DNA of 64,000 bases from Hyalangium ruber (lineage in GTDB: Bacteria > Myxococcota > Myxococcia > Myxococcales > Myxococcaceae). Shown here in pieces: positions 1 through 64,000 of this stretch (its first letter is position 1; each line of letters opens with the position of its first letter). Under the pieces are notes generated by a model. That model searched no databases. It was not told where the DNA came from and saw nothing but the letters and a program-made list of their open reading frames with translations. Where the stretch lies: assembly GCF_034259325.1 (NCBI RefSeq), contig NZ_JAXIVS010000001.1:868001-932000 (forward strand). Reading direction: 5' to 3'. A program made the position numbers and the translations under genes.

Positions 1-674
1 AGGCCACGGGCAAGCCCAGCCCGCGCCTGCTCACCCCGCAGAACTCGGCCATCATCCTCATCGATCACCAGCCGCAGATGGCGTTCGCGGTGCAGTCCAT
101 CGACCGCACGCTGCTCACCAACAACGTGACGGGGCTGGCGAAGACCGCGAAGATCTTCAATGTCCCGACCATCCTCACCACGGTGGCGGAGAAGAGCTTC
201 AGCGGCCCTCTGTTCCCGGAGATCACGGCGGTCTTCCCGAACGTGAAGCCGATCGACCGCACCACGATGAACTCGTGGGAGGACGCCAACTTCATCCAGG
301 CGGTGAAGCAGACGGGCCGCAAGAAGCTGGTCATCGCGGCGCTCTGGACCGAGGTGTGCCTCATCGGCCCCGCGCTGTCGGCCATCGACGAGGGCTATGA
401 GGTCTACATCGTCACGGACGCGTCGGGCGGCGTGAGCAAGGAAGCGCACGACATGGCGGTGCAGCGCATGGTGCAGGCCGGCGCCATCCCGGTGACCTGG
501 ATGCAGGTGCTGCTCGAGTACCAGCGGGACTGGGCGCGCCAGGGCACCTACGAGGCGGTGACCTCGCTGGCGAAGCAGCACGGCGGCGCGTACGGCACGG
601 GCATCTTCTACGCCAAGACGATGCTGGGTGAGCACGCCAACGAGGGCGGCGCCAGCAAGAGCACCAGCAAGTAA
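1..674 (+). CDS. Isochorismatase-family cysteine hydrolase (YcaC-like), 5' end missing
   Basis: The reading frame is already open at base 3 and gives 223 residues before the TAA, so the true start lies upstream of the window. Numbering from the first visible codon, the catalytic triad of the isochorismatase-like fold is present: Asp21 in IIILIDHQ-type context (LIDHQ), Lys82 in NVKPIDR and the nucleophile Cys119 in TEVCL. The long C-terminal part with the GIFYAK segment resembles the YcaC subgroup, which are cytoplasmic oligomeric hydrolases of unsettled substrate. A strong intrinsic terminator follows directly, so this is the last gene of its transcript. Family assignment is firm; the substrate cannot be read from sequence. 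Confidence 0.88.
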   Translation, partial: ATGKPSPRLLTPQNSAIILIDHQPQMAFAVQSIDRTLLTNNVTGLAKTAKIFNVPTILTTVAEKSFSGPLFPEITAVFPNVKPIDRTTMNSWEDANFIQAVKQTGRKKLVIAALWTEVCLIGPALSAIDEGYEVYIVTDASGGVSKEAHDMAVQRMVQAGAIPVTWMQVLLEYQRDWARQGTYEAVTSLAKQHGGAYGTGIFYAKTMLGEHANEGGASKSTSK

Positions 675-684
675 CCCGGACTTT

Positions 685-765
685 GGGCGCGGAGCGACGG
701 TAGGTTTCCCTCGGGTTTCCCCCCCTCCCGAGGATCCCCGTCGCCTCCGCGCCCGCTTTCTTTTT
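685..765 (+). terminator. Long rho-independent terminator abutting the next gene's Shine-Dalgarno
   Basis: The arm 685-700 (GGGCGCGGAGCGACGG) pairs with 738-754 over about 16 bp with one bulged G. A second stem inside it pairs CCTCGGG (709-715) with CCCGAGG (727-733). The run GCTTTCTTTTT (755-765) follows at once. This is the clearest intrinsic terminator in the window. It ends one base before the GGAGA ribosome-binding site of the gene starting at 777. Confidence 0.85.
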
Positions 766-776
766 GGAGAACCGCC

Positions 777-2591
777 ATGCGCTCGCTCAAAACCCTCCTG
801 TCTCGCACCTCGCATCGACTCGGTGTCCTGGCGATCACCGCCAGCCTCTTCGGAGCCTGCAGCCACACCGCTTCCACGACCCGTGGCGAAACCCACGCCG
901 ACCTCATCCTCCACCATGGCAAGGTCGTCACCCTGGATGCGGAGAACCGGATCGCCTCCGCGATCGCCATCCGGGATGGCAATGTCCTCGCGGTGGGCAG
1001 TGACGCGGAGGTCGAGCGGTACCGCACCGGAGAGACCCAGGTGATCGACCTGGGCGGTCGCACGGTCATCCCCGGGCTGAACGACTCTCATATCCACGTC
1101 ATCCGAGGGGGCCTCAACTACAACCTGGAGCTGCGCTGGGAAGGTGTCCCGAGCCTCGCCAAGGCGCTGGAGTTGGTCCGTCTCCAGGCGGACCGCACAC
1201 CTGCCGGACAGTGGGTCCGCGTGGTGGGAGGCTGGTCGGAGTTCCAGTTCGCCGAGCGCCGCCTGCCCACGGTGGCCGAGCTGAACGCGGCCGCGCCGAA
1301 AACGCCGGTGTTCGTGCTGTACCTGTACGGCAAGGCGCTGCTGAACCAGGAGGCCCTGCGAGTGCTGGGCATCACCAAGGACACGCCGAACCCTCCGGGC
1401 GGGGTCATCGAGCGCGACGCACAGGGCAACCCCACGGGCATGCTGGTCGCCAAGCCGGATGCCTTCATCCTCTATTCGACCCTGGGGCGCTTGCCGAAGC
1501 TCTCGCCCGAGGAGCAGGTGAACTCCACGCGGCAGTTCATGCGCGAGCTCAACCGGCTGGGCGTGACGAGCACCATCGACGCGGGCGGCGGCGGGCAGAA
1601 CTTCCCGGACGACTACGCGGTGGGCACGGAGCTGGCCAAGCGCGGTGAGCTGACGCTGCGCATCGCCTACTACCTCTTCGCGCAGAAGCGAGGCCAGGAG
1701 CTGCAGGACTACCAGCGGTGGTCGACGATGACGCGTCCGGGGACCAACGCGGACCTGCTGCGCCCCAACGGGTACGAGATGGAGGGCGCTGGCGAGAACG
1801 TGCTCTGGGAGGCCGCCGACTTCGAGAACTTCCTGGAGCCGAGGCCGGATCTTCAAGCGGGCATGGAGCCGAAGCTGGAGGAGATCTTGTCCCTGTTCGC
1901 GGAGAAGGGCTGGCCCTTCCGCATCCACGCCACCTATGACGAGTCCATCTCCCGCATCCTCGATGTCATCGAGCGGGTGAAGGAGAAGCGGGGCTTGGAG
2001 AACCTGCGCTTCATCATCGACCACGCGGAGACCATCTCCGAGCGCAACCTGGCGCGGGTGGCGAAGCTGGGCGGAGGCATCGCGGTGCAGGACCGCATGG
2101 CGTTCCAGGGCGAGCACTTCATCACCCGGTACGGGAAGGAGGCTGCCTCGCACACGCCGCCCGTGAAGCGAATGCTGGAGCTGGGGATTCCCGTGGGGCT
2201 GGGGACCGATGCCACGCGCGTGTCCAGCTACAACCTCTGGCTGTCGCTGCACTGGCTGGTGTCCGGCAAGACGCTCGGGGGCACCGCGCTCAACGCGCCC
2301 GAGGCGCGGCTGGACCGGGTGACGGCGCTGCGGCTGGCGACCGTGGGCAGCGCGTGGTTCTCCGGAGAGGAGAAGCTGAAGGGCACGCTGGAGCCGGGGC
2401 GGTATGCGGACCTGGCGGTCCTCTCCGGCGACTACCTGTCCGTGCCGGAGGACGACATCAAGTCCCTCGAGTCCGTACTCACGGTGGTGGGTGGCAAGGT
2501 GGTGTTCGCGGCGGGAGACTTCGCCCCGCTGGGTCCCGCCGCCGCTCCAGCGCAGCCGGCCTGGTCGCCCGTGTCGCTCCCTCGCAACTGA
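777..2591 (+). CDS. Lipoprotein amidohydrolase (YtcJ-like, Amidohydrolase_3)
   Basis: This 604-residue protein starts at the ATG preceded by GGAGA. An N-terminal hydrophobic segment ends in a lipobox-like LFGAC, so export and lipid anchoring are likely. The mature part opens with the beta-sandwich segment typical of metal-dependent amidohydrolases (DLILHHGKVVTLDAENR), followed by the metal-binding HxH in NDSHIHV, a later His in IIDHAETIS and the catalytic-type Asp in GLGTDATR. The order and size fit the YtcJ/Amidohydrolase_3 family, which deaminates or hydrolyses diverse small amides. The substrate is unknown. An exported form is less common in this family, so the lipobox deserves notice. It lies directly behind the terminator of the preceding gene. 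Confidence 0.88.
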   Translation: MRSLKTLLSRTSHRLGVLAITASLFGACSHTASTTRGETHADLILHHGKVVTLDAENRIASAIAIRDGNVLAVGSDAEVERYRTGETQVIDLGGRTVIPGLNDSHIHVIRGGLNYNLELRWEGVPSLAKALELVRLQADRTPAGQWVRVVGGWSEFQFAERRLPTVAELNAAAPKTPVFVLYLYGKALLNQEALRVLGITKDTPNPPGGVIERDAQGNPTGMLVAKPDAFILYSTLGRLPKLSPEEQVNSTRQFMRELNRLGVTSTIDAGGGGQNFPDDYAVGTELAKRGELTLRIAYYLFAQKRGQELQDYQRWSTMTRPGTNADLLRPNGYEMEGAGENVLWEAADFENFLEPRPDLQAGMEPKLEEILSLFAEKGWPFRIHATYDESISRILDVIERVKEKRGLENLRFIIDHAETISERNLARVAKLGGGIAVQDRMAFQGEHFITRYGKEAASHTPPVKRMLELGIPVGLGTDATRVSSYNLWLSLHWLVSGKTLGGTALNAPEARLDRVTALRLATVGSAWFSGEEKLKGTLEPGRYADLAVLSGDYLSVPEDDIKSLESVLTVVGGKVVFAAGDFAPLGPAAAPAQPAWSPVSLPRN

Positions 2592-2601
2592 GTCATCTTG
2601 G

Positions 2602-2982
2602 CTACTGGCGAGGGCGCAGGAGGAAGGTGCTCATCGCCATCACAGCGCCGATCCCCAGCGTGGTCAGCCCCACCATCAGGCTGATGTTCCCGAGCCCGAA
2701 AGGGTCGGTGATGAAGGCCCAGGCGGAGAACGACAGCCAGCCCAAGCTCACTACACCCATCAACCCCGCCCCCACCTGCTGCAAGGTCCGTTTGCCCATC
2801 CAGCCGCCCAGGATGGCCGCGGGGGCGGGCACCAGCACCGCGAGGATGACGAGCAGGCTCAGAGCGAAGCCTTCGCCAGACCGGGTCAGGTTGTTGCTCA
2901 GGAACGGCAGTACAGCGACACCCGACGCTCCCGTGCCGAGGACTCCCAGCAGGGTCCCCGGCACGGAGGCGCGGCCCTTCAC
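2602..2982 (-). CDS. Small four-helix membrane protein coupled to the MFS gene
   Basis: A 126-residue integral membrane protein of unknown function. It begins at GTG 2982, which overlaps the TGA of the MFS transporter gene by four bases (GTGA), so the two are probably translationally coupled. Four hydrophobic stretches are visible, including LSLLVILAVLVPAPAAILGG and a C-terminal pair ending FLLRPRQ. A much longer reading of the same frame overlaps the MFS gene and is not credible. I do not recognise a family; it could be an accessory subunit or simply a co-transcribed protein. Confidence 0.72.
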   Translation of the reverse strand: MKGRASVPGTLLGVLGTGASGVAVLPFLSNNLTRSGEGFALSLLVILAVLVPAPAAILGGWMGKRTLQQVGAGLMGVVSLGWLSFSAWAFITDPFGLGNISLMVGLTTLGIGAVMAMSTFLLRPRQ

Positions 2983-4217
2983 GGACCCTCGCCCTTCGCG
3001 TGCTCCTCGAAGTCGAGGTCTCGGTGGAACGTCTCCTCGATGCGCGTGAGCGACAGCAGCGCCAGGGTGAAGCAAATGCTTCCAATCGTCAGGGCCGCGT
3101 TCGAGACGCCGATGTGGCCCTTCAGGAAGCCGAAGCCGCTGGCCGCGATCGCCGCCGAACCGCGCACGAAGTTGGGCACCGTCGTCGCCACGGTGGCGCG
3201 GATGTTGGTCCCGTACTGCTCGGCGGCCATGGTGACCAGCACCGCCCAGTACCCCACCGTGATGCCGATCAGGAAGCTCAGCACATAGACCATGGTGCTG
3301 GTGAGCCCCGGCACCAGGCCATACATGAGCATCAGGGCGAACCCGGCGCACAGGTTCAGCGCCACGGCGCGCTTGCGGCTCTTGAGCAACTGGCTGAAGA
3401 CACCCGCCAGCAGGTCGCCAATCGTCAGACCGATTGAACCGGCCAGGATGGCATTGCCCGCCGTCACCGTGCCCTGCACGTTCAAGCCCGCGGTCAGCTC
3501 CGGGGCGAACGTGAACAGGATGCCCGTCGTGAAGTAGATGGGCACGCCGATCAGGATGCAGCAGATGTATTTGAAGAAGCGCCCGCCCTGCAGCAGCAGG
3601 AAGGGGTTGGCCCGGGAGGGGTCCATCTTCTTGGTGAAGAGCTCGGACTCGGAGACCTTGAAGCGCGCGAACAGCAACGCCAGGCCCATCACGCCACCGG
3701 TCAGGTACGCCGTCTTCCACTGCAGGTACTGGCCCACGAGCGCCGCCGCGACGATGCCCAGCATGCCCAGCGTCGCGACGATCGTCGTGCCCAGACCGCG
3801 CTTGTCCTTGGGCAGGGACTCGGCCACCAGGGTGATCGCCGCCCCGAGCTCACCCGCGAGGCCCACGCCGCCCAGGAAGCGGAAGACCGCATAGCTCGTC
3901 ACGTCCCAGGCGAACGCGTTGCCGATGTTGGCGAACGAGTACAGCAGGATCGAGCCGAACATCACCGAGAGGCGGCCCCGCTTGTCGCCGAGCACGCCCC
4001 ACAGCAGGCCGCCGACCATCATGCCGACCATCTGGCAGTTGTAGATGAGGATGCCCTTCTGGAGGATCTCGGCCGGGTCGGTGATCCCGATGTCCTTGAG
4101 AGAGGCGGAGCGCACCACGCCGAACAAGGTGATGTCGAACAGATCGACGAAGTATCCGAGCCCGGCCACCAGCACGGTGAGGTTCATCACCGAGCGGAGA
4201 TCTCGCAGGAATTTCAT
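2979..4217 (-). CDS. MFS transporter
   Basis: This 412-residue protein has about twelve membrane segments. Between helices 2 and 3 it carries the MFS signature GDKRGRLSVM, and the sugar/metabolite-proton symporter pattern RFLGGVGLAGELGAA lies in helices 4-5. That places it in the metabolite:H+ symporter branch of the major facilitator superfamily, working in the inner membrane. It is the third gene of a minus-strand operon (lipoprotein, alpha/beta hydrolase, this gene, small membrane protein), 19 bases after the hydrolase stop. No convincing Shine-Dalgarno precedes the ATG. The substrate is unknown; the hydrolase next door may act on it. Confidence 0.9.
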   Translation of the reverse strand: MKFLRDLRSVMNLTVLVAGLGYFVDLFDITLFGVVRSASLKDIGITDPAEILQKGILIYNCQMVGMMVGGLLWGVLGDKRGRLSVMFGSILLYSFANIGNAFAWDVTSYAVFRFLGGVGLAGELGAAITLVAESLPKDKRGLGTTIVATLGMLGIVAAALVGQYLQWKTAYLTGGVMGLALLFARFKVSESELFTKKMDPSRANPFLLLQGGRFFKYICCILIGVPIYFTTGILFTFAPELTAGLNVQGTVTAGNAILAGSIGLTIGDLLAGVFSQLLKSRKRAVALNLCAGFALMLMYGLVPGLTSTMVYVLSFLIGITVGYWAVLVTMAAEQYGTNIRATVATTVPNFVRGSAAIAASGFGFLKGHIGVSNAALTIGSICFTLALLSLTRIEETFHRDLDFEEHAKGEGP

Positions 4218-4236
4218 GGCGCGCGATTACGGGGGC

Positions 4237-5070
4237 TTACCCCGCTGGGGTCAAGGACTTCTCTGTCTCATCCAGGAAACGCCGGAGCAGCGCGTTGATC
4301 TCTCCGTCTTTCTGGATCGTCACCGCGTGTGAGGCATCGGGGATCTCGACGTAGCGCGCTCCGGGAATGGCCGCCGCGAGCTGCTTGCCGAACGCGGGCA
4401 GCGCGATCGGATCCTCCTCCGCGCTCACCACCAGCGTCGGAATCCGCGCCAACGCGCCCAGCCGCTCGAGCGCGTGGTGCCGGCTCATCGCCTGGAGTTG
4501 CTGCATGAGGATGGGCGGGTTCTCCGAGAGGTCTCTGCCCATCAGCGGCGCCATCCGGTCCGCCAGCGCATCCACCGGAGTGGACCGCAGGTACGCCTTC
4601 GACATGAGCATCTGGAGCAGACTCCGCCGCCGCATGCCGCGCGTGCCAATCCGGGTCCGCAGCCCCATCCAGAGGATCCGCGGCGTGACGCGTGCCCCGT
4701 CCCGGCCCCGGGCGAACGTACACATCAGAGAGAGGCTCCGCACCCGCTCCGGACAGTCCAGCGCGAGCTGCTGGGCGATGAGGCCGCCCATCGAGTGGCC
4801 CATGACATGCGCCGACTTCCACCCCATGGCATCCATGAGGGCCCGCGCATCCTCCGCCATGGCCTCGATGCTCAGGGGCCCCTTTCCGGAGCCGCTCTTG
4901 CCCAAACCCCGGTTATCGAAGCAGAGGACCTGGAAGTCCTGGGACAGGGCGCGCACCTGGGGCCGCCAGCCCTCGCCGATGACGCCCACTCCCTGGATCA
5001 TCAATACGGGAGGGCCCTGGCCCTCCACGTCATAGGAGAGCTCGAAGCCATCGCGGCTCAGGTGGGGCAT
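4237..5070 (-). CDS. Alpha/beta-fold hydrolase
   Basis: A 277-residue alpha/beta hydrolase, the usual length for the single-domain family. The nucleophile elbow is GHSMGG, the acid is probably the Asp in SAEEDPI and the base the His in DASHAVT. The N-terminal oxyanion segment MIQGVG precedes FDNRGLGKS. There is no signal peptide, so it should be cytoplasmic. It starts three bases after the lipoprotein gene stop and 19 bases before the MFS transporter, so the genes share a transcript. Esterase, lactonase or C-C hydrolase roles are all possible; the sequence does not decide. Confidence 0.9.
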   Translation of the reverse strand: MPHLSRDGFELSYDVEGQGPPVLMIQGVGVIGEGWRPQVRALSQDFQVLCFDNRGLGKSGSGKGPLSIEAMAEDARALMDAMGWKSAHVMGHSMGGLIAQQLALDCPERVRSLSLMCTFARGRDGARVTPRILWMGLRTRIGTRGMRRRSLLQMLMSKAYLRSTPVDALADRMAPLMGRDLSENPPILMQQLQAMSRHHALERLGALARIPTLVVSAEEDPIALPAFGKQLAAAIPGARYVEIPDASHAVTIQKDGEINALLRRFLDETEKSLTPAG

Positions 5071-5073
5071 GGC

Positions 5074-5499
5074 CTAGAGCGTGGGCCGCAGGCGCTGCGT
5101 CTCGGGCAGCACGATGAACCACTTTCCGTCGTGCGCTCGGAGCGTATAGGTGTCCGAGCAGCCGGCCGAGTACGGCATCTTCCCGAGCTCGCGGAAGGTG
5201 ACGCGGCACTTGAACTTCACCACCGCCTCCACGTCCGGCTTGACCTCGATCAACTCCAGGATGGTGAGGTCGATGTCGGTGTTGCTGCCGTAGGTGGACT
5301 CGTAGAAGGCGGCGGCGCCCGGGATGGAGCCCACCTTCGCCAGGCTCTCCGGGTCGACCATCTCGGCCATGTCCTCCCAGTTGTGGGACTCGGCCGCAGA
5401 GAAGAACGACTTGATCGTCCCATCGGGGCTGCCTTTGGGCCCGTAGCAAGCCGCGAGCAGGACGACACTCAAAGTGGAGCAGAGGACGACGCGTGCCAT
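5074..5499 (-). CDS. Small lipoprotein, first gene of a four-gene operon
   Basis: The protein has 141 residues from the ATG at 5499, chosen because GGAGGG precedes it and because it gives a proper lipoprotein signal ([18 protein letters not shown], lipobox LLAAC). An in-frame start 27 codons upstream would bury that signal. The mature part (TIKSFFSAAESHNWEDMAEM and a closing KWFIVLPETQ) has the pattern of NTF2-like or DUF4878-type lipoproteins, which fold as small alpha+beta cones. Function is unknown. It is divergent from the NtrC-type regulator at 5574. Confidence 0.8.
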   Translation of the reverse strand: MARVVLCSTLSVVLLAACYGPKGSPDGTIKSFFSAAESHNWEDMAEMVDPESLAKVGSIPGAAAFYESTYGSNTDIDLTILELIEVKPDVEAVVKFKCRVTFRELGKMPYSAGCSDTYTLRAHDGKWFIVLPETQRLRPTL

Positions 5500-5573
5500 A
5501 CCCTCCGTTCTACTACTTCCCCCGGTGCGCCGGAATAGCGATTGCAGGACCGTGGTAAGAGGCCCCCATACCC

Positions 5574-6971
<1,398 letters not shown>

Positions 6972-6996
6972 CAGCCCGTCACGGCCTCCCCCACCC

Positions 6997-7019
6997 GGCT
7001 TTGACAAATTGTCCAAGCC
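6997..7019. promoter_or_regulatory. Dyad, candidate enhancer site for the NtrC-type regulator
   Basis: GGCTTTGACA and TGTCCAAGCC form an inverted repeat with 9 of 10 bases matching around a 3-base centre (AAT). The centre is about 135 bases upstream of the start predicted from the sigma-54 promoter, the usual distance for an NtrC-family upstream activating site. There is no U-tract after it, which argues against a terminator for the preceding gene. Confidence 0.5.
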
Positions 7020-7060
7020 CGTCCGACGCCCTGCTCCCTCGCGTGGGGACCTGCCCCGTA

Positions 7061-7075
7061 CCGGAATAATTCCGG
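7061..7075. promoter_or_regulatory. Perfect 15-bp palindrome upstream of the gsp promoter
   Basis: CCGGAAT-A-ATTCCGG is a perfect palindrome with 7-base arms. It sits about 75 bases upstream of the predicted transcription start. It may be a second activator site or an operator for another factor. Confidence 0.45.
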
Positions 7076-7116
7076 GCACTTGGCCGTAAGCCACGGGTTC
7101 TTTAGCCGCCCTCGGG

Positions 7117-7132
7117 TGGCACTTCGCTTGCT
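7117..7132 (+). promoter_or_regulatory. Sigma-54 promoter of the gsp operon
   Basis: TGGCAC-TTCGC-TTGCT matches the -24/-12 consensus (TGGCAC-N5-TTGCW) at every defined position with exact spacing. Transcription should begin near 7144, about 20 bases before the gspC start at 7164. The gene immediately upstream encodes a sigma-54 activator, which supports the call. Confidence 0.85.
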
Positions 7133-7163
7133 CAATCCGTTGGGCAGCCTTCCTGGACGCGTG

Positions 7164-8090
7164 ATGGAACTCTTCTTCCGCAAATACTTCTGGACCGTGA
7201 ACCTGGTGTTCATCCTGCTCGTCGCCTGGATGGTGGCGCGAACAGCGAACCTGTTCGTGGAGTCCTCCATCGCGCCGGGCCCCGTCTCCGAGCCGACGGC
7301 GCGCGCGCCTCAGCGCTCCCGCCCCGCCGAGCAGGTGGCGACGCTCGACATGGTGCGCCTGTCGAAGCTCACTGGCATCAAGCTGCCCGAGCCCGAGGTG
7401 GCCGTGCAGGAGCCCACCTCCGCGCCGCCGGTCGACGAGAACGCGGATCCGGTCAAGAGCGGCCTGCGGGTGAAGCTGCTGGGCACGCTGGTGGCCGCCG
7501 ACAAGCTCTGGTCCTTCGCCTCCGTGCAGGACATGGTCACCCAGCGCTCGCAGACGTACATGGTGGGTGACCGCATCCAGGGCGCCGAGGTGCTCGACAT
7601 CCAGCGCGAGCGCGTCATCGTCCTCAACAACGGCCGCAAGGAGTTCATCGACGGGCAGCCCGGCGATGGCAGCGCGCCGGCGCCTACCTTCACGCCTCCG
7701 CCCGTGGCCGAGGCGCGCCCCGCGGGCCCCGCCAACAGCGGCCTGGGCAACGGCATCCGCGCCCTCAACGAGAACGAGTACGAGGTGCCGCGTGGAGAGA
7801 TCGACCGCACCCTGGCCAACCTCAACGAGGTGGCCATGCAGGCCCGCATCGTGCCGGCCTTCAAGGATGGGCAGGCGCAGGGCTTCAAGCTCTTCTCCAT
7901 CCGCCCGGACTCGATCTACTCGAAGATCGGCGTCCAGAACGGCGACGTCATCCGCCGCATCAACGGCTTCGACTTGAACAGCCCCGAGAAGGCGCTGGAG
8001 GTCTACTCGAAGCTGAAGGAATCCAGTCGCATCGAGATCGAGATCGAGCGCAACGGCGCGCCGATCCGCAAGACGTACAACGTCCGCTAA
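7164..8090 (+). CDS. gspC: Type II secretion inner-membrane protein GspC
   Basis: The protein has 308 residues from ATG 7164; an in-frame TTG at 7080 lies upstream of the sigma-54 promoter and is rejected. One membrane helix near the N-terminus (VNLVFILLVAWMVARTANLF) is followed by a periplasmic homology region (LLGTLVAADKLWSFASVQD) and a C-terminal PDZ domain from about residue 230 (PDSIYSKIGVQNGDVIRRIN). GspC links the inner-membrane platform to the secretin GspD and helps recruit substrates. It is the first gene of the operon, directly behind the promoter. Confidence 0.93.
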   Translation: MELFFRKYFWTVNLVFILLVAWMVARTANLFVESSIAPGPVSEPTARAPQRSRPAEQVATLDMVRLSKLTGIKLPEPEVAVQEPTSAPPVDENADPVKSGLRVKLLGTLVAADKLWSFASVQDMVTQRSQTYMVGDRIQGAEVLDIQRERVIVLNNGRKEFIDGQPGDGSAPAPTFTPPPVAEARPAGPANSGLGNGIRALNENEYEVPRGEIDRTLANLNEVAMQARIVPAFKDGQAQGFKLFSIRPDSIYSKIGVQNGDVIRRINGFDLNSPEKALEVYSKLKESSRIEIEIERNGAPIRKTYNVR

Positions 8091-8112
8091 CCCCCGCAGT
8101 GCAAGTCCTTCC

Positions 8113-10716
8113 ATGAAGACGCTCTCGCCCTGGTCGCTCCTGCTGTGCCTGGCGCTGGCCACCTCGCCCGCCTGGGCCCAGCGCCGCCCTCCTCCCGCCG
8201 GCAACACCCCTCCACCCGCCGGGGAGCGGCAGATCACCCCGCAGCCCTCGGGCGTCACCGCCACTGGCGAGGGCGCTCCCAAGCCCGAGGGGCGCACCAC
8301 GCCCACCTGTGAGGAGGCCCGGCGCCGCGCGCGCTACGGCATCTACTTCGACAAGGTGGACATCGAGAAGCTGGTGCAGACCGTCTCGGACGCCACCTGC
8401 AAGACGTTCATCCTCCCGGAGAACGTGCGCGGGAAGATCTCCATCATCGGCCCCGAGAACGGCCGCGTGGAGGTCGACGCGGACGCCTTCTACTCCGCCT
8501 TCCTCGCGTCGTTGGATGCCAACGGCCTGTCGGTCTACCCGCACGGCCGCTTCCTGAAGATCGTCGACAAGCGCTCGGCCAAGCAGAACCCGATCCCGAC
8601 GATCATCGACGCCAACACCCCGTACACCACCAACGAGCAGATGGTGACCAAGCTCTTCCGCATCCGGTATGTGGAAGTGGAGCCGCTGCGCGGGGTGCTG
8701 CAGCAATTGGTGTCCAAGGACGGCGACACCATCCCGTACCCGCCGGACACCATCATCGTCAACGACGTGGGCTCCAACATGCACCGCCTGGAGCGCATCG
8801 TCGCCCAGCTGGACACGCGCGCCTCCAGCGACGAGTTGCGCATCATCCAGGTGCAGTTCGCCAGCGCGCAGGAGGTGGCGGCCACGGTACAGAAGATCTT
8901 CGAGGGCAAGGCGCGCCCCGGCCAGCGCCCGGGCGGCTTCGCCAACGTCTCGCCTGGCGCCTCTCCCGGAGAGATCGCCGCCGCCAATGCCGCCGCCGCT
9001 GGCGGCCAGGAGGGCTCCGGGGGTTCCGTCACGCTGACGCAGATCATCCCGGATGAGCGCACCAACAAGCTGATCATCGTGGCCAGCCCCGCCGCCTTCG
9101 ATCGCATCCTGCAGCTCATCCGCGAGGTGGACGTGCCCACCGACGCGGGTGGCCGCATCAACGTCTACCCGCTGGAGAACGCGGACGCCGAGGAGCTGGC
9201 CAGCACGCTGCAGACGCTGGCGCAGGGCACCGCCAATCGGCCGCGCATCCCCACCCCCACGCCTCCTCCGGGCGTGGGTGGCAACATCCGCTCTCCCGCT
9301 GTCGCCGCCGAGCTGTTCTCCGGCGAGGTGAAGGTGTCCGCCGACAAGGCCACCAACTCGCTGGTCATCGTCGCCAGCCAGGCCGACTACCGCAACATCC
9401 TCCGGGTCATCGAGCAGCTGGACATCCCGCGCCGCCAGGTGTTCGTCGAGGCCGTCATCATGGAGGTCAACCTCGACCGCAACTCCGAGTTCGGCATCAA
9501 CTTCCACAGCGGCTACAAGCTCTCCACGGACCAGGGAGCGGTGCCCGGCCTGTTCGGCACCAAGTACACCTCGCAGGGTCTGCCGCCCTCCTTCTCGCTG
9601 GCGAACCTGGCCGGCTTCGGCGGCTTCCTGGCCGGTCTGCAGGGCCCGGTGATTCCGGAGCTGCAGAAGCTGGGCATCGACATCCCCGCCTTCGGCGTGG
9701 TGCTGCACGCGCTGCAGCAGAGCTCGGACGTGAACGTGCTCTCCACCCCGCACATCCTCACCAGCGACAACGAGGAAGCGGAGATCACCGTAGGCCAGAA
9801 CGTGCCCTTCCAGTCGGGCTTCTCGCCCAGCTCGCTGGGCACCGGCCTGGGCACGGGCACCGGTACGGGCACCGGCCTCAACCAGTCGCTGCTGGGCGGT
9901 CTGGGCGGCCTGGGCTCGCTGTTCGCCCCCATCACCCGCCAGAACGTGGAGCTGAAGCTCACCGTCAAGCCGCAGATCAACGAGAGCGACTTCATCCGCC
10001 TGGTGATTACGGAGCAGACCGAGGAGATCGCCTCCAGCGATCCGGTACTCGGCCCCACCACCTCCAAGCGCAGCGCGAAGACGACGGTGGTCGCCAAGGA
10101 TCAGGAGACGGTGGTCATCGGCGGCATCATGCAGGACCGCACCATCGAGTCGGTCGCCAAGGTGCCGGTGCTGGGTGACATCCCCATCGTGGGCCACCTG
10201 TTCCGGGAGACCTCGCGCAAGAAGACGAAGACCAACCTGCTGCTCTTCCTGACGCCCTACATCATCCGGGACCAGACGGACTTCCGCACCATCTTCGAGC
10301 GGAAGATGCGGGAGCGGCAGCAGTTCGTGGAGCAGTTCTACGGGCAGGTGCCGGGCTACGACGTGGCCATCGACTTCACCCGCAAGCCGGGCCCGCTGTC
10401 GCGGATGAACCAGTCGGTGCTGCGCGAGCAGCAGCGGGCGGAGAACGGCGGTCCGGGCGGCCCGGGCGAGCGCGTCATCCGGCCGAACAGCGCGGCGACG
10501 CCTGGCTCCGAGGCTCCCTCGCAGGGCGGGCAGGCGCCCGTGCCTCCGGCGGGTGAGCAGCCGCCGACCATGCCGCCGCCGGGAATGGGCGCCGAGCCCG
10601 AGGTGCGGGAAGTCCAGCCGCCTCCCCCGGGTTCGGATGGATCAGTGCCCGCGCCGGAGACCCCCGAGCGCCTTCGCATCCAGCCGGACACGGGAGCGCC
10701 AGAGCAAACCCCATGA
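8113..10716 (+). CDS. gspD: Type II secretion secretin GspD
   Basis: An 867-residue outer-membrane secretin. A signal peptide ends near WAQ (residues 21-23). The periplasmic N0-N3 modules follow, each showing the KH-like pattern (for example RIRYVEVEPLRGVLQQLVSK), then the secretin pore domain from about residue 440 to 720, closing with VPVLGDIPIVGHLF and LFLTPYIIRD. The last 120 residues are a Pro/Gly-rich tail not usual in enterobacterial GspD. The pore domain contains a Gly/Thr-rich stretch around residues 575-595 where the gate loop would lie. The stop overlaps gspE by four bases (ATGA). Confidence 0.97.
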   Translation: MKTLSPWSLLLCLALATSPAWAQRRPPPAGNTPPPAGERQITPQPSGVTATGEGAPKPEGRTTPTCEEARRRARYGIYFDKVDIEKLVQTVSDATCKTFILPENVRGKISIIGPENGRVEVDADAFYSAFLASLDANGLSVYPHGRFLKIVDKRSAKQNPIPTIIDANTPYTTNEQMVTKLFRIRYVEVEPLRGVLQQLVSKDGDTIPYPPDTIIVNDVGSNMHRLERIVAQLDTRASSDELRIIQVQFASAQEVAATVQKIFEGKARPGQRPGGFANVSPGASPGEIAAANAAAAGGQEGSGGSVTLTQIIPDERTNKLIIVASPAAFDRILQLIREVDVPTDAGGRINVYPLENADAEELASTLQTLAQGTANRPRIPTPTPPPGVGGNIRSPAVAAELFSGEVKVSADKATNSLVIVASQADYRNILRVIEQLDIPRRQVFVEAVIMEVNLDRNSEFGINFHSGYKLSTDQGAVPGLFGTKYTSQGLPPSFSLANLAGFGGFLAGLQGPVIPELQKLGIDIPAFGVVLHALQQSSDVNVLSTPHILTSDNEEAEITVGQNVPFQSGFSPSSLGTGLGTGTGTGTGLNQSLLGGLGGLGSLFAPITRQNVELKLTVKPQINESDFIRLVITEQTEEIASSDPVLGPTTSKRSAKTTVVAKDQETVVIGGIMQDRTIESVAKVPVLGDIPIVGHLFRETSRKKTKTNLLLFLTPYIIRDQTDFRTIFERKMRERQQFVEQFYGQVPGYDVAIDFTRKPGPLSRMNQSVLREQQRAENGGPGGPGERVIRPNSAATPGSEAPSQGGQAPVPPAGEQPPTMPPPGMGAEPEVREVQPPPPGSDGSVPAPETPERLRIQPDTGAPEQTP

Positions 10717-12527
10717 GCCTTACGACCGACGCCACCACCGCCACCGCCCTGCCGACCGAGGCCTCCTCGCGCAACGACGCCACGCAGATCGTCGCGCACA
10801 GCCACGCGTTCCTCTCGGGCCGGCCCATCGGGGAGATCCTCCGCGCCACCACCTCGCTCTCCGAGGCGAAGCTCGAGGAGGCGCTCACCGCCCAGGCCGA
10901 GAAGGGCGGCCGGCTGGGGGAGGTGCTCGTCGGGCTCAAGGCCGTGTCCGAAGAGGACGTGGCCAAGGCGCTCGGGCTCCAGCTCGATCTGCCCTTCCTC
11001 CAGCGCATCTTCCTGGAGGAGGTGGACCCGGAGCTGGTGAAGAAGGTGCCCATCAACTTCGCCAAGCAGGCGAAGATCATCCCCCTGTCCCTGCAGGACG
11101 ACGTGGTGGTCATCGCCGTAGCGGACCCGCTGGACACCGCGGCGATGGACCACGCGCGCATGCTGCTGGGCTACAGCCTCAACCCGCGAATCGCGCTGGC
11201 CTCCACCATCTCGGACGCCATCAACAGCGTGTATGACCGGTCCATCAACGAGGCCGAGAAGCTCGTGGATGAGCTGGAGGCCACGGACCTGGACTCGCTG
11301 GCCCACGAGCTGGAGGAGCCCAAGGACCTGCTGGATGACACCAGCGACGAGGCGCCCGTCATCCGCCTGGTCAACTCCATCCTCTTCCGCGCCGCCAAGG
11401 AGCGCGCGAGCGATATCCACATCGAGCCCATGGACCGGGAGCTGATGGTGCGCTTCCGCGTGGACGGCGTGCTGCAGGAGGTCATCAAGCCTCCCAAGCG
11501 CTACCAGAACTCGATCGTCAGCCGCGTGAAGGTGATGGGGCAGCTCAACATCGCCGAGAAGCGCCTGCCGCAGGACGGCCGCATCCGCATCAAGCTGGCC
11601 GGCCGCGACATCGACATCCGTCTGTCCACCATCCCCACCACGTTCGGCGAGCGCATCGTCATGCGTCTGCTCGACAAGACGGCCACGCTGCTGGACTTGT
11701 CCGAGATCGGCATGGGCCAGGCGACGCTGGAGGGGATGGAGTCGGTCATCAAGCGCTCGCACGGCATCATCCTCGTGACGGGCCCCACCGGCTCCGGAAA
11801 GACGACGACGCTCTACGGCGCCCTGTCGAAGATCAACACCCCGGACCTCAACATCCTCACCGTCGAGGACCCGGTGGAGTACCAGCTCAAGGGCATCGGC
11901 CAGATGGCCATCAGCCCGAAGATCGGCCTGAGCTTCGCGCAAGGCCTGCGCGCCTTCCTCCGTCAGGACCCCGACGTCATCATGGTGGGCGAGATCCGCG
12001 ACAAGGAGACGGCGGAGATCGCCATCCAGGCCTCGCTCACGGGCCACCTGGTGTTCTCCACGGTCCACACCAACGACGCGGCGGGCGCCGTCACCCGTCT
12101 GGTGGACATGGGCGTGGAGCCCTTCCTCGTGGCCTCCTCGCTCACGGCCATCCTGGCCCAGCGCCTCGTGCGCCGCGTGTGCCCGGACTGCCGCGTGCAG
12201 TACAGCCCCACGGACGACGAGCTCAAGGAGCTGACGCACTCGCGTGCCTCCTTCAAGCAGCGCTACGGGGTGGAGAAGATCTACAAGGCCACCGGCTGCG
12301 CCAACTGCAACCGCACCGGCTACCGCGGCCGTACCGGTATCTACGAGTTCCTGCTCGTGGACGACGACGTGCGCCAGCTGGTGCTCAAGAACGTGGACGC
12401 GGCCACCATCAAGAAGACCGCCACCAACAAGGGCATGCTCACGCTCCTCGACGATGGCGCGCGCAAGGTAGCCCTGGGAGAGACGACCATCGCCGAGGTC
12501 CTCAGCATCACGCAGGAGGACATCTAA
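10713..12527 (+). CDS. gspE: Type II secretion ATPase GspE
   Basis: A 604-residue cytoplasmic motor ATPase. The N-terminal N1E domain (to about residue 150) is expected to bind GspL. The core has Walker A GPTGSGKT at 357-364, then an Asp box and a His box typical of secretion NTPases. A tetracysteine zinc module is intact (C490-x2-C493 and C529-x2-C532), as in GspE/PilB proteins. ATP hydrolysis drives pseudopilus growth through GspF. Zinc and nucleotide motifs are complete, so the protein should be active. Translation is probably coupled to gspD. Confidence 0.97.
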   Translation: MSLTTDATTATALPTEASSRNDATQIVAHSHAFLSGRPIGEILRATTSLSEAKLEEALTAQAEKGGRLGEVLVGLKAVSEEDVAKALGLQLDLPFLQRIFLEEVDPELVKKVPINFAKQAKIIPLSLQDDVVVIAVADPLDTAAMDHARMLLGYSLNPRIALASTISDAINSVYDRSINEAEKLVDELEATDLDSLAHELEEPKDLLDDTSDEAPVIRLVNSILFRAAKERASDIHIEPMDRELMVRFRVDGVLQEVIKPPKRYQNSIVSRVKVMGQLNIAEKRLPQDGRIRIKLAGRDIDIRLSTIPTTFGERIVMRLLDKTATLLDLSEIGMGQATLEGMESVIKRSHGIILVTGPTGSGKTTTLYGALSKINTPDLNILTVEDPVEYQLKGIGQMAISPKIGLSFAQGLRAFLRQDPDVIMVGEIRDKETAEIAIQASLTGHLVFSTVHTNDAAGAVTRLVDMGVEPFLVASSLTAILAQRLVRRVCPDCRVQYSPTDDELKELTHSRASFKQRYGVEKIYKATGCANCNRTGYRGRTGIYEFLLVDDDVRQLVLKNVDAATIKKTATNKGMLTLLDDGARKVALGETTIAEVLSITQEDI

Positions 12528-12568
12528 CCGCCGCCCTCCCCTGAGGGAGGGTTGGGGGGTGCATCGCC

Positions 12569-13825
12569 ATGCCGGTCTTCGAGTACAGAGGTCTCAACGG
12601 TGCGGGCAAGACGGTCAAGGGGCTGCTCGAGGCCGAGTCGCCCAAGACGCTGCGTGCCCAGCTGCGCAAGGACGGCATCTTCCTCACGGACGTGCTCGGC
12701 CAGGCCGAGGGCAGCCGCGCGGCGGTGATGAAGGGCGCGGGGGCTCAGCTCGCCGCCCGCGACATCGACCTGCGCAAGCTCACGCGCGGCCGCATCACCA
12801 CCGAGGACATCGCCATCACCACCCGGCAGCTCGCCACGCTGCTGGGCGCGGGCGTCACCCTGGTGGAGTCGCTCACCGCGCTGGTGGACCAGGTGGAGAA
12901 GGAGCGCTTCAAGCGCGTGCTCTCGGACGTGAAGCAGCGTGTGAACGAGGGCTCATCGCTGGCCGACGCGCTCGGGCAGCACCAGAAAATATTCGGCTCG
13001 CTCTACGTGAACATGGTGCGCGCCGGCGAGGCCTCGGGCGCCCTGGACGCGGTGCTGCAGCGGCTGGCCGACTTCACCGAGAGCCAGGCCAAGCTGCGCC
13101 AGAAGATCGTCGGCACCATGCTCTACCCCGCCATCATGCTGGTGGTGGGCGGCGGCATCCTCGTGCTGCTGATGACGGTCGTCGTCCCGAAGGTGACGAA
13201 GATCTTCGAGTCGATGAACGCCACCCTGCCCTTCACCACGCGGGTGCTGATCGGCTTCAGCAACGCGCTGCAGGACTACTGGTTCATCATCTTCCCCTCG
13301 CTCTTCGGCGCCATCGCCTTCGCCGTCTGGTACTTCCGCAGCCCCGCCGGCAAGCCCATCTGGGACCGGTTCGCGCTCAAGGCGCCCGTGTTCGGCGGCC
13401 TGGTACGCCTGCTCGCCATCTCGCGCTTCGCCCGCACGCTGGCCACGCTGCTCAAGAGCGGCGTGCCGCTGCTGGCCGCCATGGACATCGTCAAGGCGGT
13501 CATCACCAACTCGGTGCTGGCGGACGTGATTGAGAAGGCGCGCGATGCCATCCGCGAGGGCGAGAGCATCGCCAACCCACTCAAGCGCTCGGGCCAGTTC
13601 CCGCCGCTCGTGTACCACATGGTCGCCATTGGTGAGCGCTCCGGCCAGCTGGAGGAGATGCTCCTGTCGGTGGCCGACAGCTACGAGACGCAGGTGAACG
13701 TGCGCATCGGCGCCCTCACCTCGCTGCTCGAGCCCATCCTCATCGTGATGATGGGCGCGGTGATTGCATTCGTAGCCTTCTCGATCCTGATGCCGATTCT
13801 GCAGGTGAACTCGGTCATCCGGTAA
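12569..13825 (+). CDS. gspF: Type II secretion platform protein GspF
   Basis: A 418-residue polytopic inner-membrane protein with the two tandem T2SSF cytoplasmic domains of the family. The N-terminal signature MPVFEYRGLNGAGKTVKG is typical of GspF/PilC. The sequences ITTRQLATLLGAGVTLVES and ISRFARTLATLLKSGVPLL mark the starts of the two repeats, and three membrane helices end each repeat and the protein. It forms the inner-membrane core on which GspE turns. Full length, no defects seen. Confidence 0.96.
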   Translation: MPVFEYRGLNGAGKTVKGLLEAESPKTLRAQLRKDGIFLTDVLGQAEGSRAAVMKGAGAQLAARDIDLRKLTRGRITTEDIAITTRQLATLLGAGVTLVESLTALVDQVEKERFKRVLSDVKQRVNEGSSLADALGQHQKIFGSLYVNMVRAGEASGALDAVLQRLADFTESQAKLRQKIVGTMLYPAIMLVVGGGILVLLMTVVVPKVTKIFESMNATLPFTTRVLIGFSNALQDYWFIIFPSLFGAIAFAVWYFRSPAGKPIWDRFALKAPVFGGLVRLLAISRFARTLATLLKSGVPLLAAMDIVKAVITNSVLADVIEKARDAIREGESIANPLKRSGQFPPLVYHMVAIGERSGQLEEMLLSVADSYETQVNVRIGALTSLLEPILIVMMGAVIAFVAFSILMPILQVNSVIR

Positions 13826-13843
13826 CGCAGGAGAGAGGCGGCG

Positions 13844-13996
13844 ATGAACGACACGCTCGACCGGTGGATTCAACGTGTCACCCTGGCGGCGATGGTCGCC
13901 CTGGCGGCGGCCCTGCTGACGGTGGGCGTCGTCCTCTACGCCACGGACTCACAGGCGGGTGCACCTCCGGCGGAAGTCACCCGCGGCGAGCCCTGA
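13844..13996 (+). CDS. 50-residue single-helix membrane protein inside the gsp operon
   Basis: A short frame of 50 codons with a good ribosome-binding site (GAGAGAGG) five bases before ATG 13844. The product has a basic N-terminus (DRWIQRV), one hydrophobic helix at about residues 13-32 (rich in Ala, Leu and Val) and a short hydrophilic tail ending GEP. It occupies the gap between gspF and gspG, 18 bases after gspF. I know no named Gsp component of this size and position. Its ribosome-binding site and placement argue for a real gene; a role in platform or pseudopilus assembly would be inference. Confidence 0.68.
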   Translation: MNDTLDRWIQRVTLAAMVALAAALLTVGVVLYATDSQAGAPPAEVTRGEP

Positions 13997-14051
13997 CACA
14001 ACGTCCCGGCAGGGCCTCATCGCCCTGCCAGAAAGTCACTCGAGGGAGAAC

Positions 14052-14462
14052 ATGGAGAAGACGAAGAAGCAGCAGCGCCGCCACAACCGCGGCATGACGC
14101 TCATCGAGATCATGGTGGTGATTACCATCCTCGGCCTCATCGCCGCGGCGGTGGGCGTGGCGGTCATCCCCCAGCTCAACCAGGCCCGCGTCGATCGCGC
14201 CCATCTGGACATCAAGAACATCCAGAACGCGCTCAAGCTCTACTACACCAAGAAGGGCAACTACCCCGACACGGCCACGGGCCTGCGCGGGCTGGTGGAG
14301 ATGCAGGCGCTGGAGCAGATCCCGCGCGATCCGTGGAACAACGAGTACGTGTACCTGAACGAGGGCGGCAAGCCCGTCGTCTCCTCCTACGGCGCCGACG
14401 GCACCTCGGGCGGTGGGGACGACATCTCCTCCAAGGATTCGGCTCCCGGCGGAACCAAGTAG
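14052..14462 (+). CDS. gspG: Major pseudopilin GspG
   Basis: The protein has 136 residues from ATG 14052, preceded by GGGAGA. The class III signal is clear: basic leader, cleavage after Gly in RG/MTLIEIMVV with Glu at +5, then the hydrophobic helix. The globular domain carries the GspG features GNYPDTATGLRGLV, RDPWNNEYVY and a calcium-type loop SYGADGTSGGGDD. GspG is the main subunit of the pseudopilus that pushes substrates through GspD. An earlier in-frame start would add a non-pilin leader and is unlikely. Confidence 0.96.
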   Translation: MEKTKKQQRRHNRGMTLIEIMVVITILGLIAAAVGVAVIPQLNQARVDRAHLDIKNIQNALKLYYTKKGNYPDTATGLRGLVEMQALEQIPRDPWNNEYVYLNEGGKPVVSSYGADGTSGGGDDISSKDSAPGGTK

Positions 14463-14498
14463 TCGCCCTCTTCCCGTCAGCCGAGGACCCAGAAGCCC

Positions 14499-14930
14499 AT
14501 GGCCGAGCACGTCACCACCCCACAGAACCCCGACATGGCGCCGCGTCCGGCCCGGATGGGGCGACTCGTGGTCGGTGCCGTCGTCGCGCTCGCCACGGTC
14601 CTGGCCTTCGTGATGGTACAGCTGACGAACGATGAGACCCTGGGCGAGAAGCAGCGCCAGGCCCGGGCGGAGATCCGCAAGCTGGACGGCGTGTTCCGCG
14701 CCTTCTACCGGCTCATGGGGCGTTACCCCACCGAGCAGGAGGGCTTCGGCATCCTCGTGCAGGCGCGCGTGCTGGACAAAGAGCCGGTGGACCCATGGGG
14801 CCACCCGTACGTGTACCGCTTCAACGACAAGCGCTCCGGCGTGCTCTCCTATGGCGCGGACGGGGTGCCCGGCGGTCAGGGCGACGACGCGGACATCACC
14901 AGCGGCGGCGTCGAGGAGGCTCGGCGATGA
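14499..14930 (+). CDS. GspG-like protein lacking a prepilin peptidase site
   Basis: A 143-residue paralogue of the preceding gspG. The globular part repeats its landmarks: GRYPTEQEGFGILV, VDPWGHPYVY and SYGADGVPGGQGDDADI. The N-terminus differs: the helix (LVVGAVVALATVLAFVMV) has no Gly/Phe-Thr-Leu-x-Glu junction and no Glu at the +5 position, so a GspO-type peptidase could not process it as a pseudopilin. It would stay as an ordinary N-in membrane protein exposing a GspG-type head to the periplasm. It may cap, seed or regulate the pseudopilus. Position within the operon supports a secretion role. Confidence 0.85.
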   Translation: MAEHVTTPQNPDMAPRPARMGRLVVGAVVALATVLAFVMVQLTNDETLGEKQRQARAEIRKLDGVFRAFYRLMGRYPTEQEGFGILVQARVLDKEPVDPWGHPYVYRFNDKRSGVLSYGADGVPGGQGDDADITSGGVEEARR

Positions 14931-15646
14931 GGCGTGCTCTTCCCCTTCACCCGCGGCGGGCCCAGCGCGGCCTGACGCTCATCGAGATCTGCATCGCGCT
15001 GCTGATCGCCGCGGTGCTCTTCTCGGCGGTGGTGACCAGCGTGGGCGCCATCACCGGCAGCAAGGCCAAGGCAGCCGCCGGAGAGCTGGCGGGCGTCATC
15101 CGCTCGCTCTACGACTCGGCCGCGCTCTCGGGCAAGACGTGCCGGCTGGTGTTCGAGATTCCGGACCCCAAGAGCGAGGACAAGACGAAGTACCACGCCG
15201 AGTGCGCCGCGGGCGGCGTGACGACCTCGCGGGACCGGGAGGCGGCCCTCAAGGATGAGAACCGCTCACGCGAGGACGAGAAGCGCTCGGGTGGTGACGA
15301 GCGGCGCAACTTCCGCAGCAGCGACAGCGGCGGCGCGCCCAGCCTGCAGGAGCTGATGGAGCAGGAGCAGGGCCGCGTGGAGCAGGCGGCGAAGTTCTCC
15401 AGCTACACCGCCGAGGAGGTGGAGCCGCGCGAGCTGCCTGGCGGGGTGACGCTCTCTGTGTGGACGCGCCAGCAGAAGACGGCCGTGGAGCAGGGCGTGG
15501 CCTACCTCTACTTCTTCCCCCAGGGCTACACGGAGAAGGCCCAGGTGTACGTGCGCCAGGGGGACAACGTGTGGACGCTCACCGTGTCACCGCTCACTGG
15601 CAAGGTGTCGGTGGTGGCCGAGGAGCTGGAGGTGCCTCGCACATGA
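14927..15646 (+). CDS. gspH: Minor pseudopilin GspH-like
   Basis: The protein has 239 residues from ATG 14927, overlapping the previous stop (ATGA). The type IV pilin signal reads RG/LTLIEICIALLIAA with Glu at +5. The pattern of the C-terminal half (GGVTLSVWTRQQ, YLYFFPQGYTEKAQVYV) fits GspH. It is longer than usual because of a highly charged insert around residues 100-135, rich in Arg, Glu, Asp and Lys. Minor pseudopilins H-I-J-K form the tip that starts pseudopilus assembly. The H label rests on pattern and operon order. Confidence 0.87.
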   Translation: MRRALPLHPRRAQRGLTLIEICIALLIAAVLFSAVVTSVGAITGSKAKAAAGELAGVIRSLYDSAALSGKTCRLVFEIPDPKSEDKTKYHAECAAGGVTTSRDREAALKDENRSREDEKRSGGDERRNFRSSDSGGAPSLQELMEQEQGRVEQAAKFSSYTAEEVEPRELPGGVTLSVWTRQQKTAVEQGVAYLYFFPQGYTEKAQVYVRQGDNVWTLTVSPLTGKVSVVAEELEVPRT

Positions 15647-16527
15647 AGTACACCCAACGAGGCTTCACGCTGCTGGAGACGGTCATCGCGCTCGCCATCC
15701 TGGCGCTGGCGCTGATGGCCATCTTCGATCTCAACTCCGGCGCTGTCTCCAACCACGTCTACTCCAAGCACCTCACCGTGGCCTCGCTGCTGGCCCGCTC
15801 GAAGATGACGGACCTGGAGCAGCAGCTCTACGACGACGGCTTCCCCGCCGACGATGACGAGGAGGCGGGCGACTTCTCCGAGGAGGGCTGGCCCAACTTC
15901 AAGTGGCGCGCGAAGATCATCGCCCCCAAGACGGACGGCGTGTCGCCCGACCAGCTGATCGGCGCCATCTTCAACCTGCCCATCGGGGACTCGGGCGGGG
16001 ACCTGGGCGGGCTGGCGAGCATGTTCGGCGGCGGCGGCGCGGACGGCGCGAGCAGCGGCGGCCCCGTGCCGGCGGGCGGCGGACTGGGCGGCATGGCCGC
16101 GGGCATGGCGCAGCCCATGTTCACGCAGATGGTGGAGCAGCTCACCCAGTCAGTGCGAGAGGTACACCTCACCGTCACCTGGAAGCAGGGCACGCTGGTG
16201 GAGAGCATGGACGTGGTGACGCACGTGGTGTCGCTCGGCCCGGGCTCGGACCGCAACGGCGGCGCCGCCTTCAACTCGGCCCAGGGCCGGCAGGCCGCGG
16301 AGACGGCCAACCAGTGGGTGGACGCCTCGGGCGCGGTCGTCCCCAACCCCGTGCCCGGCCCCAACGGGCAGATGCTGCACCCGCAGACGCGCCAGCCGCT
16401 CACCAACCGCATGGAGTGGCTCAACCGGATGAACAGCGGCGGCGGCGGGGCCATGCAGAATCCGCTGGGCGGCGGCGGCGCCGGTGGCGGCATCTTCAAC
16501 CCGCGTGGAAAGCAGGATACGCGATGA
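15643..16527 (+). CDS. gspI: Minor pseudopilin GspI-like with long Gly-rich extension
   Basis: The protein has 294 residues, overlapping gspH by four bases. The pilin signal is RG/FTLLETVIALAILALAL, with Glu at +5. Family length is about 125 residues; here an acidic stretch (ADDDEEAGDFSEE), a Gly-rich loop around residues 120-155 and a Gly/Asn-rich tail after residue 250 more than double it. The segment VHLTVTWKQGTLVESMDVVTHVV matches the conserved GspI beta-strand region. It is expected to join the pseudopilus tip complex. Confidence 0.88.
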   Translation: MKYTQRGFTLLETVIALAILALALMAIFDLNSGAVSNHVYSKHLTVASLLARSKMTDLEQQLYDDGFPADDDEEAGDFSEEGWPNFKWRAKIIAPKTDGVSPDQLIGAIFNLPIGDSGGDLGGLASMFGGGGADGASSGGPVPAGGGLGGMAAGMAQPMFTQMVEQLTQSVREVHLTVTWKQGTLVESMDVVTHVVSLGPGSDRNGGAAFNSAQGRQAAETANQWVDASGAVVPNPVPGPNGQMLHPQTRQPLTNRMEWLNRMNSGGGGAMQNPLGGGGAGGGIFNPRGKQDTR

Positions 16528-17198
16528 GGCGCTCCCTCCGAGGCTTCACGCTGATGGAGGTCATGGTGGCGATCGCCATCACCGGCTTCATCGGCACCAT
16601 CGTCGCCATGGCCTTCCAGACGGGCTTCCGCGCCAAGGAAGTGGTGGAGGGCGAGGCGGGGCACTACCGCATGGTGCGCGTGGCGCTCAACCGCATGGCG
16701 CGCGAGATCGGCTCCGCCTTCGTGAGCGACCGCTACGACCCGAAGCGCTACCGGGACCAGAACGATCGGCCCACCAACTTCGTGGGCGAGGCGGACCGGC
16801 TGATGTTCACCACGATGGCGCACCAGCGCCTGTACACGGACTCGAAGGAGTCCGACCAGGCGGTGGTGGAGTACTTCGTGGAGACGTCCACCGAGAAGGG
16901 GGCCAAGGGCCGGCAGGAGCTCAAGCGGCGGGTCAACCCCAACATCGGCGGGGACCGCATGGACCGGGGCGGCACCACGGACGTGCTCTTCGAGGGCGTG
17001 AAGAAGGTGCAGTTCGAGTACTGGGACTCCGAGCGCAAGGAGTGGGAAGACGAGTGGGACACGCGCCGGGCCGAGAAGAAGTCCATCCTGCCGACGCGGG
17101 TGCGCGTCACCGTGCATGCGCTGGACGAGAACGGCAAGGAAGCGCGTTACACCACCCAGGCTCGAATCATGTCGAACACGGAGCTGCCGAGGTTCTGA
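16524..17198 (+). CDS. gspJ: Minor pseudopilin GspJ
   Basis: The protein has 224 residues from ATG 16524, overlapping gspI by four bases. The prepilin site is RG/FTLMEVMVAIAITGF with Glu at +5. The following segment HYRMVRVALNRMAREI and the late beta-strand VKKVQFEYWDSERKEW are typical of GspJ. It pairs with GspI and GspK in the pseudopilus tip. No truncation or frame problem is visible. Confidence 0.92.
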   Translation: MRRSLRGFTLMEVMVAIAITGFIGTIVAMAFQTGFRAKEVVEGEAGHYRMVRVALNRMAREIGSAFVSDRYDPKRYRDQNDRPTNFVGEADRLMFTTMAHQRLYTDSKESDQAVVEYFVETSTEKGAKGRQELKRRVNPNIGGDRMDRGGTTDVLFEGVKKVQFEYWDSERKEWEDEWDTRRAEKKSILPTRVRVTVHALDENGKEARYTTQARIMSNTELPRF

Positions 17199-18553
17199 TG
17201 CGCAGGTTCTTCTCCCAGACGGCCCGTCGCCGGCCCGCTCCCCCGCCCTCCCTGGCGCGGAGGGATCGCCGCGCGCGGGGCGTGGCGCTCATCATCGCGG
17301 TCATCTCCATCACCCTGCTCACGGTGGTGGCCACCGAGTTCGCCTACAACACGCGGGTGGACCTGCAGCTGGCGGCCAACCAGCGCGACGAGGTGCGGGC
17401 CTTCTACATGGCGCGCTCCGGCATCGGCCTGGGGCGCCTGCTGCTGCGCTTCCAGAAGCAGGTGGACAACACGCCCATCCCCAACCTGGCCGGCATGATG
17501 AATCAGTTCATGGGCGGCGGAGCGGGGGCGGCTCCCGGCGCCCAGCAGCCGGCCTCCACGCTCAACATCCAGCTCTGGAAGCTGGCGCGCGTGGACTGCC
17601 ACATGCTCAAGGGGCTGGTGAACAGCGACGCGAGCGCCAAGGAGGAGGAGCCGGCTCAGGCGCAGGACTCCAACTTCACCATGGAGGAGGGCGAGACGCC
17701 GGTGCTGTCGGACCAGCCGATGAAGCGCTCCTTCGGCGGCTTCGAGGGCTGCTTCCTGGCCACCATCACGGATGAGGAGGAGAAGCTCAACATCCACCGG
17801 CTCTCCGCGCTGGCCACGGACGCGCTGCCCACCGCGGCGCGCTTGATGGACCTGTTCGGCGACAAGCGCTTCGAGTTCATCTTCAACCGCGACGACGCCA
17901 ACCGCATCCGCGTCACCCCGCAGGAAGTGGTCATCGCCCTGAAGGACTGGGTGGACGAGGACGAGACGCAGTCGGCCATCAACCTGGCGGACCCCGTCAA
18001 CCCGTTCGCCTCCGGCTTCTCGGACGAGGGCGGCCACTACGACCGCTTCGACCCGCGCTACGACGCGAAGAACGCGCGCTTCGACAGCCTGGACGAGCTG
18101 TACCGGGTCCACGGCGTGACGGACCAGTTCATGGCCGCCTTCCGGGACCGGCTCACCGTCTACCCGGACGTGAACTCACGGCCCAACGTCAACACGGACG
18201 ATCCGATGATGATGTTCATGGCCGTGCTGTCCGTGGCGGACCCAGCGCGTCCGGACCCGCGGCTGCAGGATCCCGTGTTCATGCAGGAGCTCATCACCCG
18301 CATCCGCTCCGCGCGCATGTTCAGCTTTCTGGGCATGAGCGTTCAGGACTTCGTCGCCGTCGTCGAGTCCGCGGGCGTCGCCATCAACCCGGCGATCAAG
18401 GCCAACGCGGCCACCAACCGGCTCGTGGGTGACAAGAGCCAGACCTTCACCATCAAGTCCGTGGGTGAGGCGGGCAGCGTCCAGAAGACGATCACCGCCG
18501 TGGTCAAGCTGGACGATCAGCTCGGCCGCATCCTGTATTGGAGAGAGGAATAA
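17198..18553 (+). CDS. gspK: Minor pseudopilin GspK
   Basis: The protein has 451 residues; ATG 17198 shares one base with the gspJ stop (TGATG). After a long basic leader comes the pilin helix RGVALIIAVISITLLTVV, which as usual for GspK lacks the canonical +5 Glu. The large alpha-helical insertion characteristic of GspK follows (VIALKDWVDEDET, RFDSLDELYRVHGVT). GspK caps the pseudopilus tip. A Gly/Ala-rich loop near residue 105 is an extra relative to enterobacterial proteins. Confidence 0.92.
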   Translation: MRRFFSQTARRRPAPPPSLARRDRRARGVALIIAVISITLLTVVATEFAYNTRVDLQLAANQRDEVRAFYMARSGIGLGRLLLRFQKQVDNTPIPNLAGMMNQFMGGGAGAAPGAQQPASTLNIQLWKLARVDCHMLKGLVNSDASAKEEEPAQAQDSNFTMEEGETPVLSDQPMKRSFGGFEGCFLATITDEEEKLNIHRLSALATDALPTAARLMDLFGDKRFEFIFNRDDANRIRVTPQEVVIALKDWVDEDETQSAINLADPVNPFASGFSDEGGHYDRFDPRYDAKNARFDSLDELYRVHGVTDQFMAAFRDRLTVYPDVNSRPNVNTDDPMMMFMAVLSVADPARPDPRLQDPVFMQELITRIRSARMFSFLGMSVQDFVAVVESAGVAINPAIKANAATNRLVGDKSQTFTIKSVGEAGSVQKTITAVVKLDDQLGRILYWREE

Positions 18554-18554
18554 C

Positions 18555-20147
18555 ATGGCCCGCATTCTTGGCCTCGACCTGGGCAGCTACTCCGTCAAGG
18601 GAGTGCTCTTCGAGTCGAACATCCGGGGCTACACCACCAAGGCCTACGCCGAGGTGCGCCGGGGCGAGGGCGATCGCACCGAGAGCCTGCGCAACGCCGT
18701 GCGCGAGCTGCTCACCCAGCACCCGCTCCAGGCCGACCAGGTCGTCGTCGCCCTGCCCGGCCCGGCGCTGATCACGCACAGCTTCACGATGCCCTTCGTC
18801 GATCCGAAGCGCATCGAGGCCGCCCTGCCCTTCGAGGTGGAGAGCCAGCTGCCCTTCGACCTGTCCGAGGTGGTCTTCGACTACCAGGTGGTGGGGCAGA
18901 AGCCGAAGGTGAGCAGCGATCTGCTGGTGGGCGTGGTGCGCAAGGAGGAGCTGCGCTGGCTGGTGGACCTCCTGTCCGAGCTGAACCTGGAGCCGCGCGT
19001 CATCACCCACCCGGGCGTGACGTACCAGAACCTCTTCCTGCAGACGCCCGCCGTCTTCGAGGGGCTGGAGGCCATGGCGGCGGTGGCGGTGGTGGACATC
19101 GGCCACGAGCGCACCTCGGTGGCCATTGGCCGACCGGGCGTGGGCGTGGAGTTCGCGCGCACCTTCGCCGGAGGCGGCAAGGATCTGAGCAAGGCGTTGT
19201 CCACCGAGTTCCAGACGCCGCTGCCGGAGGCGCACCACTGGAAGGAGACGTACGGGGCGCTGGCCAGCGTGGCCGCCTCGCAGGGGCCGGACGCCGAGCG
19301 CGCCGCCGCCGCCTTCGTGCGCGGCCTGCAGCCAGTGCTGCGCGAGCTGCGCCCCACCTTCAAGTCCTTCACCGCCCGCACGCGCCGGCAGGTGGGCGCC
19401 GTGGTGCTGTGCGGCGGCACCGCGCGCCTCAAGGGCATCGCCGAGCAGCTCGAGCGAGACCTGCACATGCCCGCGCGAGTGCTGGCGCTGCCGGTCGAGG
19501 CCGCCTCCACCCTGCCCTCGGAGTCGCAACCCTCGGCGGTCCAGGCGTACTCGCTGGCGCTGCGGGGCCAGGCCTCGGGCGCCAAGGCCCCGCGCTTCAA
19601 CCTGCGCCGGGGTGAGTTCGGCTTCAAGGGCGACTACGACTACGTGAAGGACAAGGTGGGGCTGCTGGCCGCCTTCGCCGCCACGCTCGTGTTGCTGCTG
19701 GTGGCCGGTGGCGTGGTGCGCAACTCGGTGCTCGCCCGCCGGGAGACGCAGGTGGACCAGGTGCTGTGCAAGACGACCGAGCGCATCCTCGGCTCGTGTG
19801 AGAAGGACTTCGACCGCGCCATCAACATGCTGCGCGGTGTGGAGAGCCCCGCCGCCGCCCTGCCCAAGAACTCGGCCGTCAACCTGCTGGCGGAAGTCAC
19901 GCAGCGCATCCCCGCCGACGTGCCGGTGAAGCTGGACCGCATCCAGATCGATCTGGAGCGCGTCATCCTCCAGGGAGAGACGAAGAGCTCCAAGGAGATC
20001 GACACGCTGACGCAGGCCATCAAGGGCCACCGCTGCTTCAAGGAAGTCAACCAGGGCAAGGTGGAGCGGACGCGCGACGGACAGAACGTCACCTTCCGCC
20101 TGGACATCCAGGTGAACTGCCCCGAGCAGACTGGCGCGGAGACCTAG
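18555..20147 (+). CDS. gspL: Type II secretion protein GspL (PilM/PilN-like fusion)
   Basis: The protein has 530 residues from ATG 18555. The N-terminal 350 residues are an actin-like ASKHA domain (ILGLDLGSYSVKGVLFE; VVDIGHERTSVAIG; VVLCGGTARLKGIAEQ), which binds the GspE N-terminus. One membrane helix lies at about 366-387, followed by a ferredoxin-like periplasmic domain. The N-terminus is closer to PilM than in enterobacterial GspL, as in other delta-proteobacterial-type systems. It couples the ATPase to the inner-membrane platform together with GspM. Confidence 0.93.
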   Translation: MARILGLDLGSYSVKGVLFESNIRGYTTKAYAEVRRGEGDRTESLRNAVRELLTQHPLQADQVVVALPGPALITHSFTMPFVDPKRIEAALPFEVESQLPFDLSEVVFDYQVVGQKPKVSSDLLVGVVRKEELRWLVDLLSELNLEPRVITHPGVTYQNLFLQTPAVFEGLEAMAAVAVVDIGHERTSVAIGRPGVGVEFARTFAGGGKDLSKALSTEFQTPLPEAHHWKETYGALASVAASQGPDAERAAAAFVRGLQPVLRELRPTFKSFTARTRRQVGAVVLCGGTARLKGIAEQLERDLHMPARVLALPVEAASTLPSESQPSAVQAYSLALRGQASGAKAPRFNLRRGEFGFKGDYDYVKDKVGLLAAFAATLVLLLVAGGVVRNSVLARRETQVDQVLCKTTERILGSCEKDFDRAINMLRGVESPAAALPKNSAVNLLAEVTQRIPADVPVKLDRIQIDLERVILQGETKSSKEIDTLTQAIKGHRCFKEVNQGKVERTRDGQNVTFRLDIQVNCPEQTGAET

Positions 20148-20150
20148 ACC

Positions 20151-20732
20151 ATGAACACCTTTCGCCAACTCTTCACGGATCTGCGCACGCGCTGGGAGCA
20201 GCTCAGCGGCCGCGAGCAGCGGCTGCTCATGGCGGCCGGCGGCGCGGTGATCGCCTTCGCGCTCTTCGTCACCCTGTTCACCTTCACCACCACCGCGGCC
20301 GGCTACCGCAGCCGCACCCAGACGAAGCTGGCGAAGCTGCAAGAGGTGCAGCAGCTGGCCGCCAGCTACAACGAGGCCACGTCGGCGCGGAACTCCATCG
20401 AGCAGCAGCTGTCCAGCAATGACGTGTCGCTGCTCACCTACATCTCGGACAAGGCCACGGCCGCCGGGCTCGAGGTGCCCAACATGACGCCCAAGGGCGA
20501 GGTGGGCATCGGCGACGGGAAGATCATGGAGAGCAGCATGGAGCTGACCTTCACGGACGTGGACCTGCGCAAGCTGACCGAGTTCCTCAAGTCCGTGGAG
20601 AGCGGGCCCGGCATCGTCAAGGTGAAGTACCTGCGCCTGGAGCCGCGCCCGGCCAGCGACACCCTGACGGCGTGGACGACCGTCTCCACCTACAAGCTCA
20701 AGCAATCGCAGGCGCCTTCGGCGCAGCAGTGA
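20151..20732 (+). CDS. gspM: Type II secretion protein GspM
   Basis: A 193-residue bitopic protein that begins three bases after the gspL stop. A cytoplasmic segment (RWEQLSGREQRLL) is typical of GspM/PilO, followed by one membrane helix at about 22-45 and a coiled-coil then ferredoxin-like periplasmic domain ending with VKVKYLRLEPRPAS. GspM stabilises GspL in the platform. The GREQRLL signature and operon position make the call firm. Confidence 0.92.
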   Translation: MNTFRQLFTDLRTRWEQLSGREQRLLMAAGGAVIAFALFVTLFTFTTTAAGYRSRTQTKLAKLQEVQQLAASYNEATSARNSIEQQLSSNDVSLLTYISDKATAAGLEVPNMTPKGEVGIGDGKIMESSMELTFTDVDLRKLTEFLKSVESGPGIVKVKYLRLEPRPASDTLTAWTTVSTYKLKQSQAPSAQQ

Positions 20733-20736
20733 CACC

Positions 20737-21750
20737 ATGGCCACTCAGACCAAGACCTCCGGCTTCAAAGTTGTATTGGGGTACAGCGCCTTCGCGGTGG
20801 TGGCCCTCATCGCCTGCTTCCTGCTGACCTTCCCGTATGGCGCGCTGCGCGCGCGCATCGCCACCGAGGGCCTGAAGGCCGGCTATGTGGTTCGCATCGA
20901 CTCGCTACGGCCTGGCCTCGTCGGGCTGACGGCGCGCAACGTGAAGATCAGCTCGCCGACCGAGCCGCTCAGCGCGGAGACGCGTGCCGCGCTGCTCAGC
21001 GGTGACCCGGACCAGGTGAAGATGATCGGCGCGGCGGAGTTGGGTGAGCCCCTCATCATCGACTCGCTCTTCATCCGCCCCAGCCTCTTCCCCCTGGGCG
21101 CGGCCTTTCACGCCGAGGTGATGGGGGGTGAGCTGAAGGGCGTCTCCGGCGGGCTGAAGACCCAGCAGCTCCAGGTGCGCCTGGACGGCCTGGACCCCTC
21201 GAAGGGCAACCTCAAGGGCTTCAGCGGGCTGGACCTGGAGGGCCGCCTGAGCGGCGTCATCAACCTGACGCTGCCGCCGGGGCCCGCGGGCGCCAACGGC
21301 AAGCCCGGGGAGCCGGACCTGTCGCTGGCCGACGGCGAGTTCTCGCTGGACGGCCAGAACCTGAAGCTCAACGGCAGTGTGCCGGGCGTCGGCGTGGCCG
21401 GCTCGGGCCCCGTCGCCCTGCTCTTCCCGGGCGGCCTGCCCGCCGTGCCGATGGGCGAGGTGCAGGCGCTCATCCGCTTCGACAAGGGCCAGGGCACGGT
21501 GGAGACGCTCCGTACGCGCAGCGACCAGCTGGAGCTTCAGGCCACGGGCACGCTGCGGCTCAAGCAGCGCCTGCAGTACAGCGAGCCGGCCATGGACGTG
21601 CGGCTGCGCGTCGAGCCGGAGCTGGTGAAGAACCTGGGCACCGCCGGGCTGGGCCTCTCCATCCTCCCTCCGGACAAGGACGACCCGAAGTTCCGCGCCG
21701 GGCGCCTGAGCGGCTCGCTGGGCAAGCTCAACTTCCTGCCCAAGCGCTGA
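20737..21750 (+). CDS. gspN: Type II secretion protein GspN
   Basis: A 337-residue protein with one N-terminal membrane helix (FAVVALIACFLLTFPYGALR) and a large beta-rich periplasmic part, as in the GspN family of Myxococcota-type systems (longer than the GspN of enterobacteria). GspN is not found in every type II system and its exact role is unsettled. It closes the operon; only nine bases separate it from the convergent gene that follows, and no terminator hairpin is visible there. Confidence 0.86.
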   Translation: MATQTKTSGFKVVLGYSAFAVVALIACFLLTFPYGALRARIATEGLKAGYVVRIDSLRPGLVGLTARNVKISSPTEPLSAETRAALLSGDPDQVKMIGAAELGEPLIIDSLFIRPSLFPLGAAFHAEVMGGELKGVSGGLKTQQLQVRLDGLDPSKGNLKGFSGLDLEGRLSGVINLTLPPGPAGANGKPGEPDLSLADGEFSLDGQNLKLNGSVPGVGVAGSGPVALLFPGGLPAVPMGEVQALIRFDKGQGTVETLRTRSDQLELQATGTLRLKQRLQYSEPAMDVRLRVEPELVKNLGTAGLGLSILPPDKDDPKFRAGRLSGSLGKLNFLPKR

Positions 21751-21759
21751 GGCCTTCCC

Positions 21760-22194
21760 TCACTGCGGGAGGCCGCAGCGGATCCAGGTGAGGATCGCGG
21801 TCCGCTCCTCGAGCGTCATGGGGACTCCGGAGTCGGGGGGCGGCATGGAGCAGTCGCGCACGTTGGTGCGGATCGTGTCCTGCCAGTCCGCGACGTGTCC
21901 GTAGTCCGCCAGGGACCAGGGCCCTCCCGGGGTGCCGGCGTGGCAGGTGACGCACCGGCGCTCGAAGATCGGCGCCACGTCCGCATAGCGTGGCGCTGGC
22001 TCCGGGCAGCTGGTGGGTGACGGAACGGAGCACGTGGAAGGGTTCTCGTTTCCTGGCCCCGCGTCGGGCACCTGGACTCCCGCATCCGCCTCGCTCCCGG
22101 GAGGAGTCGGCGTCGAGTCGCCACATGCCACCACCAGGAGGCAGCCGCCGAGGGCTGCCCATGAACCCAAGACTCTCTTCGTTCTGTCGCGCAT
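21760..22194 (-). CDS. Lipoprotein with a CxxCH heme-type motif
   Basis: A 144-residue lipoprotein (signal MRDRTKRVLGSWAAL, lipobox VVAC). A Pro/Gly-rich linker leads to a short domain with RRCVTCHAG, a c-type heme attachment motif, and a nearby Met in CSMPPPDSGVPM that could be a second heme ligand. The spacing (PIFERRCVTCH, then LADYGHVADW and LTWIRCGL) matches short exported cytochrome-like proteins common in myxobacteria. Heme binding is predicted, not shown. It converges on gspN and is divergent from the YcnI-like operon. Confidence 0.75.
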   Translation of the reverse strand: MRDRTKRVLGSWAALGGCLLVVACGDSTPTPPGSEADAGVQVPDAGPGNENPSTCSVPSPTSCPEPAPRYADVAPIFERRCVTCHAGTPGGPWSLADYGHVADWQDTIRTNVRDCSMPPPDSGVPMTLEERTAILTWIRCGLPQ

Positions 22195-22268
22195 TTCCGT
22201 CGAGCCTAGGGCAGGCGCGAATCCACCGCGTGCGACAATTTGACTCATTGGCACGTGCGAGCCCGCTC

Positions 22269-22305
22269 GCGATAACCCGGCCTCAATTCGATGAGGGGTT
22301 ATCGC
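22269..22305 (+). promoter_or_regulatory. 10-bp inverted repeat covering the ribosome-binding site of the YcnI-like gene
   Basis: GCGATAACCC (22269-22278) and GGGTTATCGC (22296-22305) are perfect complements separated by 17 bases. The second arm overlaps the GAGGGG ribosome-binding site and ends exactly at the base before ATG 22306. As RNA it would hide the start region; as DNA it could be a repressor operator. Confidence 0.6.
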
Positions 22306-22992
22306 ATGAACAAGACAATCGCAGCGCTGATGATGGGAACGGGACTCTTCCTCGCGCCGGCAATGGCCAGCGCCCACATCTCGGTCTCGGGAACGGGCTT
22401 CGCCAATTCGACGCAGGAGTTCTCCTTCAACGTGGGCCACGGCTGCGCGGGGGCCGACACGTACAGCGTGAAGATGGAGATCCCCGCCGGGGTGACGTCG
22501 GTGCGCCCCATGCAGAGTGATTTTGGCCGGGTCTCGGTCGAGAAGAACGCGGCGGGAGATGTGATCTCCATCACCTGGCAGAAGGCGGACGCGGACGTGT
22601 TCGCCTCGGACATCAGCTATTACAAGCTCGCGGTTCGGCTCAAGGTCCCCAACGCGCCGTTCACCACCGTGTACTTCCCGACCTACCAGACCTGCAAGGC
22701 GGCCGACGGGACGATCTCCACCACCAACTGGGTCGGCACGCCGACGTCCCAGGCCGCGGAGCCCGCGCCCGAGCTCCGCGTGCTGCCGGCGCGCAAGCCG
22801 GGGTGGAACAAGTTCACCGTCCCCATGGCTATCTCCGACCTGAGCGTTTATTTCAGCGACGCGCAGATCGTGTGGAAGGGGACCGCGGCCTACAGCGCCA
22901 ACCCGGCCACCGCGGAGCTGGCGACGGCGACCTCGGGCGTCACCGCGCTCACCTCGCTGCAGGCCAATGACGAGATCTGGGTGAAGTACTGA
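22306..22992 (+). CDS. YcnI/DUF1775-type exported copper-binding protein
   Basis: The protein has 228 residues from ATG 22306, chosen over an ATG five codons earlier because GAGGGG is well spaced for it. A signal peptide should be cut after ASA, leaving His24 as the mature N-terminus (HISVSG). In characterised YcnI proteins an N-terminal His helps bind Cu(II). The DUF1775 signature GHGCAGADTYSVKMEIPAGV and a Trp-containing strand (ISITWQKADAD) are present. Unlike most members it has no C-terminal membrane helix and no CopC/CopD gene beside it. It heads a four-gene operon of exported proteins. Confidence 0.85.
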   Translation: MNKTIAALMMGTGLFLAPAMASAHISVSGTGFANSTQEFSFNVGHGCAGADTYSVKMEIPAGVTSVRPMQSDFGRVSVEKNAAGDVISITWQKADADVFASDISYYKLAVRLKVPNAPFTTVYFPTYQTCKAADGTISTTNWVGTPTSQAAEPAPELRVLPARKPGWNKFTVPMAISDLSVYFSDAQIVWKGTAAYSANPATAELATATSGVTALTSLQANDEIWVKY

Positions 22993-23195
22993 TGCGGCGC
23001 GCTCGAATGAAGGCTCGGTGGCTGTGGCTGCTCGTTCCGCTGATGGCGGCCTCGTGCTCGGACGACCCGGAACCTCCCAAGGAGGAGGAAGAGAAGCCGG
23101 GCTTGAGCGCATGCCTCGACCAACCCAACGCGCTGGCGCGGCCGCCTTCGGGGCAGTTGCCCTGCGAGCTGCTGCCTCCCGGCTTCTCGAAGTAA
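22992..23195 (+). CDS. Small Cys-containing lipoprotein
   Basis: The frame opens at ATG 22992, overlapping the previous stop by one base (TGATG); a second ATG at 23007 would give a cleaner signal peptide. The product of 62-67 residues has a lipobox MAASC, an acidic Glu-rich linker (PPKEEEEKP) and two Cys in the mature domain (SACLDQPN, LPCELLPPG). No family is recognised. Small size, lipid anchor and place in the operon suggest an accessory to the YcnI-like protein or the outer-membrane protein that follows. Confidence 0.68.
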   Translation: MRRARMKARWLWLLVPLMAASCSDDPEPPKEEEEKPGLSACLDQPNALARPPSGQLPCELLPPGFSK

Positions 23196-23205
23196 GACCG
23201 CTGGA

Positions 23206-24096
23206 ATGGTGAAGACCTGTACGGCCGCCCTCGCGGCGGCCCTGCTCCTCGTGGCACCGGCGGCCTTCGCCTGTGCCACGTGTGCCTGCGGGGATCCAAC
23301 GCTCACCTCCATGGGCACCGAGCAGCCCTTCGCCGGCCGTCTGCGGCTGGCGGCCACGATGCGAGCCTGGGGGATGACAACGGGAGATGCCACCCTGGAC
23401 GCGGTCACCCTGCGTGAGCTGCGCATGGATGTGGCGGCCTCCTACGCGCCCCTGCGGTGGCTGTTCCTGTCCGCCACGCTCCCGCTGCAGGCCCGTGGGG
23501 TGCGGAACGTGAGCCTGGCGAGCGAACGCTCTTGGGGGCCCGGCGACCTGGAGGTCAGCGCCAAGGCCTTTGTCTTCCGAGATCGGGAGTTCTCGCCGGA
23601 TCACCTCATCGCCATATTGGTGGGCGCCGAGCTGCCAACCTCGCCCACGGTGCATGACGCGGAGGGCCGCCCCCTCTCGCTCGATGCCCAGCTCGGCACT
23701 GGCTCTTGGGATCCGTTCGCGGGGCTGGCCTACACGATGTTCCGGGGCGAGTGGTCCTTCATCGCCAGCGCGACGGGCTACCTGCCGACCCGGGGCCGCA
23801 TGGGCTTCCGCGGGGGAGCGTCCCTGCGGAGCACGCTGGCGGCGCAGTACCAGCCCACGCCCCGCTGGGCTTTGCGCCTGGCGGCGGACACCCGCCTGGA
23901 GGCGGCCAGCGACCTCCTGGGCGTACCGGATCCCGCCGGAAAAGGCTTCATCGGCTTCCTCTCCCCCGACGTGCTCTACAGCCCCACCACGGATGTCGTC
24001 GTCCAGCTTGGGGTGCGTGCGCCAATCCTCAACCTGCTGAGCGGCCCCGTGCGGCAGACACCCATCCTCCAAGCCGCCGTGGCCTACGACTTATGA
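23206..24096 (+). CDS. Outer-membrane beta-barrel protein with N-terminal CATCACGD motif
   Basis: A 296-residue exported protein. The signal peptide ends near FACATC; the mature N-terminus therefore carries CATCACGDPTLT, a Cys triad likely to bind metal. The remainder is a run of amphipathic beta-strands with Trp/Phe/Tyr turns and ends in an aromatic-free but hydrophobic VAYDL, compatible with an outer-membrane barrel of about 12 strands. The family is not known to me by name. Its place after YcnI-like and small lipoprotein genes suggests metal passage or sensing at the outer membrane. Confidence 0.72.
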   Translation: MVKTCTAALAAALLLVAPAAFACATCACGDPTLTSMGTEQPFAGRLRLAATMRAWGMTTGDATLDAVTLRELRMDVAASYAPLRWLFLSATLPLQARGVRNVSLASERSWGPGDLEVSAKAFVFRDREFSPDHLIAILVGAELPTSPTVHDAEGRPLSLDAQLGTGSWDPFAGLAYTMFRGEWSFIASATGYLPTRGRMGFRGGASLRSTLAAQYQPTPRWALRLAADTRLEAASDLLGVPDPAGKGFIGFLSPDVLYSPTTDVVVQLGVRAPILNLLSGPVRQTPILQAAVAYDL

Positions 24097-24818
24097 AGAC
24101 AGCGATCCTGCCCACCCTGCTCTTGCTCCCTGCCCTCATCGGGTGCGGCTCGCGCGAGGAAGGCCTGCGCCTGCACCTGGGGCTCGCCTTCCACGCGGAG
24201 CAAGGAGCGTGGGGAGAGAGCTCCTCGCGCCAGTTCACCAACGATCGCGGGGAGCACATCACCCTGAGCCGCGCGTACCTCACCGTGAGCAGCGTGGAGA
24301 TCATCCCCTGCCCGACGCTGAGCGCATGGCGCTGGTTGCGCCAGCTCTCTCCGGTGGGAACGGCCCATGCCCACTCCGAGTCCCATCCCAGGCGCCTGGG
24401 GACGCCCCATGTCATCAGCCTGGAGCGGCCCGACGGAGAGGCGCTGGCCCTGGGCACCCTGCACCCGCCGCCCGCCGCCTACTGCCGCGCGCGACTGGTA
24501 CTCGGGCCGGCGGACGCGGATGCGGAGGGCGAGCCCATCCAGCTGGGCATGGAGGGGAAGACCCTGCGGCTGGAGGGCACCGTCGTCCCCGCCAGCGGTG
24601 GGCCCGCGCAGGCCTTCACGCTGGAGAGCGCCGCGGTCGCCAATGCCGAGGTGCCGCTCGAGGCGCTCAGCCTCACTCAAGAAGCGCCCGAGGCACACCA
24701 GCTCCTCACCCTGGCCTATGACCGTTGGCTGGATGGAGTCTCACCCCTGGATCCCGAAGCCGCGACCCAGGCGGTGCGCAATGCCGCCGCCTCCGTCACG
24801 ATGGCTCCCTCGCCCTGA
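24093..24818 (+). CDS. Lipoprotein of a putative metal-handling operon
   Basis: A 241-residue lipoprotein (signal MKTAILPTLLLLPAL, lipobox LIGC) starting at ATG 24093 and overlapping the barrel gene by four bases. A His-rich loop AHAHSESHP lies near residue 95. The beta-rich layout (LHLGLAFHAEQ; LSRAYLTVSSVEIIPCP) is reminiscent of periplasmic MbnP-like copper proteins, but I cannot confirm membership. It is the last gene of the operon and converges on the histidine kinase at 24833. Role is inferred from context only. Confidence 0.7.
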   Translation: MKTAILPTLLLLPALIGCGSREEGLRLHLGLAFHAEQGAWGESSSRQFTNDRGEHITLSRAYLTVSSVEIIPCPTLSAWRWLRQLSPVGTAHAHSESHPRRLGTPHVISLERPDGEALALGTLHPPPAAYCRARLVLGPADADAEGEPIQLGMEGKTLRLEGTVVPASGGPAQAFTLESAAVANAEVPLEALSLTQEAPEAHQLLTLAYDRWLDGVSPLDPEAATQAVRNAAASVTMAPSP

Positions 24819-24832
24819 GATTGCCCTCCGGG

Positions 24833-26485
24833 CTAGGGGTGCGCGGCCGGCGGGCTGCGCGGCAGCCTCACGGTGAAGACCGTTCCCTCGGTGGCGGTGG
24901 AGCGAACATTCACGGTGCCACCGTGGGCGAGCACGATGTGGCGCACGATATAGAGCCCCAGGCCAATGCTGCCCTTCTCTTGATCCACGATCGCCGTGCC
25001 CCGCTCCAGCGGCTCGAAGATCCGGGGGAGCAGCTCCGGAGAGATCGGCGCTCCACGGTTGTGGACCTCCAGCACCACGGCATCCTCTTCACCGCGCGTC
25101 TCCACCCGCACCGGCGTCTCCGGTGGGCTGTATTGGAGCGCATTGCCCAGCAGATTGGAGATGACCTGCGCCAGCCGGTCCGAATCCCACTCGCCCTCTC
25201 CCCTCCCCGTCTGCGAGATCTGGATGATTCGATCGGGGCGGGAGAGTTGCGCCTCATCCACCACCGTCCGCGCCACCTCGTGCAGATCCGTGGCCTTGCG
25301 CTGAACGCGGATGCCCCCACCCTGCCGAGCCTGGGTGAAGTCCAGCAGGTCGCGGATCATCCGGGTGGCGCGCTCGGCGGCCAGGAGGATGAGGTGGATG
25401 CGTTGCTGCTGCCGCTCGTCGAAGGCCTGGCGCTTCAGGGCGGAGACGGTCAGCGTGATGGCGCTGAGCGGATTGCGAAGGTCATGGCTGACAATGCCAA
25501 TCAACTGTCTCTCGAACTCGGCGCTCTGACGGGTCTCTTCCTCCAGGCGCTTCTGCTCGGTGACGTCCACCATCGCGCCCGTGAAGTGCGTCGGCTGGCC
25601 CTGCGCGTCCAGCAAGACGCGGCCCTGATCGCGGACCCACCGCGTGCCAGCGTCCGGCAAGAGGAGGCGGTATTCCTCGACGAAGCCACGGTGCTCATGG
25701 ATGGCGCGCTGGATGGCCGCCTGGACTCGCTGCCGATCTTCCGAATGGATCCGGGAGAAGAAGTCCTCCAGGGGCTGGCGGGTCTCCACGGCCTCCAGTC
25801 CGAGGATGCGATTGGCCCCGGCATCTCGCGTGTCGAGGCCCGTCTTCAGGTCCACGCTCCAGGTGCCGATGTTGGCGGCCTGCAGTGCTGAACGCAGGCG
25901 CTCCTCACTCTCGCGCAGCGCCAGGGCCAGCGTCTCCACCTCTTGCCGGGCCTCCCGTTCGCGGGCCAGGAGCTCGCTGCGCTCGGCCTCCGCGCGCCAG
26001 GCCCGCTCCTCCGCCTCCTGCACCGCTGTCAGCGAGTCCTCCGCCAGGACTCGCCGCGCACGCTCATCCGCCAGCGCCCGCTTTCGCACCCACTCGCGGC
26101 GCACCAGCGCATGCACTCGCGCCACCAGCTCCAGCGGGCGGAAGGGCTTGAACACGTAGTCGTTCGCGCCTGCCTCCAGCCCCTTCACCACGTCCTCCAG
26201 CCCGTGATGCACCGTCAGCAGGAGCACGGGCAGCGTCTCGGTCGCGCGGTTGTTGCGCAGGTACTGGCAGACCTCGATGCCGGAGAGGCCGGGCAGCTCC
26301 CAATCCAGTACCAACGTATCGGGGAGCGGCTGCTGACCGAGCGCTTCCAGCAGACTCTCACCATCCGTGAAGGAGGTGATAATGCAGGTACGAGCGAGCG
26401 CTGCGCGGATGTACTCCGTCTCCGTCGGACTGTCGTCCAGGATCCAGATGCTAGGACGAGAATCCGCTGAGGGACTGGGCGTCAT
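24833..26485 (-). CDS. Hybrid sensor: receiver, PAS and histidine kinase
   Basis: A 550-residue cytoplasmic protein. An N-terminal receiver has Asp61 in LVLDWELPG. A coiled coil (about 130-200) leads to a PAS fold (ESEERLRSALQAANIGTWSV) with a PAC tail, then the dimerisation helix with His334 in GIVSHDLRNPLSA, and a HATPase domain (VISNLLGNALQYSP; GSIGLGLYIV). There is no membrane segment. Receiver-first kinases of this type usually take input from another kinase. It is divergent from the FHA-type activator at 26704; a regulatory link is possible but unproven. Confidence 0.93.
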   Translation of the reverse strand: MTPSPSADSRPSIWILDDSPTETEYIRAALARTCIITSFTDGESLLEALGQQPLPDTLVLDWELPGLSGIEVCQYLRNNRATETLPVLLLTVHHGLEDVVKGLEAGANDYVFKPFRPLELVARVHALVRREWVRKRALADERARRVLAEDSLTAVQEAEERAWRAEAERSELLAREREARQEVETLALALRESEERLRSALQAANIGTWSVDLKTGLDTRDAGANRILGLEAVETRQPLEDFFSRIHSEDRQRVQAAIQRAIHEHRGFVEEYRLLLPDAGTRWVRDQGRVLLDAQGQPTHFTGAMVDVTEQKRLEEETRQSAEFERQLIGIVSHDLRNPLSAITLTVSALKRQAFDERQQQRIHLILLAAERATRMIRDLLDFTQARQGGGIRVQRKATDLHEVARTVVDEAQLSRPDRIIQISQTGRGEGEWDSDRLAQVISNLLGNALQYSPPETPVRVETRGEEDAVVLEVHNRGAPISPELLPRIFEPLERGTAIVDQEKGSIGLGLYIVRHIVLAHGGTVNVRSTATEGTVFTVRLPRSPPAAHP

Positions 26486-26703
26486 TGCAGGGGGCAGGCC
26501 CGCTTCGCTTTAGCAATCGCAACGGGGCACGGTCAATTCGGGGCCCCTCGGTCGCGGAGTCCTGCTGTCCCCATGAACGCACGGTCCGTGCCGAGGTAGT
26601 CCATCCTACCCAGGCCGGAGGAAAGCGCACTGCCCACCTGCTGAGTTGCCCACCCAACACTCTGGCATGCTAGATCGCTTGCGCATCATCCGAAGGAGGC
26701 GGC

Positions 26704-28344
<1,641 letters not shown>

Positions 28345-28416
28345 GCCCTGGGCCGACATCACGCACCGCGCCATAGGGCAGAGATCTTTTCGGCGGCTCA
28401 GGCGTCTAAGCCTGTA

Positions 28417-28435
28417 GGCCCCTTATGCGGGGGCC
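28417..28435 (+). promoter_or_regulatory. GC hairpin just before the sigma-factor ribosome-binding site
   Basis: GGCCCC (28417-28422) pairs with GGGGCC (28430-28435) around a 7-base loop, ending five bases before the AGGAGG of the ECF sigma gene. It has no U-tract and may tune translation. This may also be chance in GC-rich DNA. Confidence 0.35.
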
Positions 28436-28450
28436 CTCAGGAGGCTTCTC

Positions 28451-28960
28451 ATGGTCGCCGGTGTCGCCGGGTTACCCCCAATTTCCCAGCTCTACCGACA
28501 ACATCGTACCCGGGCCCTGGCTGTGGCCCGGCGCATCGTCGGCGACGCGGATGACGCCGAGGATGTCGTGCAGGACGTCTTCACCCGGCTGGCGCGCAAG
28601 CCCGAGGGCTTCACCGGGCGCGCGGCGTGGACCACCTGGCTGCACCGGGTGATGGTGAACAGCAGCATCAACTGGCTGCGTGCGCGCAAGCGCCGCGAAC
28701 GCCTGGGCCACGAGCCGCAGGAGCCCACCTCCCCCGAGGCGCATGCGGTGGGCCAGGAGATGCAGCAGCACTTCGGAGACGCGCTGCGGGAGGTGAGCGA
28801 CCTCCAGCGGCAGGTGCTGTGGCTGCGCGAGGTGCGCGGCTTCAGCTACCCGGAGATCGCCCAGGTGCTGCGTGTGCCCGAGGGCACGGTGAAGAGCTCG
28901 CTGCACCGCGGGCGGATGCGCGCCCTCGCGGTGCTGGAGGAGCGCGGCCAGCGCCCGTAA
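28451..28960 (+). CDS. ECF-type RNA polymerase sigma factor
   Basis: The protein has 169 residues from ATG 28451 with AGGAGG upstream. Region 2 is recognised by RIVGDADDAEDVVQDVFTRL and the following TTWLHRVMVNSSINWLRARKRR; region 4 by EVRGFSYPEIAQVLRVPEGTVKSSLHRGR, split here into EIAQVLRVPEGTVKSSLHRG as the DNA-binding helix-turn-helix. No anti-sigma gene is adjacent, so control must be by another route. It lies 106 bases after the FHA activator and on the same strand. Confidence 0.94.
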   Translation: MVAGVAGLPPISQLYRQHRTRALAVARRIVGDADDAEDVVQDVFTRLARKPEGFTGRAAWTTWLHRVMVNSSINWLRARKRRERLGHEPQEPTSPEAHAVGQEMQQHFGDALREVSDLQRQVLWLREVRGFSYPEIAQVLRVPEGTVKSSLHRGRMRALAVLEERGQRP

Positions 28961-28978
28961 CGCGGCGGCGAGCCCGGC

Positions 28979-29896
28979 TCAAGCGCGCAGCTTGAGCCGC
29001 TCGCGCGCCTCGAACCATGCCGTGGGGATGGACGCGCGCCCCGCGCTCAGGGCGACGATGCCCCCCACGATGGCGCAGGTGGTGTCACGGTCTCCCAGGC
29101 CAGAGACCGTGGCCCAGAGCGCCTCCTCGTAGTTCTCCAGGTGCCGGGCCGCGCACCACACCGAGAACGGCACCGTGTCCTCGGAGATGACCCGCTCCCC
29201 GCTGCCCAGCGCCTTCGCCGCCGCCACGGGCGAAGTCTCCAGTGGCAGCGCCCGCGCCTTCTCCACCCCCCGGCGTGTCGCGCCCCGAGGCGTGTGCTCC
29301 AACACGAGCTCGAAGAGCCGCGAGGAGGGCTCACGCGTCTTGGGCCACTGGGCCGCCCAGGCCGCCGCCACCGCGATGGAGATGGCTCCCGCCTGCCCCT
29401 CGGGATGGAAGTGCGTCACCTCCGCCGAAGCCCGGGCCTCGGACACCACTCGGTTCAGGTCATCGGCGAAGTAGGCGCCCAGCGGCGCCACCCGCATCGC
29501 CCCACCGTTGCCCTTGGAGCCTTCGCCGCCGAAGACCTGCGCGGAGACCTTGCGCCAGGGCTCGCCCTGGTGGAGCGCCTCGAGGATGTCGTGCGCAGTC
29601 CCGCCATAACCCCGGTAGCGGTTGTCGCGGTAGCGGACGCCGAACACCTGGGCGAGCGCGTCCTGATCGATGCGCCCGTGTGCCTCCAGCACCTGGACGA
29701 TGCCCAGCGCCATCTCCGTGTCATCCGTGTAGTTCCACGGAGGAGGCACCGTCTGCCGCCGCGCCACCATCTCCATCGCGGCCCGCGCGGGCAGGAAGAA
29801 CCGCTCGCCAAACGCGTCCCCCACGGACAGACCGTCGAGGGACAGGAGGGCGCGCTCCATGCGCGCGGAGGAGTCCTCGGGCTTCGAGTTCGTCAT
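28979..29896 (-). CDS. ADP-ribosylglycohydrolase-family protein
   Basis: A 305-residue protein with the landmarks of the ADP-ribosylglycohydrolase (ARH/DraG) fold: GDAFGERFF near residue 26, the metal site YTDDTEM, GNGGAMRVAPLG, THFHPEGQAG and the second acidic site GDRDTTCAIVGG near the C-terminus. These enzymes use two Mg ions to remove ADP-ribose from proteins or nucleic acids. Full length, all acidic ligands present, so likely active. No ADP-ribosyltransferase or nitrogenase gene is in the window, so the target is unknown. Confidence 0.92.
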   Translation of the reverse strand: MTNSKPEDSSARMERALLSLDGLSVGDAFGERFFLPARAAMEMVARRQTVPPPWNYTDDTEMALGIVQVLEAHGRIDQDALAQVFGVRYRDNRYRGYGGTAHDILEALHQGEPWRKVSAQVFGGEGSKGNGGAMRVAPLGAYFADDLNRVVSEARASAEVTHFHPEGQAGAISIAVAAAWAAQWPKTREPSSRLFELVLEHTPRGATRRGVEKARALPLETSPVAAAKALGSGERVISEDTVPFSVWCAARHLENYEEALWATVSGLGDRDTTCAIVGGIVALSAGRASIPTAWFEARERLKLRA

Positions 29897-29938
29897 ACCG
29901 CATTCTCGAATGCCCGAGGACTAAGTGTCAACATGACA

Positions 29939-31942
29939 CTATGGCGCCGGAATGGTCACCGGCACGCTGGTGGTGTTGTTGTCGAGCGTGAGCTCCTGGA
30001 AGGCGCGCGTGGGGTTGAGGGTGACCTGGAGGCGGTAGTCGCCCGGCGGCACATCGGTGATGTCCAGCCACTGGCAATCGAGCGTGTTGCCGTACAGGTC
30101 GGACCACCCGCGCTGGATGCCCTGGTTGTCACAGTTGAAGCGCTTGGAGCACGGCACATCGGGCCCCATGGCGACGCGCTGGGTGTCCTCCATGCAGTAA
30201 GCCTGCTTGCGGCCGTTGAGCACCGTGCGCCCCTGCCCGTCCAGCAGGGCGTAGGAGGCAAAGCCGCTGAAGTGGTAGTGGCCGTGGCAGGGCGAGAGGG
30301 TGAAGAGATCCGGTCGCTCGGCCGGCTGCGGCACCGTGAGGGTGGCGAAGCCCTGGTTCACCGCCTCCACGCTGAAGCGCAGCACGCGGCGCGCGCCGGT
30401 GCCCGACACGCACTCCTCGACCTTGGCGCACGAGTTCTCGGTCACGAACACCGTATCGAAGAGGATCTCGTCCTTCAGGCGCGCCTCGTCGACCATCAAA
30501 TCCGGCAGCGGCGCCCTGACGCCGTGGCACTGGCAGTCGGAGCCACAGAACTGCCCCTCGCCGCAGCCAGGCTCACACGTGGGACGCAGGTGGTCGCACT
30601 TCGCGAACGTCTCGCACTTCCCCGTCAACGGCACGCACAGCTTCGCATCCGGGCAGAAGCCGCACTGCCCGCCGCACTGGTCGTCACCGCACTCCCGGCC
30701 ATCGCACACCGGGGTACAGGGACTCGGTAGGCACTTGCCCCGAACACAGACCTGGCCGGACTCACAGACGCCACAGTTGCCGCCGCAGCCATCGCTCCCG
30801 CCGCAGTACAGGCCATCGCACTTGGGCACGCAGCCCTCCGCGGCGAAGCGAACCTGCAGGGCGAACGGCCCCAGGTTGCTGGCATCGAAGCCGTCGACGA
30901 TGAGGTAGTAGGTCCCCGGGTCCAACGCCACGGAGATGCGCGAGCCGTACTCTCCCGGAGGCGAGGAGTCATCACTGCACGCGATCGTCCGCGCGGGCGT
31001 GTTGTCCAGGCAGTCGGCGGCGCCGTCCTCGCCGCGCTTCTTGCGCAGGTGCAGCACCGTGTCGTAGCCGGAGACGCGCGCCTCCAGCCCCAGTCGCTCG
31101 GTGAGGGTGAAGGAGTACACGGTCTCCACCGCGGTGCTGGTGCGATTGCAGGAAGGCACCGCCTGATGGAGCCCTCCGGAGCTGTCCCCATCGATGGTGT
31201 GATCGCCCACCAGCGGCGTGCCCTCGGCAAGCAGCGGCAGGGGAGCGCGACAGGTCCCCGGCTGCGTCTCGGGCTTGCACGCGAAGATCCCCTGCGCGCA
31301 GGCCTCGCCCGCGGGGCAGGCGCCACACGAGCCGCCGCAGCGATCATCACCGCACTGCTTGCCGGTGCAGTCGCGCTCGCAGCTCGCCATGCAGACCGCA
31401 CAGGTGCCCGTGGGGGTGTGCTCACACGCGCGCGTCGCCTCGTTACACGCGTCCTGCGTACACTCCGCGCCGTCATCACACGGCGGCGGCCCGGAGACGC
31501 ACTGGCCGTTGGTGAAGCGCTCCTCACCATTGCAGAAGGTGCCGTCGGAGCAGGTCACCTCCACCTGGGTCTTCAGGGATTCTCCGAAGGCGACGCCTCG
31601 GACCCAGGTGCCCCACTCCAGCTCATGGAGGCCCACCACCCCAGGGCCCGCAAGCGCCCCTCGGAAGGTGCCCACCTCGCCGGGCTTTACATCCTGTGAG
31701 ATGTGGAGTGTGCCACCGGCCCACGCCTCCTGACCGGGTCGCGGCATCACATACACCTCGCGCGGCTTCCACTTGGCGGTGCCCTCATTCTTGAGGGACA
31801 GGGAGACGATTCCTCCACGGCTCGGCGGCGCGCGCAGGGGAGCGGTGGGCTCTACCCAGGTCGCGGAATAGAGCGTGTCGTCATCCACACAAGCGATGCC
31901 CAATACCGCGAGTGCTCCCAGCCATGTCAGGACCTTGCGCAC
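29939..31942 (-). CDS. Lysyl oxidase-like lipoprotein with Cys-rich repeats
   Basis: The protein has 667 residues from GTG 31942, chosen because GGGGGG precedes it and the resulting signal ends in lipobox LGIAC. The C-terminal 200 residues are a lysyl oxidase domain: copper site H553-G-H555-Y-H557, the cofactor Lys579 in GRKQAYCMED and cofactor Tyr617 in SDLYGNTLDCQW, so both precursors of the lysine tyrosylquinone are present. Ahead of it come Cys-rich modules of the C-x-G-D-x-C-G-G-x-C-G type, repeated at least three times, around a pre-peptidase-like beta domain (DPGTYYLIVDGFDASN). It should act on the cell surface, oxidising lysines. Confidence 0.92.
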   Translation of the reverse strand: MRKVLTWLGALAVLGIACVDDDTLYSATWVEPTAPLRAPPSRGGIVSLSLKNEGTAKWKPREVYVMPRPGQEAWAGGTLHISQDVKPGEVGTFRGALAGPGVVGLHELEWGTWVRGVAFGESLKTQVEVTCSDGTFCNGEERFTNGQCVSGPPPCDDGAECTQDACNEATRACEHTPTGTCAVCMASCERDCTGKQCGDDRCGGSCGACPAGEACAQGIFACKPETQPGTCRAPLPLLAEGTPLVGDHTIDGDSSGGLHQAVPSCNRTSTAVETVYSFTLTERLGLEARVSGYDTVLHLRKKRGEDGAADCLDNTPARTIACSDDSSPPGEYGSRISVALDPGTYYLIVDGFDASNLGPFALQVRFAAEGCVPKCDGLYCGGSDGCGGNCGVCESGQVCVRGKCLPSPCTPVCDGRECGDDQCGGQCGFCPDAKLCVPLTGKCETFAKCDHLRPTCEPGCGEGQFCGSDCQCHGVRAPLPDLMVDEARLKDEILFDTVFVTENSCAKVEECVSGTGARRVLRFSVEAVNQGFATLTVPQPAERPDLFTLSPCHGHYHFSGFASYALLDGQGRTVLNGRKQAYCMEDTQRVAMGPDVPCSKRFNCDNQGIQRGWSDLYGNTLDCQWLDITDVPPGDYRLQVTLNPTRAFQELTLDNNTTSVPVTIPAP

Positions 31943-32220
31943 GCGTACCCCCCGTGAAGGACTGGACAAAGCATTGAGTCAGTCTCCAGCCCTGTCATGT
32001 GACTCACAGTGGAAAGCGCTAGAATCACACACATCCTCCATCCGGAGGAGGAGGGTTTCGTGGGTCGAGCGTGACTCCGGTCCGTGGTGCCTCCGCTCGG
32101 CTACTCTTGGGCGGACGAGCAGGCAGCCCTGGAGGCCACATTCACCGCGACAGCGCTCTCGCGATACGCTGTTGCACAGTGAACACAGAAGAAACGGATC
32201 GCACAGCGGGGGGTCGGAAC
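31943..32220. other. Gap between divergent lysyl oxidase and chemosensory genes
   Basis: No gene is supported in these 278 bases. A short dyad (CCTCC-ATCC-GGAGG, near 32035) and a purine-rich GGAGGAGGAGGG run are visible. Promoters for both flanking transcripts must lie here, but no convincing -35/-10 or -24/-12 pair was found. Confidence 0.5.
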
Positions 32221-32634
32221 ATGCAGGGCAAGAGAGTGCTTGTCGTGGACGACTCCAGCACGATCCGCGCGGCGGTGAAGTTCATCCTCGGCGGCCAGGA
32301 GCTCGAGCTGCTCATGGCCGAGGACGGCCGCCAGGGCGTGGACACCGCCACCCGCGAGCTGCCGGACCTCATCCTCATGGATGTGGAGATGCCGCACCTG
32401 GACGGGTTCTCGGCCTGCCGCCAGCTGCGCCAGCAGGAGTCGACCCGGCACATTCCGATCATCCTCATCACCAGCCGGGGCGCTCAGGTGGACGTGGCGC
32501 GCGGTTATGAGAGCGGTTGCACCCTCTATCTCACCAAGCCCTTCGACGAAGAGCGGCTGCGTGGCGTGGTGAAGCGCTTTCTGTCGCGCAGCGGCGCGGG
32601 CCAGCGGGAGGCGGCCCATGGCACCACCGGCTGA
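32221..32634 (+). CDS. CheY-like response regulator, first gene of the chemosensory operon
   Basis: The protein has 137 residues from ATG 32221 with GGGGGG upstream. It is a single receiver: acidic pocket D10-D11, phospho-acceptor Asp54 in LILMDVEMPH, the Thr/Ser switch in ILITSRG and Lys in LTKPFDEERL. No output domain. It overlaps the cheA start by 17 bases, so it is probably translated with the kinase it serves. A second receiver gene lies at 37014; one may signal and the other act as a phosphate sink. Confidence 0.92.
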   Translation: MQGKRVLVVDDSSTIRAAVKFILGGQELELLMAEDGRQGVDTATRELPDLILMDVEMPHLDGFSACRQLRQQESTRHIPIILITSRGAQVDVARGYESGCTLYLTKPFDEERLRGVVKRFLSRSGAGQREAAHGTTG

Positions 32635-34783
32635 CGAGTCCCGCGAGGAGATCCTCCGGGAGTTCCTCCTCGAGAGCCGAGAGAACCTCGACCAGTTCGA
32701 GGCCGGGCTGCTGCGACTGGAGACCGAGCCCGTCTCGCCGCCGCTGCTCACCGGCCTGTTCCGCAACCTCCACACCGTGAAGGGCACCTGTGGCTTCCTC
32801 GGCTTCACGGGCCTGGAGGCGCTCACGCACGCCAGCGAGGACCTGCTGCAGCTCGCGCGAGAGGGCCAGCTCACGCTGGACACCGAGTGCCTCGCCACGC
32901 TGCTGGCCACGGTGGACACCGCTCGCCAGGTCATCCAGCACATCGAGACCACGGGCTCGGAGGGCACTCCGGTACACGGGTCGCTCCTGGCGCGCCTGCA
33001 GCGGCTGCGGAAGGGCGGCCTCGCTTCTCCACTCCCGTCCTCCACCGAGCTGGTGCTCCCCACCTCGGGGGCGGCGGAGACGAAGGTCCGCGTGGACGTC
33101 GCGCTGCTGGACCGGATGATGAACCTGGTGGGCGAGCTGGTCCTGTCGCGCAACCAGCTGCTCCAGAGCCTGTCCACGGCCACCTCCGGCGCCGATCTAT
33201 CCTCCGGCGCGCACCGCCTGAGCCTCGTCACCACCGAGCTGCAGGAGGTGGTGATGAAGACGCGGCTCCAGCCCATCGGCAACGTGTGGAACCGCTTCCC
33301 GCGCCTGGTGCGGGACCTGGCCCACGCCTGCGGCAAGCAGGTGCGGCTGAAGATGGAGGGCGCGGACACCGAGCTGGACAAGACGCTGCTCGAGGCGGTG
33401 ATGGATCCGCTCACCCACCTGCTGCGCAACGCCATCGACCATGGCCTGGAGGCCCCGGCCCAGCGCGTGGCTCAGGGCAAGGAGCCCGTGGGCTGCGTGA
33501 CGCTCCAGGCCTACCACGAGAGCGGCATGGTCAACGTCGAGCTGTCCGACGACGGCGCCGGCATCGACCCCCAACGGATCCTCCAGCGAGCGATGGAGCT
33601 CCGACTGGTCACCGCGGAGCAAGCCGCGACGCTGAGCGATCGCGAGGCGCTGGCCTTCCTCTTCGCCCCGGGCTTCAGCACCGCGGAGCGGGTCACCTCC
33701 CTCTCCGGGCGCGGCGTGGGCATGGATGTGGTGAAGGTCCACATCGAGAAGATCGGCGGCACGGTGGACATCCACAGCCGGCCGGGCCAGGGCACGACGG
33801 TGAAGCTGAAGATTCCGCTCACCCTGGCCATCATCCCCGCCCTCATCGTCACCTGCCGGAATGAGCGCTTCGCCATTCCCCAGGCCAGCCTGCTGGAGGT
33901 GGTACGACTCGAGGGAGAGCAGGTTCGGCGCCACATCACCTCCCTGCAGGGCAGCCCGGTCTTCCGGCTGCGCGACCGGTTGCTGCCGCTGGCCTGGCTC
34001 TCCCGGGAGCTGAAGCTCGCCGCCGAGATTCCCGCCGCGCTGGAGGAGGTCTCCATCGTGGTGCTCCAGGCGGGAGAGCGCACCTTTGGCCTGGTCGTGG
34101 ACGCCATCAACGACACCGAGGAGATCGTCGTCAAGCCGCTGTGGAAGCGGCTCAAGGCCATCACCTGCTACGCGGGGGCCACGGTGCTCGGAGACGGCCG
34201 GGTCGCGCTCATCCTGGACGCGCTGGGGCTGGGACAGCGGGTGGGCGTGGTGAACGAGGCGCGGGAGCAGCTGGTCGGACAGCGGACAGCAGCCCCCGAG
34301 GCTCGCGAGGAGCGAGAGCGCGTCCTCCTGTGCCGCAACGGCCCGGAGGGCCAACTGGCCATCCTCCTGTCACGGGTGTCGCGGCTGGAGAAGCTGCCGG
34401 CCTCGCGCGTGGAGCACATCGGCGCCATGGAGGTGGTGCAGTACCGGGGCCAGCTCCTGCCGCTGGTGCGGGTAGCCGCGATGCTCCAGGAGCGGCGCCG
34501 CCAACCCCGGCATCCCTCCCAAGAAGCCACCGCGGAGGAGGAAGAGTTCTCGGTCATCGTCTGCGCCCATGGGGAGACGCACGTGGGGCTGGTGGTGGAC
34601 GCCATCCAGGACGTGGTGGAGGTGAAGGTGGAGCTGCAGCGGCACTCCCGCCGCGCCGGCGTCCTCGGCTCCATGGTGGTGCAGGGTCGCGCCACCGAGT
34701 TCCTCGACGTGGAGGGGCTGGTGCGCGCCGCCCTCCCCTCGCTGGTCGCGGGCCTCGCCGCGCCACTGGACAGGAGCGCGTAG
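32618..34783 (+). CDS. cheA: Chemotaxis-type histidine kinase CheA with two CheW domains
   Basis: A 721-residue kinase. The P1 (HPt) domain has phospho-acceptor His52 in RNLHTVKGTCGFLG. No clear P2 (CheY-docking) domain is visible; a short linker leads to the dimerisation helices (LLDRMMNLVGELVLSRNQLL). The ATP-binding domain shows LLRNAIDHGLE, DDGAGID and SGRGVGMDVV. Two CheW-like domains follow in tandem (about 400-540 and 565-715) where standard CheA has one. The extra domain may widen array contacts. No receiver is fused to it. Confidence 0.95.
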   Translation: MAPPADESREEILREFLLESRENLDQFEAGLLRLETEPVSPPLLTGLFRNLHTVKGTCGFLGFTGLEALTHASEDLLQLAREGQLTLDTECLATLLATVDTARQVIQHIETTGSEGTPVHGSLLARLQRLRKGGLASPLPSSTELVLPTSGAAETKVRVDVALLDRMMNLVGELVLSRNQLLQSLSTATSGADLSSGAHRLSLVTTELQEVVMKTRLQPIGNVWNRFPRLVRDLAHACGKQVRLKMEGADTELDKTLLEAVMDPLTHLLRNAIDHGLEAPAQRVAQGKEPVGCVTLQAYHESGMVNVELSDDGAGIDPQRILQRAMELRLVTAEQAATLSDREALAFLFAPGFSTAERVTSLSGRGVGMDVVKVHIEKIGGTVDIHSRPGQGTTVKLKIPLTLAIIPALIVTCRNERFAIPQASLLEVVRLEGEQVRRHITSLQGSPVFRLRDRLLPLAWLSRELKLAAEIPAALEEVSIVVLQAGERTFGLVVDAINDTEEIVVKPLWKRLKAITCYAGATVLGDGRVALILDALGLGQRVGVVNEAREQLVGQRTAAPEAREERERVLLCRNGPEGQLAILLSRVSRLEKLPASRVEHIGAMEVVQYRGQLLPLVRVAAMLQERRRQPRHPSQEATAEEEEFSVIVCAHGETHVGLVVDAIQDVVEVKVELQRHSRRAGVLGSMVVQGRATEFLDVEGLVRAALPSLVAGLAAPLDRSA

Positions 34784-34786
34784 GCC

Positions 34787-35230
34787 ATGCCCGCCACCCG
34801 CCAGATGTGTACCTTCACCGTGGACGGGAACCTCTTCGGCGTGGAGCTGGAGCGGGTGCAGGAGATCCTCCGCGCCCAGCCCCTGGCCCGCATTCCCCTG
34901 GCGCCCTCCGAGGTGGCGGGCCTGATCAACCTCCGAGGGCAGATCGTCCCCGCCATCGACCTGCGGCGCCGGCTGGCCATGGCCGAGCGCTCCCCCGAGG
35001 CCGAGCCTACCAACGTCGTGCTGCGCGGCGACGACGGGGCGGTGAGCCTGCTGGTGGATGAGATCGGCGATATCCTCACCGTGTCCGCCGAGACCTTCGA
35101 GCCACCGCCCGAGCACCTGCGCGGTCCCCTGCGCGCGCTCCTGCTGGGCGTCCACAAGCTGCAAGACGCGCTGCTGCTGGTGCTCTCGCCGGACGCCGCC
35201 ATCGACATCTCCCCCCTTCCTCAAGCCTGA
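34787..35230 (+). CDS. cheW: Chemotaxis coupling protein CheW
   Basis: A 147-residue single SH3-like CheW domain starting three bases after cheA. Signatures include FTVDGNLFGVELERVQEIL, the NLRG-type turn GLINLRGQIVPAIDLR and DEIGDILTVSAETFEPPP. It should link the receptor at 35246 to the kinase. Full length, no oddities. Confidence 0.94.
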   Translation: MPATRQMCTFTVDGNLFGVELERVQEILRAQPLARIPLAPSEVAGLINLRGQIVPAIDLRRRLAMAERSPEAEPTNVVLRGDDGAVSLLVDEIGDILTVSAETFEPPPEHLRGPLRALLLGVHKLQDALLLVLSPDAAIDISPLPQA

Positions 35231-35245
35231 CCCCGAGCCTGCCCC

Positions 35246-36994
35246 ATGCCTCGCACGCCCAAACCCTCTCCCCGCGCCTCCGCCCCCGAGGCCGCCGCCC
35301 CGAGAGCCCCCGCCAACCGGGCGCCTCGCAACGAGGTGCGCGCGCGCAAGCCCGCACCGGGCTCGGCGCCCAACGTCGTGGACGCGGCCCGTGAGCTGCT
35401 GGAGGGCAGCGGGGCCCGCGCCATCCTGGACCACGCGCAGACCAACCTCTTCGTGGCCGATCTGGACTTCACCATCGTCTATATGAACGAGTCGGCCAGC
35501 CAGACGCTGCGGCTCGTCGAGAGGGAGCTCGAGAGCTCCTTCGGCATCCGCGTGGACGATGTCGTCGGCGGCTCCATCCACCGCTTCCACCGCAACAGCA
35601 GCCGGGTGGAGAAGGTGCTGCGCAATCCCACCGCCCTGCCCCATGACGCGATGTTCGAGTTCGGCGGCGTCATGTTGAAGTCGCGCATCAACGGCGTGTT
35701 CGACCGACGCAACACGCTCATCGGCTACGTGGTGGCATGGAGCAACGTCACCGAGCAGGTGAAGGCCGAGACCGAGGCGGCGCAGCTGCGGATGATGATC
35801 GAGAGCGCCCCCATCAGCGTGATGCTGGCGGACATGTCGCTGAACATCATCTACCTGAACCCGGCCTGCCTGCGGTTCTTGAAGTCGGTGGAGAAGCACC
35901 TGCCTGTGCCCGCCGAGAAGGTGCTGGGCTCCTCCATCGACGTCTTCCACCGCGACCCCAGCCACCAGCGCCGGCTGCTGGCCAGCGACAAGAATCTGCC
36001 CATCCGGACGAAGATCCGCCTGGGACCGGAGGTGGCGGAGCTCCTGGTGACGGCCATCTACGACAAGCAGGGCCGGTACGTGGGCCCGATGGTCACCTGG
36101 GAGCTCGTCACGGAGAAGATCGCCACCGAGCAGCGCGAGAAGGCGCTGGTGGAGACGCTGCGCGGCGTGCTCAAGGAGGTGGCGGTCCACGCGCAGGCGC
36201 TGGCCGCCAGCTCGCAGGAGCTGTCCAGCATCAGCCAGCAGATGGTGGGCACCGCCCAGGAGACGTCGAACCAGGCCAACCACGTCTCCACCGGCTCCGA
36301 GCTGGTGAGCCGCAACGTCCAGGGCGTGGCCACCGGTATCGAAGAGGTGAACACCAACATCCGGGAGATCGCCAAGAACGCCAACAGCGCGGCGAAGGTG
36401 GCCTCCTCGGCGGTGGGGGTGGCGCAGAAGACCACGGGCACCATCACCAAGCTGGGCACCAGCAGCGGGCAGATCGGCAAGGTCATCAAGGTCATCACCT
36501 CCATCGCCCAGCAGACGAACCTGCTGGCGCTCAACGCCACCATCGAGGCTGCGCGCGCGGGCGAGGCGGGCCGGGGCTTCGCCGTGGTGGCCAACGAGGT
36601 GAAGGAGCTGGCCAAGGAGACGGCGCGGGCCACCGAGGACATCGGGCAGAAGATCGCCGCCATCCAGAAGGACACCGAGGAGGTCATCTCGGCCATCGAG
36701 GAGATCAGCACCACCATCACCAGCATCAATGACTTGCAGACGGCCATCGCCACCTCCGTGGAGGAGCAGACGGCCACGGCGGGGGAAATCCTCCGCAACG
36801 TGAGCGAAGCGGCCAAGGGCAGCCGGCAGATCACCGATAACATCACCCTGGTGGCGCAGGCCGCGAGCAGCACCACGGAGGGCGCCACCAGCACGCAGAA
36901 GGCGGCGGTGGATCTGGCGAACATGGCGCAGGCGCTCCAGCGGCTGGTCTTGCAGTTCGAGGACCTCGATCAGGAGCGGGCCAAGGCGAAGTAG
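35246..36994 (+). CDS. Soluble methyl-accepting protein with two PAS domains
   Basis: A 582-residue receptor with no membrane segment. After a basic, Pro/Ala-rich start there are two related PAS domains (about 60-170 and 180-290), each containing an FHR element ([16 protein letters not shown]). The C-terminal 270 residues form the coiled-coil signalling domain with the receptor tip [20 protein letters not shown], followed by [17 protein letters not shown]. It should form a cytoplasmic array and sense an internal cue, perhaps redox or a ligand in PAS. It sits between cheW and a cheY gene. Confidence 0.94.
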
Positions 36995-37013
36995 TGGCAT
37001 AGGAGGTAAAACG

Positions 37014-37388
37014 GTGCAGGTGCTCGTCGTCGACGACTCGCGGGTGGCGCGCCGGATCATCAGCCGCCTGCTTCGAGAGCTGGGCTTCTCCGTGACGGAG
37101 GCGGCCGACGGCCGTCAGGCGCTCGAGGCCCTTCGGGCCCACGAGGGCCTGGGGCTCGCCCTGGTGGACTGGAACATGCCCGAGCTGGATGGGCTGGCCT
37201 TCGTCCAAGTGCTCCGCTCGGACCCAACCTACGCGGGGGTGAAGATCCTCATGGTCACCAGCGAGACGGGGATGCACAAGGTCCGTCAGGCGCTCCAGGC
37301 CGGAGTCGATGAGTACGTCATGAAGCCGTTCACTCGCGAGGCTCTCCTGGAGAAGCTCGCCCTGCTGGGCTTCTCCCTGCCCTCCTGA
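37014..37388 (+). CDS. cheY: CheY-type response regulator
   Basis: A 124-residue single receiver starting at GTG 37014, supported by AGGAGGT seven bases upstream. D7-D8 and phospho-acceptor Asp52 (ALVDWNMPEL), the switch Thr in LMVTSETG and Lys in VMKPFTRE are all present. It fits the classical CheY length better than the receiver at 32221. With cheB and cheR following, it is probably the output of this pathway; in a non-flagellated gliding bacterium the target is not a flagellar motor. Confidence 0.93.
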   Translation: MQVLVVDDSRVARRIISRLLRELGFSVTEAADGRQALEALRAHEGLGLALVDWNMPELDGLAFVQVLRSDPTYAGVKILMVTSETGMHKVRQALQAGVDEYVMKPFTREALLEKLALLGFSLPS

Positions 37389-37396
37389 GTGACGCC

Positions 37397-38503
37397 ATGG
37401 CTCTCATCCGCATCCTCGTGGCTGATGACTCGGCGGTCGCCCGGAGGCAGATCGCGCTGATGCTCAGCAGGGACCCGGAGCTGCTGGTGGTGGGCACCGC
37501 GCCCACGGGCCGCACGGCGATCGAGAAGGTCGAGCAGCTCAAGCCGGATGTCCTGCTGCTCGATCTGGCGATGCCAGACATGAACGGGCTGGACGTGCTC
37601 ACGGTGGTGCGCAAGCACTCGCCCCACCTGCCCGTGCTGATGTTCAGCGCCCTGACGGAGCGCGCCGGGAACCTCACCCTGGACGCGCTCGCGCTGGGCG
37701 CCAACGACTACCTCACCAAGCCCTCCACCCTCCACGGCATGTCCTCCCTGGAGCAGGTCCAGCCCCAGCTCGTCGCGAAGATCAAAGCGCTGTATGCGCG
37801 CGGCCAGCTCCCCACGGCCGCGCCGCGTCCCAGCAGCCCGGCCCGGACTCCCACGCCCCTGCCTCCCAAGCCCCTGCGCGTGACGGTCCTGGTGATCGGC
37901 GCCTCGACGGGAGGGCCGCACATGGTGGCGGAGGTGCTCGCCACGCTGCCCGCGGACTTCCCCGTCCCCGTGCTCGTCACCCAGCACATGCCTCCGGTCT
38001 TCACCCACCTGTTCGCCGAGCGCCTGAACACGCTCTGCCCCCTCCGGGTTCAGGAGGCCCGGAGCGGTGAGCGGGTGCTGCCCGGTCAGGTGTGGATCGC
38101 CCCGGGAGACCACCACCTGGCGCTGGTCGCCGATGGCAGCGGGGCGCGGCTGTGGACCCACCAGGGCCCGCTGGAGAACTCCTGCCGTCCCGCGGTGGAC
38201 GTGCTGTTCCGCTCGGCGGCGGCCGTCTATGGCTCGGGCGTCCTGGCCGTGGTGATGACGGGCATGGGGCAGGACGGGATGAAGGGCTGCCAGGCCGTGA
38301 GCGACGCGGGCGGGCAGATCCTCGTCCAGGAGCCCGAGACCTGCGTCGTCGGCAGCATGCCCCGGGCGGTGATGCAGGCAGGGATGGCGCACTGGGTGGT
38401 CCCCCTGCACGGCCTCGGCGCGGAGATCCTCCGACGGGTCTCCCGGGCTCCCGACCTGGAGCTCCAGCCCCGGCCGGGCACCGCTCCCTCTGGAGCCGGG
38501 TGA
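37397..38503 (+). CDS. cheB: Chemotaxis methylesterase CheB
   Basis: A 368-residue protein. The N-terminal receiver has Asp56 in LLLDLAMPD; a Pro-rich linker leads to the methylesterase domain with catalytic Ser170 (GASTGG), His197 (TQHMPP) and Asp293 (GMGQDGMKG). It removes methyl groups from receptors such as the one at 35246 and is activated by CheA phosphorylation. All catalytic residues are intact. Confidence 0.96.
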   Translation: MALIRILVADDSAVARRQIALMLSRDPELLVVGTAPTGRTAIEKVEQLKPDVLLLDLAMPDMNGLDVLTVVRKHSPHLPVLMFSALTERAGNLTLDALALGANDYLTKPSTLHGMSSLEQVQPQLVAKIKALYARGQLPTAAPRPSSPARTPTPLPPKPLRVTVLVIGASTGGPHMVAEVLATLPADFPVPVLVTQHMPPVFTHLFAERLNTLCPLRVQEARSGERVLPGQVWIAPGDHHLALVADGSGARLWTHQGPLENSCRPAVDVLFRSAAAVYGSGVLAVVMTGMGQDGMKGCQAVSDAGGQILVQEPETCVVGSMPRAVMQAGMAHWVVPLHGLGAEILRRVSRAPDLELQPRPGTAPSGAG

Positions 38504-38505
38504 CC

Positions 38506-39348
38506 ATGTCCCTGTGTGCCGAAGACTTCCTCTACCTCCAACGCCAGGTCCAGAGGCTGTCGGGGATCCACCTGGAGCCGCAGTCCCGGGACCTGGTGGA
38601 GACGCGCCTCATGCCGCTGCTGCGCCAGGAGGGGTTGGCCCAGCCCTGCGAGCTGGTGGCGCGGCTGCGCGCCCTACCGGAGGGCCACCCGTTCCACCAC
38701 CGGGTGCTGGAGGCGCTGACCAACCACGAGACGGCCTTCTTCCGAGACTTCCCGGTGTTCGAGGCGCTGCGCGGGACGGTGCTCCCCGAGTTGCTGGCGC
38801 GGCGGGAGCGGACACGGGAGCTGAACATCTGGTGCGCGGCGTGCTCCTTCGGCCAGGAGCCGTACAGCATCGCCATGCTCCTGGAGGAAGCAGCGGCCCA
38901 GCTCGAGGGCTGGACGGTGCGCCTGCTCGCCACGGATCTCTCGGAGTCGGCGCTGAACCGCGCGCGCGCGGGACGCTACGGGCAACAGGAGATCAACCGC
39001 GGTCTGCCAGCGAGACTGCTGGTGAAGTATTTCCGCCAGGAGCGTGGGCAGTGGACCCTCCATGAGGACATCCGCCGCCGGGTGGAGTTCCGCGCGCTCA
39101 ACCTGGTGCAGGACTTCCTGCTGCCCGGGGAGATGGACCTCATCTTCCTGCGCAATGTGATGATCTATTGGGACACCCCCACTCGGAAAGCCGTGCTGGG
39201 GCGCATGCGGAACCGGCTCGCCGGCGACGGCTACCTGGTGCTGGGCGGCGCCGAGACGACGCTGCACCTGGACAGCGACTTCGAGCGCGTCCACCTCCAT
39301 CAGTCGAGCTGGTACCGCCGGCGGGGCCCCCCCCAGCGCGGCGGGTAG
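38506..39348 (+). CDS. cheR: Chemotaxis methyltransferase CheR
   Basis: The protein has 280 residues from ATG 38506; an in-frame GTG two codons earlier is possible. The N-terminal helical domain precedes the AdoMet-binding fold, with NHETAFFRD, the nucleotide-binding ACSFGQEPYS and the catalytic-region FLRNVMIYWDTPTRK. It methylates receptor glutamates, opposing CheB. No TPR extension. It ends the chemosensory block; the next gene starts 23 bases on. Confidence 0.95.
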   Translation: MSLCAEDFLYLQRQVQRLSGIHLEPQSRDLVETRLMPLLRQEGLAQPCELVARLRALPEGHPFHHRVLEALTNHETAFFRDFPVFEALRGTVLPELLARRERTRELNIWCAACSFGQEPYSIAMLLEEAAAQLEGWTVRLLATDLSESALNRARAGRYGQQEINRGLPARLLVKYFRQERGQWTLHEDIRRRVEFRALNLVQDFLLPGEMDLIFLRNVMIYWDTPTRKAVLGRMRNRLAGDGYLVLGGAETTLHLDSDFERVHLHQSSWYRRRGPPQRGG

Positions 39349-39371
39349 CAAGGCTGCTACTGTGCGCCGCC

Positions 39372-40355
39372 ATGCGCATTGCCCCCGCACCCGTTTCGAC
39401 AGCCCCCAACGCCGAGCAGACCGCGCAGGCCCGTACCCTCATCGCGCGGCTGTTGGGGAACCTGGAGAAGGCGCTGCGCGGCAAGCGCGAGGCCCTGGAG
39501 CTGGTGCTGTGCTGCGTCGCGGCGGGCGGGCACGTGCTGCTGGAGGACGTGCCCGGCACGGGGAAGACGACGCTGGCCAAGGCCCTGGCGCTCAGCATCG
39601 GTGGGGCCTTCAAGCGCGTGCAGTTCACCCCGGATCTGCTGCCCACCGACATCGTCGGCACCTCCCTGTTCAACCCGCAGGACGGCAGCTTCCGGTTCAA
39701 GCCCGGCCCCATCTTCGCCAACGTGCTGATCGCCGATGAGATCAACCGCGCCTCGCCGCGCACCCAGTCGGCGCTGTTGGAAGGGCTCTCCGAGCAGCAG
39801 GTGACGGTCGACGGAGAGACGCGCTCGCTGCCCGCCCCCTTCCTGTGCATCGCCACCCAGAACCCGGTGGAGTTCCACGGCACCTACCCGCTGCCGGAGG
39901 CCTCGCTGGACCGCTTCGCCGCACAGCTCTCCCTGGGCTACCCGCCCGAGGCCGAGGAGCGCTCCCTGCTGCTGGAGCGCAAGGGGCCGCCCCCCGTCTC
40001 CGAGCTCACGCCGGTGTGTACCCTGGAAGAGGTGGTCGTGCTGCAGCGCGCCGTGGAGGAGGTGCGCATGGAGGAGTCCGTGGCCGACTACCTGCTGCGC
40101 CTCGTCCACGCGACGCGAGGCCACGCCAGCGTCCGCCTGGGCGTCTCCACCCGCGGCGCGTTGCTCTACGCCCGCATGGCGCGGGCGCGCGCGCTCGCCA
40201 GCGGCCGGGACTTCGTGCTCCCCGAGGACTTGAAGACACTGGCCGTGCCCGTGCTGACCCACCGGCTGGTCTTGGATACTCGCGCACGGTACGCTGGCAC
40301 CGACAAGCAGGCGCTGACCCGGGACATCGTGGCCACCGTCCCCCTGCCCCGCTAG
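39372..40355 (+). CDS. MoxR-family AAA+ ATPase
   Basis: The protein has 327 residues from ATG 39372; upstream in-frame starts overlap cheR and are unlikely. Walker A is EDVPGTGKTTLAK, Walker B VLIADEINRASPRTQ, sensor 1 IATQNPVEFHGTYPLPEA, all typical of MoxR. MoxR ATPases act as chaperones for metal-centre or envelope proteins and usually stand before DUF58 genes, as here. The three genes to 43486 form a well known module whose precise job is still unclear. Confidence 0.93.
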   Translation: MRIAPAPVSTAPNAEQTAQARTLIARLLGNLEKALRGKREALELVLCCVAAGGHVLLEDVPGTGKTTLAKALALSIGGAFKRVQFTPDLLPTDIVGTSLFNPQDGSFRFKPGPIFANVLIADEINRASPRTQSALLEGLSEQQVTVDGETRSLPAPFLCIATQNPVEFHGTYPLPEASLDRFAAQLSLGYPPEAEERSLLLERKGPPPVSELTPVCTLEEVVVLQRAVEEVRMEESVADYLLRLVHATRGHASVRLGVSTRGALLYARMARARALASGRDFVLPEDLKTLAVPVLTHRLVLDTRARYAGTDKQALTRDIVATVPLPR

Positions 40356-40364
40356 TCCGCCCAC

Positions 40365-41573
40365 ATGCCCCGTCGTCGTCGCTGGTCCTTCTTCATGCCA
40401 CCGGAGGAGCATCGCTTCATCCGGTACCTGAGCGATCGCTATCGCGCGCTGCTCACCCCCTTGGGGCAGGCGATGCTCTGGGCGACCGGGGCCGCGGCAT
40501 TGATGATGCTGTGGGGCTTGAGGCCGGCAATCGCCTTCTTCTCCTTCTGTGCCGCCGCGCTCGTGGGGGGAATGACGGCGGGCCTGCCCTTCCGACCCCG
40601 GCTCTCGCTGGCCCGGCGCCTGCCGCCTCCGGTGTCCGCCGGTGACACGCTGCGCTACCAGGTGGTGGTGGAGAACCGGACCCGGCGGCCCGCGCGCAAG
40701 GTGGTGCTGGAGGAGCGCAACCTGCCGCCGGAGCTCAAGCCCGTGGGCGAACCGCCCGTGTTGGAGGTGCTCGCTCCGGGAGAGCGGGCGGAGGTGAGCC
40801 TGTCGCTCTCCTGTCCCACACGAGGGGCCTATGAGCTGCCCTGGCTCCAGGCCTCCAGCTTCTTTCCCTCCGCGCTGGTGAAGTGGTCGCGCCGCGCGCC
40901 GGGCAAGGACCGGCTCCTCGTCTACCCGCGCTTCACACCCCTGGCGCGCTTCGATGTGCCCCACGGTCGCAACTACCAGCCGGGCGGCATCCCCATCGCC
41001 TCGAGCGTGGGCGAGTCCACGGAGCTGGCCGGCACGCGCGAGTGGCGCGAGGGCGACCGGATGCGCGACATCCACTGGCCCTCGCTGGCGAGGACCGGCC
41101 GCCTCGTGGTGAAGGAGTACCAGGAGGAGTACTTCGTCCGCCTCGCCATGGTGCTGGACGTGGAGTCGCGCGACCTGAAGGACGACGCCCTGTTCGAGCG
41201 CAGCCTCTCGCTGGCGGCGGGCATCGCCGACGTGCTCGCGCGCCAGGAGTACATCATCGACATCTTCGCGGCCGGCTCGCAGGTGTTCCACTTCCAGGCG
41301 GGCCGCGCCCTGGCGCACTTCGAGCACATCCTGGAGATCCTCGCCTGCCTGGAGGCGGAGGACCGGCTGGATGTGGGAGCGCTGGAGGCCGCGCTGCTAC
41401 CGGAGTCCCAGAGACTCTCGGCCGTCATCCTGGTGATGATGGACTGGGACGAGACGCGGGCGGAGCTGATCCGCAAGCTGAAGGCGCACGGGGTGGCGGT
41501 GCGGGTGCTCTCGGTCCGCCAGGACAGACGACCTCAAGGGCTCGCGCCCGAGGAAGTGGTGGAATTGCCATGA
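40365..41573 (+). CDS. DUF58-domain membrane protein
   Basis: A 402-residue protein that begins nine bases after moxR. Two membrane helices near the N-terminus (about 35-75) are followed by a beta-rich part and the DUF58/vWA-like core marked by REWREGDRMRDIHWPSLART and the strand MVLDVES with its acidic site. It is the usual partner of MoxR. Its stop overlaps the transglutaminase gene by four bases (ATGA). Confidence 0.92.
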   Translation: MPRRRRWSFFMPPEEHRFIRYLSDRYRALLTPLGQAMLWATGAAALMMLWGLRPAIAFFSFCAAALVGGMTAGLPFRPRLSLARRLPPPVSAGDTLRYQVVVENRTRRPARKVVLEERNLPPELKPVGEPPVLEVLAPGERAEVSLSLSCPTRGAYELPWLQASSFFPSALVKWSRRAPGKDRLLVYPRFTPLARFDVPHGRNYQPGGIPIASSVGESTELAGTREWREGDRMRDIHWPSLARTGRLVVKEYQEEYFVRLAMVLDVESRDLKDDALFERSLSLAAGIADVLARQEYIIDIFAAGSQVFHFQAGRALAHFEHILEILACLEAEDRLDVGALEAALLPESQRLSAVILVMMDWDETRAELIRKLKAHGVAVRVLSVRQDRRPQGLAPEEVVELP

Positions 41574-43486
41574 GCGAAGCTCCGCCGGGTGACTCCCGCC
41601 TCGCACGGGGCGTGGAAGGCCTGCCCGTGTTCGCCGCGCTGGCGCTGCATGCGCTGGCCCACGACCGCTGGCTGCTGTGCGTGCCCGCCGCGGTGCTGCT
41701 GCTCGTGGGCGTGCTGCTCGACAAGCGGCCTCCCTACTCGCCCCGGCTGCTGCTGGCGGCCGCGGCCGTGGGAGGCGTCGCGGGCTTCCTGCTGTCGGGC
41801 AGGTGGCCGCAGCCCGCCCCCATCCCTCCGGTCATCATGGGCCCGCTCTGCGGGGCGCTGGTCGGGCTGTCCATATTCAGCGCCATCACTGGACGGCGGC
41901 ACTACGCCATCATCTATGCCCTGCTGCTGTCGGCGCTCAGCGCCGCCGTGCGCGGCTCGGAGGCCGTGTACGCGGGGCTGGCGGGCGTGGCCGTATGCAT
42001 GCTGGCGGTCGCCTTCGCGCGCGGGCGCATGAGCCAGGCCGGCATGGCGGGGTGGCTCGGCTTCGGCCTCTACGCGCTGGTGGTGCTGGGCACGAGCTTT
42101 GGAATGTGGCGCTTCGTGCGCGCCAGCGAGGGCGTGCTCACCGACACCGTGTTCCGGCTGATGCAGGAGGTACCCCGGCCCTCGGGCATGGCGCTGCAGT
42201 CGGAGATTCCCCTCGAGCGGCAAGGGCGCATGCCCAACACCGTGCGGCTCCTCATGGAGCTGCGGGGAGAGCGCCCCGAGCGGCTGCGGACGACGGTGCT
42301 CGACACCTTCGATGGGACGCGCTGGACGACCTCGCGCGCGCTCGATCAAGCGCGGCTGAAGCTGACGCCGCCGACCGAGGGCGAGCCGCTTCGCACCACC
42401 GAGCTCACCTTCTTGCAGTCCCTGCGCCCCTATCTCCCCGCCCCCGCGGGCATCCGCGCCGTGGAGGGCGCCTACCCCCAGGTCCTCGGCGGGTGGATGC
42501 TGCGCGCCGATGGCCAGGAGGGCACCACCCTCACCCTGCGCCACCCGGAGCGGGAGCAACTGCCGCCCGAGCCTCCACCGGACGCCGCCCTGTCCGCACT
42601 GCCCGAGGCGCTGCGCGAGGAGCTGCGCCCCCTGGCCCTGGAGCTCACCCGCGGCGCGGCCACCCCTCGCGCCCGAGCCGAGGCGCTGGAGGCCTGGTTC
42701 CGCGACAACTTCCAGTACTCGCTCTCGGTGGACCTGAGCGGCGAGGGCAGCCCCCTGGCCATCCTCATCCGCGAGAAGCGCCCGGCCTGGTGCGTCTACT
42801 TCGCCAGCGCCATGGCCGCGCTCCTGCGCAGCATGGACATCCCCGCGCGCCTGGCCGGAGGCTTCGTGCCCCAGGAGGAGAACCCCTTCTCCAATGCCTT
42901 CCTCGTGCGAGAGCGCGACGCCCACGCCTGGGTGGAGGTTTACCTGGAGGACGAGGGGCGCTTCGTCGCGTTCGATCCGACGCCGTGGCGCAGCCGCGAC
43001 GCGCTGATCGAAGCGGGCAGGTCGAGCACCGCCAGCGCCGCGATGCAGGCCTTGGGCTCCTTCTTCCGGCGCTGGAGCTCGCGCCTGTTCTCCTCGCCCC
43101 TCGAAGCGCTGGGCGCGGTGGCCCGCTTTCCGCTGACGTGGCTCCTGGTGGCCGCCCTCGCGTTCTGGCGGCTGCGGGCCCGCTCACGGCGCCAGCGCGC
43201 GAATCGCCCACGCCAGGCCATGCGCGGCGCGGACCCCACGGTGACCGCGCTCTACGCGCGCTACCTCCGCGTGATGAAGCGCCACGCGGGCCTCGTTCCA
43301 GGCCACACAGAAACCGATGATGAATTGGTGCGGAGGCTGCGCGCGGCGCGTGGGAATTCCGCCGCGGATTTAGCTTTGCAATTCCTCACCCTCTACCGCC
43401 AAGTGCGCTTTGGAAGTGGCGTGTCGGACCCGTCCGCACTTGAAGCGCTCGCTACAGCGCTGGAGCACGCACTTCGAATTCCCTGA
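41570..43486 (+). CDS. TgpA-like membrane transglutaminase
   Basis: A 638-residue protein starting at ATG 41570. Five to six membrane helices (to about residue 195) belong to the DUF3488/TgpA N-region, followed by a periplasmic transglutaminase core with Cys408 (RPAWCVYFAS), His452 (RDAHAWVEVY) and Asp469 (FDPTPW). A further helix near residue 525 and a DUF4129-type cytoplasmic tail close it. The triad is intact, so protease or transglutaminase activity in the periplasm is expected. The end of the gene overlaps the first arm of an AT-rich inverted repeat. Confidence 0.93.
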   Translation: MSEAPPGDSRLARGVEGLPVFAALALHALAHDRWLLCVPAAVLLLVGVLLDKRPPYSPRLLLAAAAVGGVAGFLLSGRWPQPAPIPPVIMGPLCGALVGLSIFSAITGRRHYAIIYALLLSALSAAVRGSEAVYAGLAGVAVCMLAVAFARGRMSQAGMAGWLGFGLYALVVLGTSFGMWRFVRASEGVLTDTVFRLMQEVPRPSGMALQSEIPLERQGRMPNTVRLLMELRGERPERLRTTVLDTFDGTRWTTSRALDQARLKLTPPTEGEPLRTTELTFLQSLRPYLPAPAGIRAVEGAYPQVLGGWMLRADGQEGTTLTLRHPEREQLPPEPPPDAALSALPEALREELRPLALELTRGAATPRARAEALEAWFRDNFQYSLSVDLSGEGSPLAILIREKRPAWCVYFASAMAALLRSMDIPARLAGGFVPQEENPFSNAFLVRERDAHAWVEVYLEDEGRFVAFDPTPWRSRDALIEAGRSSTASAAMQALGSFFRRWSSRLFSSPLEALGAVARFPLTWLLVAALAFWRLRARSRRQRANRPRQAMRGADPTVTALYARYLRVMKRHAGLVPGHTETDDELVRRLRAARGNSAADLALQFLTLYRQVRFGSGVSDPSALEALATALEHALRIP

Positions 43487-43568
43487 AACATGATATTATT
43501 CATGTTTTACGGCTTCCATTGAAATTGGAAATGCGTTCATGTTGGATGGAATTTGATGACACAACATG
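43486..43568 (+). promoter_or_regulatory. AT-rich region with four AACATG half-sites in two inverted pairs
   Basis: AAACATGA (43486-43493) and TCATGTTT (43500-43507) form a perfect inverted repeat with a 6-base centre. A second pair, CATGTTG (43538-43544) and CAACATG (43562-43568), is separated by 17 bases. The hexamer AACATG or its complement thus occurs four times in 83 bases of DNA far richer in A and T than its surroundings. This looks like an operator region for the oxygenase gene at 43680; the first repeat could also help end the upstream transcript. Confidence 0.55.
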
Positions 43569-43679
43569 CTACAGAAGTAGCCATTTCCCGCTCTCCAAGG
43601 AAGTATGAGAACACACATTGCGCGGGAGTTTCATAGATGGAAGTCTTTGAGGGGTAGACCATCCCCACGAGGCTCCGCC

Positions 43680-44738
43680 ATGACGACTTCTGTCGCATAC
43701 CGCTCCCCTCTGGTTGTCCCCTCTCCTCAGATGGTCCCGACGCCCGAGGGCGCTTCCGGAGTTACCCTGGATTGCCGGCCTTACGCGGCGCAGATCCAGC
43801 AAGCGATCGCCTCGCGCCGGCCGGTGTCCCTGGCGGACACGGAGCGCTTCCTGGTGGAAGCGGAGATGCTGTTCCACGCGCTGCCGGAGCCCCTCCGCCG
43901 CGCCGTCATCGAGCTGAAGAGCGGGCTGAGCCGCTACCCGTTCCTGATCCTCAAGGGGCTGCCGACGGAGCAGTCCCTGCCGCCCACGCCACTGGACTCG
44001 CGGCGGCCGCGCATGGAGCGCTTCATGGTGGGTGAGTGGCTGTCGGCCGCCATCGCCAAGGCCCTGGGCGAGCCGTTCGGGCTGGTGCAGCAGAACGAGG
44101 GCGAGCTGATCCAGCACAACTCTCCCGTGAAACTGCACGAGACGGCGCAGTCGGGTGAGAGCTCGAAGACGGAGCTGCTCTTCCACACGGACGGCTCGTT
44201 CCTGCCGCTGACGCCGGACTACAACGTCATCTCCTGCCTGCGGCCGGATCCGGCGCGCGAGGCGGTGACGTCCTTCACGAGCCTGGAGGATCTGCTGGCC
44301 GAGCTGTCGCCGAAGCACCGCGAGCTGCTGTCGCAGCCGCGCTTCCTGGCCGACGGCGTGGAGTACGACTACGACGAGGTGAACGAGCGCGGCAACCGCA
44401 CCCACCACGTGCCGCTGCTGCGTGGCACCGCGGAGCAGCCGTACATCTTCTATGACCAGGACATCCACCGGGCGGTCGACGCGGAGGCCGCCGAGGCCCT
44501 GCGCGCGCTGGACGCCGCGCTGGAGGCCAAGGCCATCCACGTGAAGCTGGAGGCCGGCGACGTGGCCCTGTTCGACAACCGCCGGTGCATGCACAAGCGC
44601 TCGCCCTTCCACGCCAACTACGATGGAAAGGACCGCTGGTGCCTGCTCACCTACGTGAGCAGCAGCGCGCTGGAGGCCACGCGCGAGCGCCGCGCGGCGG
44701 GCCGTCGCCGCGTCCTCGACATCCCGGCCAACCTCTGA
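43680..44738 (+). CDS. TauD/clavaminate synthase-like Fe(II)/2-oxoglutarate oxygenase
   Basis: The protein has 352 residues from ATG 43680; an in-frame ATG at 43605 preceded by AAGGA is an alternative. The iron facial triad is His169 and Asp171 (HTDGSF) with distal His305 (CMHKRSPF), and Arg319 in DRWCLL should hold 2-oxoglutarate. Layout and DNRRCMHKR resemble the clavaminate synthase and amino-acid hydroxylase branch, which often modifies precursors of natural products. No biosynthetic cluster is next to it, so the substrate is open. Confidence 0.88.
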   Translation: MTTSVAYRSPLVVPSPQMVPTPEGASGVTLDCRPYAAQIQQAIASRRPVSLADTERFLVEAEMLFHALPEPLRRAVIELKSGLSRYPFLILKGLPTEQSLPPTPLDSRRPRMERFMVGEWLSAAIAKALGEPFGLVQQNEGELIQHNSPVKLHETAQSGESSKTELLFHTDGSFLPLTPDYNVISCLRPDPAREAVTSFTSLEDLLAELSPKHRELLSQPRFLADGVEYDYDEVNERGNRTHHVPLLRGTAEQPYIFYDQDIHRAVDAEAAEALRALDAALEAKAIHVKLEAGDVALFDNRRCMHKRSPFHANYDGKDRWCLLTYVSSSALEATRERRAAGRRRVLDIPANL

Positions 44739-44744
44739 GCCTGC

Positions 44745-46382
<1,638 letters not shown>

Positions 46383-46459
46383 AGCAGATCACCTCACGAG
46401 TTACGGCTCATCATAACGAACCGGGCGACCCTGAACCGGCAGGCCGATCCCAACAGGGT

Positions 46460-46475
46460 TGCACGACGCGTGCCG
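46460..46475 (-). promoter_or_regulatory. Possible sigma-54 promoter for the GAF kinase gene
   Basis: On the minus strand GGCACG-CGTC-GTGCA keeps the -24 GG and -12 GC at the correct 10-base separation and 10 of 12 consensus positions. It would start transcription about 67 bases before the TTG start. Such matches occur by chance in GC-rich DNA, so this is tentative. Confidence 0.35.
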
Positions 46476-46637
46476 CCCATGCGGAACATTCTGGTATCGG
46501 CATTCTGTCGCAGCCCGGCCAGAGAGCAATGGGCGGCTCTGATCGCATGCAGGCAACCGAGCCCGTGCGCGCCTCCTTCCCGGAGCAACGAGCCACCCGG
46601 TGGACCCGGCGGCGCATCCCGGTAGACTCGTGCGGCA

Positions 46638-48548
46638 ATGGATGAGTCGGCCCGCCCGGGAGTTCACAAGCGGCGTCTGCCCGGGGGATGGGTGAGCGCT
46701 GTCGCCATCAGCTTGTTCGTCGCCGCTACGGCCTGGGTATCCGTACACCCACGCCGCTCGGAGGAGCACACTCCGGGTGCGGAGCACGTCACGCCCATGG
46801 TGGCCTCGCCCCCGAAGGATCGCCGCGAGGAGCGACTCGCCGCGACGCGGGCGATCGTCCGGGCGCTGGCGCCCGCGGCCTCCCGCCGGCTGCCGGAGCG
46901 CACGGAGCGGGAGAAGGAGCTGCACCAGCTGGCCACGTCGCTGGGCGCTCCCGGCACGCGGCTGGAGAACCCGTGTGTCGAGTGGGCAGGCCCCTTCTGC
47001 GCTCGCACGGCGCTCGAGCCCCTGTTCTCCGCGCTGGACGGCCTGCGCGCGGGGACGAGCTCTTCGCGGGTGACGATCTCCGCGTTCGGAAACTCGCTGA
47101 TCGCCGCGGACCGCATCGTCGACGTCGTCCGGGAGGATCTGGTCCACCTGTTCGGAGACGGAGGCCGCGGCCTGCTGCTCGTCGACCGGATCGCCGACTA
47201 CGGCCCCCGCACGCGGTCGAGCCAATCGGCGACGGGCTGGCAGGTGTACACGGTGGGGGACGTCAAGCCGGCGCCCCTGCCGCTGGGGCTGACGGGGGTC
47301 TCCCATGTCTCCACCACGCCGAAGGCCCGCGCGCGCTTCGAGCTCTCAGGAGAGACCCAGGGCGCGGTGTACTGGGTGGACCAGGACGCGGGCCCGATCG
47401 AGCTGCGCATCGACGGCGAGCTCGTGGTGACGACCACCCCGTCTGACACGGGCGGCCAGCAGCGCACGGAGGTGACGATTCCCCCGGGCGCGAAGGCGCT
47501 GGAGCTCATCGCCCACCGGAAGGGAACCATCGTCCAGGGCGTCGCGCTGGACCGGGGTGGCCCGGGGCTCGTGCTGGATACCCTCGGCGTGCCCGCGGCG
47601 GACGCCAGCCTCTTCCTCCAGGCGGACGAGGAGATGGTCACCGAGCAGCTTCGCTCGCGGGCTCCTGCCCTGGTGATGATGATGCTCGGAGGCAACGAGG
47701 TGAAGCGGCTGCAGTGGGGACGCTCCACCATCGAGAAGGTGGAGCGCGATCTGCATCGCTTCATCCAGCGCGTGAAGACCGCGGCGCCAGGCTCGGCCTG
47801 TCTGCTGGTGGGGCCGCTGGACGCCGTGCTGGGGCCGGATGCATCGCGGCCGTTCCAGCAGCGGGCCGATCTGCTCGAGGTGCTCGAGCTCGAGCGGCGC
47901 ATCGCCCAGGAGGAGGGGTGCGCGTTCTTCGACATGTTCACGGCCATGGGCGGCACGGGCTCCCTGCAGCGGATGCACGCCCGGGGGCTGGTGCATGACG
48001 ACCTGGTACACCCGCGAGGCAAGGGCCTCGACCTGCTCGGGGAGCTGATGGCGGAGGCGCTCCTGCGCTCCTGGTCGGACACGCCGCGCACCGAGCAGCC
48101 CTACGCGCTGGCGGAGGCCTGGGCCACGCTCGTGGGAGGCGACCTGCTGCCCCATGAGGCCCACCCGTGGCGCTCAGCACCGCCCGTGGCGCTGCTGCTG
48201 CCCGAAGCACCGCAGGACCCGCTGTCGGGCGGCATCCACCGCGTGCTCTCGGCGTCCCGGGCCTGGACCCCGCGCTCCGAGGAGGCGCGATGGGTGGTGC
48301 TCGGTGCCGAGGCCTCCCAGAGCCCGCCGCGCCCCATTGCCGTGAGTGGCCCGGCGGATCAGCGGTGCGTGACGTTCGTCTCCGAGAGCAGCCCGGCGCG
48401 CGGCGGGGAGCCGTGCCTGCCGGTCGCGCTGCCGCCGCTGCCTCCCGACTTGCAGGATCCGCTGCACCGGGGCGTCGCGGCCGGTGCGTGGCTGCTGGCG
48501 GAGATCGTCCGGCATGACGCGCTCTCGGCGACCCGGAGCCCTCGGTGA
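46638..48548 (+). CDS. SGNH-family envelope protein, Ape1-like
   Basis: A 636-residue protein with an N-terminal membrane anchor (VSAVAISLFVAATAWVSV). The SGNH blocks can be followed: block I ISAFGNSLIAADRIVD with the following FGDGGRGL, block III MMLGGNEVKR and block V HDDLVHPRGKG. The spacing of block I and the GDGGRG element resembles peptidoglycan O-acetylesterase Ape1 and related acyltransferases. The usual GDS is GNS here; the Ser is kept. A C-terminal region after residue 490 is of unknown type. The gene overlaps the next by four bases. Confidence 0.78.
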   Translation: MDESARPGVHKRRLPGGWVSAVAISLFVAATAWVSVHPRRSEEHTPGAEHVTPMVASPPKDRREERLAATRAIVRALAPAASRRLPERTEREKELHQLATSLGAPGTRLENPCVEWAGPFCARTALEPLFSALDGLRAGTSSSRVTISAFGNSLIAADRIVDVVREDLVHLFGDGGRGLLLVDRIADYGPRTRSSQSATGWQVYTVGDVKPAPLPLGLTGVSHVSTTPKARARFELSGETQGAVYWVDQDAGPIELRIDGELVVTTTPSDTGGQQRTEVTIPPGAKALELIAHRKGTIVQGVALDRGGPGLVLDTLGVPAADASLFLQADEEMVTEQLRSRAPALVMMMLGGNEVKRLQWGRSTIEKVERDLHRFIQRVKTAAPGSACLLVGPLDAVLGPDASRPFQQRADLLEVLELERRIAQEEGCAFFDMFTAMGGTGSLQRMHARGLVHDDLVHPRGKGLDLLGELMAEALLRSWSDTPRTEQPYALAEAWATLVGGDLLPHEAHPWRSAPPVALLLPEAPQDPLSGGIHRVLSASRAWTPRSEEARWVVLGAEASQSPPRPIAVSGPADQRCVTFVSESSPARGGEPCLPVALPPLPPDLQDPLHRGVAAGAWLLAEIVRHDALSATRSPR

Positions 48549-50671
48549 GCCTCCGCGGCAGCGCGTGGATTCTCCTCACGGTGTTCCTGGCGTGGACGGC
48601 CTCCGCCGCGCCCAAGGCTCGCGCCGCGCCTCCGCCGCAGCTTCCGCCCGGCACCGAGGCGTTCCCCTCCGAGGTGACGAGCGCCCTGGAGGTCCGGCTT
48701 CAGGAGCAGCTGGCGGGACGCCTGCCCGCGGGACTCTCGGTAGGAGTCTCCCTGGGTGACTTCGCGTGGACGGCGGGCTTCGGCTTTCGCAACGTCGAGA
48801 AGCGGCTCAAGGCCACGCCTCGGACGACGTACCGCACGGCCTCCGTGGCCAAGAGCTTCACCGCCATCGCCATCCTGCAACTGGTGGAGGCGGGCACGGT
48901 GGGCCTGGATGATGACATCCGCACCTGGGTGCCGGACTTCCCCGAGAAACAGTGGCCCGTCACGGTGCGGCAGCTCCTGGGGCACCTGGGCGGGGTGAGC
49001 CACTACCGCGACCCGCCGCACGACAGCCGCATCACGCGGCGGATGACCACCGCCGAGGCGATCGCGATCTTCAAGGACTGGCCGCTGGTGGTCGAGCCCG
49101 GCACCGAGTTCACCTATACGACGTACGGCTACAACCTGCTCGGGGCGGCGGTCGAGAAGGCCTCGGGCCTGCCCTTCGGCGAATACCTGTCGCGCCGGGT
49201 CTTCACGCCCGCCGGCATGAAGACCGCGGCGATGGACGACTACCGCACGCGGGACGGGTGGCACGCCGTGGGATACCGGCCCGTGAACGGTGGCATCGCT
49301 CGCTCGCACCGGTTGGACCTCTCGTCACGCTTCGGCGGTGGGGGCGCGCGTGCGTCGGTGGTGGACCTGCTGGCGTTCGGGCGCGCGGTGATGGCCAGCA
49401 CGCTCGTCACTCCCGAAACCACGCGCATGATGCAGATGTCGATGGAGACGCGGGACGGCCGGCTCATCGACTACGGGATGGGGTTCGCCGTCTACCCGAC
49501 CCGCGGCCACTACATCGTCGCGCACGCGGGCGGGCAGCCCGAGACGAGCACCTTCCTGCTGCTCATCCCCGCCGAGCGGCTGGCGATCGCGGTGGCGATG
49601 AACCTCGAGGCCCAGGACGACCTGCTGCGCGAGCTCATCGCCACCATCACCGAGTTCCTCCTGGAGGGCGGCACCCGGCGGCGGGCCGTGCATGCGGCGG
49701 ACCCGGCGGACGAGGTGCTCCACGAGGGCCTCTATCGGATCTACTCGTACGGCCGCGCCTTCTACACGTTCAACCGCGCCGGCTACGGCCTCACGCCCGA
49801 GCCGGGCTCGCTGCCGCGCGCCTTCACCGAGGCCTCCGCCCTGCTGTCGCACGAGGCGATCGCGGCGGATCCCCGCGCGGCGCAGAAGAAGTTGAAGCAG
49901 GCCCACCACCCGCGCTCCGAGCGCCTCTTCATCCGGGTGGGCATGCACATGGCGGAGCGGATCGCCTCGGCGTTCGGCCCCCAGGCCCTCTCCGCCTATC
50001 CGGCCGAGGGCGCCCTGCCCTTCTTCGAGGACTATCTGCGCGCCTGCGAGCAGCAGAAGTGCGCGGAGGCGCTCCAGTTCTCTCCGGGCCTGCGCGCGGA
50101 CATCGTCCGACTCGTGGGGCCCTGGCGGAGGGCGAACGCGCCGGAGCTGCGGCCGGTGTTGCCCCGCTCGGTGCCGGAGATGAACACCCGCCTGGAGGCC
50201 ATCGAGCGCGCGATCCAGGGAGTGCCGCTCCACCCCGACTTCACCGAGGAGGTGCTCGAGCTGGCGCAATCGCCCAAGACGCCTCCCGAGGAGACGACGC
50301 GGCTGCTCGACTGGGCGCTGCGGACGCACCCGGCCTCCGTCGCCACGATGCTCGCCCGGGCGGACGCGTTCCTCCTCCAGGAGGAGGATGCGGAGTCCGC
50401 GGAGCTGCTGTACCGCCGCGCCTTCGAGCGTCCAACGGGAGCCGACGCGCTCTCCCCCGAGAAGCTCCTGGCGCGGGCGAAGAAGCACCCCGCGGCGCTC
50501 GAGGTGCTGCGCATCGCCGTGAAGCTGCACCCGAACACCCCTCCCCTCTGGCAGGCGCTCGCGGCCCGGGAGAAGGAGGTGGGCAACGCGGATGCGGCGC
50601 GGGCCGCGCTGGAGCAGGCGAACGGCCTGCCGCCTCCGCCGGCCATGCTCCAGAGCACTCCGACGCCGTAG
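48545..50671 (+). CDS. LACTB-like serine hydrolase with C-terminal TPR-like region
   Basis: A 708-residue exported protein starting at GTG 48545 inside the previous stop (GTGA). After a signal peptide (ILLTVFLAWTASAAP) comes a beta-lactamase/transpeptidase fold: Ser100-x-x-Lys103 (SVAK), the second motif Y191-T-T in place of YxN, as in LACTB-type enzymes, and HAGGQPE. The C-terminal 300 residues are helical and repetitive (LEVLRIAVKLHPNTPPLWQAL), suggesting TPR repeats. Coupling to an SGNH protein points to cell-wall remodelling, by inference. Confidence 0.86.
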   Translation: MSLRGSAWILLTVFLAWTASAAPKARAAPPPQLPPGTEAFPSEVTSALEVRLQEQLAGRLPAGLSVGVSLGDFAWTAGFGFRNVEKRLKATPRTTYRTASVAKSFTAIAILQLVEAGTVGLDDDIRTWVPDFPEKQWPVTVRQLLGHLGGVSHYRDPPHDSRITRRMTTAEAIAIFKDWPLVVEPGTEFTYTTYGYNLLGAAVEKASGLPFGEYLSRRVFTPAGMKTAAMDDYRTRDGWHAVGYRPVNGGIARSHRLDLSSRFGGGGARASVVDLLAFGRAVMASTLVTPETTRMMQMSMETRDGRLIDYGMGFAVYPTRGHYIVAHAGGQPETSTFLLLIPAERLAIAVAMNLEAQDDLLRELIATITEFLLEGGTRRRAVHAADPADEVLHEGLYRIYSYGRAFYTFNRAGYGLTPEPGSLPRAFTEASALLSHEAIAADPRAAQKKLKQAHHPRSERLFIRVGMHMAERIASAFGPQALSAYPAEGALPFFEDYLRACEQQKCAEALQFSPGLRADIVRLVGPWRRANAPELRPVLPRSVPEMNTRLEAIERAIQGVPLHPDFTEEVLELAQSPKTPPEETTRLLDWALRTHPASVATMLARADAFLLQEEDAESAELLYRRAFERPTGADALSPEKLLARAKKHPAALEVLRIAVKLHPNTPPLWQALAAREKEVGNADAARAALEQANGLPPPPAMLQSTPTP

Positions 50672-50752
50672 TGAGTGGACGACACCCCGGCACGTGGGTG
50701 GATGGTCTCCCTTCACGCGGTGTGCGAGACTGGAGGTTCGACGGGAGGGTGT

Positions 50753-51262
50753 ATGACGGCCGAGAAGTTCGACCTCCAGCAGCTCCAGATCGCGTCTCCC
50801 TGCTACGAGCGCTGGGAGAACATGACGGGCGATGAGCGGGTGCGCCACTGCGCGAGCTGCAAGCTCAACGTCTACAACGTGCGCGAGCTCAACAAGGCCG
50901 AAGTCGAAGAGTTGGTGACGCGCGCCTCCGGTCGGGTGTGCATGCGGCTCTACCGCCGCTGGGACGGCACGGTGCTCACAAAAGACTGCCCGGTGGGCGT
51001 CAGCCGCGCCCGGGTGCGCCTGGCCTCGGCGCTGCTCACCGCGGCGGCCTTCGTGGGGGTCCTCCTCCTGCCGCTGCTGCGCCTGGGCTCGCGAGGCTCC
51101 TCGGAGCCGCCCCCTACGTTCCAGGAGCGCTTCGACCAGGTGAAGGAAGAGGCCTATGAGTGGCCTGTCTTCGGGACCATCTTGGAGGAGATCTCTCCCC
51201 GCCCCCGCGCCATCATGGGCGCCATGATTCGACTCCCCTCGGGGGGCAGCGGCCATCCCTGA
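50753..51262 (+). CDS. Cys-rich protein with C-terminal membrane anchor
   Basis: The protein has 169 residues from ATG 50753 with GGGAGGG upstream; an in-frame start at 50675 is less likely. Five Cys lie in the first 80 residues (C17, C33-x2-C36, C63, C79) within conserved-looking text (PCYERWENMTGDERVRHC; RWDGTVLTKDCPVG). One membrane helix spans about 90-109 and a 60-residue tail follows. The Cys pattern suggests a metal or redox site in the cytoplasm. I know the pattern from uncharacterised proteins only; function is unknown. Confidence 0.78.
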   Translation: MTAEKFDLQQLQIASPCYERWENMTGDERVRHCASCKLNVYNVRELNKAEVEELVTRASGRVCMRLYRRWDGTVLTKDCPVGVSRARVRLASALLTAAAFVGVLLLPLLRLGSRGSSEPPPTFQERFDQVKEEAYEWPVFGTILEEISPRPRAIMGAMIRLPSGGSGHP

Positions 51263-51358
51263 GAAGCCCGCGTGGGGGAGAAGCGAGCAGGCTTGCTGCC
51301 ACGAGCCGCGCTCCCGGGGTGGTAGGCTACGGTCTCTGCCCTGAACCCGCGCTCCGAG

Positions 51359-53152
51359 ATGACCACCGCCAGCCCGCAGGCGACACCTCCCCCTCCCGCT
51401 GAGCCTCCCGTCGTGTTCACCCCCGCGCCCCAGGGGCCGGGGCGCCGCAGCCGCCGCCGCGACTGGGTACGTGGGCTGAGCCGAGCCACCGCCGCACTGC
51501 TGGTGCTCTTCGAGTTCACCGTGCGCGGCCAAGCACACCCCTGGCGGGAGCTGGTAGCGATGCTCCTGGCCGCGAGCGTGGTGGCGGCGTTCGGCGGCGA
51601 GCTGGTGCGCGATACCTGGGCCTTCCGCCTGCGCCTGTGGCGCCACCGCTGGCCGGACCTGCTCTTCGCGGTGCCTGTCGTGCTCTCTCTGGGCACGGGC
51701 AACCCCCGGGGCGCGGCGGCGCTGGTAGTCCTGCGGCTGCTCGCGCGCGAGATCATTGATGCGGTGGCCTGGCGCCCCGCGAGGCCGATGCTGGAGGCGC
51801 TCCAGCGCCGTCCCCTGACGATGCTGGTGCTCTCGGTCCTCTTCACCGTCCTGATGGGCACGCTGGCGCTGATGTTCCCGGCCGCCACGCGTGACGGCCA
51901 GGGCGCGCCCTTCATGGTGGCCCTCTTCACGGCCACCAGCGCCGCGTGCGTGACGGGCCTGACGGTGGTGGACACCGGCAGCTACTTCAGCGGCTTCGGC
52001 CACTGGGTCATCCTGAGCCTCGTCCAGGTGGGCGGCCTGGGCATCATGACCATCACCACCACCTTGGCGCTGGCCTTCCGCAGCCAGCTCTCGGCGCGCA
52101 CGCGCGGGGCGATGCAGGAGATGCTGGACGAGGAGACGGTCCACGGCTTCCAGCGCCTGCTCTATTCCATGATGCTCATCACGGTGACGCTGGAGGCCCT
52201 GGGCGCGCTGGCCCTCTACCCCTCGTTCCGGCTGGCTCCGGATGGGCGGGTGCTGGAGGCCTCGGAGCGCGCCTTCTACGCCGCCTTCCACTCGGTGGCA
52301 GCCTTCTGCAACGCGGGCTTCGGGCTCTACCCGGACAACATGATGCGCTTCGTGGGCCACCCCACGGTCAACCTCACGCTGATGGCGCTCGTCGTGCTTG
52401 GGGGCCTGGGCTTCCCGGTGGTCACCTCGCTGCTGGATTGGAAGCTGTGGCGGTCGCGCGGAGTGCGAGGAGCCTGGCGCTTCCTGCCCGTACACACGCG
52501 CGTGGCCCTCATCGCCAGCGCGGGGCTGGTGGTGGGCGGCGCGGTCTCGTGGCTGGTGCTGGAGTGGAACCACTCCCTGGCCGGGCTCTCTTTCGGAGAG
52601 CGGCTCCTGGCCAGCCTCTTCCAGAGCGTCTCCTTGCGCAGCGCGGGCTTCAACTCGGTGGACATCGCGCGCCTGGGCACGCCGATGATGCTGATCTCCC
52701 TGATGCTGATGTTCATCGGCGGCTCGCCGGGAGGCACCGCCGGCGGCGTGAAGACAACGACCGTGGCGGTGCTGGTGTTCACCTTCCGAGCGCTGCTGCG
52801 CAACCGCTCCGACGTGGAGCTCATGGGGCGCAGCGTGCCGGTGGCCACGGTGTACCGGGCCTGCGCGGTGACGCTCATCTGCGTGGGCCTGCTCTTCGGC
52901 CTGGCCTTCCTGCTCTTCGCCGTCGAGCCACACCTGCCCTTCCGCGAGGTGCTCTTCGAAGCGGTGAGCGCCTTCGGCACGACGGGGCTGACCACGGGGG
53001 TGACGCCGCAGCTGTCCACCGCGGGCAAGCTGGTGGTGTGCGCGCAGATGTTCGTGGGCCGGCTCGGCCCCTTCACCCTGGCGCTCGCGGTGGGGCTGTC
53101 CAAGGGGCTTTCGAGCTACAGCTTCCCCTCGACGAAGATCGTCGTGGGCTGA
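51359..53152 (+). CDS. TrkH/KtrB-type potassium uptake channel subunit
   Basis: A 597-residue integral membrane protein. The core has the four M1-P-M2 repeats of the family with selectivity-type segments at ATSAACVTGL, SVAAFCNAGFG, SVSLRSAGFNS and VSAFGTTGLT. The Gly-rich gate region MFIGGSPGGTAGGVKT is intact. The N-terminal 140 residues with extra helices exceed the usual KtrB length. The RCK partner gene follows 12 bases later, so a potassium uptake system is clear. Confidence 0.93.
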   Translation: MTTASPQATPPPPAEPPVVFTPAPQGPGRRSRRRDWVRGLSRATAALLVLFEFTVRGQAHPWRELVAMLLAASVVAAFGGELVRDTWAFRLRLWRHRWPDLLFAVPVVLSLGTGNPRGAAALVVLRLLAREIIDAVAWRPARPMLEALQRRPLTMLVLSVLFTVLMGTLALMFPAATRDGQGAPFMVALFTATSAACVTGLTVVDTGSYFSGFGHWVILSLVQVGGLGIMTITTTLALAFRSQLSARTRGAMQEMLDEETVHGFQRLLYSMMLITVTLEALGALALYPSFRLAPDGRVLEASERAFYAAFHSVAAFCNAGFGLYPDNMMRFVGHPTVNLTLMALVVLGGLGFPVVTSLLDWKLWRSRGVRGAWRFLPVHTRVALIASAGLVVGGAVSWLVLEWNHSLAGLSFGERLLASLFQSVSLRSAGFNSVDIARLGTPMMLISLMLMFIGGSPGGTAGGVKTTTVAVLVFTFRALLRNRSDVELMGRSVPVATVYRACAVTLICVGLLFGLAFLLFAVEPHLPFREVLFEAVSAFGTTGLTTGVTPQLSTAGKLVVCAQMFVGRLGPFTLALAVGLSKGLSSYSFPSTKIVVG

Positions 53153-53164
53153 CGAGGCGCGCAG

Positions 53165-53827
53165 ATGAAGACGTACGTGGTGGTGGGCCTGGGGCAGTTC
53201 GGCGAGTGCGTGGCGCGGGAGCTGAGCCAGGCCGGACACGAGGTGCTGGCGGTGGACCGCTCCATGGAGCGCGTGGAGGCGCTCAAGGATGTGGTGGCGC
53301 AGGCCATGCGCGCCGACTGCACCTCGGAAGAGGCCATGCGCGCGCTGGGGGCGAGCAAGGCGGAGGTGGCGGTGGTGTCGCTGGGCGAAGAGGACTTCGA
53401 GGCGGCCGTGCTGGGCACGGCGGTGCTCAAGGCGCTGGGCATCAAGACGGTGGTGGCGCGCTCCTCCAGCCCGCAGCGGGGGCGGATCCTCTCGCTGGCG
53501 GGGGCCTCCCGGGTGGTCTACCCGGAGGCGGAGATGGGCGAGCAGCTCGCGCGGATGCTGATGCACACCAACCTGCTGGCCAGCACGGAGCTGCCCAGCG
53601 GCTACGCGTTGGCGGAGCTCCGAGTACCGGAGCACGCGGCGGGAAAGAGCCTCCAGGAGCTGCGGCTGCGGCAGACGCACGGGCTCAACGTCATCGCCAT
53701 CCACCACCGAGGCCTCCTCAACGAGCCCATCCCCGAGGCCATGCTGAACGGCGGGGACGTGCTGCTGGTGGCGGGCAAGGCGGAGCGCGTGGCGGCGCTG
53801 GCGCGGCTCTGGGAGCCCAAGAGCTAG
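53165..53827 (+). CDS. KtrA/TrkA-type RCK regulatory subunit
   Basis: A 220-residue cytoplasmic protein with a Rossmann RCK_N domain (VVVGLGQFGECVARELSQAG, GxGxxG motif; acidic VDRSMERVE binds the ribose) and an RCK_C domain (residues about 135-215). A single RCK pair of this length fits KtrA rather than the double-length TrkA. It gates the channel encoded just before it in response to nucleotides. Confidence 0.93.
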   Translation: MKTYVVVGLGQFGECVARELSQAGHEVLAVDRSMERVEALKDVVAQAMRADCTSEEAMRALGASKAEVAVVSLGEEDFEAAVLGTAVLKALGIKTVVARSSSPQRGRILSLAGASRVVYPEAEMGEQLARMLMHTNLLASTELPSGYALAELRVPEHAAGKSLQELRLRQTHGLNVIAIHHRGLLNEPIPEAMLNGGDVLLVAGKAERVAALARLWEPKS

Positions 53828-53887
53828 GGCGTTGTTCACCCCGAGCAATACCCAGCGATACCGAGCGTCCCGAACGTCCCACTGGGT

Positions 53888-53916
53888 TTGACGCGCCTGA
53901 GAACACGGGATATTTG
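53888..53916 (+). promoter_or_regulatory. Sigma-70-type promoter of the tonB gene
   Basis: TTGACG (53888-53893), a 17-base spacer and TATTTG (53911-53916) form a fair housekeeping promoter. Transcription would start near 53923, just before the Fur-box-like palindrome. Confidence 0.55.
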
Positions 53917-53930
53917 TAGCCCCGATGAAG

Positions 53931-53947
53931 TTGAGAACGATTCTCAA
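53931..53947. promoter_or_regulatory. Fur-box-like palindrome
   Basis: TTGAGAACGATTCTCAA is a palindrome with 7-base arms. Read as a 7-1-7 Fur site (TGAGAAC-G-ATTCTCA) it matches 12 of 15 bases of TGATAAT-G-ATTATCA. It lies just downstream of the predicted transcription start, where a bound Fur would block RNA polymerase. Confidence 0.75.
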
Positions 53948-54023
53948 TATCGAAATGCTAGGGCCCTCCGACGACAGTGGGTTCCTCGCGGAAAAGGCGG
54001 TTCCTTCCGTGGGGCTCTTCCGC

Positions 54024-54788
54024 ATGGGTGATGGCGCCGCTGGCACCGGGGCTTGGGAGCGGTGGGGATGGGCCCTGCTCATCGCCGCGTTCCTCCATGC
54101 CGGCGCGCTCATGGCCGCGCTCTCGGTCCCCCACTCCCTGCCGAAGGCGCCTCCAGCGCCCCCGGAGCCGGAGCTGGTGCTTCTCACCTTCGTGGCTCCG
54201 CCCGCCGCCGCGCCCGCCGTCATGGCCCAGCCGGAGACGGCCCCTCAGCGCCTGCTGTCCAGGACCCGCGCGCGTCCTTCCCGCCCGATGGTGGTGCCGC
54301 GGGTGCCGGAGAAGCTGCCCGTGCCCCAAGAGGTGGTGGAGGCCCCGCCCGAGGAAGCACCTGCTCCCGAGGCTTTCGCGGAGGAAGAGGAAGTGCTGGG
54401 AGCCGGCGCCGTGGGTAATGTCGTCGCGGGGCTGGTGAGCTCCGCCGCGAAGCCAGGGGAAGGCTCGGGGCTGGGCGTCACCTCGGGCGGCGAGGCCGTC
54501 GACCTGAAGCAGGTGTCACGGCCCCCTGAAGTGCTCAAGCAGGTCGTTCCTCAATACCCCCGGCAGGCCCGCTCGCGACGCATCGTGGGGCTGGTCCTGG
54601 TGCGCGTCATCGTCGGCGTCGATGGGCGCGTCGAACCCGAGCACACCCGCATCATCCGCTCCGTGCCCGAGCTGGACGCGGCCGCCACGGCCGCCGTCAG
54701 TCAGTGGCGCTTCTCCCCCGCGCTCGGCCGTCACGGCCGCCCGGTGCGCGTGATCATCGACATCCCCGTCCAGTTCTCCCTGAAGTGA
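54024..54788 (+). CDS. tonB: TonB-family energy transducer
   Basis: The protein has 254 residues from ATG 54024. Earlier ATGs at 53925 and 53955 are in frame, but the first lies at the predicted transcription start within the Fur site and bases up to 54023 use codons rare in this genome (CTA, AGT, GTT), so the later start with GTGGGG upstream is preferred. A helix with the TonB-type His (LLIAAFLHAGALMAAL) is followed by a Pro-rich periplasmic stretch and the TonB_C domain (VVPQYPRQARSRRIVGLVLV; SQWRFSPAL). It should energise the receptor at 56199. Confidence 0.9.
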   Translation: MGDGAAGTGAWERWGWALLIAAFLHAGALMAALSVPHSLPKAPPAPPEPELVLLTFVAPPAAAPAVMAQPETAPQRLLSRTRARPSRPMVVPRVPEKLPVPQEVVEAPPEEAPAPEAFAEEEEVLGAGAVGNVVAGLVSSAAKPGEGSGLGVTSGGEAVDLKQVSRPPEVLKQVVPQYPRQARSRRIVGLVLVRVIVGVDGRVEPEHTRIIRSVPELDAAATAAVSQWRFSPALGRHGRPVRVIIDIPVQFSLK

Positions 54789-54789
54789 C

Positions 54790-56103
54790 ATGAAAAGCAC
54801 CTTCCGCTCGATCCTCTTCTGGATGCACCTGGTCTCCGGCCTCGTCGCCGGGATCATCATCGGCATCATGTCCCTCACGGGAGCGGCGCTCGCCTTCGCG
54901 CCGCAGCTCACCCAATGGGCCGACAGCGATGCGCGACGGGTGCAAGCGCCCGCGCCGGACGCCCCTCGCCTCCCAATCGACGAGCTGGTGGCCCGGGTTC
55001 GCGCAGCCCGTCCCGAGGCGCAGCCCTCGGGGGTGACGGTGTACCCCGACCCGATGTCCGCCGTGCAGGTGAGCACCGGCCGCGACAGCGGCGTCTACGT
55101 GAACCCCTACACGGGCGAAGTCCGGGAGCTGGGCGCCCTGGGGCTGCGCTCCTTCTTCCATGTGATGGAGGAGTGGCACCGGTGGCTCGGCACCCGGGAC
55201 GACAATCGCGCCGTGGGCAAGGCGATCACCGGTGTCTGCAACGCCGCCTTCCTGTTCCTCGCCCTCTCCGGCCTGTACCTGTGGTGGCCTCGCAAGTGGA
55301 CGCGGAAGACGCTGCGTCCGGTCGTCTGGTTCAAGGGCGGGCTGAAGGGCAAGGCGCGAGACTTCAACTGGCACAACGTGGCGGGCTTCTGGACCATGCC
55401 CGTGCTCGTCGTGTTGACGGCGTCGGGCGTGGTCATGTCCTACAAAGGCGTCTCGGACCTCATCTTCACGCTCACGGGCAACGAGCCCCCCGCCAGCGGA
55501 GGCCCGTCGGCCCAGGCAACGGTCAAGGTCCCCGAGCCTCCCGCGGGCGCCACGCAACGGAGCCTCGATGCCCTCTTCGCCGAGGCCCAGAAGCAGGTGC
55601 CGGCCTGGGAGAGCATCACCCTGCGCATGGGCGGAGGCCCTCGCGCTGGCGGCGCTCGCGGTCCCCAGGCGGGCGGTCCTGGAGGTGGTCCCCAGGCAGG
55701 CGGTCCGGGTGGCCCGGGCGGCAACGAGGCTCGCGGTGGAGGAGGCCGACAGGCGACGAACTTCTCCGTCAAGGAGCAGGGAGCGTGGCCCCTCTTCGCT
55801 TCGGTGCAGTTCTCGCTCGATCCCTTCACCGGACAGGTCCTGCGCCAGGAGACCTTCGCCGACTACAACACGGGTCGGAAGATCCGGACGTGGCTGCGCT
55901 TCCTGCACACGGGACAGGCGCTCGGGTGGGTGGGCCAGCTCGTCGCCGGAGTCGCCTCCCTGGCCGGAGCCTTCCTGATGTGGACCGGCTTCACCCTGTC
56001 CTGGCGGCGCTTCTTCCGCCGCCGGTCCACGACGGGCGCCTCTCCGGAGCCGAGCACCCCGGAGCCAGGCACCACGCCGGTGCAGTCAGAGACGTCCGCC
56101 TGA
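54790..56103 (+). CDS. PepSY-associated membrane protein (siderophore-linked)
   Basis: A 437-residue inner-membrane protein starting one base after the tonB stop. Four membrane helices are visible, with the PepSY_TM signatures LFWMHLVSGLVAGIIIGIMS, FHVMEEWHRWLG, and NWHNVAGFWTMPVLVVLTASG, which carry paired His that may bind heme. A Gly/Pro-rich periplasmic insert (55630-55755) is unusual. Homologues next to siderophore receptors are thought to reduce ferric siderophores; that function is inferred from context. Confidence 0.9.
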   Translation: MKSTFRSILFWMHLVSGLVAGIIIGIMSLTGAALAFAPQLTQWADSDARRVQAPAPDAPRLPIDELVARVRAARPEAQPSGVTVYPDPMSAVQVSTGRDSGVYVNPYTGEVRELGALGLRSFFHVMEEWHRWLGTRDDNRAVGKAITGVCNAAFLFLALSGLYLWWPRKWTRKTLRPVVWFKGGLKGKARDFNWHNVAGFWTMPVLVVLTASGVVMSYKGVSDLIFTLTGNEPPASGGPSAQATVKVPEPPAGATQRSLDALFAEAQKQVPAWESITLRMGGGPRAGGARGPQAGGPGGGPQAGGPGGPGGNEARGGGGRQATNFSVKEQGAWPLFASVQFSLDPFTGQVLRQETFADYNTGRKIRTWLRFLHTGQALGWVGQLVAGVASLAGAFLMWTGFTLSWRRFFRRRSTTGASPEPSTPEPGTTPVQSETSA

Positions 56104-56145
56104 GTCCCCACCCCCGCTCGCACGGGGCTGGGGCCGGCGCCTTAT

Positions 56146-56173
56146 TGATTTCGACAATCATATTCAAAATAGA
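56146..56173 (+). promoter_or_regulatory. Candidate promoter with overlapping Fur-like sites before the siderophore receptor
   Basis: TTGATT (56145-56150) with a 17-base spacer before AATAGA (56168-56173) could serve as promoter. Two overlapping Fur-like 15-mers lie between these elements: 56146-56160 (10 of 15) and, on the minus strand, 56152-56166 (11 of 15). The region is strikingly AT-rich. Confidence 0.5.
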
Positions 56174-56198
56174 AATTCATCTAGACGGAGGGGTACAC

Positions 56199-58484
56199 GT
56201 GAGCGCATCGAAGATGAGAAAAGCGGGCATTCGGTCGATGAAGGGAACCTCGGGAGGCCTGCGCGGTTCGCTGAGCCCTTGGGGGCCGGCGGCCGTCGGG
56301 TTGGCGTCGGCACTGGTCAGCAGCGGCGTGCTCGCCCAGGAGGCGACGCCTCCCACGGAGACTCCGAGCGCTCCGGCCACGGAGGAGAGCCGCGCGGCGC
56401 CCGCGCCGCAGCCCGCGCCGCCCGAGGCCCAGTACACGATCCCCACGCTCGATGTGCAGGGTGAAGCCGAGAGCTACCGCGTCGAGGAGAGCAACCTCAC
56501 GCGCCTGCCCGCGCCGCTCATCGACACGCCGCAGACCGTCACCGTGGTGCCCGAGCAGGTGCTCGAGGAGCAGAAGGCGACGACGGTGCGCGAGGCGCTG
56601 CGCAACGTGTCGGGCATCACGGTCAGCGCGGGTGAGGCCGGCCGCCAGGGTGACTCCTTCATCCTCCGAGGCTTCTCGGCGCAGACCGACGTGAGCCGCG
56701 ACGGCGTGCGTGACCTCGGCTGGTACACGCGAGACACCTTCAACGTCGAGGGTGTCGAGGTCTTCTTCGGTCCGTCCGCCGTGCTCTTCGGGCGCGGCTC
56801 GACGGGAGGCGCGATCAACCTCGCCACGAAGAAGCCGCAGCGAAGCTCCTTCCAGGAAGTGTCGATCCTCGGCGGAACGGCTCCTCTGGGACGGCTGGCG
56901 CTCGACCTCAACGAGGCGGTCTCCGATCGCCTCCAGGTCCGCGTCAACGCGGCGGGGCAGCTCGCGAATGTGGCGAGCCGCAACGTGGTGGAGTCGAACC
57001 GCGCGGCCATCGCGCCCTCGCTGCGCTACGAGCTGGGAGAGAACACCTCGGCGGATGTCGACTACCTCTACCAGCGGGAAGACAGCGTCCCGGACTACGG
57101 CCAGCCCTACTTCCAGGGCTATCCCGTCTCGAGCACGCTGGATGTCCCCCGGGAGACCTTCTACGGCGTGCAGGGCTCTGACTCGGAGCGGGTCAATGCC
57201 CACATCGTCACGGGGCGCATTCAGCACCGGTTCAGCAAGGCGCTGCAGCTGACGAACACCCTGCGCTACGGAGGCGTGGATCGGTTCGCACGGCCCACGG
57301 CACCGCGCGGCCTGACGCCCGCGGGGGCACCGACGACCGTGGGGCGGCAGCGCTTCGAGACCGCGACGGACAACACCTACCTGGTCGATCAGCTGGATCT
57401 GCGCGGAGAGTTCGAGACCGGCATCCTCAAGCACACCGCGAACGTGGGAATCGAGTGGTCCCGGGAGACGCGGGACCAGACCCGCTTCAACCTGGAGGCG
57501 ACGAACCAGCCCAGCGGCACGAACCTGCCCGCGGACCTGCTCGACCCGGATCCCGAGCCGGATCTCAGCTCGGTCAACCGGGTCTTCTCCACCTCCAACA
57601 CGAGCATCCAGCGCACGCTGGCGGCCTATGCCTCGGAGCAGCTCGGAATCACCCAGTATCTGCAGCTCGTCGGCTCGCTGCGCTACGACATCTTCAGCAC
57701 GGACTACGCCTCGACGAACAACGCGGGGGCGCGCACCCGCCTGAAGAACGAGGACAGCTTCCTCAACTGGCGTGCTGGCGTCGTCCTGCACCCGATGGAG
57801 AAGACGAGCGTCTACGGCATGTACGGCACCTCCTCCAACCCGTCCGCGGAGGCTGGCACGCTCGCCACGGGCCTGGAGAGCCTGGAGCCCGAGAAGAACC
57901 GCATCCTCGAGGTCGGCGCCAAGGCGGATCTCCTGTCGGATCGGCTGGGCTTGAGCGCGGCCGTGTTCCGCATCGAGAAGACGAATGGGCGCGTGCCGAA
58001 CACCGATCCCAACGGGCCTCCGCAGATCCTCGAAGGCCGGCAGCGCGCAGAGGGCTACAACGTGGGCGTGGCCGGCACGGTCACCGATCGCTGGAGGATG
58101 TTCGCGAACTTCACCCACATCTACTCGGCGATCCTGGACCACACCAACGACTACCTGGAAGGCCAGCCGCTGCCGAACACGCCGAAGAACAGCGTCTCGC
58201 TTTGGACGACGTATGAGGTCATCGACAACCTCACGCTGGGCGGCGGCGCCATCTACCAGAGCGTGACGACGGTCAACAACCCGGCGTCTGCGACGGCGGC
58301 GTTCACCAAGGTGCCGAACTTCTGGCGCTTCGACGCTTATGCTGGCTACACGTGGGGCAAGGTGCAGCTGCAGCTCAACCTCAACAACCTCACGGACAAG
58401 CTCTACTACGCGCAGTACTACGCGGGACACGCGGTTCCCGCCGAGGGGCGCACGGTGAGCCTGGCGGGCACGTATCGGTTCTAG
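56199..58484 (+). CDS. TonB-dependent siderophore receptor
   Basis: The protein has 761 residues from GTG 56199, chosen because GGAGGGG ends five bases upstream; ATG 56214 is an alternative. A signal peptide ends near VLAQ. The plug domain is marked by [20 protein letters not shown] and [19 protein letters not shown], the barrel by repeated aromatic beta-strands and a terminal Phe in LAGTYRF. The features fit catecholate-type ferric siderophore receptors such as Fiu. It lies after the tonB and PepSY genes and before a PiuC-type hydroxylase, the same neighbour that accompanies Fiu. Confidence 0.93.
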
Positions 58485-58486
58485 CC

Positions 58487-59167
58487 ATGATGGTACACAT
58501 CCCCAACGTTCTCACCGCCGAGCAGGTAGCGCACTGCCGAGAAGTCTTCGGCAAGGCGGACTGGGAGGACGGCCGCAGCACCTCCGGCTACCAGTCTGCG
58601 CAGGTGAAGAAGAACCTTCAGTTGCCGGACGACAGCCCGGCGGCGAGGGCGTTGGGAGATGTGGTGCTGGGGGCGCTCGAGCGCAGCCCCCTGTTCATCT
58701 CGGCCGTGCTGCCGCAGCGGGTCTTCCCGCCGCTGTTCAACCGCTACGAGCCGGGGATGACCTTCGGCTCGCACGTCGACGGCGCCCTCCGTCCGATCTC
58801 CGGGACGCCGGTGCGCATCCGCACGGACGTCTCGGCGACGCTCTTCCTCTCGGACCCCGACAGCTACGACGGGGGAGAGCTCGTCGTGGAGGACACCTAC
58901 GGCAGCCACGCGGTGAAGCTGCCGGCGGGGGACCTCATCGTCTACCCGGCCTCGAGCCTGCACCACGTCACGCCCGTCACGCGGGGCGTCCGGCTGGCAT
59001 CCTTCTTCTGGGTGCAGAGCATGATCCGCGACGTGAGCCAGCGGGCGCTGCTCTTCGATCTCGACACCGCGATCATGCAGCTCAACCGGGAGGTGCCCAA
59101 GAGCCCCTCCCTGGTCATGCTGACGGGCGTCTACCACAACCTGCTCAGGCAGTGGGCCGAGCCCTGA
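58487..59167 (+). CDS. PiuC/YbiX-type Fe(II)/2-oxoglutarate hydroxylase
   Basis: A 226-residue cytoplasmic PKHD-type dioxygenase two bases after the receptor gene. The iron site is His96 and Asp98 (GSHVDGA) with distal His159 (SSLHHVTPV), and Arg169 binds 2-oxoglutarate. The family is regularly linked to catecholate siderophore receptors under Fur control, as in the PiuA-PiuC and Fiu-YbiX pairs. It may act on an iron-related metabolite or the receptor's ligand; the substrate is not established. Confidence 0.93.
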
Positions 59168-59180
59168 GCCGCTGCGGGCG

Positions 59181-59834
59181 CTACTCCTCGCCCTTGGCGC
59201 CGACGAACTGGTCGTTCTTCTCGCGGAACAGGTGGTTGAAGCTCGTCAGCGAGCCGTAGACGCGGGTGATGTAGCTCTGCATCTCCACCTTCTCGGCGTC
59301 CGACAGCTTCGGGTGCGCGTTGAGCTTCTGCTCCAGCGTGCGCAGTCGATCGCGCACCATGACCACCTTGTGGAACAGGCTGTCGATGGGCAGGTCCTTG
59401 CTCTGCAGGTCCGTCTTGCCGGGGATGAGGCGCATGGTGCCGCCCTCCCACTTGCCCGCCAGCGGAGGCGCATCGCCCTCTCCCGCCGCTTCCCGGAAGA
59501 TCTCCATCAGCTCTTCACGCGTCATGTTCAGGTCTCCACCCAGATCGACGATCTCATTCGGGTCACTCTTGCGCCGTACCACCGGGGCCACGGTGCGCAC
59601 CGCCCGAGAGCGCGAGGGCGCCTCGGTCGCGGCCTGAGCGCTCACCCCACCCTTCGGCGCGAACTTGTCACAGATGGGCGCCGAGGGCGGAAACAGCCCT
59701 CGGCCCGGGTACACGCGGCAGGGCCCCACCCAGCCTCGGTGGTCCACAGAGTGCGGGCTCCACAGCTTGCAGTTGCCACAGACCCGCTCCTCCGGCTGGA
59801 AGACAGGCAGCGTGGGCGTCGAAGGATCGGACAT
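59181..59834 (-). CDS. Cys4 protein coupled to the S46 peptidase gene
   Basis: The protein has 217 residues from ATG 59834, sharing one base with the stop of the peptidase gene (TGATG). Four Cys near the N-terminus (C19-x2-C22-x16-C39-x15-C55), in text such as VCGNCKLWSPHS and PICDKFAPK, could bind zinc or an iron-sulfur cluster. The rest is charged and helical, with a long helix at about 150-215. No signal peptide, so it is cytoplasmic while the coupled peptidase is exported. Family not recognised. Confidence 0.82.
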   Translation of the reverse strand: MSDPSTPTLPVFQPEERVCGNCKLWSPHSVDHRGWVGPCRVYPGRGLFPPSAPICDKFAPKGGVSAQAATEAPSRSRAVRTVAPVVRRKSDPNEIVDLGGDLNMTREELMEIFREAAGEGDAPPLAGKWEGGTMRLIPGKTDLQSKDLPIDSLFHKVVMVRDRLRTLEQKLNAHPKLSDAEKVEMQSYITRVYGSLTSFNHLFREKNDQFVGAKGEE

Positions 59835-62008
59835 CAGCGGCTCTCCTGGGCCACGGGCGGGCCCTTGCGGATGCCCAACTCGCGCAGCAGCGCATCCGCG
59901 TCCTCGACCTGGTCCAACATCCACAACACGTAGCGCACGTCCACGTTCACGTTGCGCGCCACGTCCGGGTTGAAACCGAAGTCGTTGGAGACGTTCTCCC
60001 AGACGCGGTCGAAGTTGACGCCCACCAGCTCACCCTTGCCGTTCACCGTGGGGCTGCCCGAGTTACCGCCCGTGGTGTCCGCGTCCGCCAGGAAGTCCAC
60101 GGGTACGTCCTTGAGGACCGGGTCCTTCCACGGGCCGAAGCGCTGGGCCTCCGCCGTGGCGAGCACCTTGTCCGGCACGTTGAAGGGCTCCTGGCCCGTG
60201 TGCTTGGCCACGACGCCGGAGAGGGTGGTCTGCGGCGTGTAGAAGACGCCATCGCGCGGCGAGTAGCCCTGTACCTTGGCGAAGGTGACGCGCAGGGTGC
60301 TGTTGGCATCCGGCGCCACCGGCTTGCCCGCGTGGGCCAGCACCGCCCGGCGCCACTCGGGGCGCAGCCGCTGCGCCGCTCCCTCGCGGCGATCCTTCAG
60401 CGCGTCCAGCGCGGTCACCTCGGTGGCCAGCTCGAGCCCGAAGGCCAGCAGCGGATCCTTGCGCGCCACGAGCTGCGCCTCCGTCTCACCGAACATGGCC
60501 AACCGGTCGGCGAGCGTGAGTACCTTGGAGCCCGCGTACAGGGCGTCGATCTTCGCCGCGACGTCCTTCTCCGAGAACGTGGGGCCGAAGTGCTTGTCCA
60601 CGGCGGCGATGCGCTCCTCGGGCCCCAGCGCCTGGGCCCGCCGCACGAAGGCCTTGAGCAGGTGCTTCTCCGCGGGCAGGAAGAGGTTCTTCTGCTCGCG
60701 CTCGAGCTGGTCCTTCAACCGAGCCAGCTCGCGCTCCATGAACTCGGGCTCGCGCTCCAGGTCCGGCTTCGCCCGCTCGCGCGCCAGCCGCGCCAGCGTC
60801 ACCGCCATCGTCGGCCCCTTGGCGCCCGCCCGGAGGTTGTTGAGCAGGAACTCGCGCTCCCATGTCTTGCCCGTGTCCTTCAGCCGGCCGAGCAGCTCGC
60901 TCCGCGCGCGCAGCCCCTCCGGGTGCTTGCCTTTCTTCTCTGCCCAGCGCGCCACGGCCTCCTCGGCCTCGCGCTGCTTCTCGATGATGGCCCCGCGCTT
61001 GAGGCCCTCGAGCTGGCCGCCCGCGTTCTTGTAGCGGTTGTGCAGGCTCTTGAGCGTCGAGGCCACGGCGATCTTCCCGGCCGGGTCCTTGGCGCCCTCC
61101 TCCTCGAGGATGCGGATGTACTCGCCATACACGTCGATGACGCGCGGGTAGAAGCGCGCCTGGCGCTCGGCCATCTCTTCGGCCAACATCGCGCGGAAGG
61201 TGATGCCCGGATAGCCCAGCACCATGACGAACTGGTTGGGCTTCACGCCCTGGGTGGCCAGCGGGAAGAAGAACTCCGCCTTGTGAGGCACGTTCTGGGC
61301 GCTGTACGGCGCCGAGGTACCGTCCGGCGCGGTATAGGCGCGGACGATGGCGAAGTCGCCGGTGTGGCGCGGCCACATCCAGTTGTCCACCTCGCCGCCG
61401 AACTCGCCCACCGCGCGCGGCGGGGCGTAGACGAGCCGCACGTCCGCCAGTTCCACCGCGTCCACCAGCACGTACTGGAGCCCGCCGTCGAAGGTGGACA
61501 CCTGGCAGCGCGTGGCCGGGCGCTTCTCGCACTCGGCGACCAGCTCCTTCTGCTTGCGCTCGATGGCCTTGAAGCGCACCAGGTCATCGGCGCCCTCGGG
61601 CACCGTCGCCAGCACCTGCTGTGTCACGTCGGTGAAGCTGCGCGGCACCTGGATGCGGGAGCCCTTGCCGGGCAGCTCCGCCTCACGATTCGTGGCGAGG
61701 AAGCCCTGGCTGATCAGGTCGCGCTGTGGGGAGCTGTGCTCCTGGACGATGGAGAAGACGCAGTGGTGGTTGGTGATGACGAGGCCGGTGGAGGAGATGA
61801 AGGCCCCCGAGCACCCACCCACGTTCACAGCCCCCGCCAGGAGCCCCGTTCCCCGCTTGGGGTCCCACAGCCGCTTGGGAGGCAGTTGGAGCCCCTGGGC
61901 CTTGAGCCAGGCGGGATCGAGTTCGAGGACTTGTTGGGGAGTCCACTTGCCCTCTCCGGCGAGCGCCGGGGCTGCAACCAAAGCCAGGAGCAGGAGTGTC
62001 TTCTTCAT
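59834..62008 (-). CDS. S46-family dipeptidyl-peptidase, DPP11-like specificity
   Basis: A 724-residue exported serine peptidase. Signal peptide MKKTLLLLALVAAPALA; catalytic His at 81/82 (TNHHC), Asp218 (TGDFAIVR) and Ser650 (TGGNSGSP). The alpha-helical insert of about 300 residues that caps the active site in S46 peptidases is present. Arg668 in NFDRVWE lies 18 residues after the Ser, the same offset as Arg673 from Ser655 in P. gingivalis DPP11, where Arg selects Asp/Glu at P1; DPP7 has Gly there. It should release acidic dipeptides from peptides in the periplasm. Confidence 0.92.
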   Translation of the reverse strand: MKKTLLLLALVAAPALAGEGKWTPQQVLELDPAWLKAQGLQLPPKRLWDPKRGTGLLAGAVNVGGCSGAFISSTGLVITNHHCVFSIVQEHSSPQRDLISQGFLATNREAELPGKGSRIQVPRSFTDVTQQVLATVPEGADDLVRFKAIERKQKELVAECEKRPATRCQVSTFDGGLQYVLVDAVELADVRLVYAPPRAVGEFGGEVDNWMWPRHTGDFAIVRAYTAPDGTSAPYSAQNVPHKAEFFFPLATQGVKPNQFVMVLGYPGITFRAMLAEEMAERQARFYPRVIDVYGEYIRILEEEGAKDPAGKIAVASTLKSLHNRYKNAGGQLEGLKRGAIIEKQREAEEAVARWAEKKGKHPEGLRARSELLGRLKDTGKTWEREFLLNNLRAGAKGPTMAVTLARLARERAKPDLEREPEFMERELARLKDQLEREQKNLFLPAEKHLLKAFVRRAQALGPEERIAAVDKHFGPTFSEKDVAAKIDALYAGSKVLTLADRLAMFGETEAQLVARKDPLLAFGLELATEVTALDALKDRREGAAQRLRPEWRRAVLAHAGKPVAPDANSTLRVTFAKVQGYSPRDGVFYTPQTTLSGVVAKHTGQEPFNVPDKVLATAEAQRFGPWKDPVLKDVPVDFLADADTTGGNSGSPTVNGKGELVGVNFDRVWENVSNDFGFNPDVARNVNVDVRYVLWMLDQVEDADALLRELGIRKGPPVAQESR

Positions 62009-62125
62009 GGGCCCTTCCCTACCCCGTCTTCCGCCCGGAGGCGACCCCCGTACGCGCGGGGGCCGTTTTCACGGAAGATGGGGCGGGCAGGCGTGTTGAG
62101 GGGTGACTGGAGGCACGGAGAGACG

Positions 62126-62866
62126 ATGCAGACTGCGAGCGGAGCCAGGCTGGACACGAAGCGGGTGGCCCTCCTCCTGCTGTTCCTGGGGGTGGGCTGG
62201 TACTTCTGGGATTCGCGCGTCCTGCTGCCGCTCAAGCTGCTGGTGGTGATGATGCATGAGAGTGGCCATGCGCTCGCCAGCCTCCTCGTCGGAGGGAAGG
62301 TGGACTCCATCACCCTGCGGATGGACGAGTCGGGTGCCTGCCTCTCGGCGCTGCCGCCCGGGGTGCTTCGGAAGGTCGTCGTCTTCTCGGCGGGCTACCT
62401 GGGCAGCGCGGTGATGGGGGCGGTGCTGCTGCTGGCCACGTTCCGCTTCCGGCTGTGTCGCTGGGTGCTGGGCGCGGCGTGCGTGTGGCTGGCGGTGATG
62501 GGGGTGCTGTACGCGCGCGACTCGTTCACCCTGCTCTTCTGCCTGGGCACCTCGGTGGTGCTGGGGCTGGCGGCGAAGTTCCTGCCGAGCGAAGTGGTGG
62601 ACGTGGTCAACCTCTTCCTGGCGGCCTTCACGGCGCTCTACGCGCTGTTCGACTTCCGGGATGACCTGTGGAACAGCCAGGTACGGGCGGGCAGCGATGC
62701 GGCCCTGCTGGCCCAGCAGACGTGGGTGCCCGCCATCGTCTGGGCGGCGATCTGGACCCTGCTGGGAATCGCGCTGCTGGGCTGGGCCGCGTACAAGTCG
62801 ATGCATGGGGAGCACCGCTCCTCGCAGATGCGCATGCCTCCGCTGTCCTCCGCCCGGCGCTCCTGA
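62126..62866 (+). CDS. M50B-like multi-spanning membrane protein
   Basis: The protein has 246 residues from ATG 62126 with GGAGA upstream. About six membrane helices. A HExxH motif (MMHESGHALASLLVGGKVDS) sits at the end of the second, as in the peptidase M50B-like family, followed by SAGYLGSAVMGAVLLL. The canonical NxxPxxxLDG motif of site-2 proteases was not seen, so peptidase activity is uncertain. It stands alone between divergent and parallel neighbours. Confidence 0.82.
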   Translation: MQTASGARLDTKRVALLLLFLGVGWYFWDSRVLLPLKLLVVMMHESGHALASLLVGGKVDSITLRMDESGACLSALPPGVLRKVVVFSAGYLGSAVMGAVLLLATFRFRLCRWVLGAACVWLAVMGVLYARDSFTLLFCLGTSVVLGLAAKFLPSEVVDVVNLFLAAFTALYALFDFRDDLWNSQVRAGSDAALLAQQTWVPAIVWAAIWTLLGIALLGWAAYKSMHGEHRSSQMRMPPLSSARRS

Positions 62867-62938
62867 TGACGTGACTGGTTACCCCCGCAAACCCAACGAG
62901 TCACGGTGGCAGGCATCGGACGGTGATACCTTGTCCTC

Positions 62939-64000
62939 ATGCCTCGCTGGTTCAACACCGCCGGCCCCTGCAACCCGGCCGACCACTACATGCTCCCGGC
63001 CCTTCGGCGCTTGCCCGAGGTGCGGCGACTGATTGACCAGAAGAGCTATTTCGTCGTCCACGCGCCCCGTCAGGTGGGAAAGACGACGGCCCTGCTCTCC
63101 TTGGCTCGCGAGCTGACAACCGAGGGGCGCCACGTCGCTGCGCTGGTCTCCATGGAAGTGGGCGCCGCCTTCCCTCGCGACGTGGGAGCCGCCGAGGCGG
63201 CCGTGCTCGAGAGTTGGCGAAACGCGACGCGCTCCCAACTCCCACCGGAGCTGTGCCCGCCCTCCTTCCCGGAGGCGCCTCCCGGCAGCCGCATCGCCGC
63301 CGCACTCGCGGCCTGGACGGAGGCCGCACCCAGACCGCTGATCGTCTTCCTGGACGAGATCGATGCGCTCCGCGACGAGGTGCTGATCTCCGTATTGCGG
63401 CAACTGCGCGATGGTTACCGCAATCGCCCCGAGCACTTCCCCCTCGCGCTGTGCCTCATCGGCCTGCGCGACGTCCGGGACTACAAGGTGGAGGTTGGCG
63501 ACAGCGACACCCTGGGCACCGCGAGTCCCTTCAACATCAAGGTGCGCTCGCTCACCCTGCGCAACTTCACCGCCGAGGAAGTAGCCGAACTCTACGCCCA
63601 GCACACCGCCGACACCCGCCAGCCTTTCGAGCCCGAGGCCCTGGCCCGCGCTTTCGAACTCACCCAGGGCCAGCCCTGGCTCGTCAACGCCCTGGCCAAG
63701 GTCGCGGTCGAGGAGCTCGTCCCCAACACGGCCCAGCCTGTCCGCCGCGCGGACATCGACCGCGCCAAGGCCCTGCTCATCGAGCGTCGGGAGACCCACC
63801 TGGACAGCCTGGCCGAGCGCCTGCGCGAGCCCCGAGTGCGCCACATCCTCGAGCCCATGCTCGCCGGCCTCACCCTGGGCGACGTGCCCGAGGATGATCT
63901 GCGCTTCATTCAGGACCTGGGGCTGGTCCGCATGGCGGCGACGGGAGGTCTGGAGGTAGCCAACCCCATCTATCGGGAGATCATCCCCCGAGTGCTGGCC
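62939..64000 (+). CDS. AAA family ATPase, 3' end beyond the window
   Basis: The frame runs open from ATG 62939 to the last base (354 codons). The N-terminus MPRWFNTAGPCNPADHYML leads to Walker A HAPRQVGKTTALL and Walker B LIVFLDEIDAL; an Arg-rich sensor segment follows. This matches a family of stand-alone P-loop ATPases common in myxobacteria, sometimes fused to nuclease-like C-terminal domains that cannot be seen here. Its role is unknown; defence or transposition-related functions are possible but unsupported. Confidence 0.85.
   Translation, partial: MPRWFNTAGPCNPADHYMLPALRRLPEVRRLIDQKSYFVVHAPRQVGKTTALLSLARELTTEGRHVAALVSMEVGAAFPRDVGAAEAAVLESWRNATRSQLPPELCPPSFPEAPPGSRIAAALAAWTEAAPRPLIVFLDEIDALRDEVLISVLRQLRDGYRNRPEHFPLALCLIGLRDVRDYKVEVGDSDTLGTASPFNIKVRSLTLRNFTAEEVAELYAQHTADTRQPFEPEALARAFELTQGQPWLVNALAKVAVEELVPNTAQPVRRADIDRAKALLIERRETHLDSLAERLREPRVRHILEPMLAGLTLGDVPEDDLRFIQDLGLVRMAATGGLEVANPIYREIIPRVLA

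Follow-up and report, generated by a model that had tools for sequence, protein, structure and literature searches.

A rearranged myxobacterial gene cluster that likely belongs to an envelope copper-handling locus of the MbnP/MbnH kind

Four tightly packed genes in Hyalangium ruber, a soil-dwelling predatory bacterium, probably help the cell to handle copper at its surface, as judged from sequence comparison, structure prediction, and analogy with known systems. The genes encode a YcnI-like protein, a small lipoprotein, an outer-membrane barrel, and a second lipoprotein, here called g4. We think it rather likely that the locus comes from a myxobacterial cluster of the MbnP/MbnH type for envelope copper handling, of which it is one rearranged part.

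Genes of the locus

The window, that is, the whole stretch of DNA analyzed, comprises 64,000 nucleotides (G000:C1:868001-932000) of a 10.8-Mb myxobacterial genome. Its relevant features are:

21760-22194, minus strand: mono-heme cytochrome c lipoprotein (CVTCH), divergent from ycnI
22306-22992, plus strand: ycnI (DUF1775), open reading frame; its TGA shares 1 base with the next ATG
22375-22377, plus strand: codon of His24, the predicted first mature YcnI residue (A-x-A, then His, in 16/16 homologues)
22992-23195, plus strand: small lipoprotein, open reading frame; an alternative start at 23007 is possible
23206-24096, plus strand: barrel, open reading frame; 10-base gap after the small lipoprotein
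23272-23289, plus strand: CATCAC codons (CxxCxC, the predicted mature barrel N-terminus and predicted lumen plug), from alignments
24093-24818, plus strand: lipoprotein g4, open reading frame; ATGA overlap of 4 bases with the barrel

The four reading frames from 22306 to 24818 are open and, by codon bias, coding. A preliminary description of the locus had reported four tightly packed plus-strand genes, and this is the case: a 1-bp overlap, a 10-bp gap, and a 4-bp overlap separate them. The four would be transcribed as an operon, whose limits are drawn from spacing alone because a scan of the locus found neither a sigma-70-like promoter nor a terminator. Upstream of the cluster lies the gene for GspN of the type II secretion system (TIGR04411, E 5.5e-76). 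Between it and ycnI is the cytochrome c lipoprotein gene, absent from the preliminary gene list, which has the same neighborhood in Hyalangium. Specifically, its relatives in the loci L092 and L142 lie between mbnH and ycnI. The protein matches PF13442 (Cytochrome_CBB3) at E 1e-4, below the cut-off. Downstream of g4, a hybrid histidine kinase (24833-26485) is encoded convergently. We considered this kinase as a partner and dropped it, its strand and domains differing from those of RegB-like kinases.

Conserved gene pairs

Genes around homologues were called by a codon-usage script, and families were labeled by BLAST clusters and HMMs. The order survey covered 117 genomes: 74 of them encode the barrel, 55 encode g4, and 39 encode the YcnI protein. 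In 51 of the 55 genomes with both proteins, close homologues of the barrel and g4 are encoded no more than 3 kb apart; a distance of at most 30 kb between ycnI and the barrel gene, by contrast, was seen in just 2 of 38 genomes in this survey. Given these distances, and given that the small lipoprotein gene follows ycnI, the conserved units are ycnI-small lipoprotein and barrel-g4. Thus, the gene-order survey proposed in the preliminary description yields two conserved pairs and no relative with the four-gene order. The exact window order appears in no other genome surveyed, and the four-gene operon, unique to this genome among those tested, does not stand as a conserved unit.

One could argue from these results that the neighborhood arose by chance: two unrelated pairs were joined by rearrangement and share no function, and the barrel is no more than a usual COG4313 channel, which takes hydrophobic compounds. 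The restriction of the four-gene order to one surveyed genome, the barrel-YcnI linkage in 2 of 38 genomes, and the fold match of the barrel to COG4313 channels all speak for such an arrangement. We nonetheless regard chance as quite improbable. Each pair has its own, independent link to mbnP-mbnH (mbnPH), the loci and the genera being different, and both pairs occur together in Hyalangium. In addition, the CxxCxC motif is nearly invariant in the barrels here, and the accessible part of the COG4313 paper (PMC4493636) makes no mention of it.

Linkage to mbnP and mbnH

In the closest relatives, from Hyalangium, both pairs lie within about 5 kb around mbnP-mbnH. The order is barrel, g4, mbnP, mbnH, cytochrome (minus strand), ycnI, small lipoprotein in the loci L092 (G115) and L142 (Hyalangium versicolor), which the survey places in one genus, g3. 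The middle genes there are MbnP (TIGR04052, E 3e-84; PF20243, E 3e-43) and MbnH (TIGR04039, E 8e-152). A strict mbnH lies within 15 kb of g4 in 17 of 54 genomes, of the barrel in 13 of 54, and of ycnI in 13 of 38, compared with 0.13-0.18 expected by chance for random positions; these counts are not independent because the genomes are related. The linked ycnI-mbnH cases come from Hyalangium and one further genus, identified as Corallococcus through matching contig records. Distant lineages provide independent support for the mbnPH link: the barrel, g4, mbnP, mbnH, and RegB/RegA-like genes are grouped in L103, L104, L212, L213, and L210. The last of these is from another class of Myxococcota, and the module spans several families.

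The window itself carries no mbnPH. The genome possesses two strict mbnPH pairs elsewhere, at C4:455 kb and C11:25 kb. The pair at C4:455 kb lies behind clusters c52-c55, the same four genes that precede barrel-g4-mbnPH in Hyalangium. Moreover, the window order, cytochrome-ycnI-small lipoprotein-barrel-g4, is a circular permutation of the Hyalangium order minus mbnPH. A tandem duplication or an excision, followed by relocation and loss, could have generated the window order together with the tight junction between the small lipoprotein and barrel genes. We infer that the window locus is a displaced, rearranged part of an MbnP/MbnH-associated cluster. The earlier statement that the genes match no described system is, in that case, not right.

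MbnP binds copper after MbnH turns a Trp into kynurenine. The pair has been described as "mysterious partners" of methanobactin operons (GenProp0940; PMC3621798). Outside Myxococcota, the neighbors of mbnPH include PCu(A)C and SCO in Paracoccus, DUF2946 and TonB receptors in Ideonella, and methanobactin genes in Methylocystis. The Myxococcota loci differ from those of other phyla in that a 12-strand outer-membrane barrel stands where TonB receptors often stand, and in their RegB/RegA-like companions.

Several further observations concern these loci. This genome and several relatives carry, besides the true mbnH, a divergent MbnH-like di-heme gene that is convergent to it (L131:8480-9568 and L094:11084-12187; also L134 and L140). 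On plasmids, the di-heme protein MbnH is labeled "methanobactin export MATE transporter MbnM" (L226:6899-8050, L227:6920-8089, L229:6770-8041), which looks like a naming error. Finally, the record titled Comamonas sp. KCTC 72670 (L154) has Myxococcus gene order, and its organism label is probably wrong.

RegB/RegA-like companions

A two-component pair that resembles RegB/RegA comes after barrel-g4 in Myxococcus, Corallococcus, and Citreicoccus. M. xanthus, for example, carries barrel-g4-RegB-RegA (L155). Of the RegB- and RegA-like proteins at such loci, two gave matches to NF033792 (6e-71) and to NF033791 (4e-58) that fall short of the curated cut-offs. Homologues of RegB/RegA (PrrB/PrrA, ActS/ActR) are thus encoded directly after barrel-g4 in many relatives; none is in the window, and this genome has its best RegB/RegA-like pair on contig C4, at 688 kb. 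By sequence resemblance, these genes suggest control by the respiratory redox state. Such control would suit the supply of copper to oxidases. It also points to redox, and not specifically to copper, and to that extent counts against the copper reading.

Indeed, the locus could instead be a redox or respiratory envelope module. The barrel and g4 would then carry a redox-active small molecule, a protein, or electrons, in concert with heme enzymes of the MbnH type and cytochrome lipoproteins, and RegB/RegA would exert control; CxxCxC would be a thiol switch, and copper would be incidental. The RegB/RegA-like genes after barrel-g4 in the three genera above and in several distant lineages agree with this alternative, as do the MauG-like nature of MbnH and the cytochrome c lipoproteins that recur at barrel and mbnPH loci. 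We consider it unlikely. MbnP proteins bind copper where tested, and mbnPH adjoins copper genes in other phyla. The YcnI family, too, binds copper where tested (PMC8424229). A separate case of a cytochrome c lipoprotein gene, at L235:9461-9970 in a Myxococcus relative, lies between mbnP and mbnH.

The YcnI-like protein and the small lipoprotein

The window YcnI protein matches PF07987 at E 2e-16 (61.1 bits; cut-off, 25). It has a signal peptide and is an HGC-type DUF1775 protein in which H24, H45, C47, C130, and W142 are invariant among 16 aligned homologues. In all 16, His24 lies directly behind the A-x-A cleavage site, which was predicted by eye. Thus, the YcnI-like protein with a predicted N-terminal His that the preliminary description had proposed is confirmed. 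Equivalents of the N-terminal His and of Trp142 are also present in three plasmid DUF1775 homologues from other phyla. In the published structure of Bacillus subtilis YcnI (BsYcnI), the ligands of Cu(II) are the N-terminal His (His27) and Glu50, and Trp137 is close by; ~95% of the family keep the His and the Trp (PMC8424229). E38 of the window protein probably falls near the place of Glu50, in a column that varies (V in L113).

The window locus has DUF1775, the predicted N-terminal His, and the conserved Trp in common with the B. subtilis ycn operon (YcnI, YcnJ, YcnK; PMC8424229, PMC12154828), but it lacks YcnJ/CopCD. Furthermore, unlike BsYcnI, the window protein is of the HGC subtype, its candidate Glu ligand is not strictly conserved, and a C-terminal domain of ~65 residues stands where a membrane anchor would be. 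The absence of CopC and CopD, reported earlier for the locus, extends to the whole genome, where neither family was found at E <= 1e-3. YcnI must therefore have other partners here. Linkage to CopC/CopD is a frequent companion of DUF1775 and no requirement for membership in the family.

Among the homologues examined, the ~65-residue domain occurs only in myxobacterial proteins; the three plasmid-borne DUF1775 proteins of other phyla are without it. Most myxobacterial homologues have HVHDL in this domain, and the window protein has ISDL. The loss of the two HVH histidines in the window clade counts against the copper reading, as does the separation of YcnI from the barrel in most genomes. A fragment at L126:7654-7767 (G006) resembles the end of the C-terminal domain, lacks DUF1775, and may be a remnant. 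PDB sequence searches with the YcnI profile and with the g4 profile produced nothing useful.

In most of the Myxococcaceae loci examined, a homologue of the small lipoprotein is encoded directly 3' of ycnI; 10 of these homologues fall in one cluster and 2 in another. They are 62-67 aa long and have a conserved end of the type LPxDLKPP/LPCELLPPG. The small Cys-containing lipoprotein of the preliminary description stands as a gene; its Cys does not hold beyond this genome and its Hyalangium relatives.

The outer-membrane barrel

An AlphaFold2 model of the barrel (pLDDT 84) has ~12 long strands. In Foldseek comparisons, the COG4313 channel 4rl8 (E 4e-13) and FapF 5o67 (E 4e-13) come nearest among solved structures. 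These two conduct hydrophobic molecules or amyloid and no metals, which weighs against the copper reading. The window barrel scores below the PF13557 cut-off (19.9 bits versus 22; E 9e-4), and PF13557 matches 10 of 19 relatives at E <= 0.01 (best, 3.9e-12). In comparison with the COG4313/PF13557 channels (Pput2725, 4rl8; PMC4493636) and FapF, the predicted 12-strand barrel is of the same size and likewise has an N-terminal segment before strand 1. It differs from COG4313 channels in the CxxCxC of that segment and in its marginal PF13557 match. It also differs in gene company, which consists of copper and heme proteins, whereas that of COG4313 channels and FapF relates to hydrocarbon degradation or amyloid.

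The N-terminal segment begins CATCACGDP, in keeping with the mature end CATCACGD read earlier, which is retained as a predicted mature end. Model confidence there is low (pLDDT 33-45). In 4rl8, the opening stretch of ~14 residues enters the lumen from the periplasmic side and folds there (PMC4493636). By analogy with COG4313 channels, the CxxCxC segment is predicted to plug the pore. A lipobox at the first Cys was ruled out, and cleavage by signal peptidase I is favored, because A-x-A fits and the residues at position -2 (R, W, E, F) do not fit a lipobox.

The motif is strikingly conserved. CxxCxC is invariant in 19/19 and 21/21 aligned homologues and is present in about 62 of 63 full-length homologues with an intact N-terminus (at least 61 of 62 clear N-termini), a count that is approximate by one, depending on whether L103 is included. 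By script count, CxxCxC continues with (G)DP or a similar sequence in 57 of 67 long homologues, and in all 57 the cysteines of the motif are the sole Cys. Inspection of the other ten by eye showed truncated starts in four; another four, L210-L213, carry CxxCxC with a different continuation; L207 has CxxC only; and L103 has an over-long called start, its first 60 residues stopping short of the motif, and an N-terminus that reads CRRGHAG in place of the motif, and was set aside as unclear. A search for the barrel on plasmids gave no match.

Barrels also occur in other company. Subfamilies of the CSVCxC/CSICGC type are present in the order without an adjoining g4 (L105-L111), and in L217 and L218 a barrel of this type adjoins an MbnH-like gene. 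In two loci (L168:2033-2599, L170:5967-6533), a distant Myxococcota barrel is followed by a lipoprotein of another family (FDDQ...VIDD), not by g4.

Lipoprotein g4

The AlphaFold2 model of g4 (pLDDT 85) finds the six MbnP chains of 7l6g (A-F) as its six best PDB matches, with probabilities of 0.92-0.99, E 2.5e-3, and a TM of about 0.4; the next PDB match has a probability of 0.20. We take this as a fold resemblance, that is, an MbnP-like predicted fold, because of the E value and TM and because sequence profiles give homology no support. The window protein matches no Pfam or NCBIfam family, TIGR04052 and PF20243 included, and none of 27 g4 homologues matches a Pfam family. The idea that g4 is an MbnP detectable by sequence was rejected: hhalign gave only signal-peptide or weak N-terminal matches. 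The MbnP motif WxW is mostly missing, occurring in 8 of 46 g4 homologues. This counts against the copper reading, as do the lack of significant sequence similarity to MbnP and the low TM. Thus, g4 resembles MbnP in predicted fold and in belonging to an envelope lipoprotein system, and it differs in lacking the MbnP sequence signature.

Cys73, Cys131, and His94 are conserved in the g4 family, and the other His residues vary. Of the lipoprotein with a His-rich loop in the preliminary description, the lipoprotein remains and the His richness does not, His94 alone among the histidines being invariant in the family.

A model for copper at the envelope

The locus most likely serves to acquire copper at the outer membrane; the barrel would be the port, and g4 and YcnI the carriers. 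The copper reading offered in the preliminary description gains strength, by inference, from the linkage of both pairs to mbnP/mbnH in relatives and from the MbnP-like predicted fold of g4. The notion is that copper would pass the outer membrane inward, the direction also suggested in the preliminary description, through or at the barrel and be held by the barrel Cys motif and by lipoproteins of the g4/MbnP type, g4 being located at the surface or in the periplasm. Copper would then be handed, as Cu(II), to the predicted N-terminal His site of secreted YcnI to supply copper enzymes. MbnP and MbnH, encoded elsewhere in the genome, would act in the same pathway, and the small lipoprotein and the divergent cytochrome c lipoprotein would also be parts of the cluster.

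The same proteins could serve the opposite end, namely, defense. They would then sequester or export surplus envelope copper, for example during predation. The thiol and His sites would suit sequestration too. Copper is reported to play a part in M. xanthus predation, and MXAN_0976 (MbnP) to occur in outer-membrane vesicles (work cited in PMC9548883). However, no known copper-efflux gene family was recognized among the neighbors of the four genes, and mbnPH elsewhere accompanies uptake and oxidase-assembly genes. We therefore judge defense improbable and prefer acquisition.

Apart from methanobactin uptake, few cases are known of how copper gets across the outer membrane. Our most specific proposal, tentative and open to doubt, is that Myxococcota possess an outer-membrane copper port that is not TonB dependent: a COG4313-like 12-strand channel with a CxxCxC metal site in its plug, which would operate with an MbnP-fold lipoprotein, MbnP/MbnH, and YcnI under redox control by RegB/RegA. 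An unnamed barrel family with a near-invariant CxxCxC and the orphan lipoprotein g4 are now tied to MbnP/MbnH and YcnI across Myxococcota. Given that M. xanthus is genetically tractable and carries barrel-g4-RegB-RegA, the idea is directly testable in that organism.
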